From Apoda limacodes (lineage: Eukaryota; Arthropoda; Insecta; Lepidoptera; Limacodidae), in contig OX291562.1 in the NCBI GenBank assembly GCA_946406115.1, forward strand, positions 12,120,001-12,184,000: 64,000 nucleotides of DNA, given 5' to 3'. A program made the position numbers and the translations under genes. Below the pieces are notes generated by a model. The model did not search any database. It was not told the DNA's origin and saw nothing but the letters and a program-made list of their open reading frames with translations. Shown here piece after piece: positions 1 to 64,000 of this stretch (position 1 is its first letter; each line of letters begins with the position of its first letter).

Positions 1-498
1 AGTCAGATCAACTCCAAACAAGTTCCAAATGATAGAGAAGGCTTGCCCCTATCCGTAATGAGTATAATACTATAAATATAATTAAATACAGAAACGAAAA
101 CAAATCTGCGACCCATTTCGAAGGTAAAGACTGCGAAATCCAGACGAATCATTTGCAACTGAACAACCACGCTCACATCTGCAGAGAAAAGTCGCCACCG
201 CAATGGATTGGCGAAAAAAATTCTAACATCAGACCTGGCGGTGTACGGCATTTCATAAAACAAAGCGCTGGCAGCTGTAGTCCAAAATATAGCCTAGACA
301 GGTTTTTAGAGTGTCGTACACAAAGGATGTTTGTTATTACTAAGCTTACACTACTTGTCGGTCTGTCTGCTTGTCTGCCTTTCTTTCTGTTTGTTTGCCT
401 TTCTGTCTGGCTGTCTACCCAATTGTCGAACCTTGTACCTTCATTTTAGAGTAATTTTTTTTAAAGAATATGTGATATTATGATTTTCTTAATGAAAA
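1..498. other. Unassigned AT-rich DNA
   Basis: No gene is seen. Short open frames on both strands here lack codon bias or any recognisable domain. A pyrimidine-rich CTGTCTG/CTTTCTGT tract lies at about 358-420. Confidence 0.6.
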
Positions 499-590
499 CC
501 AGTTAAGTGCGATACGATTTGCTGATTCTGCATTATCTGATCGTACGCAAACCTCGATGTTCGAGTTGAACTCGCACTTAGCCGGTTCCT
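499..590. mobile_element. Small foldback made of two 'GGTTCCGTAC' element heads
   Basis: The left side reads CCAGTTAAGTGCGATACG. The right side, read on the minus strand, gives AACCGGCTAAGTGCGAGTTC, the 5' end typical of the 'CCAAGTGCGAGTCGG' elements seen elsewhere in the window. The two heads face each other around a centre of about 50 bp. This is probably a solo remnant of a palindromic derivative. Confidence 0.45.
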
Positions 591-904
591 TTTTAACATA
601 CCTACATTTAATCGTGGAATCCGACAGCCCACCCCCCACTATTTTCTAAAAAAAAGAGTTGATCGGAAAGGGCGTAAAAAAGAAATCCGCGTGCTTTTAT
701 TTGCTGTATAAAGTAACACGCAAGTAATTTGAAAAATGTTGTATGAAATGCGTCAAGAACTTAGCTCACTTGCATCATAATGTATACTATTGGAAAATAT
801 GCTAGTATGAGTACGTGGATGATCTAATTTATATGGCTACCTATGTAAAAGCATATCATTTCGATCAACGATCCTAATCATGATTAGGAAATCATATTAT
901 ATTA

Positions 905-1434
905 GTTTTTAGGGTTCGTACCGAATGGGTGCCATTTTTAAGGGGAGTCCCTATACAAGAAACACATTGAACACATGCAGTGAAAAATAGTGTGCACTCT
1001 TAAGTATAACAACAAATAATAAAAATCGCCCAAGTGTGAGACGAGCCGAAGCCATTGCCTTTTTAATTACCGGTACAATGCCATCAAGCAATAATATTAA
1101 GAGACACACATTAGTTTGGGGAGTTCTCATACAAAAAATACATTTTCGCTGTTTTTGTTCTATCGTAAAAACAGTAATACATACAAACTTCAAACTTGCA
1201 GTGAAAAATAGTGTGAACTCTAAACTATAACAACAAATAATAAAAACCGGCCTATTTTAAATTACTGGCTCAGTGCCATCTAGCTTATTAATGAGAGACA
1301 CAGAGAGTAACACATTTGTTTATTGGAAACGATATTTAAAGTTAAGCAACGTCGGGCTTGATCAGTTCTTGAATGGTTGACCGCTTAGCGGCACACTTGT
1401 TTTTTTTTTATTAATTACGTGAATTTACATGCGG
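905..1434 (-). mobile_element. 'GGTTCCGTAC' element carrying an internal 5S rRNA-derived segment
   Basis: Read on the minus strand, the 3' end is at 905-925 (a GGTTCGTACC-type terminus on the plus strand, next to GGGTGCC). A block (CAGTGAAAAATAGTGTG followed by an ACAACAAATAATAA stretch) occurs twice, near 980-1030 and 1200-1245, so the body is partly duplicated. The 5S-like segment at 1331-1388 is antisense to the element's own direction. The 5' head is missing or replaced by the adjacent inverted copy. Related bodies lie at 25661-26204 and 37220-37640. Non-autonomous; no coding capacity. Confidence 0.65.
1331..1388 (+). repeat. 5S rRNA-derived internal-promoter segment
   Basis: GTTAAGCAACGTCGGGC matches 5S box A and the intermediate element, and GGATGGGTGACCGC-type sequence (here TGAATGGTTGACCGC) matches box C. 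The left and right ends of a true 5S gene are absent, so this is not a 5S gene. Confidence 0.75.
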
Positions 1435-1571
1435 GTTTAAGTGCAAGTCGGACTAGCGCATCGTTGGTTCCGTACCACGATTAACGTAATTAACGAACAC
1501 AAATAAACACTGACCACCCATCCAATTACTGACCAAGCCCGACGTTGCTTAACTTTGAATATTGTTTTCAA
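1435..1571 (+). mobile_element. Head fragment of a 'GGTTCCGTAC' element with antisense 5S segment
   Basis: The head AAGTGCAAGTCGGACTAG is followed by GGTTCCGTACCAC, an ACGTAATTAACGAACACAAA-like linker, then a 5S segment on the minus strand (about 1511-1560: CCACCCATCC, GCCCGACGTTGCTTAAC). It stands head-to-head with the copy to its left, so 1326-1571 forms a large inverted repeat. Confidence 0.65.
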
Positions 1572-1833
1572 AGTGTTTTACGTAAAAACAACAGCTCTAG
1601 TTCCAAAACCCAGGGAGGAAACAGGGGAATACCTTTGTAAGTATGAAAAAAACAGCAGGATATTTCCTCGTCAAAAATAGTCACCTACCTAAGGTACTTA
1701 AGTTATTTTAAAATTCAAATCAATACAGACACGAATCTACTTTTGACGAGGAATAACTCGCTCTTTTTCCCATACATACAAAAAGGTTCCCCTGGGTTTT
1801 GGCACTAGACTGTTGTTTTTACTTAATACACTT
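1572..1833. mobile_element. Foldback MITE (palindromic, non-coding)
   Basis: The ends are inverted repeats: GTAAAAACAACAGCTCTAG at 1582-1600 pairs with CTAGACTGTTGTTTTTAC at 1805-1822. The match continues inward (CCAAAACCCAGGG / CCCTGGGTTTTGG; TATTTCCTCGTCAAAAATAG / CTACTTTTGACGAGGAATA). Arms are about 100 bp each around a ~60-bp loop. No protein is encoded. The transposase family is unknown to me. Confidence 0.7.
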
Positions 1834-2722
1834 TCACTATGACTGTATTATTTGCTTTTTTGATATGCAATTCCTTTCCTATTAAAAACTGGGGCTCCTC
1901 AAGAGTCCAATAATTGCCACTTTTCTAAAACATTTTTAGGCGTGTGCTATACAAATATGTCAAATAATTTTTAAGCAAACGAAACATACCTACAGACACA
2001 AAATTATGTATTAAATCACTCATAGCTATGCTATAATTACACATATAATTGAATCCGTATATACGTTTATTTTAATCAGCACTTGACCCTTACTTTTGTC
2101 ACCTGCAGATGGCTTAGTAATTAGTAATTTTTTGATTTGTAAAAAAAAAGCACGCAAAATAATCGACAGAACTTCAAACCCGGAAGACAGCAAGGGCAAA
2201 CGCTGCTACTAGGTTTTCATAAACAGGTAAAACTATGTAACTAGAATGGGAATAGGTACATACCGAATACCATAAGAATACTTATAGGAACTACTACCAA
2301 CATTACACGCGATACAGATTCAAACTGATTTCATTATGTTTGGTGATTTTATTTGTGTTTTGTTTGAGTATGTTTTTGAATCATGGACACTGAGTGAGCG
2401 AGAGAGATAACCTACGTAATAAATAAGGTTACAGATGACGCGGTAGATAATTCATTTGTAGTTTCTAAGGTTAAGTTTGGGAAGAATATAAGTTATTGCC
2501 CTTTAGTACTACACGATCCTTTCATAATGTTATGAAAATTTAACATACTTGTATCGCCGAAAATTTCCACAGTGATTTATCAATTAAATTGGCGAGCTAT
2601 TGAACTCTGCTAATGTCATAGACTCCTAGTAGTATTGACATGAAAAAAATGTCTAACTTGATGAATGATATTCGAATGAAATAAAACTATTGTATATATA
2701 GTTTTATTATCTCACATATAGA
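1834..2722. other. Unassigned AT-rich DNA
   Basis: No gene, RNA gene or recognisable element is seen. Composition is uniform and AT-rich, with a short (GAGC)(GAGA) patch near 2393-2407. Confidence 0.6.
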
Positions 2723-2905
2723 TAACTAGCTTTTGCCAGAGGTTGCGCCCGCTCTAACTACCCATGTAGAGTACTACTGTCATCTCTGGGCGGGTGCACC
2801 CTGATACCAGCTTGGCCCTTTTGACTCAGATAAAAAGCCTATGGCCTTCTCCGTGTCTTTAACTATGTCTGTGCATAATTTCAGTTCGATTGATAGCATT
2901 AAATA
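2723..2905 (-). mobile_element. 'ACTAATATT...AGCTAGT' element interrupted by a LINE fragment
   Basis: The outer pieces (AACTAGCTTTTGCC at about 2726-2739; GCCTATGGCCTTCTCCGTG and an ATTTCAGTTCGATTG-like block at 2837-2900) belong to one common lepidopteran dispersed element in minus orientation. Between them lies a jockey/CR1-like LINE fragment, so the element appears split by it. The outer element is non-coding. Confidence 0.5.
2763..2830 (+). mobile_element. Jockey/CR1-like LINE fragment (reverse transcriptase C-terminal region)
   Basis: The sequence closely matches 61801-61866 in the large LINE remnant of this window (TACTGCTGCCATCTCTGAGC there, TACTACTGTCATCTCTGGGC here, then GATACCAGCTTGGCCC). 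In frame it reads like the conserved 'EYCCHLWAGA' segment of lepidopteran jockey-like polymerases. It is a 68-bp solo fragment. Confidence 0.7.
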
Positions 2906-4849
2906 GATTAGTGCCAACTTAAGGCGCACATCAATAGCTAATAACTAGTTCTAAGTGATTGATTCGTAACATTTTTGAAATGTCTTATGTACAAAGAGGA
3001 AATAAAGAATATCTTTTGGCGAAGCTAAGCGCGTACCGAGTTTTTTTTATAATACTTGCGTTGGTTTGATCCCTAGCTGTTTTGTTATTTCTAAAGATTT
3101 AGGTATGCAATTAATATGTTAGATATTTAAGGACTTTCTTTATAAATTATACATTTTAGGAACATGATAACCTTTACTTTCCTGGATAGAAAAATAATCG
3201 AAAGTTATCGCTAAAAACTAAGTGAAACCCCAATACGACGTAAATACTTCAAGGAATGTCATAAGTTTTTGAACAAAACTACATGTTTTCTATAACATAT
3301 ACATTTTACATTTGCAAAATGTGTATTTGTTTAAATAATAAGAAGGAAATACCTAAATTCGCGCTAATTCCGCCTATCCTAGCTAGTTAGAGCTGCCGCA
3401 CTTCCCCGCCTTGCTGCCCCAGGAGCGCATAGGATACCTAAAATCTATTAGCGCCAAAAGCTTGGTGCCCTCTTCTCTTTCAATGTTGCATCCATGAACA
3501 AGTTTTTGATAAAATTTTCTACCATTTTATCTTATTTTTTAAGCAAAATGCTACTTGCTCCTTGTTCTTGTGCTTTGGAAAATAAAATAAATATTAATTT
3601 TATTTAAATATAAAAAAAAAAAATGTGTTACTGGTTTGGACGGGTTTTACGAGATTTATTGTTTAAAACCCCCGCGCTAAAGTCCAGTTTATCCACTTAC
3701 GTGGTAAGTAATCCGAAAATTCTAACAGTGTGTTTTCATATTACACACTGAAGTAATTTTACGTTTTAGTTTTAGTATAGTAATGATTTATTTTTCTTGA
3801 ATTTTACATTTTCTTCAATGTGCCTTTGAATCGCTCTGTTTGCTCAGGGTTTTATTTTGAACAACTAATATTAAACATTTGAAATTGTATATACTTACTG
3901 GCTGTAACAAAATAGGGATATTGGCATTCCCAGTAAGTACAATAAGTGTGTAAGCATTTAACCCAGATATACCTTAGGTTTCAATTCAAAACCTTCAATA
4001 AACATTTTCATTTCCTTTAATATAGGTAAGAGTGACAACCCCTAATTAAGTTGTTTGGGTGTTTATCTTGGTGTATATTCACAGAAATAGTAATGACCAT
4101 TGTCTTAAATACTGCTAAAATCCCCTTTTCTTAAAGATTGCACACTTATAAGGCTTTATAGCAATGTTGGATTAGTATCTCATTTTATGATACGCTGTAT
4201 ATGAGAAGAAAACTACATACTCGAAATATTATTAAAAACACTAACATTTACTTCATTCATACAATCGGCCATCAAAAGCGTCTAGACAGAGCAATTGTGA
4301 GGTAAGGCACCCAACTAGCCTATATCTTCCTACACATATAGACTGTTTATATATTATTCTATTCGGGAGCTCTCCAGCCAGCTAGTACGTTTGGTAGCGG
4401 TGACATAAATGTCTAGACGTAGTCGGAATTTTTATCAACATCAAAGATTGGCCGACTGTATGTATGAATGAATGTTTTGGCTCTGATTGTACGTAGTATA
4501 TAAATTTCGAGAGAGGGGAAGATAACAATATAATTTTTAGTGCACAAAAATAACGAAAAGGGCTACACAAAAGCAAAAAGCAGATAATCGTAATTGGTGG
4601 TAGGCTTTTACAAATCCTAATTCTCAACATTTTATTTTTATTCTTAATTCATTCCATCTTAATTATAAATGTGAAATTTTTAACCCCGACCACTTCATGA
4701 ATTTAAAATAAACAAATGACAATTCTAATACAAATGATTATATTACGTCATAATTACCAGTCCAAAAACAATTATTTAAAATTATACAAAAATACCATGT
4801 TTCATGTGATTTGGTTACGACCACAATAAAAAGCCAGAATTATCTAGAA
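2906..4849. other. Unassigned intergenic DNA
   Basis: No gene or known element is recognised in nearly 2 kb. A small GC-richer patch at about 3360-3440 (CCGCACTTCCCCGCC, GCTGCCCCAGGAGCGC) stands out from the AT-rich background. It has no open frame of note. Confidence 0.6.
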
Positions 4850-5345
4850 GAACAAATGACCACGCTTCGTGCTCTTTTGTCGTCTGGCTGAACCTTACGA
4901 AGTCGCGCTAAAACGGCTGAATGGTTTGAAATAAAATACAGATAGCCCATGCTCTAGAATCTAAACTTATTGACCGAGCGAGCGCAAAGCGTCTCCGTTT
5001 CAGCTTGGGCAAAAATACTTTCGTTTGTCTTTTCGGCGGATGTCCGGCTGTTCTTTTACAGGTTGCTTTTCTTAACCGGTTCTCGTGAAGTTTTGTGAGC
5101 AGGTTCGATAATTATATGGATTTTTTTTGTCGATGCATTTTCTGGAAAAAATTTTTAAAGGCGGAGATATGGGCATTAAAAACGTATTAAAAAAATCATA
5201 TTTCAGCCATTTCGAAAAATCTTAGAAAACTTTTTTGCTACCCTTATTAAGACACGACTTTTTTATCCTATAAACTACAGGGGGTTGGGGATGAGAGGGG
5301 GTAGAAAATAATGAAAAAAAATCGCAAATTTTAGAACTGAGTTCG
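4850..5345. mobile_element. Dispersed lepidopteran repeat ('GACCGAGCGAGCGCAAAGCG' type), unclassified
   Basis: The run GACCGAGCGAGCGCAAAGCG, followed by CTTTCGTTTGTCTTTTCGG and a GTCCGGCTGTTC block, resembles a dispersed repeat I recall from lepidopteran genomes. There is no reading frame and no clear ends, and orientation cannot be fixed. This is recall rather than alignment, so the call is moderate. Confidence 0.4.
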
Positions 5346-5961
5346 TTATTTTTAGTTTAAAGGTGCGCGGTGAACATTTATTCAGTTTTAAGCTATGCAA
5401 AGACAAACTTGCGAAGTCTATATATAGCTCACGGAGCAGACCCGGTACCTTGACTAGAAGTTTTAGTATTTACCCGCCCACCGCATATGACAGTTGGAAA
5501 CACAGCTATCTAATATCATGTTCACTTGAGCGTGACAAAAGACCATAGCGCTTTTTAGTATAAGTGAACGTGAGCGTCAAATCGGTTTTTAGGTATTAAC
5601 TCAAAAATAACTCGATTTTTAATAATGAATACACGATTAATAGTTGTTATATATTATAAAAAGTGGTAAAATTACGTATTTTCTAGCTACAGTAACAAAG
5701 TGTATTGTAGAATTAAAAAATGTAGTTAAATTAACATTTTTTTTGTTGACTTTACAGTTTTTATTATGTACGTATATGTGACAATTATTTACATTGTAAG
5801 CATTTTTTCGTATTAACATTCATAATATTTTTTTTGTAGGTTTTATAATAATGCTTTCAAATCGACAAAACATTTTTTGGTTTACATTACATTTTCTTGT
5901 TTACAACGTCGACTTTTAAGTCGTCATTAAAGTCGAGTAGCTTTCATACAAATTGAAAAAA
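5346..5961. other. Unassigned DNA with a short inverted motif
   Basis: No gene. Related sequences around 5518-5580 (TTCACTTGAGCGTGAC and GTGAACGTGAGCGTC) suggest a small degenerate repeat. The remainder is AT-rich. Confidence 0.5.
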
Positions 5962-6063
5962 GTTTTTTTTTATACCACTAAGGTCCGTCTGATGGTAAGC
6001 GGATCCCCGAGCTCGTACGCTTGCAACACCTGGGGCATCACTAGCTTGCCGTTGCCGACCCTA
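5962..6063 (-). mobile_element. 3' tail of jockey/CR1-like LINE
   Basis: A T-run, then TATACCACTAAGG, GATGGTAAGCGG and GCTTGCAACACCTGGGGCAT, is the reverse complement of the LINE tail also found at 62190-62300. The element is truncated after about 100 bp, as is usual for LINE insertions. The T-run is the poly(A) end. Confidence 0.8.
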
Positions 6064-6894
6064 GTTTTGAAAGTTACTTTGTAAATGTGAGATAATGACT
6101 TGACTTCAAATAAAATTTTGCATTTGAAGTCTGCACTTTAGAAAAGTTATCTACCGATTTTAGCTCATACAAGATCAAAGAATGTAAGTTCTAATTTTAA
6201 TTAAAAGCAATTAAGTGATACAATTTAATTTTATCACTTACATTATGTTTATTTTAGGTGTAACAAACATACCAACTAACACATTCACACTTGCATTTAT
6301 AATTCTGTTGGGTTTTTATGTATAGACATAATATGTTTTTGTAGACATATTAGTAGTAGCTATAGAAGTGACTTATTTTTCTAGTGCTTGTTTGTCTAGT
6401 AGTCGTCGCCATAAAAATAACTAAAATTGTTTATGCATACGAGTGTTGTAGCATTGTGCGTCTAAATTCGGCTGAAAATAACAGTCGAGGGTTGTCACTT
6501 ACGTAAAAATAAAAACGCCTTAGCAAATATGGATGTTGTGTTGATGAAAATATGATAAAAAAAATTATACAAAAACAAAAAAAAAAGATAAAGCAATTAA
6601 AATGAATAGATAAAATAAGAACAAAAAAAGGTTAAATAAGTTTTATTATTGAAATAAGGACAATATTAGTATTTATTTACTTTACTGAGTTTTAATAAAA
6701 TATCTATTCCACTTTACTTAACTATAACAAAAACAAAATTCAAATTATAGGACAGAAAAATATTGTGCTATCTTATGCGGAAACGTTAAAACAATATTTT
6801 AAAACAATTCCTGCTTTTAAGGGGATAATATAAAATAATTATATTTTATTCAGCCGAGGTACCTTTGAAGGGGTGGCGATGGTAAAATAAAAAA
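6064..6894. other. 3' flank of the tal gene, no feature recognised
   Basis: Very AT-rich with many A-runs. No gene or dispersed element is recognised. It lies beyond the predicted polyadenylation site of the minus-strand tal gene. Confidence 0.5.
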
Positions 6895-6916
6895 ATATAA
6901 AAGTTTTACATAAAAA

Positions 6917-6922
6917 TTTATT
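6917..6922 (-). terminator. Candidate polyadenylation signal AATAAA of tal
   Basis: This is the first AATAAA met on the minus strand after the last motif ORF; an ATTAAA variant lies earlier at 7302-7307. It is followed within 15-35 nt by T-rich sequence. The choice is inferred, since AATAAA is common in AT-rich DNA. Confidence 0.45.
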
Positions 6923-7314
6923 CAACAATAATTTGCTTCATTAGCAACAATTAGCTAGAGTATTTCTAACAGTCTTATTATTTTACAAGAGTATAATCAC
7001 TGTCATAGTTCAAACGAAATGCAATAGGGTACATAGAAATGAAAATGTACAATTTTATCAAACAGTTGTGAATAAAATGCAACAGACAATTTCATAAAAA
7101 ATCAAAACGTTTTTTATATTAATTAAATCTAATTACAAAAATGGTTAGTCAATAAATAATTACTTACAGTTAAGGTAACTTTAATAAATTAATACGAATA
7201 TATCGTACCTATAGCCTTTTAAACATCAGACTTATAAAAAATCATACGAATGATCGGGCAGGCAACAGCAGTCTTTGGTTCCTATTTACATAATTACAAA
7301 TTTAATTTAAAACA

Positions 7315-7416
7315 TCATTTTAAATTAAATTTCCTCTTTTTCCTATTTGCTGATACTCTATGTCTACTGTGAATTAATCTGTGGCAATGAGATAAACAGC
7401 AATGTACACTCAACAT
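7315..7416 (-). CDS. Candidate basic 33-codon ORF downstream of the LDPTG ORFs
   Basis: It starts at the second AUG after the last LDPTG ORF and encodes 33 residues rich in His, Arg, Lys and Cys. It begins MLSVHCCLSHCHRLIHSR, includes NRKKRK near residues 25-30, and has no LDPTG motif. In Drosophila and Tribolium the polycistronic tal/mlpt mRNA also carries a distal ORF without the motif, which is why this one is listed. I do not recognise the sequence. In AT-rich DNA a 33-codon frame can arise by chance, so translation is unproven. Confidence 0.3.
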   Translation of the reverse strand: MLSVHCCLSHCHRLIHSRHRVSANRKKRKFNLK

Positions 7417-7437
7417 TGTGACAAAAAATGAATGAAA

Positions 7438-7452
7438 TTAGTCTAGAAACAT
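7438..7452 (-). pseudogene. Four-codon ORF (MFLD-stop), possible relic of a ninth LDPTG copy
   Basis: The next AUG after the last full ORF reads ATG TTT CTA GAC TAA, M-F-L-D-stop. The other copies read M-F-x-L-D-P-T-G, so this looks like a copy lacking one residue and cut after LD. The -3 base is T, unlike the purine (A) before the eight intact starts. With only four residues, chance similarity is possible. Confidence 0.3.
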
Positions 7453-7490
7453 TAAAAATAAAATATATGAAAAAGTAGGAAAACCTACAG

Positions 7491-7529
7491 TTAGTAGGTT
7501 CCTGTAGGGTCTAACACGGGTTGTGTCAT
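7491..7529 (-). CDS. tal: tal small ORF 8, peptide MTQPVLDPTGTY
   Basis: Twelve codons plus TAA. The peptide MTQPVLDPTGTY ends in LDPTGTY, matching the variant in the Drosophila tal-AA peptide (LDPTGTY). The N-terminal MTQPV is unlike the MF start of the middle copies. The start context is ATCAAAATG, with A at -3. It lies 31 nt after ORF 7 and is the last intact motif ORF of the array. The role is inferred from the family: a cytoplasmic peptide that drives Shavenbaby processing via Ubr3. Confidence 0.92.
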   Translation of the reverse strand: MTQPVLDPTGTY

Positions 7530-7560
7530 TTTGATTTTTATATTATCAATAAAAACAAAA

Positions 7561-7596
7561 TTAATAAATACCCGTTGGATCTAGACTGCACAACAT
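7561..7596 (-). CDS. tal: tal small ORF 7, peptide MLCSLDPTGIY
   Basis: Eleven codons plus TAA. The peptide MLCSLDPTGIY carries the complete LDPTGxY motif with Ile at the variable position, as in ORF 1. The codons differ from its neighbours at most third positions (CTA GAT CCA ACG GGT), consistent with long-standing purifying selection on the peptide. The start context TTTAAAATG has A at -3. It begins 36 nt after ORF 6 and ends 31 nt before ORF 8. Confidence 0.92.
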   Translation of the reverse strand: MLCSLDPTGIY

Positions 7597-7632
7597 TTTA
7601 AAAATATAAAAAAAATTATAAAACAAATAAAT

Positions 7633-7665
7633 CTAATAAACGTTAGTAGGATCAAGTACAAACAT
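7633..7665 (-). CDS. tal: tal small ORF 6, variant peptide MFVLDPTNVY
   Basis: Ten codons plus TAG. The peptide MFVLDPTNVY replaces the near-invariant Gly of LDPTG with Asn (codon AAC). Changing GGN to AAC takes two base substitutions, so a sequencing error is less likely than for a one-base change. The rest of the motif, including the final Tyr, is intact, and the start context TTCAAAATG has A at -3. Whether this copy still works in Ubr3 binding is unknown. It begins 64 nt after ORF 5. Confidence 0.88.
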   Translation of the reverse strand: MFVLDPTNVY

Positions 7666-7729
7666 TTTGAAGAAGATATTTAAAACTAAACAAAAAAAAC
7701 CTAAAGTACTTAACACTTTAATTGTCCTC

Positions 7730-7762
7730 TCAGTACACACCAGTAGGGTCTAAAACGAACAT
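7730..7762 (-). CDS. tal: tal small ORF 5, peptide MFVLDPTGVY
   Basis: Ten codons plus TGA. The peptide MFVLDPTGVY is identical to ORF 4, from which it differs at four nucleotides, all synonymous (TTA/TTG, CCT/CCG, ACT/ACA, GGT/GGA). This suggests a tandem duplication kept under selection for the peptide. The start context ATTAAAATG has A at -3. It begins 31 nt after ORF 4, the same spacer length as between ORFs 3 and 4. Confidence 0.93.
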   Translation of the reverse strand: MFVLDPTGVY

Positions 7763-7793
7763 TTTAATACACTGTTTATCACGAAAATATTTT

Positions 7794-7826
7794 TCAGTAC
7801 ACTCCTGTCGGGTCCAAAACGAACAT
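7794..7826 (-). CDS. tal: tal small ORF 4, peptide MFVLDPTGVY
   Basis: Ten codons plus TGA. The peptide MFVLDPTGVY is identical to that of ORF 5. The start context TTGAAGATG is shared exactly with ORF 3, suggesting the two arose by local duplication including the upstream spacer. LDPTGVY lies directly before the stop, as in all copies. Confidence 0.93.
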   Translation of the reverse strand: MFVLDPTGVY

Positions 7827-7857
7827 CTTCAATGATTTCAGGAACTTATCGTAGAAA

Positions 7858-7890
7858 TTAATAAACACCGGTAGGGTCCAAACTGAACAT
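7858..7890 (-). CDS. tal: tal small ORF 3, peptide MFSLDPTGVY
   Basis: Ten codons plus TAA. The peptide MFSLDPTGVY differs from ORFs 4 and 5 only at residue 3 (Ser for Val). The start context TTGAAGATG is the same as in ORF 4. It begins 58 nt after ORF 2 and is followed by a 31-nt spacer. There is no in-frame upstream ATG before a stop, so the start is unambiguous. Confidence 0.93.
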   Translation of the reverse strand: MFSLDPTGVY

Positions 7891-7948
7891 CTTCAACACT
7901 GTTGATTTTTTCTAAAATCCCAATTTCGAGAAATCAATAAATCCCAAA

Positions 7949-7981
7949 TCAATATACACCTGTAGGATCCAATCCAAACAT
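7949..7981 (-). CDS. tal: tal small ORF 2, peptide MFGLDPTGVY
   Basis: Ten codons plus TGA. The peptide MFGLDPTGVY has Gly at residue 3 and the full LDPTGVY end. The start context GTCATCATG has A at -3. It begins 78 nt after ORF 1, the longest spacer in the array. Reading upstream in frame meets a stop before any other ATG, so the start is clear. Confidence 0.93.
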   Translation of the reverse strand: MFGLDPTGVY

Positions 7982-8059
7982 GATGACACTAAATAAATTG
8001 TTCCAAAAATGATTTAATGGTATTTTCCTCTCTGATGTATTGATTCAATAGTATAATCT

Positions 8060-8098
8060 TCAATAAATGCCAGTGGGATCCAGAACCTTGACTTCCAT
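8060..8098 (-). CDS. tal: tal small ORF 1, peptide MEVKVLDPTGIY
   Basis: Twelve codons plus TGA. The peptide MEVKVLDPTGIY has a longer, charged N-terminus (MEVKV) than the middle copies. It is the first AUG downstream of the predicted start site, with a 117-nt leader containing no other AUG. Its context ATCACCATGG is the best match in the array to an animal initiation consensus. It therefore probably receives most initiation, with later ORFs reached by reinitiation after these very short frames (inference). Confidence 0.93.
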   Translation of the reverse strand: MEVKVLDPTGIY

Positions 8099-8214
8099 GG
8101 TGATAAATTCAATGTTAAATTCGACCAATCGATCTTATTTACGATGAAGTGTGAACGAGAGCGCACAAAATATTGAATAGTTACGTGCAATCGACTCCGA
8201 GTTTGTCTCGCGAC

Positions 8215-8247
8215 TGTGGCTTCGCGCCACGTGCCCCTTTTTTTATA
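8215..8247 (-). promoter_or_regulatory. Predicted core promoter of tal (TATA box and initiator)
   Basis: On the minus strand TATAAAAAAA occupies 8247-8238, and an initiator-like CACAGTC places A+1 at 8215, 32 nt from the first T of the TATA box. That spacing is canonical. An E-box CACGTG at 8228-8233 lies between the two. No AUG occurs before ORF 1. The start site is a prediction from motif spacing, not observed. Confidence 0.65.
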
Positions 8248-8264
8248 CCTGCTCTCGACGCAGC

Positions 8265-8489
8265 CGCGTATTTTTTTGGCGAATCGAATTTGGAAGCTTT
8301 CAGCCGGGTGGTTGTCCGCGCCCCAGCCCTAGCCTAGTATTTTTTTCTTCTTTTTTTGGTGATTTTTTTTAAATACGTGCATATGTCGGCAAGCGATTGT
8401 GTATTTGGTTATAGAAGGCATCGCACTTTATCTAGCGCATTTTTACGCGTTAACCAGTACAACGAAATTGTGCCCGCATAGATATTCGA
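8265..8489. promoter_or_regulatory. Upstream region of tal, proximal
   Basis: This stretch holds a GC-rich patch (GGTTGTCCGCGCCCCAGCCCTAG near 8310-8335, written here in part as CGCGCCCCAGCCC) between T-runs. No ORF or dispersed repeat is recognised, which fits a unique promoter-proximal region. Individual sites cannot be assigned with confidence. Confidence 0.35.
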
Positions 8490-8502
8490 AGGTCATTGAC
8501 TT
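8490..8502. promoter_or_regulatory. Candidate ecdysone-response element (inverted repeat, 1-bp spacer)
   Basis: AGGTCATTGACTT matches the EcR/USP consensus RGKTCANTGAMCY at 12 of 13 positions. It lies about 275 bp upstream of the predicted tal start. CGAAGGTCA overlapping its left half is also close to the Ftz-F1 site YCAAGGYCR. Ecdysone control of pri is established in Drosophila; that this site mediates it here is inferred from one motif. Confidence 0.5.
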
Positions 8503-9258
8503 CACGAATCCTACTTTTTGTTTTTTTCTGTTTCAGCTATTGAGGTTGAATTTGATGTGATGTATGAAAAGCTCAATTCTATGTCAATGTGCGATAGATT
8601 CGTTTCTTCGTTGTATGTAACTGCTCATCTAATTATAAGCTATATAAATAAAAAAAAACTTGATTACAAATTGAACCAAATTTTAAGGAATACCCTACCT
8701 TACCTACCCTACCCACATTTAATTGATCACTTAGTTGTTTTGTTTACATTTAAAATGAGAAATTAGTGGTAGTTTCAAATTGTTATTATCAACACATAAT
8801 TTACCTATGTTTCAATTTACTTATGTAATTATGTAGTAACTACTATCTATACGTACGATACATATACATCTGCTTAAATAAATTATTTTGAAAATATTTG
8901 CTTCATATTGTTATAACTAAAGTTCAAAATGACAAAAAAAAACTTTAGAATGTAGGCATTTGAATACCAATACGATGTCAATTTCATTTATGTCAATCTC
9001 CAAATGCAACCTATCTAGACCTGGTGGAAATACTTTACGCCTAGGTTATCAGCAGTGCACGACAAGCCTTCTATTTAATTCCTGTAGGTTTATGAAGTCT
9101 TAGTACAGTCGGAAGAACACGTCAGTGCTCAGAGACGAATTTTCACGACGTCTCTCCTCGATTCGCGAAAGTCAGGGTTGGTGCAAAGTTTCAAAAACCG
9201 TCTAGAAATTCACTTTTTTTTAGTGAATATCAACTTAAGAAGTAATGTAATACATGTA
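8503..9258. other. Unassigned DNA upstream of tal
   Basis: No gene or recognised element. A CCTACC-rich patch is at 8692-8713. A somewhat GC-richer stretch at about 9100-9200 has no recognised content. An open frame at 8518-8766 shows no domain or codon bias. Confidence 0.5.
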
Positions 9259-9457
9259 ACTAGCTCTTTTTCGCGGCTCCGCCTGCGATAGTAGCTATAT
9301 GAATTCGGTTGTAGATAACTTTGTAAACTTTTGAATATTCCAAAACAAAATGAAGCGTATAAACTATCTTCATTCCAAATTTCAGCCGAAACGGTTTAGT
9401 TGTTGTATGGTGAAGGATCAATATACTCACAACATTTCGTTTGTATTATATTAGTAG
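9259..9457 (-). mobile_element. 'ACTAATATT...AGCTAGT' dispersed element
   Basis: Read on the minus strand it begins near TACTAATATAATAC and ends AGCTAGT (ACTAGCT at 9259-9265 on plus). It keeps the marker block for '...ACCGTTTCGGCTGAAATTTGG' (here AATTTCAGCCGAAACGG on plus). This is a common non-coding repeat of lepidopteran genomes; the element class is unsettled to me. Confidence 0.6.
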
Positions 9458-9867
9458 GAATAAACTGATCTAAATAAAAACCCTTTTTTCTCACTTTACT
9501 TTCTCCGCAATCTACTCAAACTGGCAAGAGATTTAATTTATATCACTTAATAACAGCATTTATTATTATTACGGTATTTGACACGTATTCACGTATTAAC
9601 GGTGTTAAACATTGGAATTTGTCTCGAATTCTGTGTAATTAACAAATTATTGTATTAGGTAATAATTGATTTGTAATTGTTTGTGCACATACTTTTGTGT
9701 TTATTATGCAAATCTGTTCCAGCTTCTGGCAACGTGTTATGTGACTGATACATTAGCAATAATATTTTATGATATTGATAGTTAAATGAGTCATCATTTT
9801 GCACTTTGTAGTTGCTATGAATTTAAGATTTGTGTAATCTATGGACCTGTTTTTTTTTTTTGTTAAT
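9458..9867. other. Unassigned AT-rich DNA
   Basis: Nothing beyond AT-rich sequence is seen. Confidence 0.5.
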
Positions 9868-10100
9868 GAGCTTATGGCCTTTGGCATTCGTTTATCAGAA
9901 ACGATATGCGAAGTTAAGCAAACGTCGGGCGCGGTGAGTCAATGGATGGGTGGCCAATTTTTGTAGTGCTTCGGAGGGCACGACACACCGTCGGTCCTCG
10001 CTGTAAAATCACATCAGCGGTTAGAGTAGAGCAAATCAAAGAGCCCTTTTTATCGGTGTTTTAATAGTCAAGGTGGCGGTTCTAGAATGGCGCGCTTTTC
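9868..10100 (+). mobile_element. 5S rRNA-headed SINE
   Basis: It starts with ATTCGTTTATCAGAAACGAT, then GAAGTTAAGC and GTCGGGCGCGG (box A and intermediate element) and CAATGGATGGGTGGCC (box C). Next is CGGAGGGCACGAC and CCGTCGGTCC, the body block shared with the copies at 16384, 47268 and 59389. A one-base insertion in box A (AAGCAAACG) and loss of the 3' end suggest an old copy. Confidence 0.7.
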
Positions 10101-10444
10101 TTGCCAAAATTCCAAGATAACAGAAGTTACTCGTGCGGTGCTTGCTGCTGAATCAATTTTTTTGTTTTAACACAGAGATCTAACGTGGGGGTAGGTAAAT
10201 TGAAATTTTGTGGGATTAAAATTGCAATTGCAAATGCAATCCTACAGATTATCATCCGAAAACCATTATTGATCCAAACAATGGCAAAGTGAGAAAAATA
10301 GTATATATCGTACCGAGTACAACATGAAGATTTTCCGTTAAAATCTCTCATTCCGAGGGTAAGAGAAGCCATTTTTTTCTCGGTACGATCGATTCTTTTT
10401 TTAATACCTGAATGTTCGATCCTAATTTTATCATCAGAATCACT

Positions 10445-10622
10445 GCTAAAGTGTTCTTCAAGGACTACAGTATGGGGATCTTCAAAAAGTTATTAGATTT
10501 CTGAAGGGTCGGCAACGAGCGGGTGATACCCCTGGTGTTGCAAGCGTCCATAGGCTACTGTGACCACATATCATCAGGCGGACCGTAAGCTTGTTTGCCA
10601 CATTAGTGGTATAAAAAAAAAA
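10445..10622 (+). mobile_element. 3' tail of jockey/CR1-like LINE
   Basis: TTCAAGGACTACAGTATGGG, GAAGGGTCGGCAACGAGCGG, GTGTTGCAAGCGTCCATAGG and GGCGGACCGTAAGCTTG, then a poly(A) tail, match the C-terminal coding end and 3' end of the LINE at 61139-62300. It is 5'-truncated. Confidence 0.82.
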
Positions 10623-10629
10623 TCTGCAA

Positions 10630-11004
10630 AAAACGCCATGTTTTCAAGTGAGTCTTTTAAGACCTTGCCCCTTGCACTGGGTTCCAGAAAGTTAAATTTT
10701 CGAAGCTCATTTCGAGTGTATAATAAAAAACTACTTAATACCCTAAATACAATTAAAATACATTTTCAAAGACCATTCAACGACACCCTAAACAATGGGG
10801 TAAGCGAAAAACAAAATTTCACCCCTCATCCCGTTACTGTTTTTTCCTCAATTACATTATATTACTGTATGGTGGTTCACAAAAGACACCTTCTTGTGAA
10901 ATTTTATCACAATCAATGCGGAATTATAAAGCTGTGACAGACGGACGGAAGGACATGACGAATCTATAACAAGTCCGTTTACGCCATTTGGCTAAGGAAC
11001 CCTA
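10630..11004 (+). mobile_element. 'GGTTCCGTAC' element, 3' portion
   Basis: The end shows GACAGACGGACGGAAGGACA, a GACGAATCTATAACAAGTCC block and CATTTGGCTAAGGAACCCTA, the family's 3' terminus. The 125-codon frame across 10560-10937 is a by-product of two elements and has no domain. Confidence 0.6.
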
Positions 11005-11103
11005 AAAGGATTCTAAATCTTATTATGTACGATTAAATATATACACACGTCTCTGCGTGCATAGTAGGAAATTCATTTCATAATTTCGTAAATATTTTGA
11101 TAC

Positions 11104-11180
11104 TTTTTTTTTTTTTTTATACCACTAAGGTGGCAAACAAGCTTACGGTCTGCCTGATGGGGAGCGATCAACGTAGCCTA
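11104..11180 (-). mobile_element. 3' tail of jockey/CR1-like LINE (short)
   Basis: A long T-run followed by TATACCACTAAGGTGGCAAA, CAAGCTTACGGTC and CCTGATGGGGAGCG is the reverse complement of the LINE tail. Only about 60 bp of element is left after the poly(A). Confidence 0.75.
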
Positions 11181-12199
11181 TTTATACATATATAAATACC
11201 ATACCTAGTAACAAATTTGTGATAAAATTCCCTGATATATCAAATAAATTTACGTAAATTCCGAGAAACTTTGCTTATGATGCAGCGTTGAAAAACTATT
11301 TGACTAACGGGAAGTTTTACTATCATACTAAAATATGTATTGATAATTAATACATTTTGTATTAAGGTAAGTATCTACCACTAACCGCATACGTTTATAC
11401 GTAGTTAAATTGGTTGTTAGGCAGCTAAATTTGTAATATATTTTTTATATTGAGTGGTTTCCATATAGTTGACGTAATTGGTAAATTTAATAATTAATAA
11501 GCTATTTAAATTAGATAACATTAATTAATAAATTAAATTATAAAATATATAAAAAAATAAAAAAAAAACTAAAATTGAGAAATTCTTTTCCTAAAGTGGA
11601 TTTGAAAAATTAAATTGCCAAGAAAAGTTTTCTTCTAAATTTACTGAAGATTTTTGGCATTTAATATAAGGAAGTAAATAAACCCCTTTTCACTATCAAA
11701 TTTTCAGCATTTATAAGGACAAAATCTAAATACAAATAGATTACGAAATGCGGAGACAAAAAAAAACATCTAAAATCAAAATAAAAAATGTTAAACATGT
11801 CATATTCCAAAAAAAAATGCGGATAGATTATTTTAATTATTTTTGCTGCCGGGTATTCTTTCTAATTTATTAATTTTAAGGTAATACTACATTTTCCTTT
11901 TCCTTGTAATACCCACATATAAGCATATGCGGTAGAGAAAAGTTATTTGCAGCACAGACAAAACTTAATATTAAAATTAATAATTTTATAAAGCCTAATT
12001 CATTCCAAAAACCTTTTTTAAAAAAAGTATCATCAAAATTTAATACAAAATATCACACAAAATATATAAAAATAAAATATATCGTTTTTGTTAAGTCAGA
12101 AATAAAATCTCATGTAGGAAGGTATGTTTGTATCAAATTTCCTGAAATTCGGTAATAAACTATAGAAACTGATTTGTTGTGACTTATTGGGACAGATAC
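11181..12199. other. Unassigned, very AT-rich DNA
   Basis: A- and T-runs dominate (especially 11520-12080). No gene or element is seen. Confidence 0.55.
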
Positions 12200-12330
12200 G
12201 GGAGCTTATTGACAACAGTCTCGAGCAAGACAGACTCTGGAATTCGAGAGAAAAATGTATGCAAGTACTTTTGAGAGGAACTCGAGACCTACTTGCATAT
12301 ATTTTTCTCTCGAATTCTAGAGTCTGGCAT
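12200..12330. mobile_element. Foldback MITE, family A (degenerate copy)
   Basis: Inverted arms: CTCTGGAATTCGAGAGAAAA at about 12235 against TTTTCTCTCGAATTCTAGAG at about 12302, preceded by AACAGTCTCGAG. The same arms occur at 23161-23321 and 51534-51656. The right terminus has decayed. Non-coding. Confidence 0.7.
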
Positions 12331-13065
12331 ATTCACGGAAGGACTAATTAATTTCGTGAGAGTTCCTTTTTACTAGGGGAATCACTACGGAACCCTTAAA
12401 ACCTAAAGTCGGCTGCGTTCCTTCAAATTGTTTTTATAACATTTTTCTGACTCATCAATACTATATTTTCAAATTGCCGGCAAAATATTTTATAATAACC
12501 AATAACTACGGCGACCGCACAAAAATATTTTTATTGCACCCGCATTTACCAAAACCGGCGTATAATCCATTAATGCTATTATCACACCAGCGAAGCACCC
12601 GAAAATGTCGCAAGAATCAAAGTTGCGGTCATTATATCACTAGCTAAAAGTCATTACAGTATCTTAATCCTTCGACAGAAGCTGGGATTAAATAATTACC
12701 AAACCCTACCGCTGACAAAAATCCCTTTTCTAGGACACTGCAAATGTCCCATAAACAATTGTGATTTTAATTTTTTTTACTTGGAAATTATAATCTGCTA
12801 GCAAAGACGTAAAATTGGGTATTGTTTTGCCGGCCATCTTTTATGGGATCACAGTGGTTCAATACCATTATTTTGAAACGGTCTACGTGGGAGCTACTTT
12901 GATAACTCTTTCGGTGGCAAAACCCTTTATTTGATCTAGGATTTGTCGAGTCATTTTAAGGCTATTTGGATATAATACCCTAGGATTAAATATCGAAACT
13001 TGTTACAACTTGTTGCAACATAGTCCAAGTATATCTGTATGTAAATATGTATATTGAAAAAGTTA
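12331..13065. other. Unassigned DNA
   Basis: No gene or element is recognised. Confidence 0.5.
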
Positions 13066-13194
13066 TCTATACTAATAATGTAGATGCGAAGTGAGTTTGT
13101 GAGTTTGTGCTTTCTTCACGCCGCAACGGAGCATCATATCGAGCTGAAATTTGGCACAGGTAAAGTTGAAAAGTCAGAGAAGGACATAACTAGT
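13066..13194 (+). mobile_element. 'ACTAATATT...' dispersed element, short form
   Basis: TATACTAATAATGTAGATGC, GTGAGTTTGTGAGTTTGTGC and GAGCTGAAATTTGGCACAGG, ending AACTAGT, are the family's usual blocks. Confidence 0.6.
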
Positions 13195-13225
13195 AATAAC
13201 GATAAGTAAATAGCTATAGCTATAG

Positions 13226-13257
13226 CTTGCTATAGTAAACTTTCTTACTATAGCAAG
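13226..13257. repeat. Short palindrome (TTGCTATAGTAA...TTACTATAGCAA)
   Basis: Two 12-bp arms around a loop of about 8 bp. A similar palindrome is at about 34946-34978, so it may be a small dispersed hairpin family. Confidence 0.5.
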
Positions 13258-13539
13258 GAATTGTCATATTAATCCAACGCCGATAAAATAATTTAGTGCA
13301 GGCGCAGACGCTGGCAAAAGCAAGTTTAGGTTATGTTTAATAAATTTAATTTAATCGTTCCGTGGCCAAATAGCTATAGCGGCATTATAATAGTTTTGTC
13401 ATAGTCGTCCGTTGAATTGATTCTTATGAAAATTTACAGCATCTTATTAAGTTTTACACTAAAATAAAAAAAAAAACAAATGTTTGTTATCACGCGGAAC
13501 ATTAGTTTAATTGCTATCTTAGTGATAAAAAAAACCTGC

Positions 13540-13667
13540 TTACAGTGCAACATTTTTTTCTTGCCCGGTGCTTAGTCGCTAGTATTGTCTTAGTTAACAC
13601 CATTTTAATATGGTGACTGTAGTTTAGATTTTTGACTACCGGATCAGAAAAGTTTGTTGCATTGTAA
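13540..13667. mobile_element. Short MITE, family B
   Basis: Ends TTACAGTGCAACATTTTTTTC and GAAAAGTTTGTTGCATTGTAA are inverted repeats (21 bp, imperfect); total length 128 bp. Internal CACCATTTTAATATGGTG is itself a palindrome. Degenerate relatives are at 18890-18990 and 23630-23697. Non-coding. Confidence 0.6.
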
Positions 13668-13734
13668 ACCTTTACCTACCTACCACCCTACAGACTTTGA
13701 AGAATAGATTTTGCTTTAAAATATATATAAAATT

Positions 13735-13767
<33 letters not shown>

Positions 13768-13768
13768 T
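13735..13768. repeat. (AT)n microsatellite
   Basis: A run of AT dinucleotides, ending in a GTATATATTTC-type flank. Confidence 0.9.
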
Positions 13769-13853
13769 TCATATAAAATATAAAGATAGTGCTTTAAATA
13801 TTTTTTTAAAATAGGTTTCTACGATATAGATACAATAACTTACATATATAGAT

Positions 13854-14142
13854 ACTAGCTTCTGCCCGTGGTTTCACCCACCCTAAATTCGGTTATCGGT
13901 GTAGACTTTTAATGGCATCTCCTCAATTATAAAAAAAAACGGCTCACACTTGATGTTACCAAAGCCTATGTCCAAATTTGCCTACAGTTTCACCGGCCCT
14001 AAATTCGGTTATCAGCGAAGGATTTCAACGACAACTCCTCAATAGAAAAAAAAACCGACTCACATCTGACGTGTTCAAATAGCCTATGTCGTTTCCTGGA
14101 ACTCCAACTATCTCAATGCCAAATTTAATTTTTAGCTAGTAC
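13854..14142 (-). mobile_element. 'ACTAATATT...AGCTAGT' element with internal duplication
   Basis: Two partial copies of the 3' half follow each other: CCCTAAATTCGGTTATCGGT at about 13882 and CCCTAAATTCGGTTATCAGC at about 14000, each with a CTCCTCAAT block and an A-run. The right part ends with the CCAACTATCTC...ATGCCAAATTT blocks. Non-coding. Confidence 0.65.
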
Positions 14143-15462
14143 ATACTAATCTCATGAAAGTTTTTTTTAAATGCGTATCGTTAATTAAAACAAATACGTT
14201 ACCTAATATGTGCTTGATTGCGTTGGATATATTAAAAAAAAAACATAATAAGCTACTTTGTGGCGTTATCATAGCTGAGAGATTGTTATTGTGTGAGATT
14301 TGGCGATTTTTAACACAATTTTCTCGCAATTCTACACTGTTTTTTGCAAAAAATAGAATTACGTGATATTTGGCGGAACCCCCCCTCTCCACCACGTCAG
14401 AATGTATGAGATTCTACTCTATGCGCTATTACCTACTTAGGTTTTCACTTAGAGTTCTTTCTGACTCTGTTTTATTTGCTCATCTCCTAAGGGTCGTAGC
14501 GTTATGCTTTCTATAACCTTCTCCAAGAACTAGGCTATAGATAGTAAAAAGAATTTTTCAAATCGGACTGGTAGTTCCAGAGACTAGAGCGTTCAAACAA
14601 AAAAAAAACAAACTCTTCAGCTTTATTATATCATAGTATAGATTCCCTCCCGAACTGTGAATTGGAGTCGGTTTCAAGTCCAATACCAATTCATTTGTAC
14701 ATTGCCGCATGCTTATGTTTTATGTTGCATCCAATACCTACGCGCACGGCAATGGATTTGAAGCCGACAAAATTCACTAGGCGGGTTTCAAACTCGTAGA
14801 CTTTTAATTTCCTATTACTGCATACTTCGGTCGCTTAAAGAAAAGCAAATCTTTTAATCCTACTATACTTTTGCAACAGCGATGATACTCTTTGATACAC
14901 AAAAGCCAGAAATACGTAAAACTAAACCAAACTCTAGATCTTCACTTTAATTCTGCTTTCCTAGTAATTCATATTTTTAAGTGGAAAAGTAACCAACGAT
15001 ATTGGATTGGTATAATCGGATTATAATCAACAGCATTGTTTATAATAAAAGTGTTAGTTAGCCGTTTTTGATAAACGTCTTAACACAAACTGTTACTTAG
15101 TACAAAACAAGGTTTCTCAGTTTTAACGACCAATAAATAATAGTTAATCCGGCTATAAAAAACCCGGTGTAAATATTTAGATTCATTTGTTATGAACAAT
15201 TTTAAAGATAGTACCTAATATTTCTAAAGTAAGATTAAAATGATGTTATTTTATGTACTTTACAGTTATATTAACAATAAATCGTTTTTTATTTTTATAA
15301 TAATGTACATAATTTAATTACTGCCTGTTATTTTTTTTAAACCGATCTGTCAAGAATATAATAATGGATTCGATAGCGGGAATATTGGTGGTTGTAAAAT
15401 GTCTTTGGCATTGGTCTTTGGTGGTTAAACTCGTATAATAGCGGAACTTAGAACTGGTTGGT
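14143..15462. other. Mostly unassigned DNA with one degenerate dispersed element
   Basis: At 14460-14645 a minus-oriented relative of the 'ACTAATATT' repeats is visible (AATTTTTCAAATCGGACTGG, GTTCCAGAGACTAGAGCGTT, CTCTTCAGCTTTATTATATC). The rest, 14646-15462, shows no gene. Two overlapping open frames at 14132-14395 are on opposite strands and carry no domain. Confidence 0.5.
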
Positions 15463-15640
15463 TTTAGGGTTCCGTACATCCGAATGAAAAATGAAGGAAC
15501 CCTTATAGGATCACTCACTTATGTGTCTGTAACAGCCAATTTTCATCGAATTTACTGAATAGATTAGGTTGACATTTGGTAGGTACACAATGGGTATCTG
15601 TGACCCAAACATGCACGTGGAACGTAAATTAGTGATTTTT
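15463..15640 (-). mobile_element. 'GGTTCCGTAC' element, 3' portion
   Basis: GGTTTTAGGGTTCCGTACAT is followed by GAAGGAACCCTTATAGGATC and CACTTATGTGTCTGTAACAG, the usual terminal block in reverse. The 5' part fades into unassigned sequence after about 15640. Confidence 0.6.
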
Positions 15641-16383
15641 GAATATGCAGGTAAATAAGAAAATTAAAAAAAACTGTGCCTTATAACATATTAAATTTGA
15701 AATATACTTTTATTACTTAAAATGCATAATTTTGGAGTTATTTAAAAAAATAGATGAAAATTGACCATCACGCCCTTTTAATCTCCGAAACTTTTGAGCC
15801 TAAAGTTGTAAAAAAGATACACAGATAGATTTTTACTTATAAATTAGGTACAGAAAAGCCTATGGGCAATCTATGGTCTTAAAATAACACGGTAAATCTA
15901 TAAATATTGCGCGTAGATACATACTTACAAAGTCAACCGGTTTAAGGTAATACCTAATTAATAAACTCAAATCCTGTTAAGTACTGAACCCTTGGTACGG
16001 TTGTAGCTTACTTATCTGTCGACAGTATCAAAGACATACCTTTTCCAATTAATAATACATAGATTAATTTTGCTTTTCATGTACTACTTTCTTCTTCTAT
16101 AACAAGTTGAACAATGATGAATGAACTGGTGCAATTATAAAAACACTTTTTACACTCTTATAGGGGTTAAATGAAAAAAAAATATTTTCTTGGCTTTGAA
16201 ATGAATGTATACGAGACCTATCTGCTAATTCTGAAGTCGATGGGTTTAATGATTCACGAACTTTTAAGATGAGTCAGTAATTGGTATTTACTCCGCATGC
16301 TGCATTTATATTTAAGTCAAATAATATTTGTAATCAGAAAATAAAATAATTGTTTGTAATTCATGAAAAATTTCTAGGCAGCT
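15641..16383. other. Unassigned DNA, possibly decayed body of the preceding element
   Basis: No gene. The first ~150 bp may be the eroded interior of the element on its left. Confidence 0.4.
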
Positions 16384-16742
16384 CGTGGCTCACTAAAATT
16401 CGTCTTATAAAAACGATGTGCAACGGTTAAGCAACGTCGGGAGTGGTCAGTCATTGGATAGGTGTTCGCCTAGTGACACATTTTTCTAAATTCCTCCGTG
16501 CTTTTGAGGTCACGTTAAACCGTCGGTCTTGGCTGTTGACATATGTCAGTAGTCGATTAGCAGAAGTTAGAGGCCATATGGGTGGCTTGAAAACTTTGAC
16601 ATTCGAGTGGCCACTACTACTACCTTGGCAACGATATTCCAATTCGTACTATGGTTCGTATTCGACTATGTCCTAAGCCTCCTTTCTCTGATGAGATGCC
16701 CCTACATTCGGGCGTACAACAGCTGAGGTATAATCCAGTATA
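16384..16742 (+). mobile_element. 5S rRNA-headed SINE, near full length
   Basis: It starts near AAAATTCGTCTTATAAAAAC. Then GGTTAAGCAACGTCGGGAGT and GGTCAGTCATTGGATAGGTG (box A, intermediate element, box C), CACGTTAAACCGTCGGTCTT, a central AGAGGCCATATGGGTGGCTT block, and an end at CAACAGCTGAGG. The tail 'ctgagg' matches the minus-strand copies at 40207 and 59389 (CCTCAGCC on plus), which defines a shared 3' end. The two opposite-strand frames here are not genes. Confidence 0.75.
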
Positions 16743-17520
16743 ATATGTTGCAGCATTTACAAAATCAAGATGCAGAAAATCCTTGATTTATTCATTTTAG
16801 TTGTTCTATTTACATGCATATATTCCGTTTTGCAATTGACCTATTTCTGCACATTTTTCTTTATATTCTGATCTTTTATGTGAAAATTTTTATTCGGTTT
16901 CATAGAATTCCTACGCTCATTTACTTCTTACACAATCAAGTTTTATCCTTGTAGTTGAATTTAGAAATATCCCTTCTAAGCAAATGCCTACGTTGTATAA
17001 GGAAGCTGCGATTGATTTATAATTCGGGAAATTTAGCGATGACTCAGTTAGTGGGATTTATTTCCGTATTATATGGCGGTAAAATAATATGTTTTCGGCA
17101 GGAAATAAAATAATTGTAAGTTAAAAATAACAGTTAAAAATCCCCCCTAATCGGTGCAGCATATTTACAAAATCAAGCCATTGGAAGTGACTGCTGGTTG
17201 TTTAACTATACTATTTTAACTATTTACATTGTCAAGCTTATTTGTTAAGTAAATGTCTCAGTACAAAATATGTACTTATTAGTTGACTTTAATATGTTAT
17301 TTCGTTAGTAGTTTTAAAAAGAATAGATAACTATTGGATGCTGGCAATAAACCAGTAGGTATTGTAATTAGTTTAGTGTTTTTAGAAACCCATTTGAATA
17401 AAATGATTTCATTTTTTTTTTCTTTTCTTTTCGTTCTTCCATTGACATGTGAATTTATTTTGCAATTAATCTATTTCAGTTTTTTTAAGAATCTGACCTA
17501 TTGGTATGTGTATGTGACAA
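16743..17520. other. Unassigned DNA
   Basis: No gene or recognised element. Confidence 0.5.
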
Positions 17521-17600
17521 GTTTATTCGGTTTAACCACATTCCTTTGCTAATCTGTGAAGTTTATTCGGTTTAACCACATTCCTTTGCTAAGCTGTGAC
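17521..17600. repeat. Two-copy tandem duplication, 40-bp unit
   Basis: GTTTATTCGGTTTAACCACA plus TTCCTTTGCTAATCTGTGAA at 17521-17560 is repeated at 17561-17600 with two changes. A recent local duplication. Confidence 0.92.
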
Positions 17601-17839
17601 TGGTTGTACGTGAAAAGGAACGTGCCGCAATTAATTAAAGTTATGGCGGCTATGTGGTTATTACACATTAATTTATACATCATTATTAAAAGAACTAAGT
17701 CATTGTTTCATTTTTTTCCCATATAAGTTCACATAACTACGGAACAGTATCTTTACAAATGCGTTATACTTTTTTTAACAACAGTTACTATTCATTGTTG
17801 TTAATAATAATAGTAAATTGCTTAGTAATTGTTATTCAT

Positions 17840-18075
17840 ACTAATATTCTACTGAGAAAATAACTCTTTGTCTGTCTGTTGCCTCTTAACGCTTAAACCA
17901 CTGAACAGCTTTAGATTAAATTTGGCATGGAGATAGTTTGATTCCCGGGGAAGGACATATGTTACTTTAAATACCAGGTGTGAGTCGTTTTTTTTCTATA
18001 ATTGCGGAGTTGCCGTTGAAATCCTTCACCGATAACCGAATTTGGGCCGTAAGAAACCGCCAGCAAAAGCTAGTA
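17840..18075 (+). mobile_element. 'ACTAATATT...AGCTAGT' element, near complete
   Basis: The start is ACTAATATTCTACTGAG, then TTTGTCTGTCTGTTGCCTCT, AAACCACTGAACAGC, TTTGGCATGGAGATAGTTTG, CCGGGGAAGGACATATG, CCGATAACCGAATTTGGGCC and an end at CAAAAGCTAGTA. This copy shows the family's block order best and serves as reference for the others. Confidence 0.72.
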
Positions 18076-18079
18076 TGTA

Positions 18080-18200
18080 AGTATATACGTTCTTTATGTA
18101 TTTGTATCTGTTGTGTCGTATCTCTTACTTTGCTTGGTTTATGCTGTAGAGGATAGTTGTACTGTCCAAAAATATTTATTCTTTATTTATTTAATACCTA
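18080..18200 (+). mobile_element. tRNA-derived SINE, 3' part only
   Basis: TATGTATTTGTATCTGTTGT, CTTACTTTGCTTGG and ACTGTCCAAAAATATTTATT match the 3' half of the full SINE at 45281-45541. The tRNA-like head is absent. Confidence 0.65.
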
Positions 18201-18429
18201 ACACGTAGCCGTTCAACTACACTGTCTTAAACCTTTTATTATACATTATACAACTACATCAGCTTTATATAATTACATTATAATATATAATTAATATTTA
18301 TTTATCAGATTTTTTTACAAAAATAATCATTGATAAACTAGGACTCATAATCGTCAGTTGTATTTAACACTTTTAAGTTAGCTTAGATTTCATTTAAAAA
18401 CTAAGTTACTTTACTGCAAAAACCGCAAC
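18201..18429. other. Unassigned AT-rich DNA
   Basis: No gene or element. Confidence 0.5.
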
Positions 18430-18532
18430 GAAAATCAAAATAACTCAGCAAAAAAGCAGCAACAACTCAGCAACAAAGCATCAATAACTTAGCAACAAAG
18501 CATCAATAACTCAGCAACAAATCAGCAATATG
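18430..18532. repeat. Short-period tandem repeat (AGCAACAAAGCATCAATAACT type)
   Basis: AGCAACAAAGCATCAATAAC occurs twice exactly (about 18470 and 18495) with flanking degenerate copies. Period about 24 bp. Confidence 0.75.
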
Positions 18533-18889
18533 CACTCACATGTCAATTTATTGCTTTGAAAATAACTTTTTAGGGAGCATGTTGTTGTAAGGCACGCGGT
18601 ACCTAATATCCGTTGTTAAAAGGCATGTGGCTGAACTTCGGCTAAGCCAAAGACAGCAATATACTCATAGTATACTATATAGGAAAACTGCAGCGCACCG
18701 ATCAACAGCGCGCGTCAATACTGAAATCTCGTTTATAATCTTGACAGATGTGGTCGAGATCTTGAACGAAGTTGCCTGTCTAGATTGTATCTCTGAAAAA
18801 GGCTCGAGATTTCGTCAATATCGGGATTGCATTCCCTATACAAAATCCACTTGTCATATTGGTGATAGCAGTTCTTTAACCAAGTTATA
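18533..18889. other. Unassigned DNA
   Basis: An 88-codon frame on plus (18627-18893) overlaps a 69-codon frame on minus. Neither has a recognisable domain, so no gene is called. A GTCAATATCGGGATTGCATT stretch at 18812 recurs imperfectly at about 19064. Confidence 0.45.
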
Positions 18890-18990
18890 CTGAAACAAAC
18901 TTTTGTCACAACGGGATCGAAAAACAAAATTACAGTCGCCATATTGAAATGGTGTGAACTTACAACGACAGTAGCGACCCAAAAGTATAG
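18890..18990. mobile_element. Degenerate MITE family B copy
   Basis: AACAAACTTTTGTC, ACAGTCGCCATATTGAAATG and GACAGTAGCGACCCAAAAGT align in order with the reverse complement of 13540-13667. The terminal repeats have decayed. Confidence 0.5.
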
Positions 18991-19684
18991 AAAGTAAAAA
19001 ACCAGCTATAGAAGAAAAACAGTTATTTTCAGTAGAACTTTCTGAGTTTCTTTTTTCATGTTTGTCAATATCGGAATAGCATTCACAGTTCTTACCTAAT
19101 AAATGCTTTGAATTTTATATGTTAATGACAAATTAACTACCTACAACGGGTTATTTATTATGTAGATTAGATTACCAACAAGAATTTTAATTGCCATAAC
19201 GGCTTTGTCGTGGTTTTCAAAACTTTAGATTCCATTGCTTGTTAACTAGGCGTGTTTATTTACTTTGAGACAGGAAAAAGAAATGTACTTTTAAGCAAAT
19301 AAGAATCAGCTAACAGTCGTTTAGCTTTAATAGCAATGATAAGACAACAATTGACACATAGAACTAAGAAATGTTCAGCCACACGTCTTCCAACTTCAAT
19401 GAAAAATGCTACGGCTCTTCCACTAACATCTACGTTATTTATGATGTCTTGGTAGCTTATAGGTTAAAACAATGTGGAAGAAAACTCTGAAGGTCCATCC
19501 GATTTAAAATTGTATTCTGTGTTGGGCAAGCTGTGGTGGTGGAATGGACAAAAAACTCTAACATTTCTCCCGCTGGAAGGCCGTCTGATAGACCCAGATT
19601 TTCTGGTATATCCAATTTATAATAGTATCTGAAGAGTGTTTGTGTTTTTAGTTTTCTTTTTGTTTAAACGCGCTTATCTCTAAA
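18991..19684. other. Unassigned DNA
   Basis: No gene or element is recognised. Confidence 0.5.
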
Positions 19685-19742
19685 AAAAATATTTTTTTTA
19701 ATATCACTAAGGCTACCGGTCCGTCTGATAGTTAGTAAATTG
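19685..19742 (-). mobile_element. 3' tail fragment of jockey/CR1-like LINE
   Basis: A T-run, TAATATCACTAAGGC and GGTCCGTCTGATAGTTAGTA resemble the reversed LINE tail with several changes. Confidence 0.6.
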
Positions 19743-20967
19743 GACTTATGTTTTCCGCAATTAGCCTCATGATAGGACCATTTTACGTAGGTAACCGATT
19801 TATGTCATTGGTTACTCATTACATCCCAGCTCCGTGCAGAAATCTAGGAGGTATCTGATGTGATTCAGTGCAAATTTTGTGGCTAAACTACAGCATCTAA
19901 AGGATTGAAAAAAATATATGTTATAAAACTGGCTTTTGTCTAGTGCATTACCTTACTGAATGATTTTTATTTATTGTATTTAATGCAATAAAAAATCTGG
20001 AAGTGACAAGTGTGCATTGCATTTGTTTGTAATGAAAGTTGGTTAAATAATGAGAATAGCTTGTTATGTAGTGCATTGACTCTAAGTTGTAGCAGAAAGT
20101 TAATAAATATGACTACAAAACGGTAATAACGTTAAATTCCATACAAAAAATTAAAAGTTTCAAGGCGTCAATACGGTATAAATGACTTAAAAAGTATATA
20201 AGATATATATTTCATAGTAATGTATATGACGTTATTTAATGATTTATATTGCATTAACATACAAAATTACAGAAATTAGCTTCCGATTCCGATATTTTTG
20301 TAGGTAAAAAACCTGATACAGCTTTCTTTTTTTTCAAAAGACCACTCGAATAAAGTCGTGGAAATCATAGGTTTTTCCTATCCAACGGACATTTATAAAA
20401 TTACGATATTTTGGCTTTGGTTGGTGTTACGAAACCCGAGTTTGCGATTCGCACTCGCACTAATTCATGACTGGCATGATTTATATGAGATACTCATAAG
20501 TTCATATGTATCATATATTAACAAAAGTGTTTTAATTATGATTTGATTGAATCATGGAAAATTTAAATAACTTTTTTTCATACAAGTAAATTAATTAAAA
20601 CACTAATTTAATTACCTAGTACTAGGGTAAGTAACAATTAATAAAAAAGATCATTTATCAATGTTAACTATTATTGAGAATTTAGTCGATAGTTCTGTGT
20701 AATCTATAAATCGTTTAATGTCAGACAGTATAGACACATTAACACTCAAAAATACCATTAAATTATCTTACTTGTTTGAAAAATTAATTAAAAAAAATTT
20801 AAACGACAGACAAAAAATAATTACTATTGTTTAGGAATCACACGTAAGTATTAAATAAAATATTATAAGTATGTATGTAAAATATCTAAGAGTCGGTTTT
20901 TTTTTTACTTTTGGAATATTTTTTGCAATAAGTAACTGGATTTTTCTCTATTTAATTTACTGTGGAA
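19743..20967. other. Unassigned DNA
   Basis: No gene or dispersed element is recognised. AT-rich throughout, with A-runs. Confidence 0.5.
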
Positions 20968-21090
20968 AACCGGCTAAGTGCATGCCGTACTCTCATTAAG
21001 TTTGGGTGGGTTCCGTAGAATGAGAATTATTGCGGATATTTGAAAAACTTATTAACTTTTGTCCAAAACAATTTTAGTTGGTAGGCCAAG
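20968..21090 (+). mobile_element. Head fragment of a 'GGTTCCGTAC' element
   Basis: ACCGGCTAAGTGCATGCC and GGTGGGTTCCGTAGAATGAG are the family's 5' blocks. The element stops where a second one begins. Confidence 0.5.
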
Positions 21091-21522
21091 TGCTAGTCGG
21101 ACTAACGCACGAAGGGTTCCGTACCATTATCTATAAAAACAGCAAATAAATCACTTTTGTTGTATGGGAGCCCCCCTTAAATATTTGTTTTATTTGAATT
21201 TAATTATTTATTATGAAAGTGACTATATAACTAAATATTCTGTGAATATTTTAAGCGTCTACCTGTTGCCGTTATCAATATTGAGCAAAATCGAGCAAAA
21301 AAATCACTTTTGTTGTATGGGAGCCCCTTTAAATATTTAATTTATTCTGTTTTTTAGTATTTGCTGTTATAGCAGCAACAGAAATACATCTTCTGTGAAA
21401 ATTTCAACTGTATTAATATAACGGTTCATGACATACAGCCTGGCAGACGAACGGACGGACGGACAGCAGAGCCTTAGTAATAGGGTACCGCTTATAACTG
21501 TCTGGGTACGGAACCCTAAAAC
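21091..21522 (+). mobile_element. 'GGTTCCGTAC' element, near full length
   Basis: The head is GGCCAAGTGCTAGTCGGACT and AAGGGTTCCGTACCATTATC. The body is TTTTGTTGTATGGGAGCCCC, AACAGAAATACATCTTCTGT and CGGTTCATGACATACAGCC. The end is GGGTACGGAACCCTAAAA. The block TTTTGTTGTATGGGAGCCCC occurs twice (about 21158 and 21308), showing an internal duplication. Subterminal GGTTCCGTACC and GGTACGGAACC are inverted. Non-coding. Confidence 0.72.
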
Positions 21523-22079
21523 CTCTATATTGATTTAAATCATCAATTTAAATTTAGATTTAATATGCGGATAGACGGAAAGACCTGACGAATTAATAAC
21601 CAACTTTTAAGCAAAGCCGCGGCCAAACAAATGGCTCATGATGACACACTAAGACAATAATGTATTAACGGAGCAATTAATTAACGGTACATACATCACT
21701 GTCATAATTAATTGTATGTAATTATATGTCTCACCTCAACATTATTCAAGAACAATTTGTGTGGCGCATGGCGGGCGCCTCTCTACGTTTAAATACAAAT
21801 TAAATGGCGACACCTGACCTATCCATATCCAAATAAAATTATTTAATTGAAAATTAATTAGCAAAACAATTAATTAAGTTATTATTTAATCTATGATACA
21901 GACGATACTTTAAGATGGTTTATTTAATAAATGTTATTAAATATTTAAAAATATCGTAAGCTCTTAGGAAATAAAGGTACTTATATCTAATACAGTGCAT
22001 TGTGATACAAGGATTGAAAATAGGTTATTGCAATCGAGTTGATGTTTTTGTTGATTGTCAACATTTTACGTATACTTAA
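21523..22079. other. Unassigned AT-rich DNA
   Basis: A short GACGGAAAGACCTGACGAAT fragment of the same element class lies at about 21576. Otherwise nothing is recognised. Confidence 0.5.
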
Positions 22080-22408
22080 CTTCGCTTTATGTGTTGAGTC
22101 GCGGATGTGTTCTGCATTCGGCAGGGAATTCATCCTTAATCCTTAAGACCGAAATGGTCACGTACAGTGCCGTTTCAGAGAAACTTCATCCCACAAACGC
22201 TTAGGTTGTGGAATGAGCTCCTTGCCAAGGTTTTCTTCAAGGACTTTATGGGGTTCTTTAAGAAGGAATTTAAGTAATTGGATTTTTAAAGTCTTGGCAA
22301 CACGCGAGTGATGCCCCAGGTGTTGTAAGCGTTCATAGGCTGCGGTGACAGCTTACCATTAGGCAGCCCGTTAGCTTGTTTGCCACCTTAGTGAAAAAAA
22401 AAAAAAAG
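22080..22408 (+). mobile_element. Jockey/CR1-like LINE, 3' end (about 330 bp)
   Basis: GCAGGGAATTCATCCTTAAT, GTACAGTGCCGTTTCAGAGA, TTGTGGAATGAGCTCC, CGAGTGATGCCCCAGGTGTT and a GCCACCTTAGTG end with an A-run align with 62025-62300. Shifts relative to a continuous polymerase C-terminus show that it is dead. Confidence 0.82.
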
Positions 22409-23160
22409 TATACTAATTATAAATGTTTGATCTGGAAGTAAGTGTCTATCTATGCAAAACTTAAAATAAAATCTATACGTAGCAATTTAACTTCAATGGC
22501 CAGCTTTCTAAACTTTTTTGTTTAGATACACTTGGTATTCATTCAAGATCTTGCCTACCTGCCTCAAAATCTATGAGCGGTTACATCAAAAACTCGAGTT
22601 TTGTACGTTTTTAATTGTTTTACAATCGAAAATGGTTGCGCAAATATTTTTACAAGGTTGCAAAATAATGGCACCTAAAAAGAAAATAAAAAAAAAACAA
22701 TTGTTTAGAATCTTTTTAATGGTTTAACAGAGGATGCTGCAAGTCTTACGCTATTGTTGGTAAAAATTGCAATCTTTTTAAGATTTTTATGATTAGAAAG
22801 TTGCAAAGGCTGGCTTTCTACGATTCTTAGAAGTTTTTTTATTTTATTTTATTATTTTTGTTACGTCTGCAGGGTTAGGGTATACTGCATACATCTGTTT
22901 TTGTTTTGTTTATTTTGTTATAAAGGGTAACATTGAATAATTCAAAATGAGACTTATTATAAAATTTCTGAAGCTAAGATGTCACGTACGTCTGTGCATT
23001 TGTCCCTGCATATTGCACTCTCGCAGTGTTTTTACGAAAGATTATATACTCAATAGCCAAGAATACCTAACGAGTAATAAAAACGAGCGGATGGTGAAGA
23101 AAGGTTCTCGAGTAGGTAGTACGGAGTGAGAAAGCAACGTAGGCCACGTGTTAAGGCCAT
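22409..23160. other. Unassigned DNA
   Basis: No gene; small open frames at 22518-22727 and 22947-23129 lack domains. Confidence 0.5.
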
Positions 23161-23321
23161 GGACCTTATTGGGAACAGTCTCGAGTTTTTCGGACTCTGC
23201 AATTCGAGACAAAAATGCATGGAAGTCTCATTTAGCCCGCGAAACCTGTCAATGTACTTGCATACATTTTGCTCTCGAATTCCAGAGTCCAAATAGCTCG
23301 AGACTGTTCCCAATAAAGTCC
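23161..23321. mobile_element. Foldback MITE, family A (best copy)
   Basis: It starts GGACCTTATTGGGAACAGTC and ends, on the minus strand, GGACTTTATTGGGAACAGTC; both continue TCGAG, giving 25-bp terminal inverted repeats with one mismatch. Inner arms carry GACTCTGCAATTCGAGAC against its partner TCTCGAATTCCAGAGTCC. Length 161 bp. The two overlapping frames on opposite strands encode similar peptides only because the DNA is palindromic. Confidence 0.85.
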
Positions 23322-23629
23322 TATATCTACCAGTGAGGTTACTCTCGATGCTCGATTTTAATCCCGGCCTAAATAATTACTTACAGCACATTTTTTAGGT
23401 TTTATTAAAGTTACTCGTTACACATACCAAATGAAACAGTATTACACTTCAAGCAAAAATAGCTATTAACTTACATAAACGAAGATATTTTTAATTAAAC
23501 TAGTAAAGTTATATATTTATGGAACAAAAAATATATTAAAAAATAAATTTATTTTAATTAAATACGCTTCAATGTTTCTTTGAATTCACAGATATCATGA
23601 GTTTAGGTAGTACTAACTACTACCTAACA
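23322..23629. other. Unassigned AT-rich DNA
   Basis: No gene or element is recognised. Confidence 0.5.
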
Positions 23630-23697
23630 ACTACTAACTAACAACGACACTAGCGAACACCCAAGGGCAGAAGTACAGAAAAGTTTGTTGCACTGTA
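23630..23697. mobile_element. MITE family B fragment
   Basis: CAACGACACTAGCGA and CAGAAAAGTTTGTTGCACTG correspond to both ends of the family B element with the middle missing. Confidence 0.45.
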
Positions 23698-24788
23698 TTA
23701 CTGGAGGTAGCTCAAGACTGGCCATTGTGGAACATGCAGCAGCTTCTGTCGAAAAAAATACATAATTGTTTTTTTTTTTTAAAAGACCCTATATAAAAAA
23801 TGACAAAAGGATTCACAAAGAATTGTGTTATTTTAAAAGAATCGCCCAAAATATTTTCTAGGTACATTTTTATTATACGCAAACATTTAAAATTATTTAC
23901 TTTATACTGTACAAATACAAATACTATTAAACACTTCGTAGTAAAAATAAGTACTCATATAATTTGTCGTTAAATTTTATTCAGTGGGTTCTATAAGTCA
24001 AATAAAATGTACTTACATAGAGTTGCTAACTACGTCCCATTCTTTAACCGACATCAAAAACGGGAGGACATTCTTAATTCGGTTGTTGTACAAATACTTT
24101 ATTGTTTAATTTGTTGTGCGTCTCTTGTTTTTTGAAACTGTTGTGCAAACTTAGTAGGTATATTGAGGTTGCACATACACCTCAAATACAAATAAACCTA
24201 CGTAGAAAAGACCGTCCGTACGTTCATCGCAACGTCCGTTTTAATTTCGTATTAATTTAAATTAATTAGGTTTATGATGATACGGAGAATAGATTAAACT
24301 CTTTATTTAAGTTGAAAATCTAATATAAAAGGTAATATCAATATAAAAAAACCTGTATATACCATCTCCGTGTCCCAAATTAACTCTTATAGTCAAGGAC
24401 AAAGTATTTTTTTCACAATGTAGATTTCTACCGAGAAGAATCCGGAAAGAAACTCGAAAGTTACTCATTTAGTTACCAACATAACTAATACGCATCACGA
24501 AAAATAAATACAAATATAATCATTAATAAAAAAAAAATAATACCACAATTTCCACATATTATATTATTATTTTAGAATATACAATATTGTAAATTATTTT
24601 CATTTTGATTTGATTTTCCTATGCTGATTGTTTGTTTATCATTTTTATAATCTGAAATTTTGCTGTACCGTTTTTACAAGGTTTTTGTTGTATAATAAAA
24701 ATTTACTAATTGATAGCTTTTTAATATTATTACGAACTTTGTTGTAAAAGTTTATGTGTCGCAGCCATCTAGTTAAATAAGGCAGTTA
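23698..24788. other. Unassigned AT-rich DNA with a LINE-like scrap
   Basis: Around 24425-24490, ACCGAGAAGAATCCGGAAAG resembles the 3' region of the RTE-like repeat at 51657-51820. Otherwise no gene or element. GCCATCTAGTTAAATAAGGC at 24764 recurs inside the adjacent foldback. Confidence 0.45.
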
Positions 24789-25571
24789 ACAAACACCACA
24801 TGAAGACAAAAGATTATAGTTGTCACATGTATTATTATTTTAAATGTTTAATGTATATAAATATTATAATCACGCTTAAGCCGCTGTACCGATTAGGATG
24901 AAATTTGGCATGAAGATAGTTTGAGTAATGACTAGGCTACTTGAAAACATCAAGTGTGAGTCAGTTTTTTTTTTTAAATTGAGGAGTTCCCTTTGAAATC
25001 CTACACCGATAACCGTATACCAAAAAGAGCGATGGAGCAGCCATCTGGTTAAATTAGCCAGTTAATTTGACGCCTATGCAGAGAATTAAATATGGAAAAG
25101 AAATTATCATATAACTGAACAGATTATTCTATAAAACTTGCAAGGAAGGCTCAGCTCGCTTAGCTGGCTCCGCATCTACGTTGACACAAGAGAAACTGAA
25201 CCTAACCCAACATACACGACTTATACAGTGCGATTTCTGTTCCTTTCTTTTCCATACTTGACGTACTACCTAGGCGTCCAATTAACTGGCTTATTTAACC
25301 AGATGGCTGTTCGGATCGCTCTAAATTCGATTATTGGTGTAGGATTTCCACGGCAACTCCTCAATTATAGAAAAAAACCGACACACACTTGACGTTTTCA
25401 AGTAGCCTTTATCCTTACCCGGGACTCAAACTATCTCCATGTCAAATTTCATCTATATCGGTTCAGCGGTTTAAGCGTAACATTCGCATTTATAACATTT
25501 ATATGGATTAAAAATTTGAAAGAATACTAAATGTGACCACTATAATGTTTTGTCTTCGTGTGGTGTTTGTT
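24789..25571. mobile_element. Large foldback (inverted repeat) element, about 780 bp
   Basis: The left arm (24789 to about 25105) and right arm (about 25235-25571) pair over some 320 bp each. Examples: AACAAACACCACATGAAGAC with GTCTTCGTGTGGTGTTTGTT; GCCATCTGGTTAAATTAGCC with GGCTTATTTAACCAGATGGC; ATGGAAAAGAAA with TTTCTTTTCCAT. Each arm contains an 'ACTAATATT...'-type element (GGCATGAAGATAGTTTGAG and its partner), so the palindrome includes, or arose from, two opposed copies. The unpaired centre is about 125 bp. A read-through transcript would fold into a long hairpin. Confidence 0.85.
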
Positions 25572-25660
25572 CCAAGTATCCATACTCACATATAGGCGAA
25601 GGTAAGTGCTAAGCTTTAGACAGGCAATATACTTGTCTTTTACCTTAGTAGTACAAAAGA

Positions 25661-26204
25661 ACGGCCAAGTGCGAGTTGGAGTTGGTTTGGATTTTCGAAA
25701 TTTACAAAAGCAAACACAAGAAAAAGTATGCCGCTAAGCGGTCTCCCATCCAAGTACTGACCAAGCCCGACGTTGCTTAACTTTCAATATCGTTTCAAAT
25801 TCTGTGTGTATGATGTGTACAGAAAAAATCTGTTCTGAGCTTATACAGGTACAATATCCCTTACACTATAAGGGATTGTTTCATGGTGCTGTACGCGGTA
25901 ATTTAAAATAGTACCTAAGGGCTTGGGCCTGTCTTACACTTGTCCGGCTTTTATTATTCGTTGCTATACTTTAAAGTACGATACTTCAAAAATGTGTTTC
26001 TTGTATAGGGACCCCTTTAAATTTTTACTTTTTAACTTTTTATTATTTATTGGACGATCCCCTATATGACACGTAGAAAAATACAGGCTTCTACCTATTT
26101 CAGTCTCAAAGATTGAGCCTTTTAATGGTCGGACAGACAGACAAAGAGCGTAGGCTAAGTAAATAGGGCTCCGTTGGCACCCGCTGGGTACGGAACCCTA
26201 AAAA
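25661..26204 (+). mobile_element. 'GGTTCCGTAC' element with antisense 5S segment (composite, both ends present)
   Basis: The head ACGGCCAAGTGCGAGTTGGA is at 25661 and the end GGTACGGAACCCTAAAAA at 26187-26204. Between them, at about 25731-25796, is a reversed 5S segment: GCTAAGCGGTCTCCCATCC (box C), ACTGACCAAGCCCGACG (intermediate element), TTGCTTAACTTTC (box A). This copy joins head, 5S and tail in one unit, so the 5S piece belongs to this subfamily rather than being a neighbour. Confidence 0.72.
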
Positions 26205-26327
26205 GGGTTCGTGACTTTTACAATCCCGTTGTTCTTTGCCCATTAGCCACATGGGTAACATTGAAACCAACATTTATTTAAATTTATATTTTTTACCCGT
26301 CTAACTGAGCAAGAGGGTAAAGTGCGC

Positions 26328-26376
26328 GTATGTATGTATGTATGTATGTATGTATGTATGTATGTATGTATGTATG
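26328..26376. repeat. (GTAT)n microsatellite
   Basis: About twelve perfect GTAT units. Confidence 0.97.
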
Positions 26377-26950
26377 TGGGTATGAAATTTCCATTGTGAA
26401 CTCCTGTAGCCTAAACAGCTGAACAGACTTCGATGAATTATATCTCAAATGAAAGGTATTAAACTTCGGAGTGTTATAGGGTACGAAAAAAAGACAAGCG
26501 CAACTCGAAAAAAAAAGTAAAAAGATGTAAATTAAATCTAATAAAATCCCGACTATTGAGTACCTAAAATCAATAATTAAGTGAACCTAAAACATACCAA
26601 ATATTTAACGATAAGCAGGTAGGACTAATAATGCAAGTTCAAATAGTAACAGATAGATGAAATTATTTGTTCCTTTATTTAATTATTTGGTATGTTTTAG
26701 GTGCAGTTGTTTATTGCGTTCATTGCTATTGATTTTTTTTATTATTTTTAAATGTTTTTGCAATATTAAATTATTTATTTTCAACTTAAGGCCCCGTATA
26801 CTGCACGGCGGTGTGTGACGGCGCCACAAGATTATAATCGTATTTAAAAAAATTAAAATATACTGACTAGTTATTAACTATATATCTTAACAACGTTTTA
26901 ATTCGCATTATGTATGAAGGCGGCCGCTTTTAGCAGAATACCAATAAAAA
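26377..26950. other. Unassigned DNA
   Basis: At 26395-26470 an AAACAGCTGAACAGACTTCG block resembles the 'ACTAATATT' repeat. The rest is AT-rich with no gene. Confidence 0.45.
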
Positions 26951-27316
26951 AATCGGCCACGTGTGAGTCGGACTGGCGCACGAAGGGTTCCGTGCAATTA
27001 TCTACAAAAACTTGTAAAATATTTGTTGTATTTTAATTTAGTTATTTATTTTTTAAGTCTGTGAATATTTTAAAAGTCTACCTACCTGTTGCCGTTATCA
27101 ATATCGAGCAAAAAATCACGTTTGTTGTATGGGAGCCCCCTTAAATATTTATTTTATTATATTTTTTAGTATTTGTTGTTATAGCGGCAACAGAAATACA
27201 TGATCTGTGAAAATTTAAACTGTCTAACTATCACGGTTCATGTGACAGACAGACGGACAGCGGAGTCTTAGTAATAGTGTCCCGCTAATTACCCTTTGGG
27301 TACGGAACTCTAAAAA
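26951..27316 (+). mobile_element. 'GGTTCCGTAC' element, full length
   Basis: The head TCGGCCACGTGTGAGTCGG and AAGGGTTCCGTGCAATTATC lead to TTTGTTGTATGGGAGCCCCC, CAACAGAAATACATGATCTG, GACAGACAGACGGACAGCGG and the end GGGTACGGAACTCTAAAA. About 365 bp. It has the same order as 21091-21522 without the internal duplication. Confidence 0.75.
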
Positions 27317-27499
27317 TTCATATTTAGTATTTAATTCATCATACTGTACAAACAGTACAAAACTTTCTAATATAGTTAATGATAAGTTAGTATTTAAAAT
27401 TATATAGCATCATGCATACTAACTGTAAAACATGAATACTATATCATGTACGCTGCGATTTTCGATTGATGGTCGCCACTCGAGAACCTTACTGCCCTA
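27317..27499. other. Unassigned AT-rich DNA
   Basis: No gene is seen. Confidence 0.45.
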
Positions 27500-27640
27500 T
27501 CGGTTATCGGTTTGACAAGCGATGTGGCCTGCCTGCCCAAAGCCACTACAGCTTGCTAACTGTTTGAGCTATGTCTGTAACTTTGGTTCTTCGGCGAGCT
27601 GCCCAACCGAGCTGGATTCTTCGGTTACCTAACCTAACTA
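27500..27640 (-). pseudogene. RTE-like LINE polymerase C-terminal fragment (dead)
   Basis: Read on the minus strand, one frame gives RRRTKVTDIAQTVSKL, then a stop (TAG where Trp or Lys is usual) and WLWAGRPHR. This resembles the conserved 'RRRTKVTDIAQRV.KLKWQWAGH' region near the C-terminus of insect endonuclease-reverse transcriptases. The in-frame stop and the lack of anything further upstream show a dead fragment. The family match is from memory. Confidence 0.65.
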
Positions 27641-30199
27641 ACCTTACTGGACTACTTGCCCTAGGCATGTGTATTTGTCGACAATTTCGAGAATAGCGTT
27701 TTCAACAACAACCGTAAATGTATATGACTCGCAACATCACAATAACAACAATTCAATTTCTTAACGACTCTTCTCGATATGAATTGGAAATGTGAACAGT
27801 TGGTAAAGTAAAGCAAAAATGGTAGTTTGAAAAAAAAATAGCTTTAAAAATTTTTTGACTTTGCTAAAAAAAATGTAGTTTAAAACAGTGAGTATAGGAA
27901 ATTTTTATGCATTCCAAGTCATAAAATGTTTCTTCAAATTATGTTATCTAAGGTTCGAATATTGATGCGAATTGAAGTAGCTAAAAATCTAATAGACTAA
28001 GGTTCTGGTTGGTAAGGTTTAATACCATCAGGGGTAATGTGAAACAATCATACTAAGGCCCTTGGCCTATTTGTGTGCGTTTTTACTGCGTGGATCTCTA
28101 GTTAGAAAATGTAAATAAATAGTTTATTTTAGATATTTCTGAAAACATAATACGGAATTTTTTTTAAAAAATTATAAGTATATAATTGCGTCACTAAATT
28201 GCGGCAAATTGAATTTGCAAATATGATACGAAAAAAAAGTGTGTACTTACATACATTTTCGTAGGATACAAGAACGCGACACAAGCGGCGAACGCGAAAT
28301 TTGCAGCCATCTACATCAGCCGGACAGCTTTGGAATGGGATACCGACTGACGAGGATTATTCATTGTAATCAAAAACTATAATGTTCTTATAGTATTACC
28401 ATCAATACTGCAGGCCACTTAGAACCTTCTATGTCGACCACTTCGCAGTTCTATAATGAACCTTCTTAAACACATTAAATTGAAAAAAAGAAAAAAGAAA
28501 ATTAAATTAATAGGAAGTGATTCAAAATAAAAAAAGCTTAGAATAGCATTAAAATTTTGAAAAAGGATTAATTAGTGTTCTAAATACTCGAATCAAGCAA
28601 ATCATATCAAAATATAGTCTAAAAACAAAGCAAAAAAAAATTGTCACATAATCGTCCAAAAATGTTCATTCGTTTATTCTGATTCGAAAACATTTATTCA
28701 AGCTGTGCATAATATACCTATGTTGTTTTATCTTAATCTGTGGTAAGTTACAACCAGTGGGCTAAGCGTCCTGTAAATCACAGTCAACGAAAAATAATAA
28801 ACTTTTACCACTTTTACAGCCACAGCTTATTCTGTTTATTTTTGTACTAGGCACTTGCGACTGGCATAAAATTTGGCCGCCATACCGTTTTCAACCCTTT
28901 CTCTATGATTTACAACCAAAGTTTATTGCTTACCCTTACGGTTTTAAAGCCTTGAGTTCCGTTACTTTTCTTAAAGATTTAATTATTCATAAGACAATCT
29001 GTCGGTTTGTCCCGCTACCGAAGAATTCCAGCTATTGTAACGTGTAAACAATTGATATTTTGTAGCAGTTCTAGATAAATTTGTGTGATCCAATTGTTTG
29101 TCATATCTTTGTCGTAGAAAGTGGCTACTGGGTGAGCTTTGTGAATAATTGTATTTCACTTCATAGTTCCTTTGACTTCTCAGGAATATTTTGGAAATAA
29201 ATTAAATTTAAATTAACGAACATTAGCACATTTATAAAATTACCAAATTAAAACTAATCTACGTATTTACTCTAATGTCTGTTTTATTTGATTTCTTTAA
29301 AAGAAATATGCAACAATAAAGAACTTACTGTTTTTAAAGTAGTTTATTTAATTACTTGGTTTAAATGCTGTAGTTTTCAATTTTTGTTTTGACTAATACA
29401 ACAAACGAATTATTTTTATTTTTATTGATTCCTGGAGCAACTTAATAGTTCTATTCAATTCAATATTATACTTCTTTATTATTAGTTTAAAATTTGCTAA
29501 GTAGTAAATGAGTCATGATTACAAAATAAGTAAGGGGTAACTAAATATTGTCACACCAAGTGACAACAATACGTGAAGCTTGATTAACGGAATAGCCTGT
29601 TGAGACACGAAAATGACAAATATCCAGCAAAATTATCTTGAAAAAATATTGTAAAACTTCTCTAATACTCATGCAATAAGGTCAATTTTTGTCTGCAACC
29701 GTAATCACGTCTATCATGTTTCTCACAATTGCACGTCACACTTTGTTATTCAAAAGATGAAACAAAAAAATCGTCCAAGTACAGTTTTACAAATGTTCCC
29801 GTTCATTATAAATTTGTCTAATTTATGACACTGCGGGCCCACTGTGCTAGCGGTGTCAAACGAAATACCGCTATTGAACAGTGGGTCGATCGGCGTGCAA
29901 AGACAGCCAAAACTATTGTTAATTTTTTCGTAAAAATAACATTCCTTTAGGTCTTTTATTACATGCAATTCTGACTTCAGACGTTTCTTAAAATGTTTGA
30001 CTTGTGTTGGAATATCATTTATTATTTATTTTAAGTAGCAACGTAACAGTTTTGTAAAGATTATGTAAATTTTATTCAATTCTTTTTTTCTATCATTGCC
30101 GATTTCCCGGCGAAAGGGTAAAAAGCAGTGCACTAGAGGCATTCCATCTTAGATGTAACGGTAAAATGCATTGCCTTAGTCGTTAAACGCCCCTTGCAA
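27641..30199. other. Unassigned intergenic DNA (about 2.5 kb)
   Basis: No host gene or clear element is recognised. One GC-richer island at 28262-28360 has an open plus frame reading GYKNATQAANAKFAAIYISR before a stop eight residues later, preceded by TTTTCGTAG, which could be a splice acceptor. I do not recognise the peptide. Overlapping minus frames at 29750-29968 carry no domain. Confidence 0.45.
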
Positions 30200-30355
30200 T
30201 AGTAGGTTTAGCCAAATAGTCTCAACCACTAGGCAAGTGCGTGTAGGCTGACGATTTTGAGCTGGTGGCGATACGACTGTCAGAGTTTTGAAGCTGTCCA
30301 TAAGGCTTCTGAACTGCCATGATCGATGATTTAACGTGCCCTCCTATATACAGAG
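30200..30355 (-). mobile_element. Body fragment of 5S-headed SINE
   Basis: GACTGTCAGAGTTTTGAAGC and TTTAACGTGCCCTCC on plus match the reversed body of the 5S-SINE (compare 40207-40395 and 59389-59712). The 5S head itself is missing. Confidence 0.6.
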
Positions 30356-31320
30356 GAGCTGCAGCAAATTGTTTCCGATTGACAAATGTACGTTTCCCGA
30401 GTTACTCTTCAATTGATTTCGTACCTAGTTATACTTAATCTGTGACTATTTAAGGTACCCACCTATGCCACTTATGTGCTGAAAAACAGAGCTACATACA
30501 TACGGTAAATTGTACTCTTAGATATCAAATTTTATATGCTGCAAAATGGTGGTGACAAATACAATCTATATTAAATATTAAATAAACATTACTAAGATAA
30601 AGTCGATCAAAATCCTGGGTTCGATTATTATTATTGTTGGGTCAACAAAAAGGTAACAATTTGCGTTTTGTAAAAGTTGTCTTAAGTCTGGCCTGTGTCT
30701 GAGAAAAAGCAACAGGCTTGAAAAAGAAATCTACAAAATGATAAAAGAAAATTTATTTTGGTTGCCAATGTAAAGATATAAAAGACCTAGCTTCGGGCCT
30801 GCGGCTACGCTCACGTAATCTTTAAGATTCTTAATTTTTTTTATATTTTTATATTTATATTTAATTGTTCTCGAATTACGTTGAAGAGTAATAAAGACAA
30901 CACTGCAATCCTCTTTTCCTCCCAAGAAGCTGAATTTCGTAAAACTTCGCCTCACGTCGTTTGTTAATGGTTTTGAGAAGCAAATAGATCAAGTTTCCAT
31001 CAAATTAATCATTAAAAAAAAATTATCCAAAACTAATTTTGTCACCCCTTTCTCTCCGCAAGTGCTAAATTTTGACAAAGGCCACAACACGTAGTTTATT
31101 AATTATGTTAAAGAGCCTTCTTACCAAGTTTCAAGTAAGTTTAATCATAAAAACTTTATATTCCATAAAAAGCTTTCCCCTCTTCATCCTCTTAAGGGTT
31201 GAATTTCAAACACCGTTATTAAATGAAGCCTATTTTATAGCCTTTTAAATCCCTCCAGCTATTACTGCACCAAATATCAGTTCACCGCATTGCTTCGTTG
31301 CAATGTGAAGGAGTAGTGCC
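30356..31320. other. Unassigned DNA with repeat scraps
   Basis: At 30783-30815, CCTAGCTTCGGGCCTGCGGC is a scrap of an 'AGCTAGT' repeat terminus. A diffuse repeat-like stretch (CCCCTTTCTCTCCGC; TTACCAAGTTTCAAGTAAG) at about 31040-31250 looks like the interior of a decayed element. No gene. Confidence 0.4.
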
Positions 31321-31615
31321 TTTTTAGGGTTCCGTACCCAAAGGGTAATTAGCGGAACCCCATTACCAAGATTCCACTGTCGGTCCGTCCGTCCGTCTGT
31401 CACCAGGCTGTATCTCATGAACCGTGATAGTTAGACAGTTGAAATTTTCACAGATGATGTATTTCTGTTGCCGCTATAACAACGAATACTAAAAAACAGA
31501 TTAAAACAAATATTTAAGGGGCTCCGATACAACAAACGCGATTTTTTGCCGTTTTAATAGATAATGGTACGGAACCATTCGTGCGCGAGGCCGACTCGCA
31601 CTTGGCCGATTTTTT
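31321..31615 (-). mobile_element. 'GGTTCCGTAC' element, full length
   Basis: On plus it begins TTTTTAGGGTTCCGTACCCA (the element's 3' end), passes GTCGGTCCGTCCGTCCGTC, CTCATGAACCGTGATAG and GATGTATTTCTGTTGCCGC, and ends at GGTACGGAACCATTCGTGCG, CCGACTCGCACTTGGCCGAT. About 295 bp with both ends intact. Confidence 0.78.
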
Positions 31616-31723
31616 TCTTACGATTTGATTTACAAACATTGATATTCCTAACTAAAAACCTTTTCTAATTGTAAGATTAGCCTGTGTTACTTAATAATAA
31701 TGTAGCTTTCTATTAGTGAAATG

Positions 31724-31818
31724 ATTTTTACAATCGGTTCAGTAGTTGTAGAGATTAAGAGATTACCCAATACATAGAAATAAACTAACAAATTTACCTC
31801 TTTGTAATATTAGTTTAG
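31724..31818 (-). mobile_element. 'ACTAATATT...' element, 5' fragment
   Basis: ACAATCGGTTCAGTAGTTGT and TTTGTAATATTAGTTTAG are its first blocks in reverse. Confidence 0.5.
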
Positions 31819-33156
31819 ACAAACAAAAGATTTTATTACCAACTTTGTAGTAACTAACCTACACGAATAGTAGTAGGTACTTGTATGGTTAAATTCCAGC
31901 AAATTATCCAGAAACCTCCCAAATTTACTGTTGATTAGGTAATTAGTAGTTACTTAACGTAATTTACTATCTTGTGCCCAAGCCAGATAAGTTTAAAATA
32001 TATCTGTGGCATTTCCAATAAATTTATTAGTAACTTGTTACGATAAATTTATTTGGAGCTGTTTTTCCTTATTCCGTTCCTATTTCATCCCGTTCTGATT
32101 TAAAAGGAGTGTTGTGTTTTGTAATTTTACTAATTATTTTTCATCACACTTACTCGTAAACAGTGTCATTACGTGCAGGCAAAGCGGGTGCTAAAACCTT
32201 AATTACTCCAACGGGCTTTTACCTTTGTAAATTTTACTTTTTTCAAAGCAAACCGCACTTTCATAGAACTCACGGGCGGTAATGACGCGGCTATTCTATT
32301 AAATATGTAGTCATAGAATATGTAGTCGCGTCCGTGCTGTAACTATTTAGTAAGACTAATTTATTGACTAATTGGTATTTAGTAAGACTAACCCTAGTCA
32401 GTAAGTTACTAAACTAGTCAGTAAGTTATAATTGTTACTAACTTATTACATATTGATATTTAGATCTGAAATAAACGTTTTTTATTTTATTTGTAGTGCA
32501 TGGTCCGCCGTGTAAACGACCAGCCGTCATGTCATGGAGGTCAAGACCCCCCGCCCAAAGTTATCTAGGCACACAAACTTGACTAGATACCCGCGCCGGG
32601 CGGTACAAGTCATATATGTACTATGAATAAGCAATCACTAATCTGTAGTTCTTTCTCAGAACACACTCCATTGTCCATAGATTATTTAAGCTTTTACAGA
32701 AAGCTTTTCTAGCTTCCTGGATTTGAAACAGAAGAAATTCGGTTTTGAGGAGAAATAAGTTATTAATCAGGTACCTCGTCTATGTTCATAACTAGAAGAT
32801 CATATGTATATTTTAATCATGGTATTATCAATTGTAATAAGTATCTTTTCCTTGAACCCTGTAACAATTGATTTATGACAAAAGAAAGTTTTTAATTTGA
32901 ATTTGTAACAGGATTCAAGAAGAGGTTACGCAAGTTCAAATGAATATATTAAATTATAAGCGGGCCTGGCGACTAAGAAATTGATTTTGCTTATCAAATT
33001 GTACATTACAATTCTACTTTTGCGAGTAAATGGAGTCGTATCTATATAACATCTTAACATCACGTAGTAACCAGTGGCTGGATATACACCATCGATATGA
33101 AAAAAAACCCACATAGAATAAAGGAAATAGCCTCTTTCACCAACCACTTTTTTTAC
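31819..33156. other. Unassigned DNA
   Basis: Short direct repeats (TTTAGTAAGACTAA; CTAGTCAGTAAGTTA) lie at 32345-32430. A GC-rich patch at 32505-32615 (GACCCCCCGCCC; CCCGCGCCGGGCGGTAC) is unexplained. A long minus frame (32926-33303) runs antisense through the next LINE tail and is not a gene. Confidence 0.45.
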
Positions 33157-33326
33157 AAGGTTTTCTCTAAGGACTACAGTCGAGAAAGAAGTTATTGGAT
33201 TTTTGAAGGGTCGGCAACGCGCGGGTGATACTTCTGGTGTTACAAGCGTCCATAGGCCACGGTAACCGCTTTCCATCAGGCGGGCCATGTGCTTGTTTGC
33301 CACCTTGGTGGTATTAAAAAAAAAAC
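33157..33326 (+). mobile_element. 3' tail of jockey/CR1-like LINE
   Basis: AAGGTTTTCTCTAAGGACTA, TGAAGGGTCGGCAACGCGCG, TACAAGCGTCCATAGGCC, CTTGTTTGCCACCTTGGTGG and an A-run match the 3' end at 62130-62300. Confidence 0.82.
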
Positions 33327-33658
33327 CACTTTAGTACTCCGTGACACGTGTGTCAGCAACTAAATCAAGGATTATCAGATAATAACTAGATATTTGATCA
33401 GCAAAATTATTATAGTCAGCAGGATTATCGGTTAGCGCGCGCAAAAAACCAAGTAGAAAGTGTAGGTACCTATAAGCAAATAGTAGGTATAAATCAAATT
33501 TTTTAGCATAAACCAAGCGGGTGCCAGAATATGTAACTTAGTACTTTTTGTATCATTGGCAGATCAAAATTAATTTTACAGCTTGCCAAAATTCGATAAA
33601 ATCCAAATTACCACTTGCAGTTCTGTTACTAATATTGCTTCAGATTTATTTAATTTTA
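33327..33658. other. Unassigned DNA
   Basis: No gene or element is recognised. Confidence 0.45.
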
Positions 33659-33757
33659 CCACATATGTTTATCACGTAAATGTTTGTCAAGTGCGGGAAT
33701 CGAACACACACCCTCTGCACAGCATCCGGCCACACTACCAACTAGGCTTCGAGGGAG
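33659..33757 (-). mobile_element. tRNA-derived SINE, head
   Basis: On the minus strand: CTCGAAGCCTAGTTGGTAGT (A-box region, about 33734-33746) and GTGTTCGATTCCCGCACTTG (B box, about 33697-33710), followed by ACAAACATTTACGTGATAAA. It is the same family as 44354 and 45281. The tRNA-like part lacks a proper acceptor stem, so it is not a tRNA gene. Confidence 0.8.
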
Positions 33758-33997
33758 TCTGCATATTTACTCTTTTGCATAGCTATGTGATTTTGGTGAC
33801 AATGCAACAATATGGTAGAATAGAGCGAGTTTGATGATGGAGCCCAAAGAGTTGGCGAACTGAGTCTAATAAATCTTCTACACAAAAGAATTTTAACTTT
33901 TAACCTATAATTTATTTGACACGGATTGCCTTTTCGTGAAGTAAGTACATATTTATGCCAGTAACTTTAGTAGTATATACATTTTATAACACGGTCC
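33758..33997. other. Unassigned DNA
   Basis: No feature is recognised. Confidence 0.4.
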
Positions 33998-34590
33998 ACG
34001 AAAAACATTTTATTTGATCGTCGGACACAAGACGCAAAGGCTGTCAAACATTTTGGCCAATGTTCTACATTCCGAGTTTTAACGGCTCGCAGAATATATT
34101 TTGTTTCGTCTTCAGACTAGAGAAGCCACGGCTGTCAAATATTTTGGCCAGTGTTTTTCATTCCGGTTTTTAACGGTCCGCAGAATATTTTGATTGCTCA
34201 TCGGACAAGAGAAGCTACGGCTCTCAAACATTTAGGCCAGTGTTTTTCATTCCGGTTTTTAACGGCCCGCAGAATATATTTTGGTTGGTCTTCAGACTAG
34301 AGAAGCCACGGCTGTCAAACATTTTGGCACGTGCTACACATTCTAATTTCTACCGGTCAGCGAAATAGAATTTCTTTAGTTGTCGGACACAAGACGACAT
34401 AGCTGTCAAACATTTTGGCCAGTTTTCTTTATTCCGATTTCTACTGCGGTCTGCGAAATATGTTTTATTTGGTCTTCGGACACAAGAAACCCCACGGCTG
34501 TCAAACATTTGGGCAAATGTTCTACTTTCCAATTTCTACCGGTCAGCTTAATATATTTTCTTTAGTTATCTGCTGTCAAACATTTTGCTT
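33998..34590. repeat. Satellite-like tandem array, ~91-bp unit, about 6.3 copies
   Basis: Each unit carries CGGACACAAGA, a GGCTGTCAAACATTTTGGCC core, a CTACATTCCGATTT-type stretch and CGCAGAATATATTTTG. Units begin near 34021, 34112, 34202, 34293, 34384 and 34477, with a partial at 34568. Copies differ by 10-25 percent. Open frames on both strands are products of the periodicity. Confidence 0.88.
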
Positions 34591-35199
34591 ACTATTAGAT
34601 AACATCGCTTTAGTTTTAAGTCAGATAACGGAAGCAGATTCTCATGGGAAGTAAGATATCTAATTATATTGCTATGAGTTCCAACATGCTGTCTGTATTT
34701 AACTTGTATGCAGTGATGTATCTTTCGCTTCATATATGACTTGCTATTTTACTCTGCTCACTTTCGGAACATACTGCACAAGGGTCAACGACCCTTGCAG
34801 TGGCATAGTGCATCGGCCCCAGTTTTGGCTCTGATACTTTACGTGACGGAATTTATTAATTGCTTCCCGTTTCATAGTCTATGTGCGAAAGAGTAATAGG
34901 AACATATAAGTCAAAGAAAAGTTTGACTATAATTGGTTAATAGCTTGTATTATAGTAAATATGCTATTATAGCAAGCCGCTGGACAGGATGACCACAGGC
35001 GGCAATTACTATTTGCCGGTAACTAAAAAATAAAATAAAGCTTTGCTGAATAAATCTTTTCAATCTTCGTAACCATTTATCTTATGTACCCACATAGACA
35101 ATAGCGCAATAAATTAAGCTTTTAAGTATTTAAGAATAATAATCAATTTGTACATTTAGCTTTCTATACTAAATAATAATTGTTGATAAGGTAAGAAAA
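34591..35199. other. Unassigned DNA with a short palindrome
   Basis: TAGCTTGTATTATAGTAAAT and CTATTATAGCAAGC at 34941-34978 form a palindrome like that at 13226. No gene. Confidence 0.45.
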
Positions 35200-35540
35200 T
35201 TAGTTTTACATGGTCTACTTACAGACATATGAGTTATAAGTTTTTAAATAATCGCGTTCCATATCTTGACGTAATTTTAATAAAATATATATTGAGTTGT
35301 ACATTTTTCTTGACACAACACATTATATTTTATTGATAAAACTAAATCATTTATTTTATATGGTTCTTACAAACCTCACAAATAAAATTAACATATTGTA
35401 TCCTATAAATAAAACTGCACAGCTCATAAATAATACTAAATATATTGGATCTTATTTCTGTACTCACAAATCTTACAAATAGAACTAAAACATTCTGTCT
35501 TAAATGTGTACACACAACTCATAAATAATACTACTTATAA
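35200..35540. repeat. Degenerate AT-rich periodic repeat
   Basis: The words CTCACAAATAAAA, CTCATAAATAATACTA and GTACTCACAAATCTTACAAA recur roughly every 60-70 bp. Strongly decayed; unit boundaries are unclear. Confidence 0.4.
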
Positions 35541-35692
35541 CAAATTCATATGTTTGTTGCTTGAAAAAAACTTTATTAACGAAAATGTATAATACATATT
35601 CAAAAACTGCGCACACAAAGCCTAATATCTACATAATGTTATTGGAAAATGCGGGCGAAAAAGTTTATAGAAAGTGCTTCTTTTTCTTCTTC

Positions 35693-35815
35693 TCAGCCGG
35701 AAGACGTCCATTGCTGCTCTCACTTACACCTCTTGCACCTAGTGGTCTTCCGTGAGTCGGATCAAAGCGTCTCTCCACCTGGTAGAAGACCGTCTTACGT
35801 TGCTTCTTCCTGTTT
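35693..35815 (+). mobile_element. LINE 3'-end-like fragment
   Basis: TCAGCCGGAAGACGTCCATT, CACCTAGTGGTCTTCCG and CAAAGCGTCTCTCCACCTGG resemble the 'GCCGAAAGACGTCCACTGCTG' region common in lepidopteran repeats; a reversed copy is at 41590-41800. The assignment is from recall. Confidence 0.4.
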
Positions 35816-36003
35816 ATTGTGATAACTCAAAAATCTCTCTTACTACTTCCTATAAGGCGCATTGTAAATAGCTATTTATGCTATATTTACCAAAGTGCGT
35901 TGTGTCTACTGTTCAATTTTACTACTAGTTTTCGACTCGACTCCGCCTCTAGTCGAGCGTTAAGAAGACCAATTTCATGCAATTGCATACAATGTTTTTA
36001 AGG

Positions 36004-36085
36004 GACCAGAAAATACGTACAGTGCGGTTTCAGAGAAACTCCCTCCCGCGAACGCTTGCGTTTTGGAATGACCTCACTGGAGCGC
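36004..36085 (+). mobile_element. Jockey/CR1-like LINE fragment (C-terminal coding region)
   Basis: ACGTACAGTGCGGTTTCAGA, AACTCCCTCCCGCGAACGC and TTGGAATGACCTC match 62073-62130 of the large LINE. It is cut off before the 3' end. Confidence 0.72.
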
Positions 36086-36577
36086 CATCTATTAGTGAAC
36101 TTTAGTATCCAAGTATTATAGCTAATTAATGTTTCTATTTTTTAACTTCGAAAAAAAAAATTAAACAGATAGATACCCTTTTTAAGCAATTTTTAAATTT
36201 CAAGCAAATTACGCGGGGAAAAGAAAACGTTCCTATGTATACAAAATAGTACGATGTCGATTTCTAAATATAATTAAAAATCAGCGCCATCTTGCAGCAA
36301 CGTGTCGCACCTCGCTTACCAGTACAGTCTGGTCGTGTTATAATGATGCAAGTAGGTACATACTTTTCAAAACATGTTGCTTAAATAACTATCAACTAAT
36401 ATATTACTGGTTTGATTTTTAATTAAAAATAACGTACGGGTGTATTTAAAATAAATTAAACAACTAAAAAAATTAAGATCCTGTAACTGTTAATGACATT
36501 AATTATGGCTGAACGACCAAGTATACCAAGTATTGATATAATGTTTTCTGACGTCATATACTTCTACAACTACTGCA
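36086..36577. other. Unassigned DNA
   Basis: No gene or element is recognised. Confidence 0.4.
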
Positions 36578-36690
36578 TCTCAAATTCAAATTCAAATCTT
36601 TTTATTCAAATCGGTTTCTAAGATAATTTTTTGACTCTTCAAGAGATTTAACAACATTTTCTTTACAACTTAATTAAAATACTGATTTAT
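36578..36690 (-). mobile_element. LINE 3' end with TTTGAATTTGAA-type tail
   Basis: CTCAAATTCAAATTCAAATC and TTTTTATTCAAATCGG on plus are the reversed tail of a repeat whose 3' end carries short AAATTTG-like repeats. A similar end occurs at 51657. It directly abuts the 31-bp minisatellite. Confidence 0.5.
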
Positions 36691-36702
36691 TGCCGGCATA
36701 CA

Positions 36703-37104
36703 ATAGTTACTATTTGTAAAACTACAAACTACAATGATTACTTTTTGTTAAACTACAAACTACAATGATTACTCGTGTAAAAATACAAACTACAATAGTT
36801 ACTCTTTGTAAAACTACAAACTACAATAGTTACTTTTTGTAAAACTACAAACTACGATAGTTACTCTTTGTAAAACTACAAACTACAATAATTACTCTTT
36901 GTAAAACTACAAACTACAATAATTACTCTTTGTAAAACTACAAACTACGATAGTTATGTTTTGTAAAACTACAATCTACAATAGTTACTTTTTGTAAAAC
37001 TACAAACTACAATAGTTACTTTTTGTAAAACTACAAACTACAATAGTTACTCTTTGTAAAACTAAAATCTACAATAGTTACTCTTTGTAAAACTAAAAAC
37101 GAAA
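36703..37104. repeat. Minisatellite, 31-bp unit, about 12-13 copies
   Basis: The unit is AACTACAAACTACAATAGTT plus ACTCTTTGTAA. The start ACTACAAACTACAAT recurs at 36721, 36752 and so on at 31-bp spacing. Copies are highly similar, with the most variation at the ends, as expected of a young array. Confidence 0.95.
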
Positions 37105-37219
37105 CTGAATATAATAGTGATTCTACTAATAAATTCATTCAATTCACAAACAAGCTCTACAATTTACATAGTTTAATTTACAAAAAATCTAAATTAAAGT
37201 CATATTTAATGGACTATTG

Positions 37220-37640
37220 TTAAGGTTTTGTACCCAGAGGGTGCCAACTAAGCCTACGCCGTCTGTCTGTCTGTCTGTCCGACCATTAAAAGGCTCTATC
37301 TTTTAGACCCAAATAGGTATAAGCCTGAATTAATTACGGAATATGTGTTATAATGGGGGATTATCTAAAAATTTAAGGGGGGACCCATAAATCGTAAGAA
37401 CTTACAGCGAAAAAGAAGTGTAAACTCTAAAGTATAACAACAAATAATAGAAATCGGTCAAGTGTGAGACGGGCCAGAGCCATTGCCATTTCAAAAAACC
37501 GTTACAACGCTATCTAGCAAAAATATTAAGAGACACAGTAACACATTTGTTAGGGGAGTCCTCATACAAGAAAGACTTTTGGTTGTTTTTGTTCTATCGT
37601 AAAAAAAGTAATACGTAAAACTTGCAGTGAAAAATTACCG
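37220..37640 (-). mobile_element. 'GGTTCCGTAC' element, composite subtype
   Basis: On plus: GGTTTTGTACCCAGAGGGTG (3' end), GTCTGTCTGTCTGTCCGACC, then a GTATAACAACAAATAATAGA block, GGTCAAGTGTGAGACGGGCC, TAAGAGACACAGTAACACAT and GTTCTATCGTAAAA, as in 905-1434. No coding capacity. Confidence 0.6.
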
Positions 37641-37685
37641 GTAGCTAATTCTACAATTTACTAACACAAACAAAAGCAAAGAATG

Positions 37686-37756
37686 TCCCGCTAAGCGGTC
37701 ACCCATCCAATTACTGACCATGCCCGAAGTTGCTTAACTTTAAATATTGTTTTCAA
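37686..37756 (-). repeat. 5S rRNA-derived segment
   Basis: CGCTAAGCGGTCACCCATCC, CTGACCATGCCCGAAGTTGC and TTAACTTTAAATATTG are the reversed box C, intermediate element and box A. Its orientation is opposite to that expected inside the flanking minus-oriented element, so a second element or a hairpin rearrangement is present. Confidence 0.75.
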
Positions 37757-37944
37757 CAAAATAATGTGTAAATGTGTATAAAATCTTATAATAGCTTACC
37801 TTATGCTTTATCTTGAAAACAGAATCACATTCTAGCTTAATCTTGCAGCTCCAGTGTGTGTGAGCTCTAAATGATAAACAAAAAAAAGTAACGTTACAGC
37901 GTCAATTAGCTTTTTATCAGGAGAAACAGTAACACATTTGTTTG
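37757..37944. other. Body of the composite element, decayed
   Basis: AGTAACACATTTGTTTGTTG near 37928 is the block that precedes the 5S segment in sister copies. Nothing else is recognised. Confidence 0.4.
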
Positions 37945-38104
37945 TTGGAAACGATATACAAAGTTAAACATCGTCAGTAATTGGATGGGTGACCGCTTAG
38001 CGGCACACTTTGTTTTGTTTGTGTTTGTAAATTACGTAAATGGTGGTCAGTTCTTGGATGGGTGACCGCTTAGCGGCACACTTTGTTTTGTTTGTGTTTG
38101 TAAA
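37945..38104 (+). repeat. 5S rRNA-derived segment with a 72-bp tandem repeat of its box C half
   Basis: AACGATATACAAAGTTAAAC and TTGGATGGGTGACCGCTTAG are followed by GCGGCACACTTTGTTTTG. A second TTGGATGGGTGACCGCTTAG starts 72 bp later (38053) with the same downstream sequence. Part of box A and the intermediate element is deleted. Confidence 0.8.
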
Positions 38105-40206
38105 ACTTCATAGAAAGCGTTTAAAGCCCTAAATTCTGTGACAGTATTTAAATATCGGTAGTAACTGCCGAAATAAATATTTATATTCATACATATCTAC
38201 ACAGCAGACATACATAAACATACGTATAATGAAATATACACCTACATACACATATACATGTATCTAAATGCATATGTCCATATAAGTAATTAAATATATA
38301 TACATATAAATTAAATAAAAAGATATACACTCACAGAAATATATATACGTACATAGTATATATATGTATGGTAAGGTATTTTAAATAATTATTGAATAAC
38401 AGTAGACAGTCATATCTTTATTACCATTTAAACAATATTTACATTTAAGATTATTAAAGAAAACCGATAAGTACCTACGTGACTCAAATGCATATTTTTT
38501 AAAATTTATTTTAAAACCAACGTATGTAGGTGTAGATGCGAACAAATACTAAAAATCATGCAATAAAATGCGCCATCGTCTAAAATACCATAATGCTATA
38601 TAAGTAGATATTCCGGTGTTGGCAGAAGAGAATCCGCTCTGCTCTCGTAAATAGGAACACAGTATCTGATTTTTTTTTTTATTTTTTAACATCCCGCCGT
38701 TTACTTCTCCACCTACAACCTTTTTACCTTCTTTGAGGTTGTATTCCAAAAATAATTAATTTGTGGTGTCTACCAATGTCATAAAACGCGGCTTTTAATC
38801 AAAATACATAGGTCTAGATTTCAAGTTGAAACGTTATCAAATAAAATATGTATTTTATGAATAATATGATTAGGTCTACATTAAATCTCTATGAATAATA
38901 TAAATGAGAAAGTGTATCTTGCGTTGTCCATCCTTCATCCACCAACTAAACAACAAATCGACGTGATAAAAGAGTTTAGTTTCTTCTGGGAACAATTAGT
39001 ACATACATAAATTTGACATTTAATTTAAACTTTCACCGATTACTTCGTTTTCGCACCAGTAAAACCTTTGAAGTCCGTTTATTCGTCGCCAAGTTGTTTT
39101 ATGATTTATAATACGTTTCTTCAGAACGAAAAGTTGTTCCATAGCTCCGGGGTAATTGGGTAAAAAATATGGAAACCTTATATTTATTAGATATATTGTA
39201 TGATACCAATGAGTGCTTAATCAGATACGAACGCCACTTTTTTCGTCGCAAAAATAAAAAGATAGAATTAAAAAACCTGGGCTTAAATTTTAAAAAACTG
39301 TTTTTGCAGATACTGGGTTCTTCTATACGAGAGTAGCACTGCGCGTATGCCGCCGGCACAATCGCGGCGATATCTTGTGCGATCACTCAACTGCCCAAAT
39401 AGAAAATAGGTGAAATGTCAATGGCCGCAGAAATCGACAACCTTTGCCAATGTTTTTTTACTCAGGCTGTTATTTATAGATGGTATTCTTGATAGTTGTT
39501 TGCTCATATTAATAACAAAAAAAACTTAATAAATCATCTCGTATTACACTCAGCCAATAATATTTTTTTATGACTTTTAGCGTATGTAATTGTCGAAATA
39601 ATTATCGCATTTGCAATTTGAAAATTTGAATGAATTACGAAAAACTGGATTTGGCTTAAGAGCAGGAAGCTGTGGTTCTCTTTTAAGGGTTTTGGGTTAC
39701 GTAAGTCTTTCCCGTGTGTCATGTGTGTGTATGTGTAACTATTTATCCGTCTGTTCCTATATGTTACAGTTACACTGATGGTAAAGACTTAGACATGGAA
39801 GTGACATTCTGCACAGATTACCTCTTAAACCCACTGAACTTTCAAGATTATACTATATTTTTTCTCGTCGCATATCCTTCCGATTAAGAATTCATAAGAA
39901 ATCATTTTTAAATAGATTTAAACTTTTATTATCCTTTTAGGGCCTACCCTAATATATATGCAGTATTAAACGAATAAACAATAAAATACGCGTACGTAAT
40001 AGTATAAATTTTAATTAAGTCTTCATCATACTACAACAAACTACATTATTATAATTTATTTAAAATATTACTTTTGTTTATTTTGCGTTTTTTATAGTTT
40101 TCTTCTGGTATCTTTTTAATTTAATTAAATACTTGTATATTTTCTTACTAAAAAATATCATTATTATGTGTAGTTAATTTTATTTTAAATTTTGTTTTTT
40201 TTTCCT
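38105..40206. other. Unassigned DNA with simple sequence
   Basis: A cryptic TACATA/ATATAC-rich stretch covers 38180-38370. From 38371 to 40206 no gene is recognised. Minus frames of 66, 95 and 62 codons show no domain. A GC-richer patch at about 39335-39385 (GCCGCCGGCACAATCGCGGC) is unexplained. Confidence 0.45.
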
Positions 40207-40395
40207 CAGCCGTTATCCGCTAAGGGGGGGGGGGGGGGACAGTGTCCTAGTGCGGGTTTATGGACGTTGTCCAGTTAGTGGCCACTCAGCTGTCAGAGTT
40301 TTGAACCCACGCATGACGCCCCTGACTTGGCTTAACGACTGTTCTCATATGACAACCGCCAGGACCGATAGCGTGCACTCCGAAACAATCTTTAC
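40207..40395 (-). mobile_element. 5S-headed SINE, 3' part with a G15 run
   Basis: CCTCAGCCGTTATCCGCTAA is the reversed 3' end. CAGCTGTCAGAGTTTTGAAC, CTGACTTGGCTTAACGACTG and CAGGACCGATAGCGTGCAC are body blocks. A run of 15 Gs (40224-40238) sits near the 3' end. The 5S head is missing. Confidence 0.65.
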
Positions 40396-41046
40396 TCTTC
40401 AATAAAATGTTATTGTTTATAAAAATAATAAAGCTTAATATTGTTGGCACATAATATATATAGATTTACCTATGTATGTAGTAAAAGTCTGTTATAACGA
40501 CATCGTTTATTACAACATATCGGTTTAAATTGAAATCGATAAATTGAAAATTTAGCTCTGACTGAATCCCCTAATATACAAACTCAATTGCCCTTCTTTG
40601 TCACTTTTTTTACAACCGAATATGACTGGTCCCTTATTTATAACCGATTTTGACTGAACCTATAAAGAAATAAACTAATGTTCTAATTTTTCATTAAAAT
40701 ATCACTTCATCAAAAACATAATTTGGCCTACAAACATCTTGACTTCATACATGCACCAAAGGTTGCAAACCCGACCGGCGATTTCGAATCTCATATGCCG
40801 AGAGTTCGTTGACACTGGCGATTTGGTACTCCATCCACTTTCCGACTGTCACTCGAAAGCTTTAACTATCTACTAATTTGCACTTTTTATTATTTATTAG
40901 TCGAGTTTTGCACCGGTTTTATTAAACGTGTACATGTGAAGTTTGTCATACGTGTGTTGAACTTTTTTCTCTTTTGCATGTTGGTACTTAATGTTTACAC
41001 AAGCGTATATTTAGGAATAGAAATTGTAAAAATTATATTTGTAAAA
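40396..41046. other. Unassigned DNA
   Basis: No gene or element is recognised. Confidence 0.45.
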
Positions 41047-41341
41047 ACTAGCTTTTGTCAGCGGCTCCACCTGCCCTTATGTGGTGATCGGCGTGTGATT
41101 CTTTCGTCAAACCTTAATTATTCTAATGAAGTTTTTGCAAGCCATAATTCGATAGTTCGTTTAAGTTTGGTTATAGTTGTTCCAGCGGAAACTTAAAACA
41201 TTTTCGGGATAGAATATATTCCTATGTCCTTCCCCGGAACTCAAACCATCTCCCTACCTAATTTCATCGAAATCGATTCAGCGGCTTAAGCATGAAGAGG
41301 TAACATACAGACAAGTTACTTTCGCATTCATAATATTAGTA
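41047..41341 (-). mobile_element. 'ACTAATATT...AGCTAGT' element, full length
   Basis: ACTAGCTTTTGTCAGCGGCT, CCTATGTCCTTCCCCGGAAC, CATCTCCCTACCTAATTTCA, ATCGATTCAGCGGCTTAAGC and CATTCATAATATTAGT give all blocks in reverse order. About 295 bp. Confidence 0.7.
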
Positions 41342-41553
41342 TGGATTGACAGACTGATTGATAGATATCGATCATATACTGCTGAATCTAGAAGCTTCGA
41401 ATTTTTTGTAAAGTACAAGGTTCTACTAAAAATAATTTACTTCTTATGTATGTAGTTTAAGGAGAGGGCAGAATTACTATGCAAAAAAATATGTATAAAC
41501 TTACGTTGCTACGGACAACTCTAGAAAACTCTGGAAATTTGTGTATAAGGGTC

Positions 41554-41848
41554 ACCGCAAACTGTCGACTTTCAGTTACGTGATTTGGCTTACAAGTAGC
41601 GACACCCTAAGTTACCGACACAGTGGAAGGCCTCAGTGCTCGTTAAACCAATCACCGATGGAGAAGAACGGTTCTCTAGTGACGACCCCGGATTGATTGA
41701 GAGAGGAAGCCATTGGGTGGCTGAGGACTGGTCGTGGTGAGGCCTACGTTTAGCAGTGTACGTCTTTCGGCTGAGACGACGAGGACGAACTAAAGAAATG
41801 TTCAATGTGAATGTTCATCGCACACTGTCGACTTTTAGTTGCGCGAAT
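41554..41848. mobile_element. Duplicated motif flanking a reversed LINE 3' fragment
   Basis: CGCAAACTGTCGACTTTCAG at about 41555 and CGCACACTGTCGACTTTTAG at about 41819 are direct copies of one repeat. Between them, GAGGCCTACGTTTAGCAGTG and ACGTCTTTCGGCTGAGACG are the reversed 'GCCGAAAGACGTCCACTGCTG' LINE-end sequence. A repeat insertion inside, or between copies of, a second repeat is likely. Confidence 0.5.
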
Positions 41849-42359
41849 TATCAACTGTAAGTCACTAGTGATCGCCAAAAGTAGTGAACAATCACAGTAG
41901 TTCTCTCATGTGCGTATCAAAAGAAAGAGAGCTTATGTCGCTACAAAACTGAATACAAAGTTTTTTGTGCGGTTAATCATTATCAATAACAGAAAGCACG
42001 CTAACGCAAAGCAAATGCGCAAATTTGATTACACTTAGCTGTTTTTAATACAGTTACTAGGTCAGCATACACTCCTTTTTTCATTTCCCAATTTAAAAAT
42101 AGCTTTTTATACCACCCAAGCTTACCTATAGACGCTTGCAGCACCGGAGGAAAATATCAGTAGGAAAACTCCTATATTAAATATTTAGACAAATAAAAAA
42201 AAGCAAAATCCGCAGATATTAAGGTTCAAGTCCTGTAAAAAACCTTTATGTAGTTTTTCTTTTCTTCATTAAATTGTTAATTATATTTAAAACATGGACA
42301 AAAAACACAGTTTTTATGTCAAAACAATACGCAACAAGTGTCCCTATTCCGTTTCTTCG
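41849..42359. other. Unassigned DNA with a LINE-tail scrap
   Basis: TTTTTATACCACCCAAGCTT and GACGCTTGCAGCACCGGAGG at 42105-42150 are a decayed reversed LINE tail. No gene. Confidence 0.5.
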
Positions 42360-42560
42360 AACCGTATGTAGTTACGCCTTGTTTACGCCCGAGCCGCCCG
42401 ACATTGCATCGCTACGCGGATTTCGTAAGTGAGACTGTTTACATCGAGACGTCCGTATTACGAAACATTATGGGTGACTAATTCTGTAGTAAATTCTTTG
42501 ATAAAGCGATTTTCATTCATAATTCGCATGCCAGATTTTTGTGCAAATATTTGTGAAGTT
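42360..42560. repeat. Local three-copy repeat, copy 1
   Basis: TTACATCGAGACGTCCGTAT plus TACGAAACATT (core 42438-42469) is shared exactly with copy 2 at 43858-43889. TTGTTTACGC upstream and TAGTAAATTCTTTGA downstream are also shared. There is no terminal repeat or tail. Unclassified. Confidence 0.65.
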
Positions 42561-43796
42561 ATTACATATTATAACATGTTTTTTTGGCAAGGGCAATGAA
42601 CAAAGCTTGAGCCATTAAGACCTTCGGTTTTCGGCTTAAGGTTTTAAAATAGCCTCTCGTTAGTAATTTTCTCGTAATCATCCTTAATACACAATGTATT
42701 ATTTTGTTCGAGGTGATTTGTTTTTAATTCTACAATAACAAACCTAATGAAACCGTTAAAAATGCGGTTCGTCCTTACTTGGTACTTTATACATTAGTGA
42801 TCCGTTTATAACAGTTTAGTTAAATTTTAGATACTATTGCATTGAAGATAATGGTCTGTTTAATGTTGTTCAATACATAATATATTATAGTTCGTTAAAT
42901 TTTTAAATACAACAAGAAAAAATAAGTTTAAAGTATAGATTTTGTTCTAAGAGTTCTAAAATTAGTATGGTGCAAATTCGGAACGCACCTTCACAAAAGA
43001 AAAAAACAGAAACATTTATTTGGACTTACGTAGGTACATCATTTTGATTGTTTTTACTATAAACATATTACTTTTACTAAATAAACTTAAAGTTAATATT
43101 TAAAAAACATAAGTGGCTGGTGGAGTACCAGTGATGTAAACTACCCAAGTCTACCCGCGACATATAGGTAAGTACCTCTGAGCGTGAGATTTGTCAACTA
43201 CATGCAGACATACAAAAAGCGCTCAACCTATTTCAGATACTTATAATGTTCCTATCATGTTATCAATACTTAATTAAACTATTTAAATAAGTATACTTGT
43301 TTTATTCTTAAGTAATTAAACATTAATTATTGTTTCTCTTGTATGTTATATATATATTCCTCGCTGTAGTGAGATTATGAATTGTGTGTTAAGCACGGCT
43401 TTCGTGCCTAAGACTCCCTCGCTTTGCTCAGGATATAATTTTTAGACCACCTGCATCGCTCATGGGTCCAATCTTTGAATCCTTCGCTTGCTCGGTATTC
43501 AATATACTAGGTACTCACGCTAAAAAGCAAATTTCCAGCCTTGCATAACGAATAACTATTTTTGGACGCAAAAAGTGTACATGAGTGATTCTTAAAATAC
43601 AAAAAAAGACATCTATCTTTTGATGAGCTCTGATTAGGGTTATCCCATATGAACTTTAAAAGAATTCGGAACAAGGAAAAAAAAAATCTTTTCTACACTA
43701 AAGAGAGTGGTTTAATAAAATTAAAAAACATCTTTGAATACATTGATGCGTTCTGACTAGGGTAACCAGATGAACTTGGCAAAAATACCGTACAGC
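42561..43796. other. Unassigned DNA
   Basis: A GC-richer spot at about 43400-43500 (CACGGCTTTCGTGCCTAAG; GCTTGCTCGG) is possibly an old repeat. No gene is recognised. Confidence 0.4.
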
Positions 43797-43965
43797 TACA
43801 TTGCCTTGTTTACGCTTGACATTCCATCGATACGCTAATATCGTCAGCAAGTGTCTGCTTACATCGAGACGTCCGTATTACGAAACATTTTAAGTGACTT
43901 ATAAATACCCTAGTAAATTCTTTGACGTTCATTCATAACGTGTTGAGCAAAAGTGTGAAGGTTTC
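43797..43965. repeat. Local three-copy repeat, copy 2
   Basis: It contains the exact ~31-bp core shared with copy 1 and the flanking blocks GCCTTGTTTACGC and CTAGTAAATTCTTTGACG. Confidence 0.65.
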
Positions 43966-44024
43966 CAATCCTGTGTGTTCTAAACCAATTTAAATAATTC
44001 GTTTTTGTATACAATAGGGTTTAT

Positions 44025-44345
44025 TAACAAATTTGTTGTTTAGAAACGATATCCGAAGATAAGAATTGTCGGGCTAGGTTAGTCGATGGATGGGTGACCG
44101 TGACCGCATATCGGCACACTTTTTATTGTCGTCTAAATTTGTTTGTAAATTACGTAAATGGTGGTACGGAACCCACGTTTCAAAAGTTCGACTCGCACTT
44201 GAAATCTCCCATAAATAACAACCATTCTGTAAAAGATTGGACAGTCAGGCAGATAGCCAGACCAACTAGCAGACAAGCAGACAGACATATATTGTATGCT
44301 TATTAATAGGGCTCCATCGGCACCCTTTGTGTACGGAACTAATAA
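44025..44345. mobile_element. 5S-containing composite element, rearranged
   Basis: The plus-strand 5S part is AACGATATCCGAAGATAAGA, GTCGATGGATGGGTGACCG. Next come AAATTACGTAAATGGTGG and TACGGAACCCACG, then the reversed head CGACTCGCACTTG, and finally CTCCATCGGCACCC and TGTGTACGGAACTAATAAA, a forward-oriented 3' end. Pieces of opposite orientation are joined, so it is a rearranged unit. Confidence 0.55.
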
Positions 44346-44353
44346 ATTGCAAT

Positions 44354-44522
44354 CCTCCCTCGTAACTTCCTCGCAGCCTAGTTGGTAGTTTGTCCGACTT
44401 CTGTGCAGAGGGTGTGGGTTCGATTCCCGCACGGGACAAACATTTATGTGATAAACATTTGTGTTAGTCTTGAGTCTGGGTGTATTTATGTGTGGTATGT
44501 ATGTAACTACAAAAAAAGCAAT
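44354..44522 (+). mobile_element. tRNA-derived SINE, head and middle
   Basis: GCAGCCTAGTTGGTAGTTTG (A box at about 44379-44390) and GGGTTCGATTCCCGCACGGG (B box at about 44416-44427), then ACAAACATTTATGTGATAAA and GAGTCTGGGTGTATTTATGT. The TCCCTCG start is partly duplicated (TCCCTCGTAACTTCCTCGC). The long minus frame over it (44133-44549) is antisense and not a gene. Confidence 0.82.
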
Positions 44523-45280
44523 ATATATGTCTAATTTGTTCCATAACACAATCGTAAAATGTAAAATTTTACCTGTCTATGCTGTTAATTATTGAGGAGT
44601 ACCCTTGGCTACCTTTGGAGAGCAGGATTTGGTGCTTTTGTACGAAATCGACTTGTTCACTTTACAGATGAGCATCTTACTCATGGAGACCAAACTTGCA
44701 CTTGCAACTTGGGTTACTAAACGTCAAGATTTGTCTAAGCATATCAGGATTTTTTAGCTTTTATCAGGATTGCGGCCGGATTTAAAAACTGTGAGGATTT
44801 TTAATATTAATTTATGTACAAAGGACTTTTATTAAAAAGATATAGAACAGATATCTTGGCACATAGAGGTTATTTACACAGTTAGTGGAATATGGCGGGT
44901 AATCTTTGATGCATCTGCGTACTCATAAAGCAAATATAAATTTAAAACCAGAATTACCCTGTTAGTCACCATTGCAACAAAATGTCAGGACTTTTCTATA
45001 GAAATAAGCCTTTTGTCAGGACCTTTAAATTTTCTGTGTGGTAACCCTACTTGTAACTTTTTTTTTTCACTGATTATTAAAATAGTTTTTAGTATGTTCC
45101 AATAAAAGAAGCATGTTAAAAATACCTCATTCCATGACAACAACTGTTCCATATTCCAGCAGGTTACTTGCAACCAAGTTAATGTTCTGGAAATATTTTT
45201 TGACACTTAAAAGTAGAGAAAAAGTATACGTAATCTATACTATTTTAAGCTCTTAGGCTATATATATAATGTATATTGTT
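44523..45280. other. Unassigned DNA with possible decayed element
   Basis: ATCAGGATTTTTTAGC, TTATCAGGATTGCGGCCGG and TTTGTCAGGACC recur between 44740 and 45030, suggesting an old repeat. No gene. Confidence 0.4.
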
Positions 45281-45541
45281 GACTCCCTCATAGTCTAGTC
45301 GGTAGTGTAACCGGCTGCTGTGCGAGAGGGTGTGAGTTCGATTCCCTCCATGTTTGTCCAGAAACATTTATGTAATAAACATTTGTGTTTATCTTGAGTC
45401 TGGGTGTATTTTAAAAAAAAGGAATATATGTATTTGTATCCGTTGTCTGGTATCCATACCACAAGCTTTGCTTACTTTGGGGCCAGACGGCGCTGTGTGT
45501 AATGTCCAAAAATATTTATTTATTTATTATTATTTATTTAT
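45281..45541 (+). mobile_element. tRNA-derived SINE, full length
   Basis: GACTCCCTCATAGTCTAGTC, GGTAGTGTAACCGGC (A box region), GTGAGTTCGATTCCCTCC (B box), a TGTTTGTCCAG linker, GAGTCTGGGTGTATTTT, CCACAAGCTTTGCTTACTTT, AATGTCCAAAAATATTTATT and a 3' tail of ATTT/ATTA repeats. Length about 261 bp. Transcription would be by RNA polymerase III from the internal boxes; LINE-driven retroposition is inferred for the class. This copy is the reference for the others. Confidence 0.87.
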
Positions 45542-45809
45542 AAAGCAATGTCAAGCGCCGGCTTGATCCATAAATAAATATAATAATATAATCATATCAA
45601 TTATTGAATAATACGATGATTGATGGTAACTCAAAACCATTGAGTCCGTTTACACTTGATATAGAGGTCTTTGCTGAGTAAGGAATTCTTTTTTTATTAA
45701 TAAATTTATATATTTTTTACGTTTCATATTTACATGTTAGTTTTAGGCAAGTATAGCTTAAATTATTATTTTTAGTAATATATATAGTCATTATACAGTT
45801 TAGAACTGC

Positions 45810-45926
45810 TCTAGCAACGCGCGAGTGATACTCCAGGTGTTGCAAGCGTCCATAGGCTGCGGTGACCGCTTACTATCAGGCGGGCAGTAAGCATGCTTAC
45901 CAACTTGGTTTTATATAAAAAAAAAC
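45810..45926 (+). mobile_element. 3' tail of jockey/CR1-like LINE
   Basis: AGCAACGCGCGAGTGATACT, CCAGGTGTTGCAAGCGTCCA, GCGGTGACCGCTTACTATCA and an A-run. Confidence 0.8.
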
Positions 45927-46244
45927 TAAAATTCATTGTTGTATTTAAAAAAAAAACACTCCTGCTTTATTTAGTTTTCGAACGTACGAACGTTTTCCAA
46001 TTTCTATTCGTAATTAAATGAAAAAAAAACATTTCGTTTTCTATAGAAATCGAATGTCTTCATTATAATTTTTAAAGAACCCTTTTATTCGTATACTTCT
46101 ATTTAAGTTTTTAAATACATCGCCTGCTTACTTCACTATTGTCCTAAATGTATCTGCCGACAAAAGGTGTTAAGCAGCAATGTACGAATATGTTAGTATT
46201 TCTGTCATTGTATTATTGTATTCGTCAACAGTAGTCTTGTTCCA
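45927..46244. other. Unassigned AT-rich DNA
   Basis: No feature is recognised. Confidence 0.4.
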
Positions 46245-46385
46245 TTACGTTGTTTACAACCGGCGTTGCATTAATACGCATGTTTTGCAAGTCGAATGAT
46301 TTAAACGTGTTTCCGATACGTCCGTGTTACACAACCACTTTCTGACTCATTCGATATACAATTGTTAGAATTTTTTTGACATTTA
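46245..46385. repeat. Local three-copy repeat, diverged copy 3
   Basis: The blocks GTTGTTTACAACCGGCGTTG, TTTCCGATACGTCCGTGTTA and CAACCACTTTCTGACTC follow the order of copies 1 and 2 with many changes. Confidence 0.4.
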
Positions 46386-47267
46386 ATATACGATTTCTTA
46401 CTAGAAATTCCAAAGTTCATGAGTCAGATCTATGATAACAGGTTAACATGTCTCTAGTTCATGATTATTAACTTTCTAGAGACAGTTTCCTCTGAAACGG
46501 TGACTGTTTTTTTTGTCATCATTCCAACTGGTTTATCTTGTCTATTGACATATTTCATTCTAAATATTGAGAACTAGCACAAGACAGTATGCATGGCTTT
46601 TAAAATTCCAAATACGTCAAATTATTCTTTCATTTCTCATGGGAATTGTTTGTGAAAATTGTTTATTATAATAATAGTATATTGTTTTCAGTATCTGATG
46701 ACCCTTTTTTAGGAACTTAGGTATCACGATAAAGAAAGAAAGCTGTAAAACTAAAAAATACCGACTACGTATTAAAAGTAGTGTAGGTAAGAAGGTAATA
46801 TCAGTGGTTTACTTATGAATCATCAGTTATTTTTACAGATAAATTGTTACTTTTACCGAATCCTTATAAAATTTCCAACCGTACTTAGTTAATAGCTTAT
46901 TTTTATAGAATTTTGATCATCGGACCCGTACAAAGTACTAATCCCTGAAGCTTAACAGCTACGACTTGCTACGAGCTACGGCGTAGCTAAAGGCTACGAA
47001 AAGCTACGCAGAGGGATGTTTTTCAATCTATTTTTTTATTATATTATTATTATTTGAAGTTTTGTTGTTCTTAAACTCTTTACTTTTCAGATTTAGGTTA
47101 GGACGCTGTCTAATAATCCACAAATGGTTCCCACACGGCACTCTACTACTATCGTACCGCGACGATACTACACAACATACCACCTTATTGGTATTAAAAA
47201 GATCTTAAAGCTTCGTTTAAGTATAATTCTTAGCCTTATTGAAATAATTGCAGATTACAATTTTATT
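46386..47267. other. Unassigned DNA; short GCTACGA repeat
   Basis: At 46957-47010, GCTACGA/GCTACG occurs about six times (AGCTACGACTTGCTACGAGC; AAAGGCTACGAAAAGCTACG). No gene. Confidence 0.55.
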
Positions 47268-47545
47268 ACGATAGCAAAGTTAAGCAACGTCAGGCGTGGT
47301 CAGTATCCGGATGGGTGACCGCTTAGTGGCACATTTTTCTGTGCTGAGCTAAACCGTCGGTCGTGGATGTTGTCATACTATGAATTGCAGTCGTTAAGCC
47401 AAGTCTTATTACAGAGGATTGAAAACAAGTCGAGTGGCCGCCAACAAACGTCCACCAAAAGTGCAGTAGAGTATGGCCTAAACCTCTTTCTAGGCCTGTG
47501 CTCCTGCAGTTAGGTGTTTAATGACTGCTAGACATTGGATTTAAT
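47268..47545 (+). mobile_element. 5S-headed SINE
   Basis: AAAGTTAAGCAACGTCAGGC, GTGGTCAGTATCCGGATGGG and TGACCGCTTAGTGGCAC give box A, intermediate element and box C. GAGCTAAACCGTCGGTCGTG, GTCGTTAAGCC and AGTCGAGTGGCCGCC are the SINE body, and it ends in TTTCTAGGCCTGTGCTCCTG. The open frame over its left end is a by-product. Confidence 0.75.
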
Positions 47546-49182
47546 TTACATAGTAAGCTTTCGTACTACTTTAAGGTTAAAACGGAGCCCTGTTGTTGTC
47601 ACTATACTGTCTGTTTGTTTGTGTGTCTGTCCAAGTTTGTCAAGTCACTATTATGGGGACGTATAAGCCTACACTAGACGTCTCTATGTATCTAATGGTA
47701 CAAAAACCATTTTGATCATTTTTTTTATAACTAAATAAAAAAATAACCTTTGAACTTGACATTTTAAGCACATTTTCTTAACGGGGTCTATAGTAAAAAC
47801 TTAATTTTTGCATATAATGATTAATTTATATTGATTTATTTTAGATATGTTTAATATTTTAATGAAGGAGAAAAACTCAAGGAAATAAATTTGTCAAAAA
47901 GTCTATCTTAATTCGTCGAAGTGATGACATAATAGTGATCAAAAATTTAATAGCATGAATTGTAAAAATATTTATCTTCGAATAAATACTGAATAAATAC
48001 TAAATTATACAATGTAAAAAAGACAATTTGTGTAAATTGACAATTCTAATCTTGAAGCAGTTATGCATGAAAATAGACAACAGACGTCTAATATACAATT
48101 TAAAATTCAGCTTTTAAATTTCGAACGTCATTGGAAGTAAGAATTCAAATTTTTTTGTAATTTAAATTCCAATATCGTTCGGAAGTCCACCAATCGTGAT
48201 GTAGCATTCGGTCACAGACGGTGATGGTGAAAACGATCCGCAAGTTCATTCACATTTCACCTAATTTGCCTAAAAGTGCGACCATGAACGAAATGTATCT
48301 TCGATAAACGAAACATATGGCTTATACAGTGCTTTTTGATATATCCGGTTAGTTTGCGTGTAAGGTACCACTTATTTGCTGTATATATATATTTTTAAGT
48401 TGATAGATAAATATAAATAGTTTAAACAGTTTTGGTTTTGCGGTAAAAATATTTAAATACTATAGGATATCCCTGGCGTTTCTATTTTTGTGCACATACA
48501 TACATACTCAAATACCTACATACATATATATGTTTTTTTGGGTACAAGTACTAACGTATGAAATTCAACTCATATTTGCCAAAGCTCTTTCAATTCATAG
48601 ATCCCTGGTAAGAATAATTATACAAATATTATTCTCGAATTATAAATAAATTAGTAGTTTATTTATTTTACTCTAGGTTATTCTTTGAATTTATTTAATA
48701 GTGAGATGTTGACAGTTTAGTTTATTTAAATTTTACTACCTACTTTTTTTTCTTTCGTAATACCAGTAGTAATTTCACAGTCATGAACATCTTGTCAATA
48801 ATAATAAGTAGGAAATTAAATTAATTCAAGTTCATATTAAAGGTTTTAGATATTAGGGTACAAAGAGTATGTTATTTGTTAGAAATGTAGTAATTAAGTT
48901 CCTTTACGAATAATAAAAGAGTTAGTTACATGGCAATAATAACTTTATCCCCCCCCCCAAAATTTTGTGAGCTAGTAGTTTTCACTTACATTGGCAGTTG
49001 ACCCGTGACGTATATCAAAGTATGTATGTTAGAATATTTTTTCAAGTACAAAGTTAAGTTTGTCCTGTGATCAGATTTTGGGGGTAAATTTAAAAACTGC
49101 CAAAAGTCTTCGATACCTGATTTCCATACAAGTTCCTTAAGAACCCTCGGTGATACCCAACTAGCAAAGCTTAGCTGTATAT
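47546..49182. other. Unassigned DNA with one reversed element scrap
   Basis: At about 47575-47670, AACGGAGCCCTG, CTGTCTGTTTGTTTGTGTGT and GGGGACGTATAAGCC look like a decayed minus-oriented 'GGTTCCGTAC' element. A C-run lies near 48950. No gene. Confidence 0.45.
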
Positions 49183-49262
49183 TGGTTGTAGAAACGTTTC
49201 CTGGGATGCAAAATGGTGTTCATGATTGGTCATATTAGAATATTAGAAACGTTTCTACAACG
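49183..49262. mobile_element. Short foldback (TTGTAGAAACGTTTC arms)
   Basis: TTGTAGAAACGTTTC near 49185 and its exact reverse complement GAAACGTTTCTACAA ending near 49261 flank about 45 bp. Each arm also contains the self-complementary GAAACGTTTC. A small MITE or hairpin. Confidence 0.65.
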
Positions 49263-50651
49263 CGGAAAGGGCCCCTGATTTAGAACGTTTGAGTTATATA
49301 GTTATTGCATTGCAGCTCCGCTTGGGGCTAATTAGATACATATTTGTCATATATGCATTGTTCTTTGTGACTTTTCGGTAATATATTAGAGAATTTTAAT
49401 CACTGGTATCAGTATGAAGTGATAAAACGGCCACGGGAACTCTGATATATAACCATTGAGTTGTAGTGATTGCTATTCCTTCCTATTAAAAATTAAATTA
49501 CTGTTGTGTCGACCATCTATAAGTTTTGAAGTTTGGAGACAAAAAAAATTGGAAAGTTATTGTTTGTTTAATGTTAATGCTTCTGTATTCTGTAACGAGC
49601 GATAATTTATTGTTATAAATAGTTCAATATCACTTGCGCTTGCATTTTATTGATATTATAGTAATATTTTTATGGTGTTTTTTGCATGCCCCTCGTTGAT
49701 TCATTAATATTTAGCCAAATAAATAATAATTAATTAGCAAATATTTTTAAGACATTGATATATAACTGAATAGAGTTGCGGTCCCTCATATACAACCGAT
49801 TTACAACATGTCGCAGCCATAATGAATTGATTTGGCGATTTATGTTATAATATGTGAATAAAAATACTTATATAGAGCAGAAAGGTCCTGTAAAGATATC
49901 AGAGTGAAGCGATATGTGACTTTTTAGTGAAAAATAGGAAATAACAAAGTTGTGATATCTATGCCTTGTAAATACGTTTTTACAACTTTTGAGTGTTAAT
50001 TAAGGTCCAATTAGGACGATTTTAGAGCAGTTGTTAACGGGAGCGGCTTTAACGCAAATTTGTTGTAAATTCATTATAACGAGAGCTGCTGTATCACGGT
50101 TTAGCAGTGATAGTGACTATTTAAACATCAGTGTTATATTAGTTATTAAGGAGCCATAATAGTATGGCTTTACTTAATAACGGTACCATGAAAGCCTTAT
50201 ATACAACATAATAGCTCGATAACGACTGTTGTGAGTGCCTATTTACAACAGTGCTATAGGCGTCATACAAAGTGGCAGAGTAAACGTTTATATCAAAGGT
50301 TAATGTCACAATTTTGTTATAAATCCTTATATAGCTAAAACGCTTTAAGAAATACATATAAATGACCAGCATTCACAAGCGTTACTTCTATATGACTTTG
50401 ATGTCACTGTATTGTGTTATAAGATTTTCTTTTATAGCATTTTTGCTAGTTGGGTAGTCGCAATTGTCCGGTTTATTCTTTATTATTTATGCAACTAAAT
50501 GATCTTGACGCCAATATTATGCCGCCAGATGATAAAAACAATCTTTTCCAAATCGTGTATTATCGTTAAGAACCATACTGTTCCATGACGACAGTTTAAA
50601 AGTCAGAGGGGTGCATAAATTCCGTATCTTTAAACGCTAATGACATGAAAA
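49263..50651. other. Unassigned DNA, repeat-like in places
   Basis: From about 49750 to 50450 the words TTATATAGC, GCTATAGG, TTACAACA and ACAACAGT recur, suggesting an old dispersed repeat that I cannot name. Two minus frames here show no domain. Confidence 0.4.
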
Positions 50652-51459
50652 AAAAACCGGTCAAGTGCAAGTCGGACTCGTGCACCGAGGGTTCCGTTAA
50701 AGTTAACTGTATTGTGGGACATTCTTAACTTTGCCGTTGGAAAATTGTTGTCCCAATATATCGACATAGGTCGCGGTAGGTTTACCAACTGCAAATAAGT
50801 TTGTAAAAGCAAAAAAAAACTTTCTTTATGTATGTTACATGGTATTGTTTCTTGCCAAATGTCATTATTCTAGGTCAACGGGAAGTACCCTATGGGTTTT
50901 AATTTATTTGTGACACAATATTCGGCAAAAATAACTGTATTTTGGGCATATTTTTTTGTTGCATTGACTTAGAAGCTTGATATTTATACAACTTTAAGTG
51001 ACCGTAGACTTTATTGATTTCATTTGATATTATTTTCAACTTGATAGCTCCGCGCGTTCTTGACTAAAAGGGTCTTGTCAGACAGACAAACTTTTTTTAA
51101 TATGTTATAACTACAAATCAACAAATTATATCTACCTATATCTGTGCTGTAAGTAAGACCTTACTTCATGGAAAATTTTAAGATTCTAGGATAGCGGGAA
51201 GTACCCCTAGGGTTGTGATTTAATTGTGAATGCAAAAATATGCGTCAAAAATGCCCGTAATTTCGCCTTTTTATTCTTTTACTAAGTTGTCTTCGAAGCT
51301 TTTACAGCTTCAAAGGACCGTAGACCTTAGTATTAGATATTAAATTCAATGCGACAACCTTACGCCCTCCTGAGAAAAAGAGTCTTGACAGACAGACGAA
51401 CAACAAAGTGATCCTATAAGGGTTCCTTTTTTCCATTTGTGGTACGGAATCCTAAAAAC
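50652..51459 (+). mobile_element. 'GGTTCCGTAC' element, long subtype with head-to-tail duplicated body
   Basis: The head is ACCGGTCAAGTGCAAGTCGG, then CACCGAGGGTTCCGTTAAAG. Body blocks occur twice in order: CAACGGGAAGTACCCTATGG, then AGCGGGAAGTACCCCTAGGG; GACCGTAGACTTTATTG, then GACCGTAGACCTTAGTATT; TTGTCAGACAGAC, then CTTGACAGACAGACG. The end is TTGTGGTACGGAATCCTAAA. Probably a dimer that lost the junction end of unit one. Confidence 0.75.
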
Positions 51460-51533
51460 GCTGTGGGTAGAAGTCGGGCTACAAGTGCGACAGATAACAT
51501 TCGATTTAAGGAGGTTTTAATAATGCGCGAACT

Positions 51534-51656
51534 GGAACCTTATTAGGAGCTATTCGGACTCAGGAATTCAAGAGAAAAATGCAAGTTCATTCACGTGTTT
51601 TGAGATTTAAGTCAGACTTCCATAAATTTTTATGTCTAATCCCAGAGTCCATATAT
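51534..51656. mobile_element. Foldback MITE, family A (decayed)
   Basis: GGAACCTTATTAGGAGC, GGACTCAGGAATTCAAGAGA and CCCAGAGTCC keep the order of the better copy at 23161, with shortened arms. Confidence 0.55.
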
Positions 51657-51820
51657 TCAAATTCAATATAATTAATTCAGTTTAGGCCACAATAATTTAG
51701 CACTTATGAATGTCACTACGCAATCGGTTCGTAAGTCTATAGGGCGGGAGATCTTGTACTGAGAAGTACCGGCAAGAAACTCAGCAAGGGCATTTCTTTT
51801 CTCCCTTTCTTTTACAGCGT
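51657..51820 (-). mobile_element. LINE 3' end (RTE-like)
   Basis: ATTCAAATTCAATATAATTA, TTAGGCCACAATAATTTAGC, CACTTATGAATGTCAC and TACTGAGAAGTACCGGCAAG match, from memory, the reversed 3' end of an abundant lepidopteran LINE. Solo tail. Confidence 0.55.
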
Positions 51821-53556
51821 ACACTTAAAAAGTTGAAAAATGCCCTCCCTATCATAGAAGGACACTTTCCATTACAAACATACAAAACATGAAATGCAGA
51901 AGCACAACATAAAAAAGTATCTTATTATAAAATATATAAAAAAAAAAGAGAGTTTATGTATTCATCACTAATTATCAATGTCTTACAGTATTGATAAACA
52001 AAACAAAAAAGTAAAACTAAATACAAGGATACAAAGAAGTTTGCAAGAGCAGACCAGCCTCCACAGGCGGCACCCGTTCACGAATTGGGTTGAGTGAAAG
52101 AAACATTTTCCCTATCTCAATTCAATGTATTGAAACCTACCTTAAACTTTTTACAACACTGTTCACATACAACACCGTCCAGTAGAATTTGTGCATACAA
52201 ACAGAGCTGTGACATAAAAACGGATAGACAGACATTACATTCGCATTTACCATTTGGCTGAGGATCCCAAAAACGCAATGGTTTCCACGAAAGCGTTAGA
52301 TAATGTCAGTTACTAAAATATGCGGTCAGCAGTTTCAATTGAAAACATCGTATGTGACCTCATAATCCAAACGTAACGCGTTTCCCTCGTCAAACACGAC
52401 TATCGTAAGCACAATCTTATGTGGCATTGCATTTTAATGCCCGCATAAAAAACTAACTGTCCAAATAAATGCCAGCAAAATGTGAAGGTAGGTCAGCAAA
52501 CGGTACCGACAATGAACTTCGTATAACTGGCACAATGACCGGTAATTTTGGCGGTTCATACGCGTGGTAAAAAAAAAAAAAACTTGCTGTCGAATGTACC
52601 AGGGGACAATGAGTAAGAGAAAGGTTGTTTTAGGTTAAGTGAAAGGCGATTTTTTTTTTTCGTAGGTGGGGATTTCGGTTGGCGTTTGTATGGTGTGCAG
52701 TGAAAGCTCTTTGGTCTTTGCACTGCCAAATAAGAAAAGAAAACAGATAGAACCGACAAATGTTTTCTTTCTAATGTTTAAAGTCAAACGAATGTAGGTC
52801 AAGTTTTAAGAGAGATGAATAATCGAGTTACTTTCCTCTTACCTTTCTTGAAAGTACCGTTGGAATAGAAAATTATCTTCTCGGAATTGTTCTCTATATT
52901 ATCAAATAATGTTAACTATTGTTTTTTAATTAATTTTCTAGCAATAAAAATACTAACGTAAATGTTATGGTTTTAATAAGTCGTTATTATTTTCTTATAT
53001 CTTTTTAAGTTTCGTTTCTAGTGTTCCGTGTTCGAAATGGCAAGAGGAATCAACTTGGATTTTTTTTATTTATTTTTTTAAATTGGTTGATTATGATAAT
53101 TTGTAGATTGTGATAATACTACGGAACAAACGCGCGTTGTTGTAAATTTAGATTTTTACTTTTGATAATGTAATTTTATCTAAAAGATAAAAAAAAAAAG
53201 ATAACCTGAAAATAAGGAAAACAAAAAAAAGGTCAAATTAATTAAATAAAAATAAAATAAAACAAAAATCTTCAAAGATATTTGCCTCAAATAAAAAACT
53301 GTGAAATACAGATATATGAATCTATTTTATTTATTTGAAAATAATCTGTGGGGTATCAAAGATTAACATAATGTCGGTATCCTCAGGGAACAAAACAGAA
53401 AACATCTTCATTCAATTAGTGTGAACCAATGCTAACAGTCTCACTAGTAGCTCGCACTTGGCTGTTTTGTTTTTCATTTTTATCAATTTGTTTTTCTAAT
53501 TAGAGTTTGCTCTTTAATTAGTAATAATTTTAAAAACAGAATAAAAAAATGGATAA
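51821..53556. other. Unassigned DNA
   Basis: A short CATTTACCATTTGGCTGAGG terminus-like fragment is at about 52248. No gene; frames at 52556-52759 and 53514-53717 are low-complexity products. Confidence 0.45.
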
Positions 53557-54030
53557 TTGCACCTCCTCTCCCTAAAAATAAAACAAAAACTAGATACAAA
53601 CTGCACCTCCTCTCCGCAAAAAAAAACTAGATACATATTGCACCTCCTCTTCTTGAAAATAAATAACGAAATACATTTTGCACCACTTCTCCCCGATATT
53701 AAAAAAACTAGACACATATTGCAGCTCCCCTCGCCGAAAATAAATAACTAAATAAATATTGCACCTCCTCTACCCAAAAATAGAAAAAAAACTAGATTCA
53801 TATTGTTCCCCTTCTTCCCAAAAATAATTAACTAGATAAATATTGCACCTTCTCTCCCCGAAAATAAAAAAAAAAACTAGATACATAGTGCATCTCCTCA
53901 CCCCGATAATAACAAACTAGAGAGGTATATATTGCATCTCCTCTCCCCGAAAATAAAAATCTAAACACATATTGCACCTCCCCTCCTCGAAAATTACTAG
54001 ATACATATTGCCCCTCCTCTCACCGAAAAT
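53557..54030. repeat. Minisatellite, about 42-bp unit, about 12 copies
   Basis: The unit is TTGCACCTCCTCTCCCCGAA plus an AATAAA-rich linker and ACTAGATACATA. CACCTCCTCT-type blocks recur from 53560 to 54010 at intervals of 34-46 bp, with variable linker A-runs. Frames across it on both strands are not genes. Confidence 0.93.
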
Positions 54031-54097
54031 ATTGAAGTAAATGTTATTGAGTGCAGAATACACGAAACATATATCAATGCTAACTTTCTTCATACAT

Positions 54098-54273
54098 CAG
54101 CGGCTCGATTCCGTAAAATGACAGCTAACAATTCTCGTTTGAAATCCATAGAAATAAGATATACATTGCGCATTTGAAATGACGTATGAAATTCATCGAT
54201 TGTCGCGAAACCGAAATGTATATCTTATTTCTTTCGAAAAAGGTTAGCAAACTTTTACGGAATCGACCCGCAG
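54098..54273. mobile_element. Foldback MITE with TCGATTCCGTAAAA ends
   Basis: GCGGCTCGATTCCGTAAAAT at the left end and CTTTTACGGAATCGACCCGC at the right are inverted. Inner arms (CATAGAAATAAGATATACAT / ATGTATATCTTATTTCTTTC) pair as well. About 176 bp, non-coding. Confidence 0.8.
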
Positions 54274-54758
54274 TTTCCGAAAAAATGAAAACAAACAAAC
54301 CAGCATCAAGAAAGATAATGGTTCGGTTTTTTCATGGTAACGAACCCTAAAAATATAAAGTAGGTAATTTGCTTGTTATTCCGGTATCATAAATAGCTAG
54401 GCTATTTCTTTGTGCTGTTATGCACTCTTCAGCGGAGATGGAAATTAGCTATATGACCGTAGTCCACATAGAAGCGTAAGCTAAACTTTTTAACTTATAT
54501 GTACTTACACTGAAATTAAAAACTACTTTAAAATTTCAGTGGCATTAGATTATTGGTATAAAATTTTAGGATCAATTAGGAGAGATTGTACCTATATATA
54601 TAGGTAAGAGAATGTTTGAGGTTACATTTTAAACAGTAATAAATTAATTATTTTTTGATTTCAGAATTTGATCTATCATAACCCGTACTGATTTTTTTGA
54701 TAAAAAGAAACATATTCCTGGCTACGGCCTTGATGTTGTAAAAAGTTTTTTTCTTTGT
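54274..54758. other. Unassigned DNA
   Basis: A scrap GTAACGAACCCTAAAAATA at about 54338 resembles an element 3' end. No gene. Confidence 0.45.
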
Positions 54759-55266
54759 TAAAGGTTCCGTACCTCAAAAGGAACTCTTATATGAACACTT
54801 TGTTGTCCGTCTCTCTTTCTGTTTCTCTGTTTGTCTGTCCGTCAAGACCCTTTTTCTTTGGAACGCGTGGCGAGTGAAAAATATTAAAATCTACGGTCAC
54901 CTCAATTTGAAAAAAAATCAAGCTACTAATTTATTGCAATAAAAAAATGTGCCCAAAATACGGTTATTTTCGTCGCATATTGTGACACGAATAAATCAAA
55001 ACCTGAGTACTACCCGATAACCTAGAATCAAGAAAGTTGGCAAGGAGCAGTGCTATGTAGCACTCATAAAGGAAAAAAGTTAAAAAACCGTCACAAAAAA
55101 ATATTTGCGATTATAAACTTATTTGAAGTTGGTAAACTAACCGTGACTTATGTCGATGTATTGGGACAACAGTTGTCCAACGGCAAAGTTAAGTTTGTCA
55201 ATACAGTTTACCTTTTATGGAATCCTTAGTGCGCGAGTCCGACTCGCACTTGACCGGTTTTTTTTT
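54759..55266 (-). mobile_element. 'GGTTCCGTAC' element, long subtype, full length
   Basis: On plus: AAAGGTTCCGTACCTCAAAA (3' end), TGTCCGTCAAGACCC, CTACGGTCACCTCAATTTG, GATGTATTGGGACAACAGTT, and a reversed head GTCCGACTCGCACTTGACCG. About 508 bp; shares its body with 50652-51459. The 113-codon frame from 55150 starts inside it and has no domain. Confidence 0.78.
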
Positions 55267-56789
55267 GTATTATTTAAATTAACCGACATTAGTAAGGATA
55301 TAGGAACAAACAGAATTATAATATCATGTAATAAAGTAGATATTCTATCTAGTAGTGGTCACGGTCATTATTTTCACACCATGGTAATGATGCGTTACGA
55401 TCGATATCCACAAACTATGCTAAGCGAAAAGCATCCGGATAGCATTGAAAACAAAAGGAACGTAACCAACAAACCAGCCAATTATATATAGTACACACAT
55501 GAAGTCTGAGTTCCGTAGTATTAGAATTATTGTAGAAAGTTGGTTTAAAACTTTGAAAGTAATAACTTGCGAAATATACAGCTAAGAGAAAATGCATCAA
55601 ACGTTTTAAAGAGGAAATATTATTAGTCTGCTTTTTCCCATTTCCCATACAAACGTATTCCCATGTATCCTCTCTAGATTTTGGCAATAGAGCTATATTT
55701 TTTTTAAATATGATAGATTACAGTTTTGCACATAGGTATCTTGGCCCGGGTCTTAGCGCGACACCAACTGTATTTCCAAATACCTACCTATGTGTATATT
55801 TGCTTGGCTACGGGTTTGATATTTCCTTTGACTTTTCACTTAAAAGTTTCTGTTAGAACTACACCGAAGGTGTTTTAACTTCTTTTGAGGAATGTTATTA
55901 TAATTGGTCCGAAAATCCAAATCGCAAAATTTGCGTTTTCTGTACGTTTTGAGACCTCGTTTGCCCTCATTTTTTAGAGTGGTGTCTCTCTCTGTGTGTG
56001 TGTGTGTGTGTGTAGTAGGAACCAATGGACCCATTTGTCTCATTACCATATCAATCGATACGCTAGATCATGACTTACATCTCAAAAGAGTTTAAGCAAA
56101 ATCGGTCCAGCGGTTTGTTTTTTATCGGTATTTCTACGGAACTTTTTTTTTCTATTATTATCATGCTCATAGCAACAGAACCTTAAAAACCACAACTGGG
56201 TTTCCACTAGCCGTTGAGTTGCATATCCAATCACGCGTTACAATTTTATTCGCAATCTACACTGGCGTATTTGGCACACGCGTAATTTTATTGTACTTGA
56301 CAGTGACTTTAAACAAACCTTTAATATTTATGTGTTCCTAGTACATAGACGCTATGTATGATGTAATGGATATCAATCGAATAATCACTGGTCGTAACCG
56401 AAATCCGTTTATCGCTTATGAATGCTTGGTGTCGAAAATCTTTTCATCACAATTTTCACCTTCAAAAATTTGAAAAGTCACCTTGGAGGTGATTATGATG
56501 GTAAAGCTAGCTTGCTCGTGCCCGGGCGAATTTTTCTCGTGGATTTTACATTTTTTTTTATTTATATATGTAGATACATTCTAGATGAGTAGGTACGTAC
56601 GTCATCAAGTCTATCTGGATAATGAGTGGTAACAAATGTGGTTGGTACTGGTAATCCATCTATTCTATACAAATTTCATCAAAAAAGTTTTTTTTTATAT
56701 AAATGTATATAAAAAACTACATATTTATATTTTAATGGTAAAATAAGTTCATAATTTATTTTATAAGAACACAAAATAAATGCAAAAAT
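55267..56789. other. Unassigned DNA with simple sequence and repeat scraps
   Basis: (GT)n lies at 55993-56014. A CACAACTGGGTTTCCACTAG scrap is at about 56203. AAATCGGTCCAGCGGTTTG is at about 56100. No gene is recognised. Confidence 0.45.
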
Positions 56790-57006
56790 GTCTCCGTCTG
56801 TCTGATTGTTACCTTTTCACGACTAAACCGCTGAACAGATTTCAATGAAATTTCTCAAAGTGATAGTTTGCACCTTCAGAAAGGACATAGACTACTTAAA
56901 AACGTCAAGTTTGAGTCGGTCGCTTTACTATAATCAAGAAGTTACCGTAGAAATCCCACGCCGATTACCGAATTTAGGGCAGGCGGATCCGCTGGCAAAA
57001 GCTGGT
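56790..57006 (+). mobile_element. 'ACTAATATT...AGCTGGT' element
   Basis: TCTGTCTGATTGTTACC, GACTAAACCGCTGAACAGAT, AGAAAGGACATAGACTACTT, CGATTACCGAATTTAGGGCA and GCTGGCAAAAGCTGG in order. The first block is missing. Confidence 0.65.
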
Positions 57007-57720
57007 AAATAATATCGCTCGCGTGCTCTGTTTTGTCTGCATAAGTCAATTGATTGTATATTATTGGTTATCAAGGATTGCTATTTCACGAGTTTCTAAA
57101 AATTTCAAGCTTGGTTTGCCGAAGAATTCACAGTTAATCTGTTTTTTGTTTTAATAAAGATGCCGTCAATACACAGTGATTTATAAATAAGGACATGAAA
57201 TAAAAAAAATCGATAATAGCAAACTAATCATAAAACAGTTTTTTTTTGTGTTGACATTCAAATAATCATAATTATTATTAATTTTAATCATATTTTTTTT
57301 AACTATCAATTTATATAAGAACAAGAAATAGTTTGAAGCCTAGAAAACCGAAACTTCAAAAAGAAATTTTAAGTGTCATTGGGGTTTTCGGTATCTCTAA
57401 AACAAATAATTTTACTTGTAATCATTTTAAACTTTAGCAACTTGAACACATTTTGAGGAGATAAAAAAAAAAAATGGTCCAAAAAAGTCCTCCTGTGGCC
57501 ACAATCGGTGCCATTCGGTCAAAATGACTAATAATTATATAGGTATTAAATGTATTTAATAAATATATAACTACTAATACCTATAATATTTACTAGATTT
57601 TGACATGTTATCTATACTCTATAGTAATATATTTCAAACCTGGATGGTTTTTTTTTTTTTTTTCTTTTAAATTATTTTCTTTTGAAAGCCAATTCTTGGG
57701 GAAGGTTTGGTTATTGTGTG
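57007..57720. other. Unassigned AT-rich DNA
   Basis: No gene or element is recognised. Confidence 0.45.
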
Positions 57721-57790
57721 TGACTCCCTTGCAGCTTAGTTGGTAGTGTGGTAGAGGGTGTGGGTTCGATTCCAGCATTGGACGAACGTT
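57721..57790 (+). mobile_element. tRNA-derived SINE head with internal deletion
   Basis: TGACTCCCTTGCAGCTTAGT, TGGTAGTGTGG (A box) and GGTGTGGGTTCGATTCC (B box). The gap between boxes is shorter than in the copies at 44354 and 45281. The 3' half is absent. Confidence 0.75.
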
Positions 57791-57817
57791 CGCAACGGAG
57801 AGGCCAGCAGCTAATAT

Positions 57818-57843
57818 CTATATATATATATATATATATATAT
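57818..57843. repeat. (AT)n microsatellite
   Basis: Perfect AT dinucleotide run following the SINE fragment. Confidence 0.93.
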
Positions 57844-59270
57844 TTCTGAAAATGTAACTTTTATGAGGACTAAAAATATTATTTTTAAACATTTATTTCT
57901 TAGCATAACAAGTAGTACCTATTTTACTATTGAAAATTTTGTAAAGGGGTCGTTATTTTACATTTAAGGTACGCGGTTTGAGTTATGTGTCGGTTTTTTT
58001 TTATTTAAAATATGTAATAGGTATATAATTATTGCTCGTCTAGTTTTTTGCGATGCGGGCACCAAATTATGACCTTTATGAATTTTATTGATATTTTACG
58101 CGAGTAACAATAAAGATTATTTTTAATTCAAAGTGATGTTTTATTTATTACCAAACTTGCAACAATTGATTATAAAAACGGTTTTTCAAATCACACTTGT
58201 GTAGCGGAATCTAGCGCTTTTTATAAACTGATCTAGCGCTCAACTCTGAAACAGACCTGGCAACCCTGATCGTCACTGCTTATTTATCATCTCACCGCTG
58301 CGCTCGCCATCGCCATTAATCTCCGTCATCAAATTTATACATTAATTCAAAGGTATTCACTATGAGAAAATATTCGTTTAAAATCTTAAATGCCGATTTC
58401 CGAACACTAAAATTGTCTCTGGTCTCCAATACGCCATATTTGTTTACATGATGAGACAATTGAGAAAAAAAAACGTTTTCTCATACATTGGCATTCAAAT
58501 AAAAGATCAAAGAGTAAGAAATAGTTTGCGAAAGCGATGTAGCCTCCTTTGCATTTGCCATTCCATAAAGTCGTGAATGCCATAAATTTATCATATATTT
58601 TTTTCGACTTTCCTGATAATAATAGATTATGAGTCATTTTCGAGGTCACATCTAAAATATGGAGCGGATTCAAATTTTTTAAACATTTACTCCTGTCGGT
58701 CATTTTTTAGAAAGAATGAAAAAAAACCCACGAAATTCAGAACAACATAACGTATGAATGGCGCCAAAACCCTGCACAACACAGTGGATGCGCTTAAGCG
58801 GAATGCCCGCCCATAAAAAAAAATATAAGGAATTATAAAATTATTTTGTTGGAGATATAATATTATAATATGATTATATCTTAAAATTTTGGGATTGTGC
58901 TTGTCAAGTCTGTCAATATAAACTTGTTTTGAAGTTGATAATTCGGCTTTTACGATATGAGAGTAGATAAAAGTTTTTCTGCTTTTCGTAGCGTCTTCGC
59001 CGTCATACTAAGCAGCAAATTATATTTACCGTCTCTTTACTTACGTCACTGCAAAGGTGGCCTCTTTTTTTAATTTAATCTATACCATGACAACCAGCCG
59101 CATTTCATTTCAGCCAAACATTTATGTAATTAAAAAACTACTGAACAATTATATTGGCAGGCTAACAAAATTTCTTGAACAAGGTAATTAACCAATTAAT
59201 TGTGGATCACGAGCTAATAATGAAACTTCAATTGGTTAAAAAATCTCATGGTGTACTTGAACATGTGGCA
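57844..59270. other. Unassigned DNA
   Basis: No gene. A TCTAGCGCTTTTTATAAACT and GATCTAGCGCTCAAC pair near 58210-58245 is a short repeat. A 98-codon minus frame (58407-58703) has no domain. Confidence 0.45.
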
Positions 59271-59355
59271 TACTGTACATATCTAAAGTATACATTACAT
59301 TACTGTACATATCTAAAGTATACATTACTGTACATATCTAAAGTATACATTACAT
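59271..59355. repeat. Three-copy tandem repeat, 25-30 bp unit
   Basis: TACTGTACATATCTAAAGTA plus TACATTACAT at 59271-59300; a copy lacking the last 5 bp at 59301-59325; a third at 59326-59355. Each unit contains the palindrome-like TACTGTACATATC. Confidence 0.92.
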
Positions 59356-59388
59356 ACTTACTGATAAATTCTTGCTTTTCGCTTACTT

Positions 59389-59712
59389 GCTTACCTCAGC
59401 CATTATACGCCCTACTATATGAGCACATACTTCTACGTGAAGAAGAAGGAATAAGCTGTAGTCTACCACGCTAGCTAGTGCAAATTGGCGGACGTTTGTC
59501 GAGCTGGTGACCTTTTGACTATCAGAGATTTCAAGCCACCCATATAAGGCTGGGCTTGATGACAGCTATCACTATATCACTACAGCCAGGACCGACATAT
59601 TAACGTGCCCTCCGAAAAAATTCCCTCTAGGCGGTCACCCATCCGGTTACTGACCACGTCAGACATTGCTTAACTTCGCGTATCGGTTTCGATAAACGAA
59701 TTCTATTGGCCC
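59389..59712 (-). mobile_element. 5S-headed SINE, full length
   Basis: On plus: CCTCAGCCATTATACGCCCT (3' end), body GACTATCAGAGATTTCAAGC and CCAGGACCGACATATTAACG, then CTAGGCGGTCACCCATCC (box C), CTGACCACGTCAGACATTGC (intermediate element, box A), and the start at CGATAAACGAATTC. About 325 bp from head to GGCTGAGG-type 3' end. With 16384-16742 it defines the family's extent. Confidence 0.75.
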
Positions 59713-61138
59713 ACGAGCTTTACTAAAAACTCACTTAGGAATTGTCGCAGCTACATTGATTGATATCAGAGCCACGGTCCCACCATGTATGACGATGGAA
59801 GCCACGTGCTTGAACTCGTGACTGTTAAACGTTACTTATGCAACGATTTGACACGTTCGTCGTCTCGTCGCGAAGCCTATTTCAAGGTGAACTAGCCCTT
59901 GGTACAGCACTTTGACTTCTATCAACTTATGTTTGCCTAGTAATTCATACATAGGAATACCGTTATATAAATGATTTTAGATTGATTGATTGATTGGGTT
60001 TCGTCATCGATTTACTGATTCAATTCATCAAAAATATATTACTTAGCTATGAAATATAAATATTGGAGTGGTCTTGTAGACTGGTTTATTTTCTTTTTTC
60101 TTTTGTGGATATCGAATAGAAAAAGTTTTATGGTTTCGTAGCCAAATGACAAAAACGAACCCTTTCTCTTATAGTTTCTTCCCGTCGCAAAAAATAATAA
60201 CAAACACGTGTTCGCTATTAAATATTGTATGTCAGTATATAGGTATAGATAGCACAAACGCATTTAGCAGTCTAGTTACCCATAGATCCCCGTGGCCAGC
60301 GATATTTTTTTACTTTAATAACTGATATTGCAACCAATATATAAACAATTAAAACTAATGTCTTTTATTATCTCTAATGGAATTAATGGAATATGCATAT
60401 CTGGATCTTTCAGATACCTAACTGATACGTTAGGGAAATTCATATCTTTTAAATAGCATTTGCCCGCGGCTCCACCCGCGATAAAATCTGCTATCATCGT
60501 GGGATTCCTTCGGCAAATCATTGACTTTAGAAAATAAATAGGCGATTTCTGCAGTGAGAACTTTTAAATTTTAAGAAAATAGGATTCGGAGCGCCTCTCA
60601 GCGTGCTTCATACTAATGAATTTCACACTAATTTTTGACACTTGCTGATCAAACACCACGAAACTTTGAATACATGTTCTAGTAATAAATGTCTAGGTAT
60701 GCAGTGTGCCAGTTTTCTGATTAATTTTATAGTTCAAAATGTATACAGGATATTAGTTTTTCATACAAATAGTTTCAAAAAAGATTTTTAGTTAATAAAA
60801 ACACTTTACAATGTTTTGGAAAACTACAGACATAGGTATTCGGCTTGGGATTATGACTAAAAAAATTTCAAAAAAAATTATTGATTAGTAAATGTCAAAA
60901 CCAAATGGAAAATCCGTTTGTACGAAACCCGCTGCGCCGCGAATCGTATCCTCTTAAGCAATCTTTGTTTCAAATTGTAGCCTTCGCTTTAGTTGTTCTA
61001 AACATATCGTAACATACTAACACACACACTCGTAAACTTTCTTATTTATTTATTTTGGATTTTATGTTATGCTGATTCCCAGCATTGACGAATTAATCTA
61101 TGCTACTATCAGAAAGAGGTAAAATTTGTCTGTCTGTT
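59713..61138. other. Unassigned DNA with small repeat scraps
   Basis: TTGCCCGCGGCTCCACCCGC at about 60461 is an 'AGCTAGT'-type terminus scrap. Minus frames at 60039-60263 and 60315-60521 show no domain. No gene. Confidence 0.45.
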
Positions 61139-62300
61139 TATTTACATGTAGCCTGGAATAAGCGAAGGCGTTCGATCGGGTCTGGCACCGGGGTCATCTA
61201 TCAAAGTTGCCATCTTACGGAGTGCCCGAGGGTTTGTGCAAATGGGTGGCTAGCTTTTTGTCCGGCAGACGCATACGAGCCGTAGTTGACGGTAGTTGCT
61301 CTGATAGCATGGACATCAATGCTGGGTCCCACAAGGCTCTGTGCTGTCTTCTACGCTGTTTCTACTGCATATAAATGACATGTTGAATATGAACAACATA
61401 CATTGATATGCAAATGACAGTACTAGAGACGCTTTTTACACGGGTCGTGCAAACATCACTCGTCCCGTTGTGGAGGAATAGCGTGGAGAACTTGTGTCTC
61501 AAATGGAGACCACTCTGTCCAAAGTCTCTGCCAGGGGACGGAAAATCTTGGTCCGATTCAACCCTACAAAGACACAAGTCTGCGCGTTCACCGCTAAGAA
61601 AACCACATTTACAGTCCCACAATTCCAGAACACACCCCTCTCCATCTCTAAGAGAATTGGGATCCTTGGTTTGCAATTCTGAGATCATTTGCAAGACAAG
61701 GTGAAGCTGGCGTCTAAAAAACTTGGTGTCCTCAACAGAGCGAAGCAGTACTTCACGTTGGAACAAAGGTTGCTGCTTTACAAGTCGCAAGTTCGATCCC
61801 ATATGGAGTACTGCTGCCATCTCTGAGCGGGTGCATCCGCATACCAGCTTGGCCCTTTTGACTCGGTTCAAAGACGGGCTGTGACAATTGTCGACGATCC
61901 CATACTCACTTGCCGTTTCGAGCCCTTAAGTCTGAGGAGAGACTTTGCCTCCCTGTGTGTATTCTATCGCTTGTACAATGGTATGTGATACCCACAGCTA
62001 CTTTCTGCCATCACACCGCTCGCCATCGGCAGGAAATTCTTTCTCACACTTTAGAACCGATATGGTCGCGTACAGTACGGTTTTGGAGAAACTACCTCTC
62101 GCAAACGCTTGGGTTGCTGAATGAGCTCCCTATTAAGGTTTTCTCTAAGGACTACAGTATGGAATTATTCAAGAAAGATGTTATTCGATTTTTGAAGGGT
62201 CGGCAACGCGCGAGTGATGCCCCAGGTGTTGCACGCGTCCTTTGACTACGGTTACCGCTTACCATTAGGCGGACCGTAAACTTGTTTGGTATAAAAAAAA
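61139..62300 (+). pseudogene. Jockey/CR1-like LINE, truncated and frameshifted reverse transcriptase
   Basis: The largest mobile element here, about 1.16 kb. From 61162 a frame reads AKAFDRVWHRG, a reverse transcriptase block with the first catalytic Asp. It continues through a fingers/palm region to INAG. A one-base loss shifts the following PQGSVLS block to another frame. The second catalytic motif, normally YADD, reads YAND and is preceded by a stop. A third part (61494-61682) reads NPTKTQVCAFTAKKT and ends in a stop. A C-terminal part (61910-62245) includes FLKGRQRASDAPGV. The 3' end has CCATTAGGCGGACCGTAAAC and an A-run. The 5' half (endonuclease and ORF1) is missing. In life such elements copy by target-primed reverse transcription; this copy cannot. 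The 169-codon minus frame across it is antisense. Confidence 0.88.
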
Positions 62301-62368
62301 ACCTACTCAACCGATTGTAATAATTATTTCACTTATAGAAAGATACATTATGTCTGAGTAGCATCCAT

Positions 62369-62590
62369 ACTAATATAATAAACGGTGAAGTAGGTAAATC
62401 TGTCTGTCTGTCTGGTACCTCTTCATACTTAAACCGCTGAACCGATTTAGACGGAATTTGCTATGGAGGTAATTTGAGTCTCGGGAAAGGACATAGCCAA
62501 CTTGAAGACGTCAAGTGTAAGTCGGTTTTTTTCTATAATTGAGAAGATGCCTTTGAAATCCTACACCGATAACCGAATTTAGGGCATGTT
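62369..62590 (+). mobile_element. 'ACTAATATT...' element, interrupted
   Basis: TACTAATATAATAAACGG, TCTGTCTGTCTGTCTGG, ACTTAAACCGCTGAACCG, GGGAAAGGACATAGCC and GATAACCGAATTTAGGGC in order. The final part appears again after an insertion: GTGAAACCGCGGGTTAGAC at about 62858. Confidence 0.65.
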
Positions 62591-63757
62591 AAACAATGTT
62601 TGTTAATCAAGTCGTAAGAAAAAAGGCACTATTCCTACACGTTGTAACGAAGCAATGAGGTGAACTGATTTGTGGCGCAGGGATATCCCGATCGACAGTT
62701 CCCACGGGACTTTTTTTGTTATGCAAGTTTCGACACGTCATTACAGTGCATACAGTTTGCTTTATTTGTGACACCGAGACAGATTTAAGGGCAGATAAAG
62801 ACAAATAATGCTTTTATCCGATCGAAAGTTGCCACGGGAATAGGTTTTTGCGCAAGTGAAACCGCGGGTTAGACTAATATGTGATATATATTAATTAATT
62901 TTTGATGGTTTTTTCCTACAAATTCATATCAAATAACGTAATGATTAGAATTCAGATAACTTTTGATATTAAAATCTCTATTTGTTTTCAATTATGATTT
63001 ACTTTTCGTGGTTTCAGATCGTTTGGTCGTATCTGTTTTTCTTTGTACCGTATAACTGTTATTGAAACCACATCATCATAGATTTCACAATTTATTTTTA
63101 ATCGATGATATAATTAAGATGGTTTTAGATTATCAATTTCACCCTTTGACTACGATCACGGCATAAGTAAGAGATCTGATATTTATGGCCATGGCCTAAG
63201 CCACCTTTCTCAAAGGAGATACCTCTGCTCTTAGAGGCCCAACTATAAAATAAAATATATAAGCTTTTTTTTCTATTGCGTGAGAGTCGTTCCTATTGAT
63301 GCTTTTACCTCGTTCAATTTGCAGGCACATTATTTTTCCAGATTGTATTTATTACATAGATATCGCAATAAATACTCAAATAAAACAGTGCTAAATTTTG
63401 CAGTTTTAATATTTCTACTTACGTTTTTCACCAATTACTATATTATCTTACTTATTTATTACGTATTTATTATCTTACTGCCAATATATTTATTTATACA
63501 CCTATTTTTCCCATACCATACCTACCTACACTGTTTTTGATGACGAAATTATTCAATACCAAAAATAAACAAATAAATTGCATGGAAAAGGGAAAAAGGT
63601 TCGAGAAAAATGAACTAAAAAGTTTCGGATTCCAACCCTGAAACCGATCGCTAAACTTAATATTCCAAATGTAAAACTGATAACTGAATCTAATTAATCT
63701 TCATTTCGATAAGATGAGTAAGATAGATAAAAAAAACGTCCGTATCTACAAAGACGG
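62591..63757. other. Unassigned DNA
   Basis: CCCGATCGACAGTTCCCACG (62687) and CCGATCGAAAGTTGCCACGG (62818) are direct repeats bracketing about 110 bp, perhaps an insertion. GCCATGGCCTAAGCCACC at 63187 resembles a 5S-SINE 3' region. No gene. Confidence 0.4.
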
Positions 63758-63830
63758 CAAGAAAATCACGTTTGTTGTATAGGAGCCGCCCTTAAATATT
63801 TGTTTTATTTTAATTTAATTAATTATTTGT
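63758..63830 (+). mobile_element. 'GGTTCCGTAC' element, internal fragment
   Basis: AAATCACGTTTGTTGTATAG and GAGCCGCCCTTAAATATTTG match the body of the copies at 21091 and 26951. Both ends are missing. Confidence 0.6.
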
Positions 63831-64000
63831 AAATTAATTAAAAAACTATTTTTTTTTCACAGCCGTTACCATGTTCTTGCTTATTAAAAAACTGGTTGCC
63901 TGTAAAGTCGGTATACTGGCGAAAGTTTTACGTGACAATGATTTTATGTCTGTCTCTCTCGCTCTTAGGCGGGCGCGTGCCTCGCACTCGCTCTCATTGT
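63831..64000. other. Unassigned DNA at the window edge
   Basis: A CTCTCTCGCTC / CGGGCGCGTGCCTCGCACTC stretch at the very end is GC-richer. It may continue outside the window. Confidence 0.3.

Follow-up and report, generated by a model that had tools for sequence, protein, structure and literature searches.

Eight small ORFs on the minus strand

The window, meaning the whole 64-kb stretch of DNA analyzed here (C25:12120001-12184000), carries eight short open reading frames (ORFs) in tandem on its minus strand, between positions 7491 and 8098. Each ends in LDPT(G/N)xY directly before the stop codon, which confirms the arrangement and coordinates given in the original prediction. In order, the ORFs encode 12, 10, 10, 10, 10, 10, 11, and 12 amino acids (aa), and all three reading frames are occupied. 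The series begins with sORF 1 (8060 to 8098; MEVKVLDPTGIY), whose ATG, in the context CACCATGG, is the first past a predicted TATA box. It continues with sORF 2 (7949 to 7981; MFGLDPTGVY), sORF 3 (7858 to 7890; MFSLDPTGVY), sORF 4 (7794 to 7826) and sORF 5 (7730 to 7762), both MFVLDPTGVY, sORF 6 (7633 to 7665; MFVLDPTNVY, a Gly-to-Asn variant), sORF 7 (7561 to 7596; MLCSLDPTGIY), and sORF 8 (7491 to 7529; MTQPVLDPTGTY). Seven of the motifs are LDPTGxY, the short-ORF hallmark of the tal/pri/mlpt family, and one is LDPTNVY. The LDPT..Y-stop pattern occurred eight times in the window and not once in 60 dinucleotide shuffles of its whole length.

Comparison of the eight motifs (28 ORF pairs) gave a pS of 0.91, which places silent sites near saturation, and a pN of 0.10. 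Amino acid differences per pair numbered 0.86, compared with 3.9 expected when the same number of nucleotide changes is placed at random, and 24 of the 28 pairs reached p<0.01 in this test. Because silent sites are nearly saturated and replacement sites are not, it is the peptides that are conserved and not the DNA. Judged from this substitution pattern, selection is acting on the peptide sequence of the eight ORFs, and we infer that they are translated. ORFs 2 to 5 have 25 to 29 of 33 nt in common. We considered whether entire units of ORF plus spacer had recently been duplicated in tandem and rejected this, as 30-nt flanks, compared pairwise, never reached p<0.02; with no similar flanks between units, the likeness is confined to the ORFs.

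The stretch that runs from the TATA box through ORF 8 has no ATG besides the eight ORF starts, all of which (8/8) have an A at position -3. The spacers, which total 449 nt and are 31 nt at their shortest, contain no ATG, compared with a mean of 6.7 in shuffles, and none of 5,000 shuffles was ATG free. By a gentler control, 0.6% of contiguous 449-nt stretches on the minus strand are ATG free; by another, the whole 728-nt leader has 8 ATGs versus 14.2 in shuffles (p = 0.023).

The predicted TATA box (TATAAA; 8242 to 8247, minus strand) starts at 8247, 149 nt before the first ATG (8098). An initiator-like CAGT follows on the same strand at 8216 to 8213, its A at 8215 lying 32 nt past the TATA start and 117 nt before the first ATG. 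The window holds 15 TATA/CA(G/T)T pairs of such spacing; thus, the pair at 8247/8215 is weak alone and only places the start. The first AATAAA after the ORFs (6917 to 6922, minus strand) marks the predicted 3' end, and more of these signals start at 6850, 6677, and 6647. A promoter of its own near 8215 and a 3' end near 6900 would give the locus an mRNA of ~1.3 kb. The single polycistronic mRNA of tal/pri/mlpt is described as about 1.5 kb long (PMC11475943).

A candidate ecdysone response element of the IR-1 type (AGGTCATTGACTT; 8490 to 8502, no strand assigned), with one mismatch, lies ~275 nt upstream of the predicted start. The consensus behind this site is what we take to be that of IR-1, and the search was made only after the promoter had been read. 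A strict search of the 64 kb found one site versus 0.07 expected, with 6 of 100 shuffles having at least one, while a looser consensus with at most one mismatch gave two in the window versus 1.19 expected, which is near chance. In Drosophila, EcR is described as directly controlling the pri enhancers, which are remote (PMC8435736).

A second motif cluster downstream

Motif searches covered the 800-Mb genome (31 contigs), and the resulting pattern counts may be lower bounds. LDPTGxY followed by TAA or TGA gave at least 11 matches, all on the minus strand of C25 in two clusters, with none in the reversed control. These 11 comprise seven of the eight ORFs in the window and four matches at 12098366-12098553. 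The broader LDPTxxY-stop pattern gave at least 29 matches, of which 8 lie in the window, 5 in the second cluster (cluster 2), and 16 singly elsewhere; as the reversed control gave 22, the scattered singles do not point to a third cluster. Scanned locally, 301 kb of C25 yielded exactly 13 LDPTxxY-stop matches, all in the two clusters. The short motif without the stop occurred genome-wide at 90 places versus 88 in the control, which is chance level; thus, the evidence rests on stop context and clustering. Look-alikes in three viral contigs (L001, L002, and L003), each a 10-aa ORF reading M(N/I)YFDPTGPY, were rejected because they are not LDPT; they came from a looser pattern, and a stricter one had no match in the viral contigs.

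Cluster 2 (C25:12098568-12098206, minus strand) lies ~29 kb downstream of the window cluster, outside the window, and was missed by the original prediction. Its five motif ORFs are intact and encode, in order, MDILTLDPTGLY, MEQTLDPTGQY, MASVKSLDPTGLY, MDKVLDPTGQY, and MIGLDPTEIY, that is, four LDPTGxY peptides (LDPTGLY/LDPTGQY) and one LDPTEIY. They are followed by a 23-aa ORF and a 30-aa ORF that overlap each other. A TATA-like box stands 137 nt before the first ATG. Two ATGs lie upstream of the box; between the box and the final motif ORF, the ORF starts are the only ones. One exact loose-consensus IR-1 site (12097626-12097638), the sole exact one in 101 kb, lies 3' of the ORFs.

DNA matches joining the two clusters were examined and rejected, since they occur only away from the ORFs and recur like repeats. 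Given no nonrepeat DNA similarity between the clusters, their split is taken to be old or fast, and duplication is argued from the peptides and the layout.

A candidate C-terminal peptide

The tal/pri/mlpt family is described, in a paper on Clogmia tal, as having LDPTGXY peptides plus one C-terminal peptide with the consensus GREETSSCRRRR (PMC6124123). The window locus has a candidate for a diverged form of this peptide that the original prediction did not include. ORF 9 (7315 to 7416, minus strand; MLSVHCCLSHCHRLIHSRHRVSANRKKRKFNLK) encodes 33 aa with nine K/R and no D/E, a basicity reached by 6 of the 320 ATG-started ORFs of 25 to 45 aa in the window, ORF 9 included. It begins 74 nt beyond ORF 8, with a four-codon ATG ORF (7452-7438) in between. 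At its end (7298-7332), two 15-nt arms made up of A and T form a perfect inverted repeat around a 5-nt loop.

The consensus was scanned against 90,716 stop-free 12-residue stretches from six frames of 101 kb. By far the top match was the 30-aa ORF of cluster 2 (RPEETSSCRKRR; score 45, 9/12 identical), compared with 25 for the runner-up, and this final peptide of cluster 2 bears PEETSSCRKRR. ORF 9 (SRHRVSANRKKR) is identical to the consensus at 4 of 12 positions and scored 21, ranking 12th of 90,716 with ties at 21; it is the best match inside the predicted transcript of the window. Thus, in this 101-kb scan, cluster 2 carries the C-terminal consensus GREETSSCRRRR and the window locus does not. 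As ORF 9 resembles the C-terminal peptide only weakly, the window locus misses one published hallmark.

Aligned directly, ORF 9 and the 30-aa peptide of cluster 2 scored 31 (shuffle p of 0.006 to 0.007), which ranked 2nd of 319 small ORFs in the window and, in reverse, 3rd of 186 small ORFs in the neighborhood. The 23-aa ORF of cluster 2 did not match ORF 9 (p of 0.64 to 0.72), and a PDB search with ORF 9 retrieved nothing. We regard ORF 9 as a likely, if unproven, much-diverged C-terminal peptide.

Surroundings of the clusters

At curated cutoffs, Pfam retrieved no match for ORF 9 or for the 27 ORFs searched from a set of 151 in the window (stop to stop, ≥60 aa). Within the 27 ORFs covered, this agrees with the claim that the window has no other host gene; small exons of an intron-rich gene may still be present. 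One ORF of >100 aa (8017-8328, minus strand), out of frame with sORF 1 but overlapping both it and the promoter, lies outside the Pfam set. A subthreshold match to a reverse transcriptase (RVT_1; E = 0.004) was found at 61162-61371. Broken pieces of a LINE-type retrotransposon occupy 61097-62245 on the plus strand, with fuller relatives at C25 12055-12060 and 12198-12201 kb. Rfam at gathering thresholds found nothing in the window, and neither did a Sigma-70/terminator scan, which is not meaningful for an insect.

At 9259-9455 (minus strand), ~1 kb upstream of the gene, is a remnant like what we take to be a common moth repeat ending GCAGGCGGAGCCGCG...AGCTAGT; similar ends occur at 2.7, 13.3, 41.1, and 57.0 kb. 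Together with the chromosome-size range of the 31 contigs, such remnants make a lepidopteran origin plausible, if unproven. Satellite-like tandem arrays are found at 36699-37100 (31-nt units), 34007-34563 (91 nt), and 53556-54031 (about 40/84 nt). Across 301 kb of C25, the ORFs of ≥160 aa, judged by eye, comprise retrotransposon pieces, a group of leucine-rich-repeat proteins (11988-12020 kb), frames antisense to both, and a few without assignment (e.g., 12267452-12267952). Four long tandem leucine-rich-repeat-like ORFs, several of them closely alike, make up C25:11988459-12019919 (L016-L019), ~78 kb from cluster 2. A large regulatory region has been described for pri (PMC8435736), and the scarcity of genes in this setting is in keeping with it.

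A probable pair of tandem genes of the tal/pri/mlpt family

The identification of a tal/pri/mlpt-type polycistronic small-ORF locus is supported by the eight LDPT(G/N)xY-stop ORFs and by conservation at the peptide level. Its designation as the lepidopteran orthologue is not, as cluster 2, with LDPTGQY/LDPTGLY and the C-terminal consensus, is the better match. Because cluster 2 carries that consensus, we regard it as the standard tal/mlpt gene and the window gene as a diverged copy; lacking the consensus, the window locus is called a diverged family-like paralogue and not an orthologue. We put at roughly 75% the probability that the window holds a second, complete gene of the tal/pri/mlpt type, which arose by an old tandem duplication and then expanded to eight motif ORFs, with the standard gene ~29 kb downstream. 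The expectation that eight single-motif ORFs exceed the Drosophila set is borne out, with Drosophila pri having four smORFs.

It is unlikely, by our estimate, that both clusters belong to a single tal/mlpt gene, the window cluster lying upstream and serving the cluster 2 transcription unit as an alternative 5' portion via splicing over ~29 kb or via alternative promoters. The clusters do lie on one strand, 29 kb apart, with the window cluster upstream, and no long host ORF was recognized between them (ORF lists judged by eye, the Pfam run being confined to the window). However, each has its own TATA-like box, that of cluster 2 lying 137 nt before its first ATG, and the window cluster has its own AATAAA as well. 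Cluster 2 would provide the clear C-terminal peptide that the window cluster does not have, but the window cluster has the basic ORF 9 in the right place, and with eight complete ORFs ahead of them, the five of cluster 2 should be translated less readily.

The reverse assignment implied by the original prediction, which makes cluster 2 the lesser copy and gives the role of functional tal orthologue to the window locus, appears very improbable. The window locus has the larger number of motif ORFs and clean ATG use, but the motif ORFs of cluster 2 are all intact (5/5) with ATG use that is also clean, and cluster 2 has both published hallmarks, the C-terminal consensus included, in addition to LDPTGQY. 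The original prediction had named, as grounds for abandoning it, silence of this locus combined with a confident tal orthologue at another place in the same genome; cluster 2 supplies the orthologue, which is half of that pair. Least likely of all is a locus devoid of function, be it a duplicate that is silent or decaying or a set of chance repeats. The LDPTNVY variant could be a mark of early decay, as could the weakness of the C-terminal peptide, yet none of the eight ORFs has lost its start, stop, or motif despite silent sites near saturation, the spacers are ATG free, and motif plus stop appeared 0 times in 60 shuffles.

Proposed function and significance

Drosophila pri encodes four smORF peptides, which act also on Ken (PMC10857433). 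Pri peptides activate Ubr3, upon which Svb is trimmed from repressor to activator (PMC6428570, PMC10857433). By analogy, the window locus probably acts through Ubr3 on Shavenbaby. Its transcription would be pulsed by ecdysone, and ribosomes would translate its ORFs successively by scanning and reinitiation. The 10- to 12-aa peptides would, by their likeness to those of Drosophila pri, bind and activate Ubr3, and the proteasome would then trim Shavenbaby from repressor to activator; alternatively, other Ubr3 clients, such as Ken, would be stabilized. The shortest spacers in the window, at 31 nt, are tight for textbook reinitiation, which counts against this mode of translation, and the motif-ORF spacers of cluster 2 are tighter still (12, 6, 32, and 7 nt). 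An exact back-translation of a presumed Svb N terminus had no match, which an intron or an incorrect query sequence could explain.

Over the standard gene, the most likely gain would be dosage (eight peptides per mRNA) together with separate timing or tissue, and the changed x residue of LDPTGxY (V/I/T in place of L/Q) is a possible specialization. We suggest, tentatively and as something we would not yet bet on, that there are two tandem mlpt genes with labor divided between an ordinary gene and an eight-peptide amplifier. Under ecdysone, the amplifier would have its own dose, timing, or choice of Ubr3 client through V/I-type peptides and a lost or altered C-terminal peptide, with the LDPTN and LDPTE variants as tuners or weak competitors; the lineage concerned would probably be moths.

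Among genes that encode nothing but micropeptides, tal/mlpt is the textbook example. If the second, expanded copy is real, the contributions of peptide copy number, the x residue, and the C-terminal peptide become separable within one genome. It would also be a warning that micropeptide genes, easily missed in ordinary annotation, may be duplicated without notice and that knockdown of one tal/mlpt copy may miss the other.

Comparison with known systems

The window cluster has in common with the insect tal/pri/mlpt genes (Drosophila tal/pri, Tribolium mlpt, Clogmia Ca-tal, and Bombyx tal) a compact polycistronic run of LDPTGxY ORFs. Its ORFs of 10 to 12 aa, the longer basic ORF that comes after them, and the gene-poor surroundings are likewise as in these genes. 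Unlike them, it is accompanied by a second cluster in the same genome and has eight single-motif ORFs; the fourth smORF of Drosophila pri has two motif repeats (PMC6124123). The x residue is V, I, or T in the window, whereas it is Q or L in the known genes and in cluster 2, LDPTGQY being the form given for Drosophila. The window locus further differs in having one LDPTN variant and a candidate C-terminal peptide without the GREETSSCRRRR consensus. With cluster 2 it shares strand, a similar layout, a TATA-like box, and the order of motif ORFs followed by a C-terminal ORF; in contrast, cluster 2 has five motif ORFs, LDPTGLY/QY with one LDPTEIY, the published C-terminal consensus, and tighter spacers.

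Bombyx tal was reportedly the subject of a 2017 study by Cao et al. The known Bombyx gene may correspond to either of the two copies. The Clogmia tal paper names a Bombyx homologue in a figure legend, with no details (PMC6124123). Three papers contain no mention of duplication (PMC6428570, PMC6124123, PMC8435736), and a fourth mentions it only as genome duplication and in a cited Diptera paper (PMC7606980). These four papers are too narrow a basis for claiming that a second mlpt gene is missing from the literature, and its novelty is therefore provisional. A further comparison is offered by hemipteran mlpt, which has an extra ~80-aa smHemiptera ORF (PMC11475943, PMC7606980). Both cases represent a lineage-specific change to mlpt; in Hemiptera, as described there, the single gene acquired an additional peptide, whereas here a second motif cluster is present.
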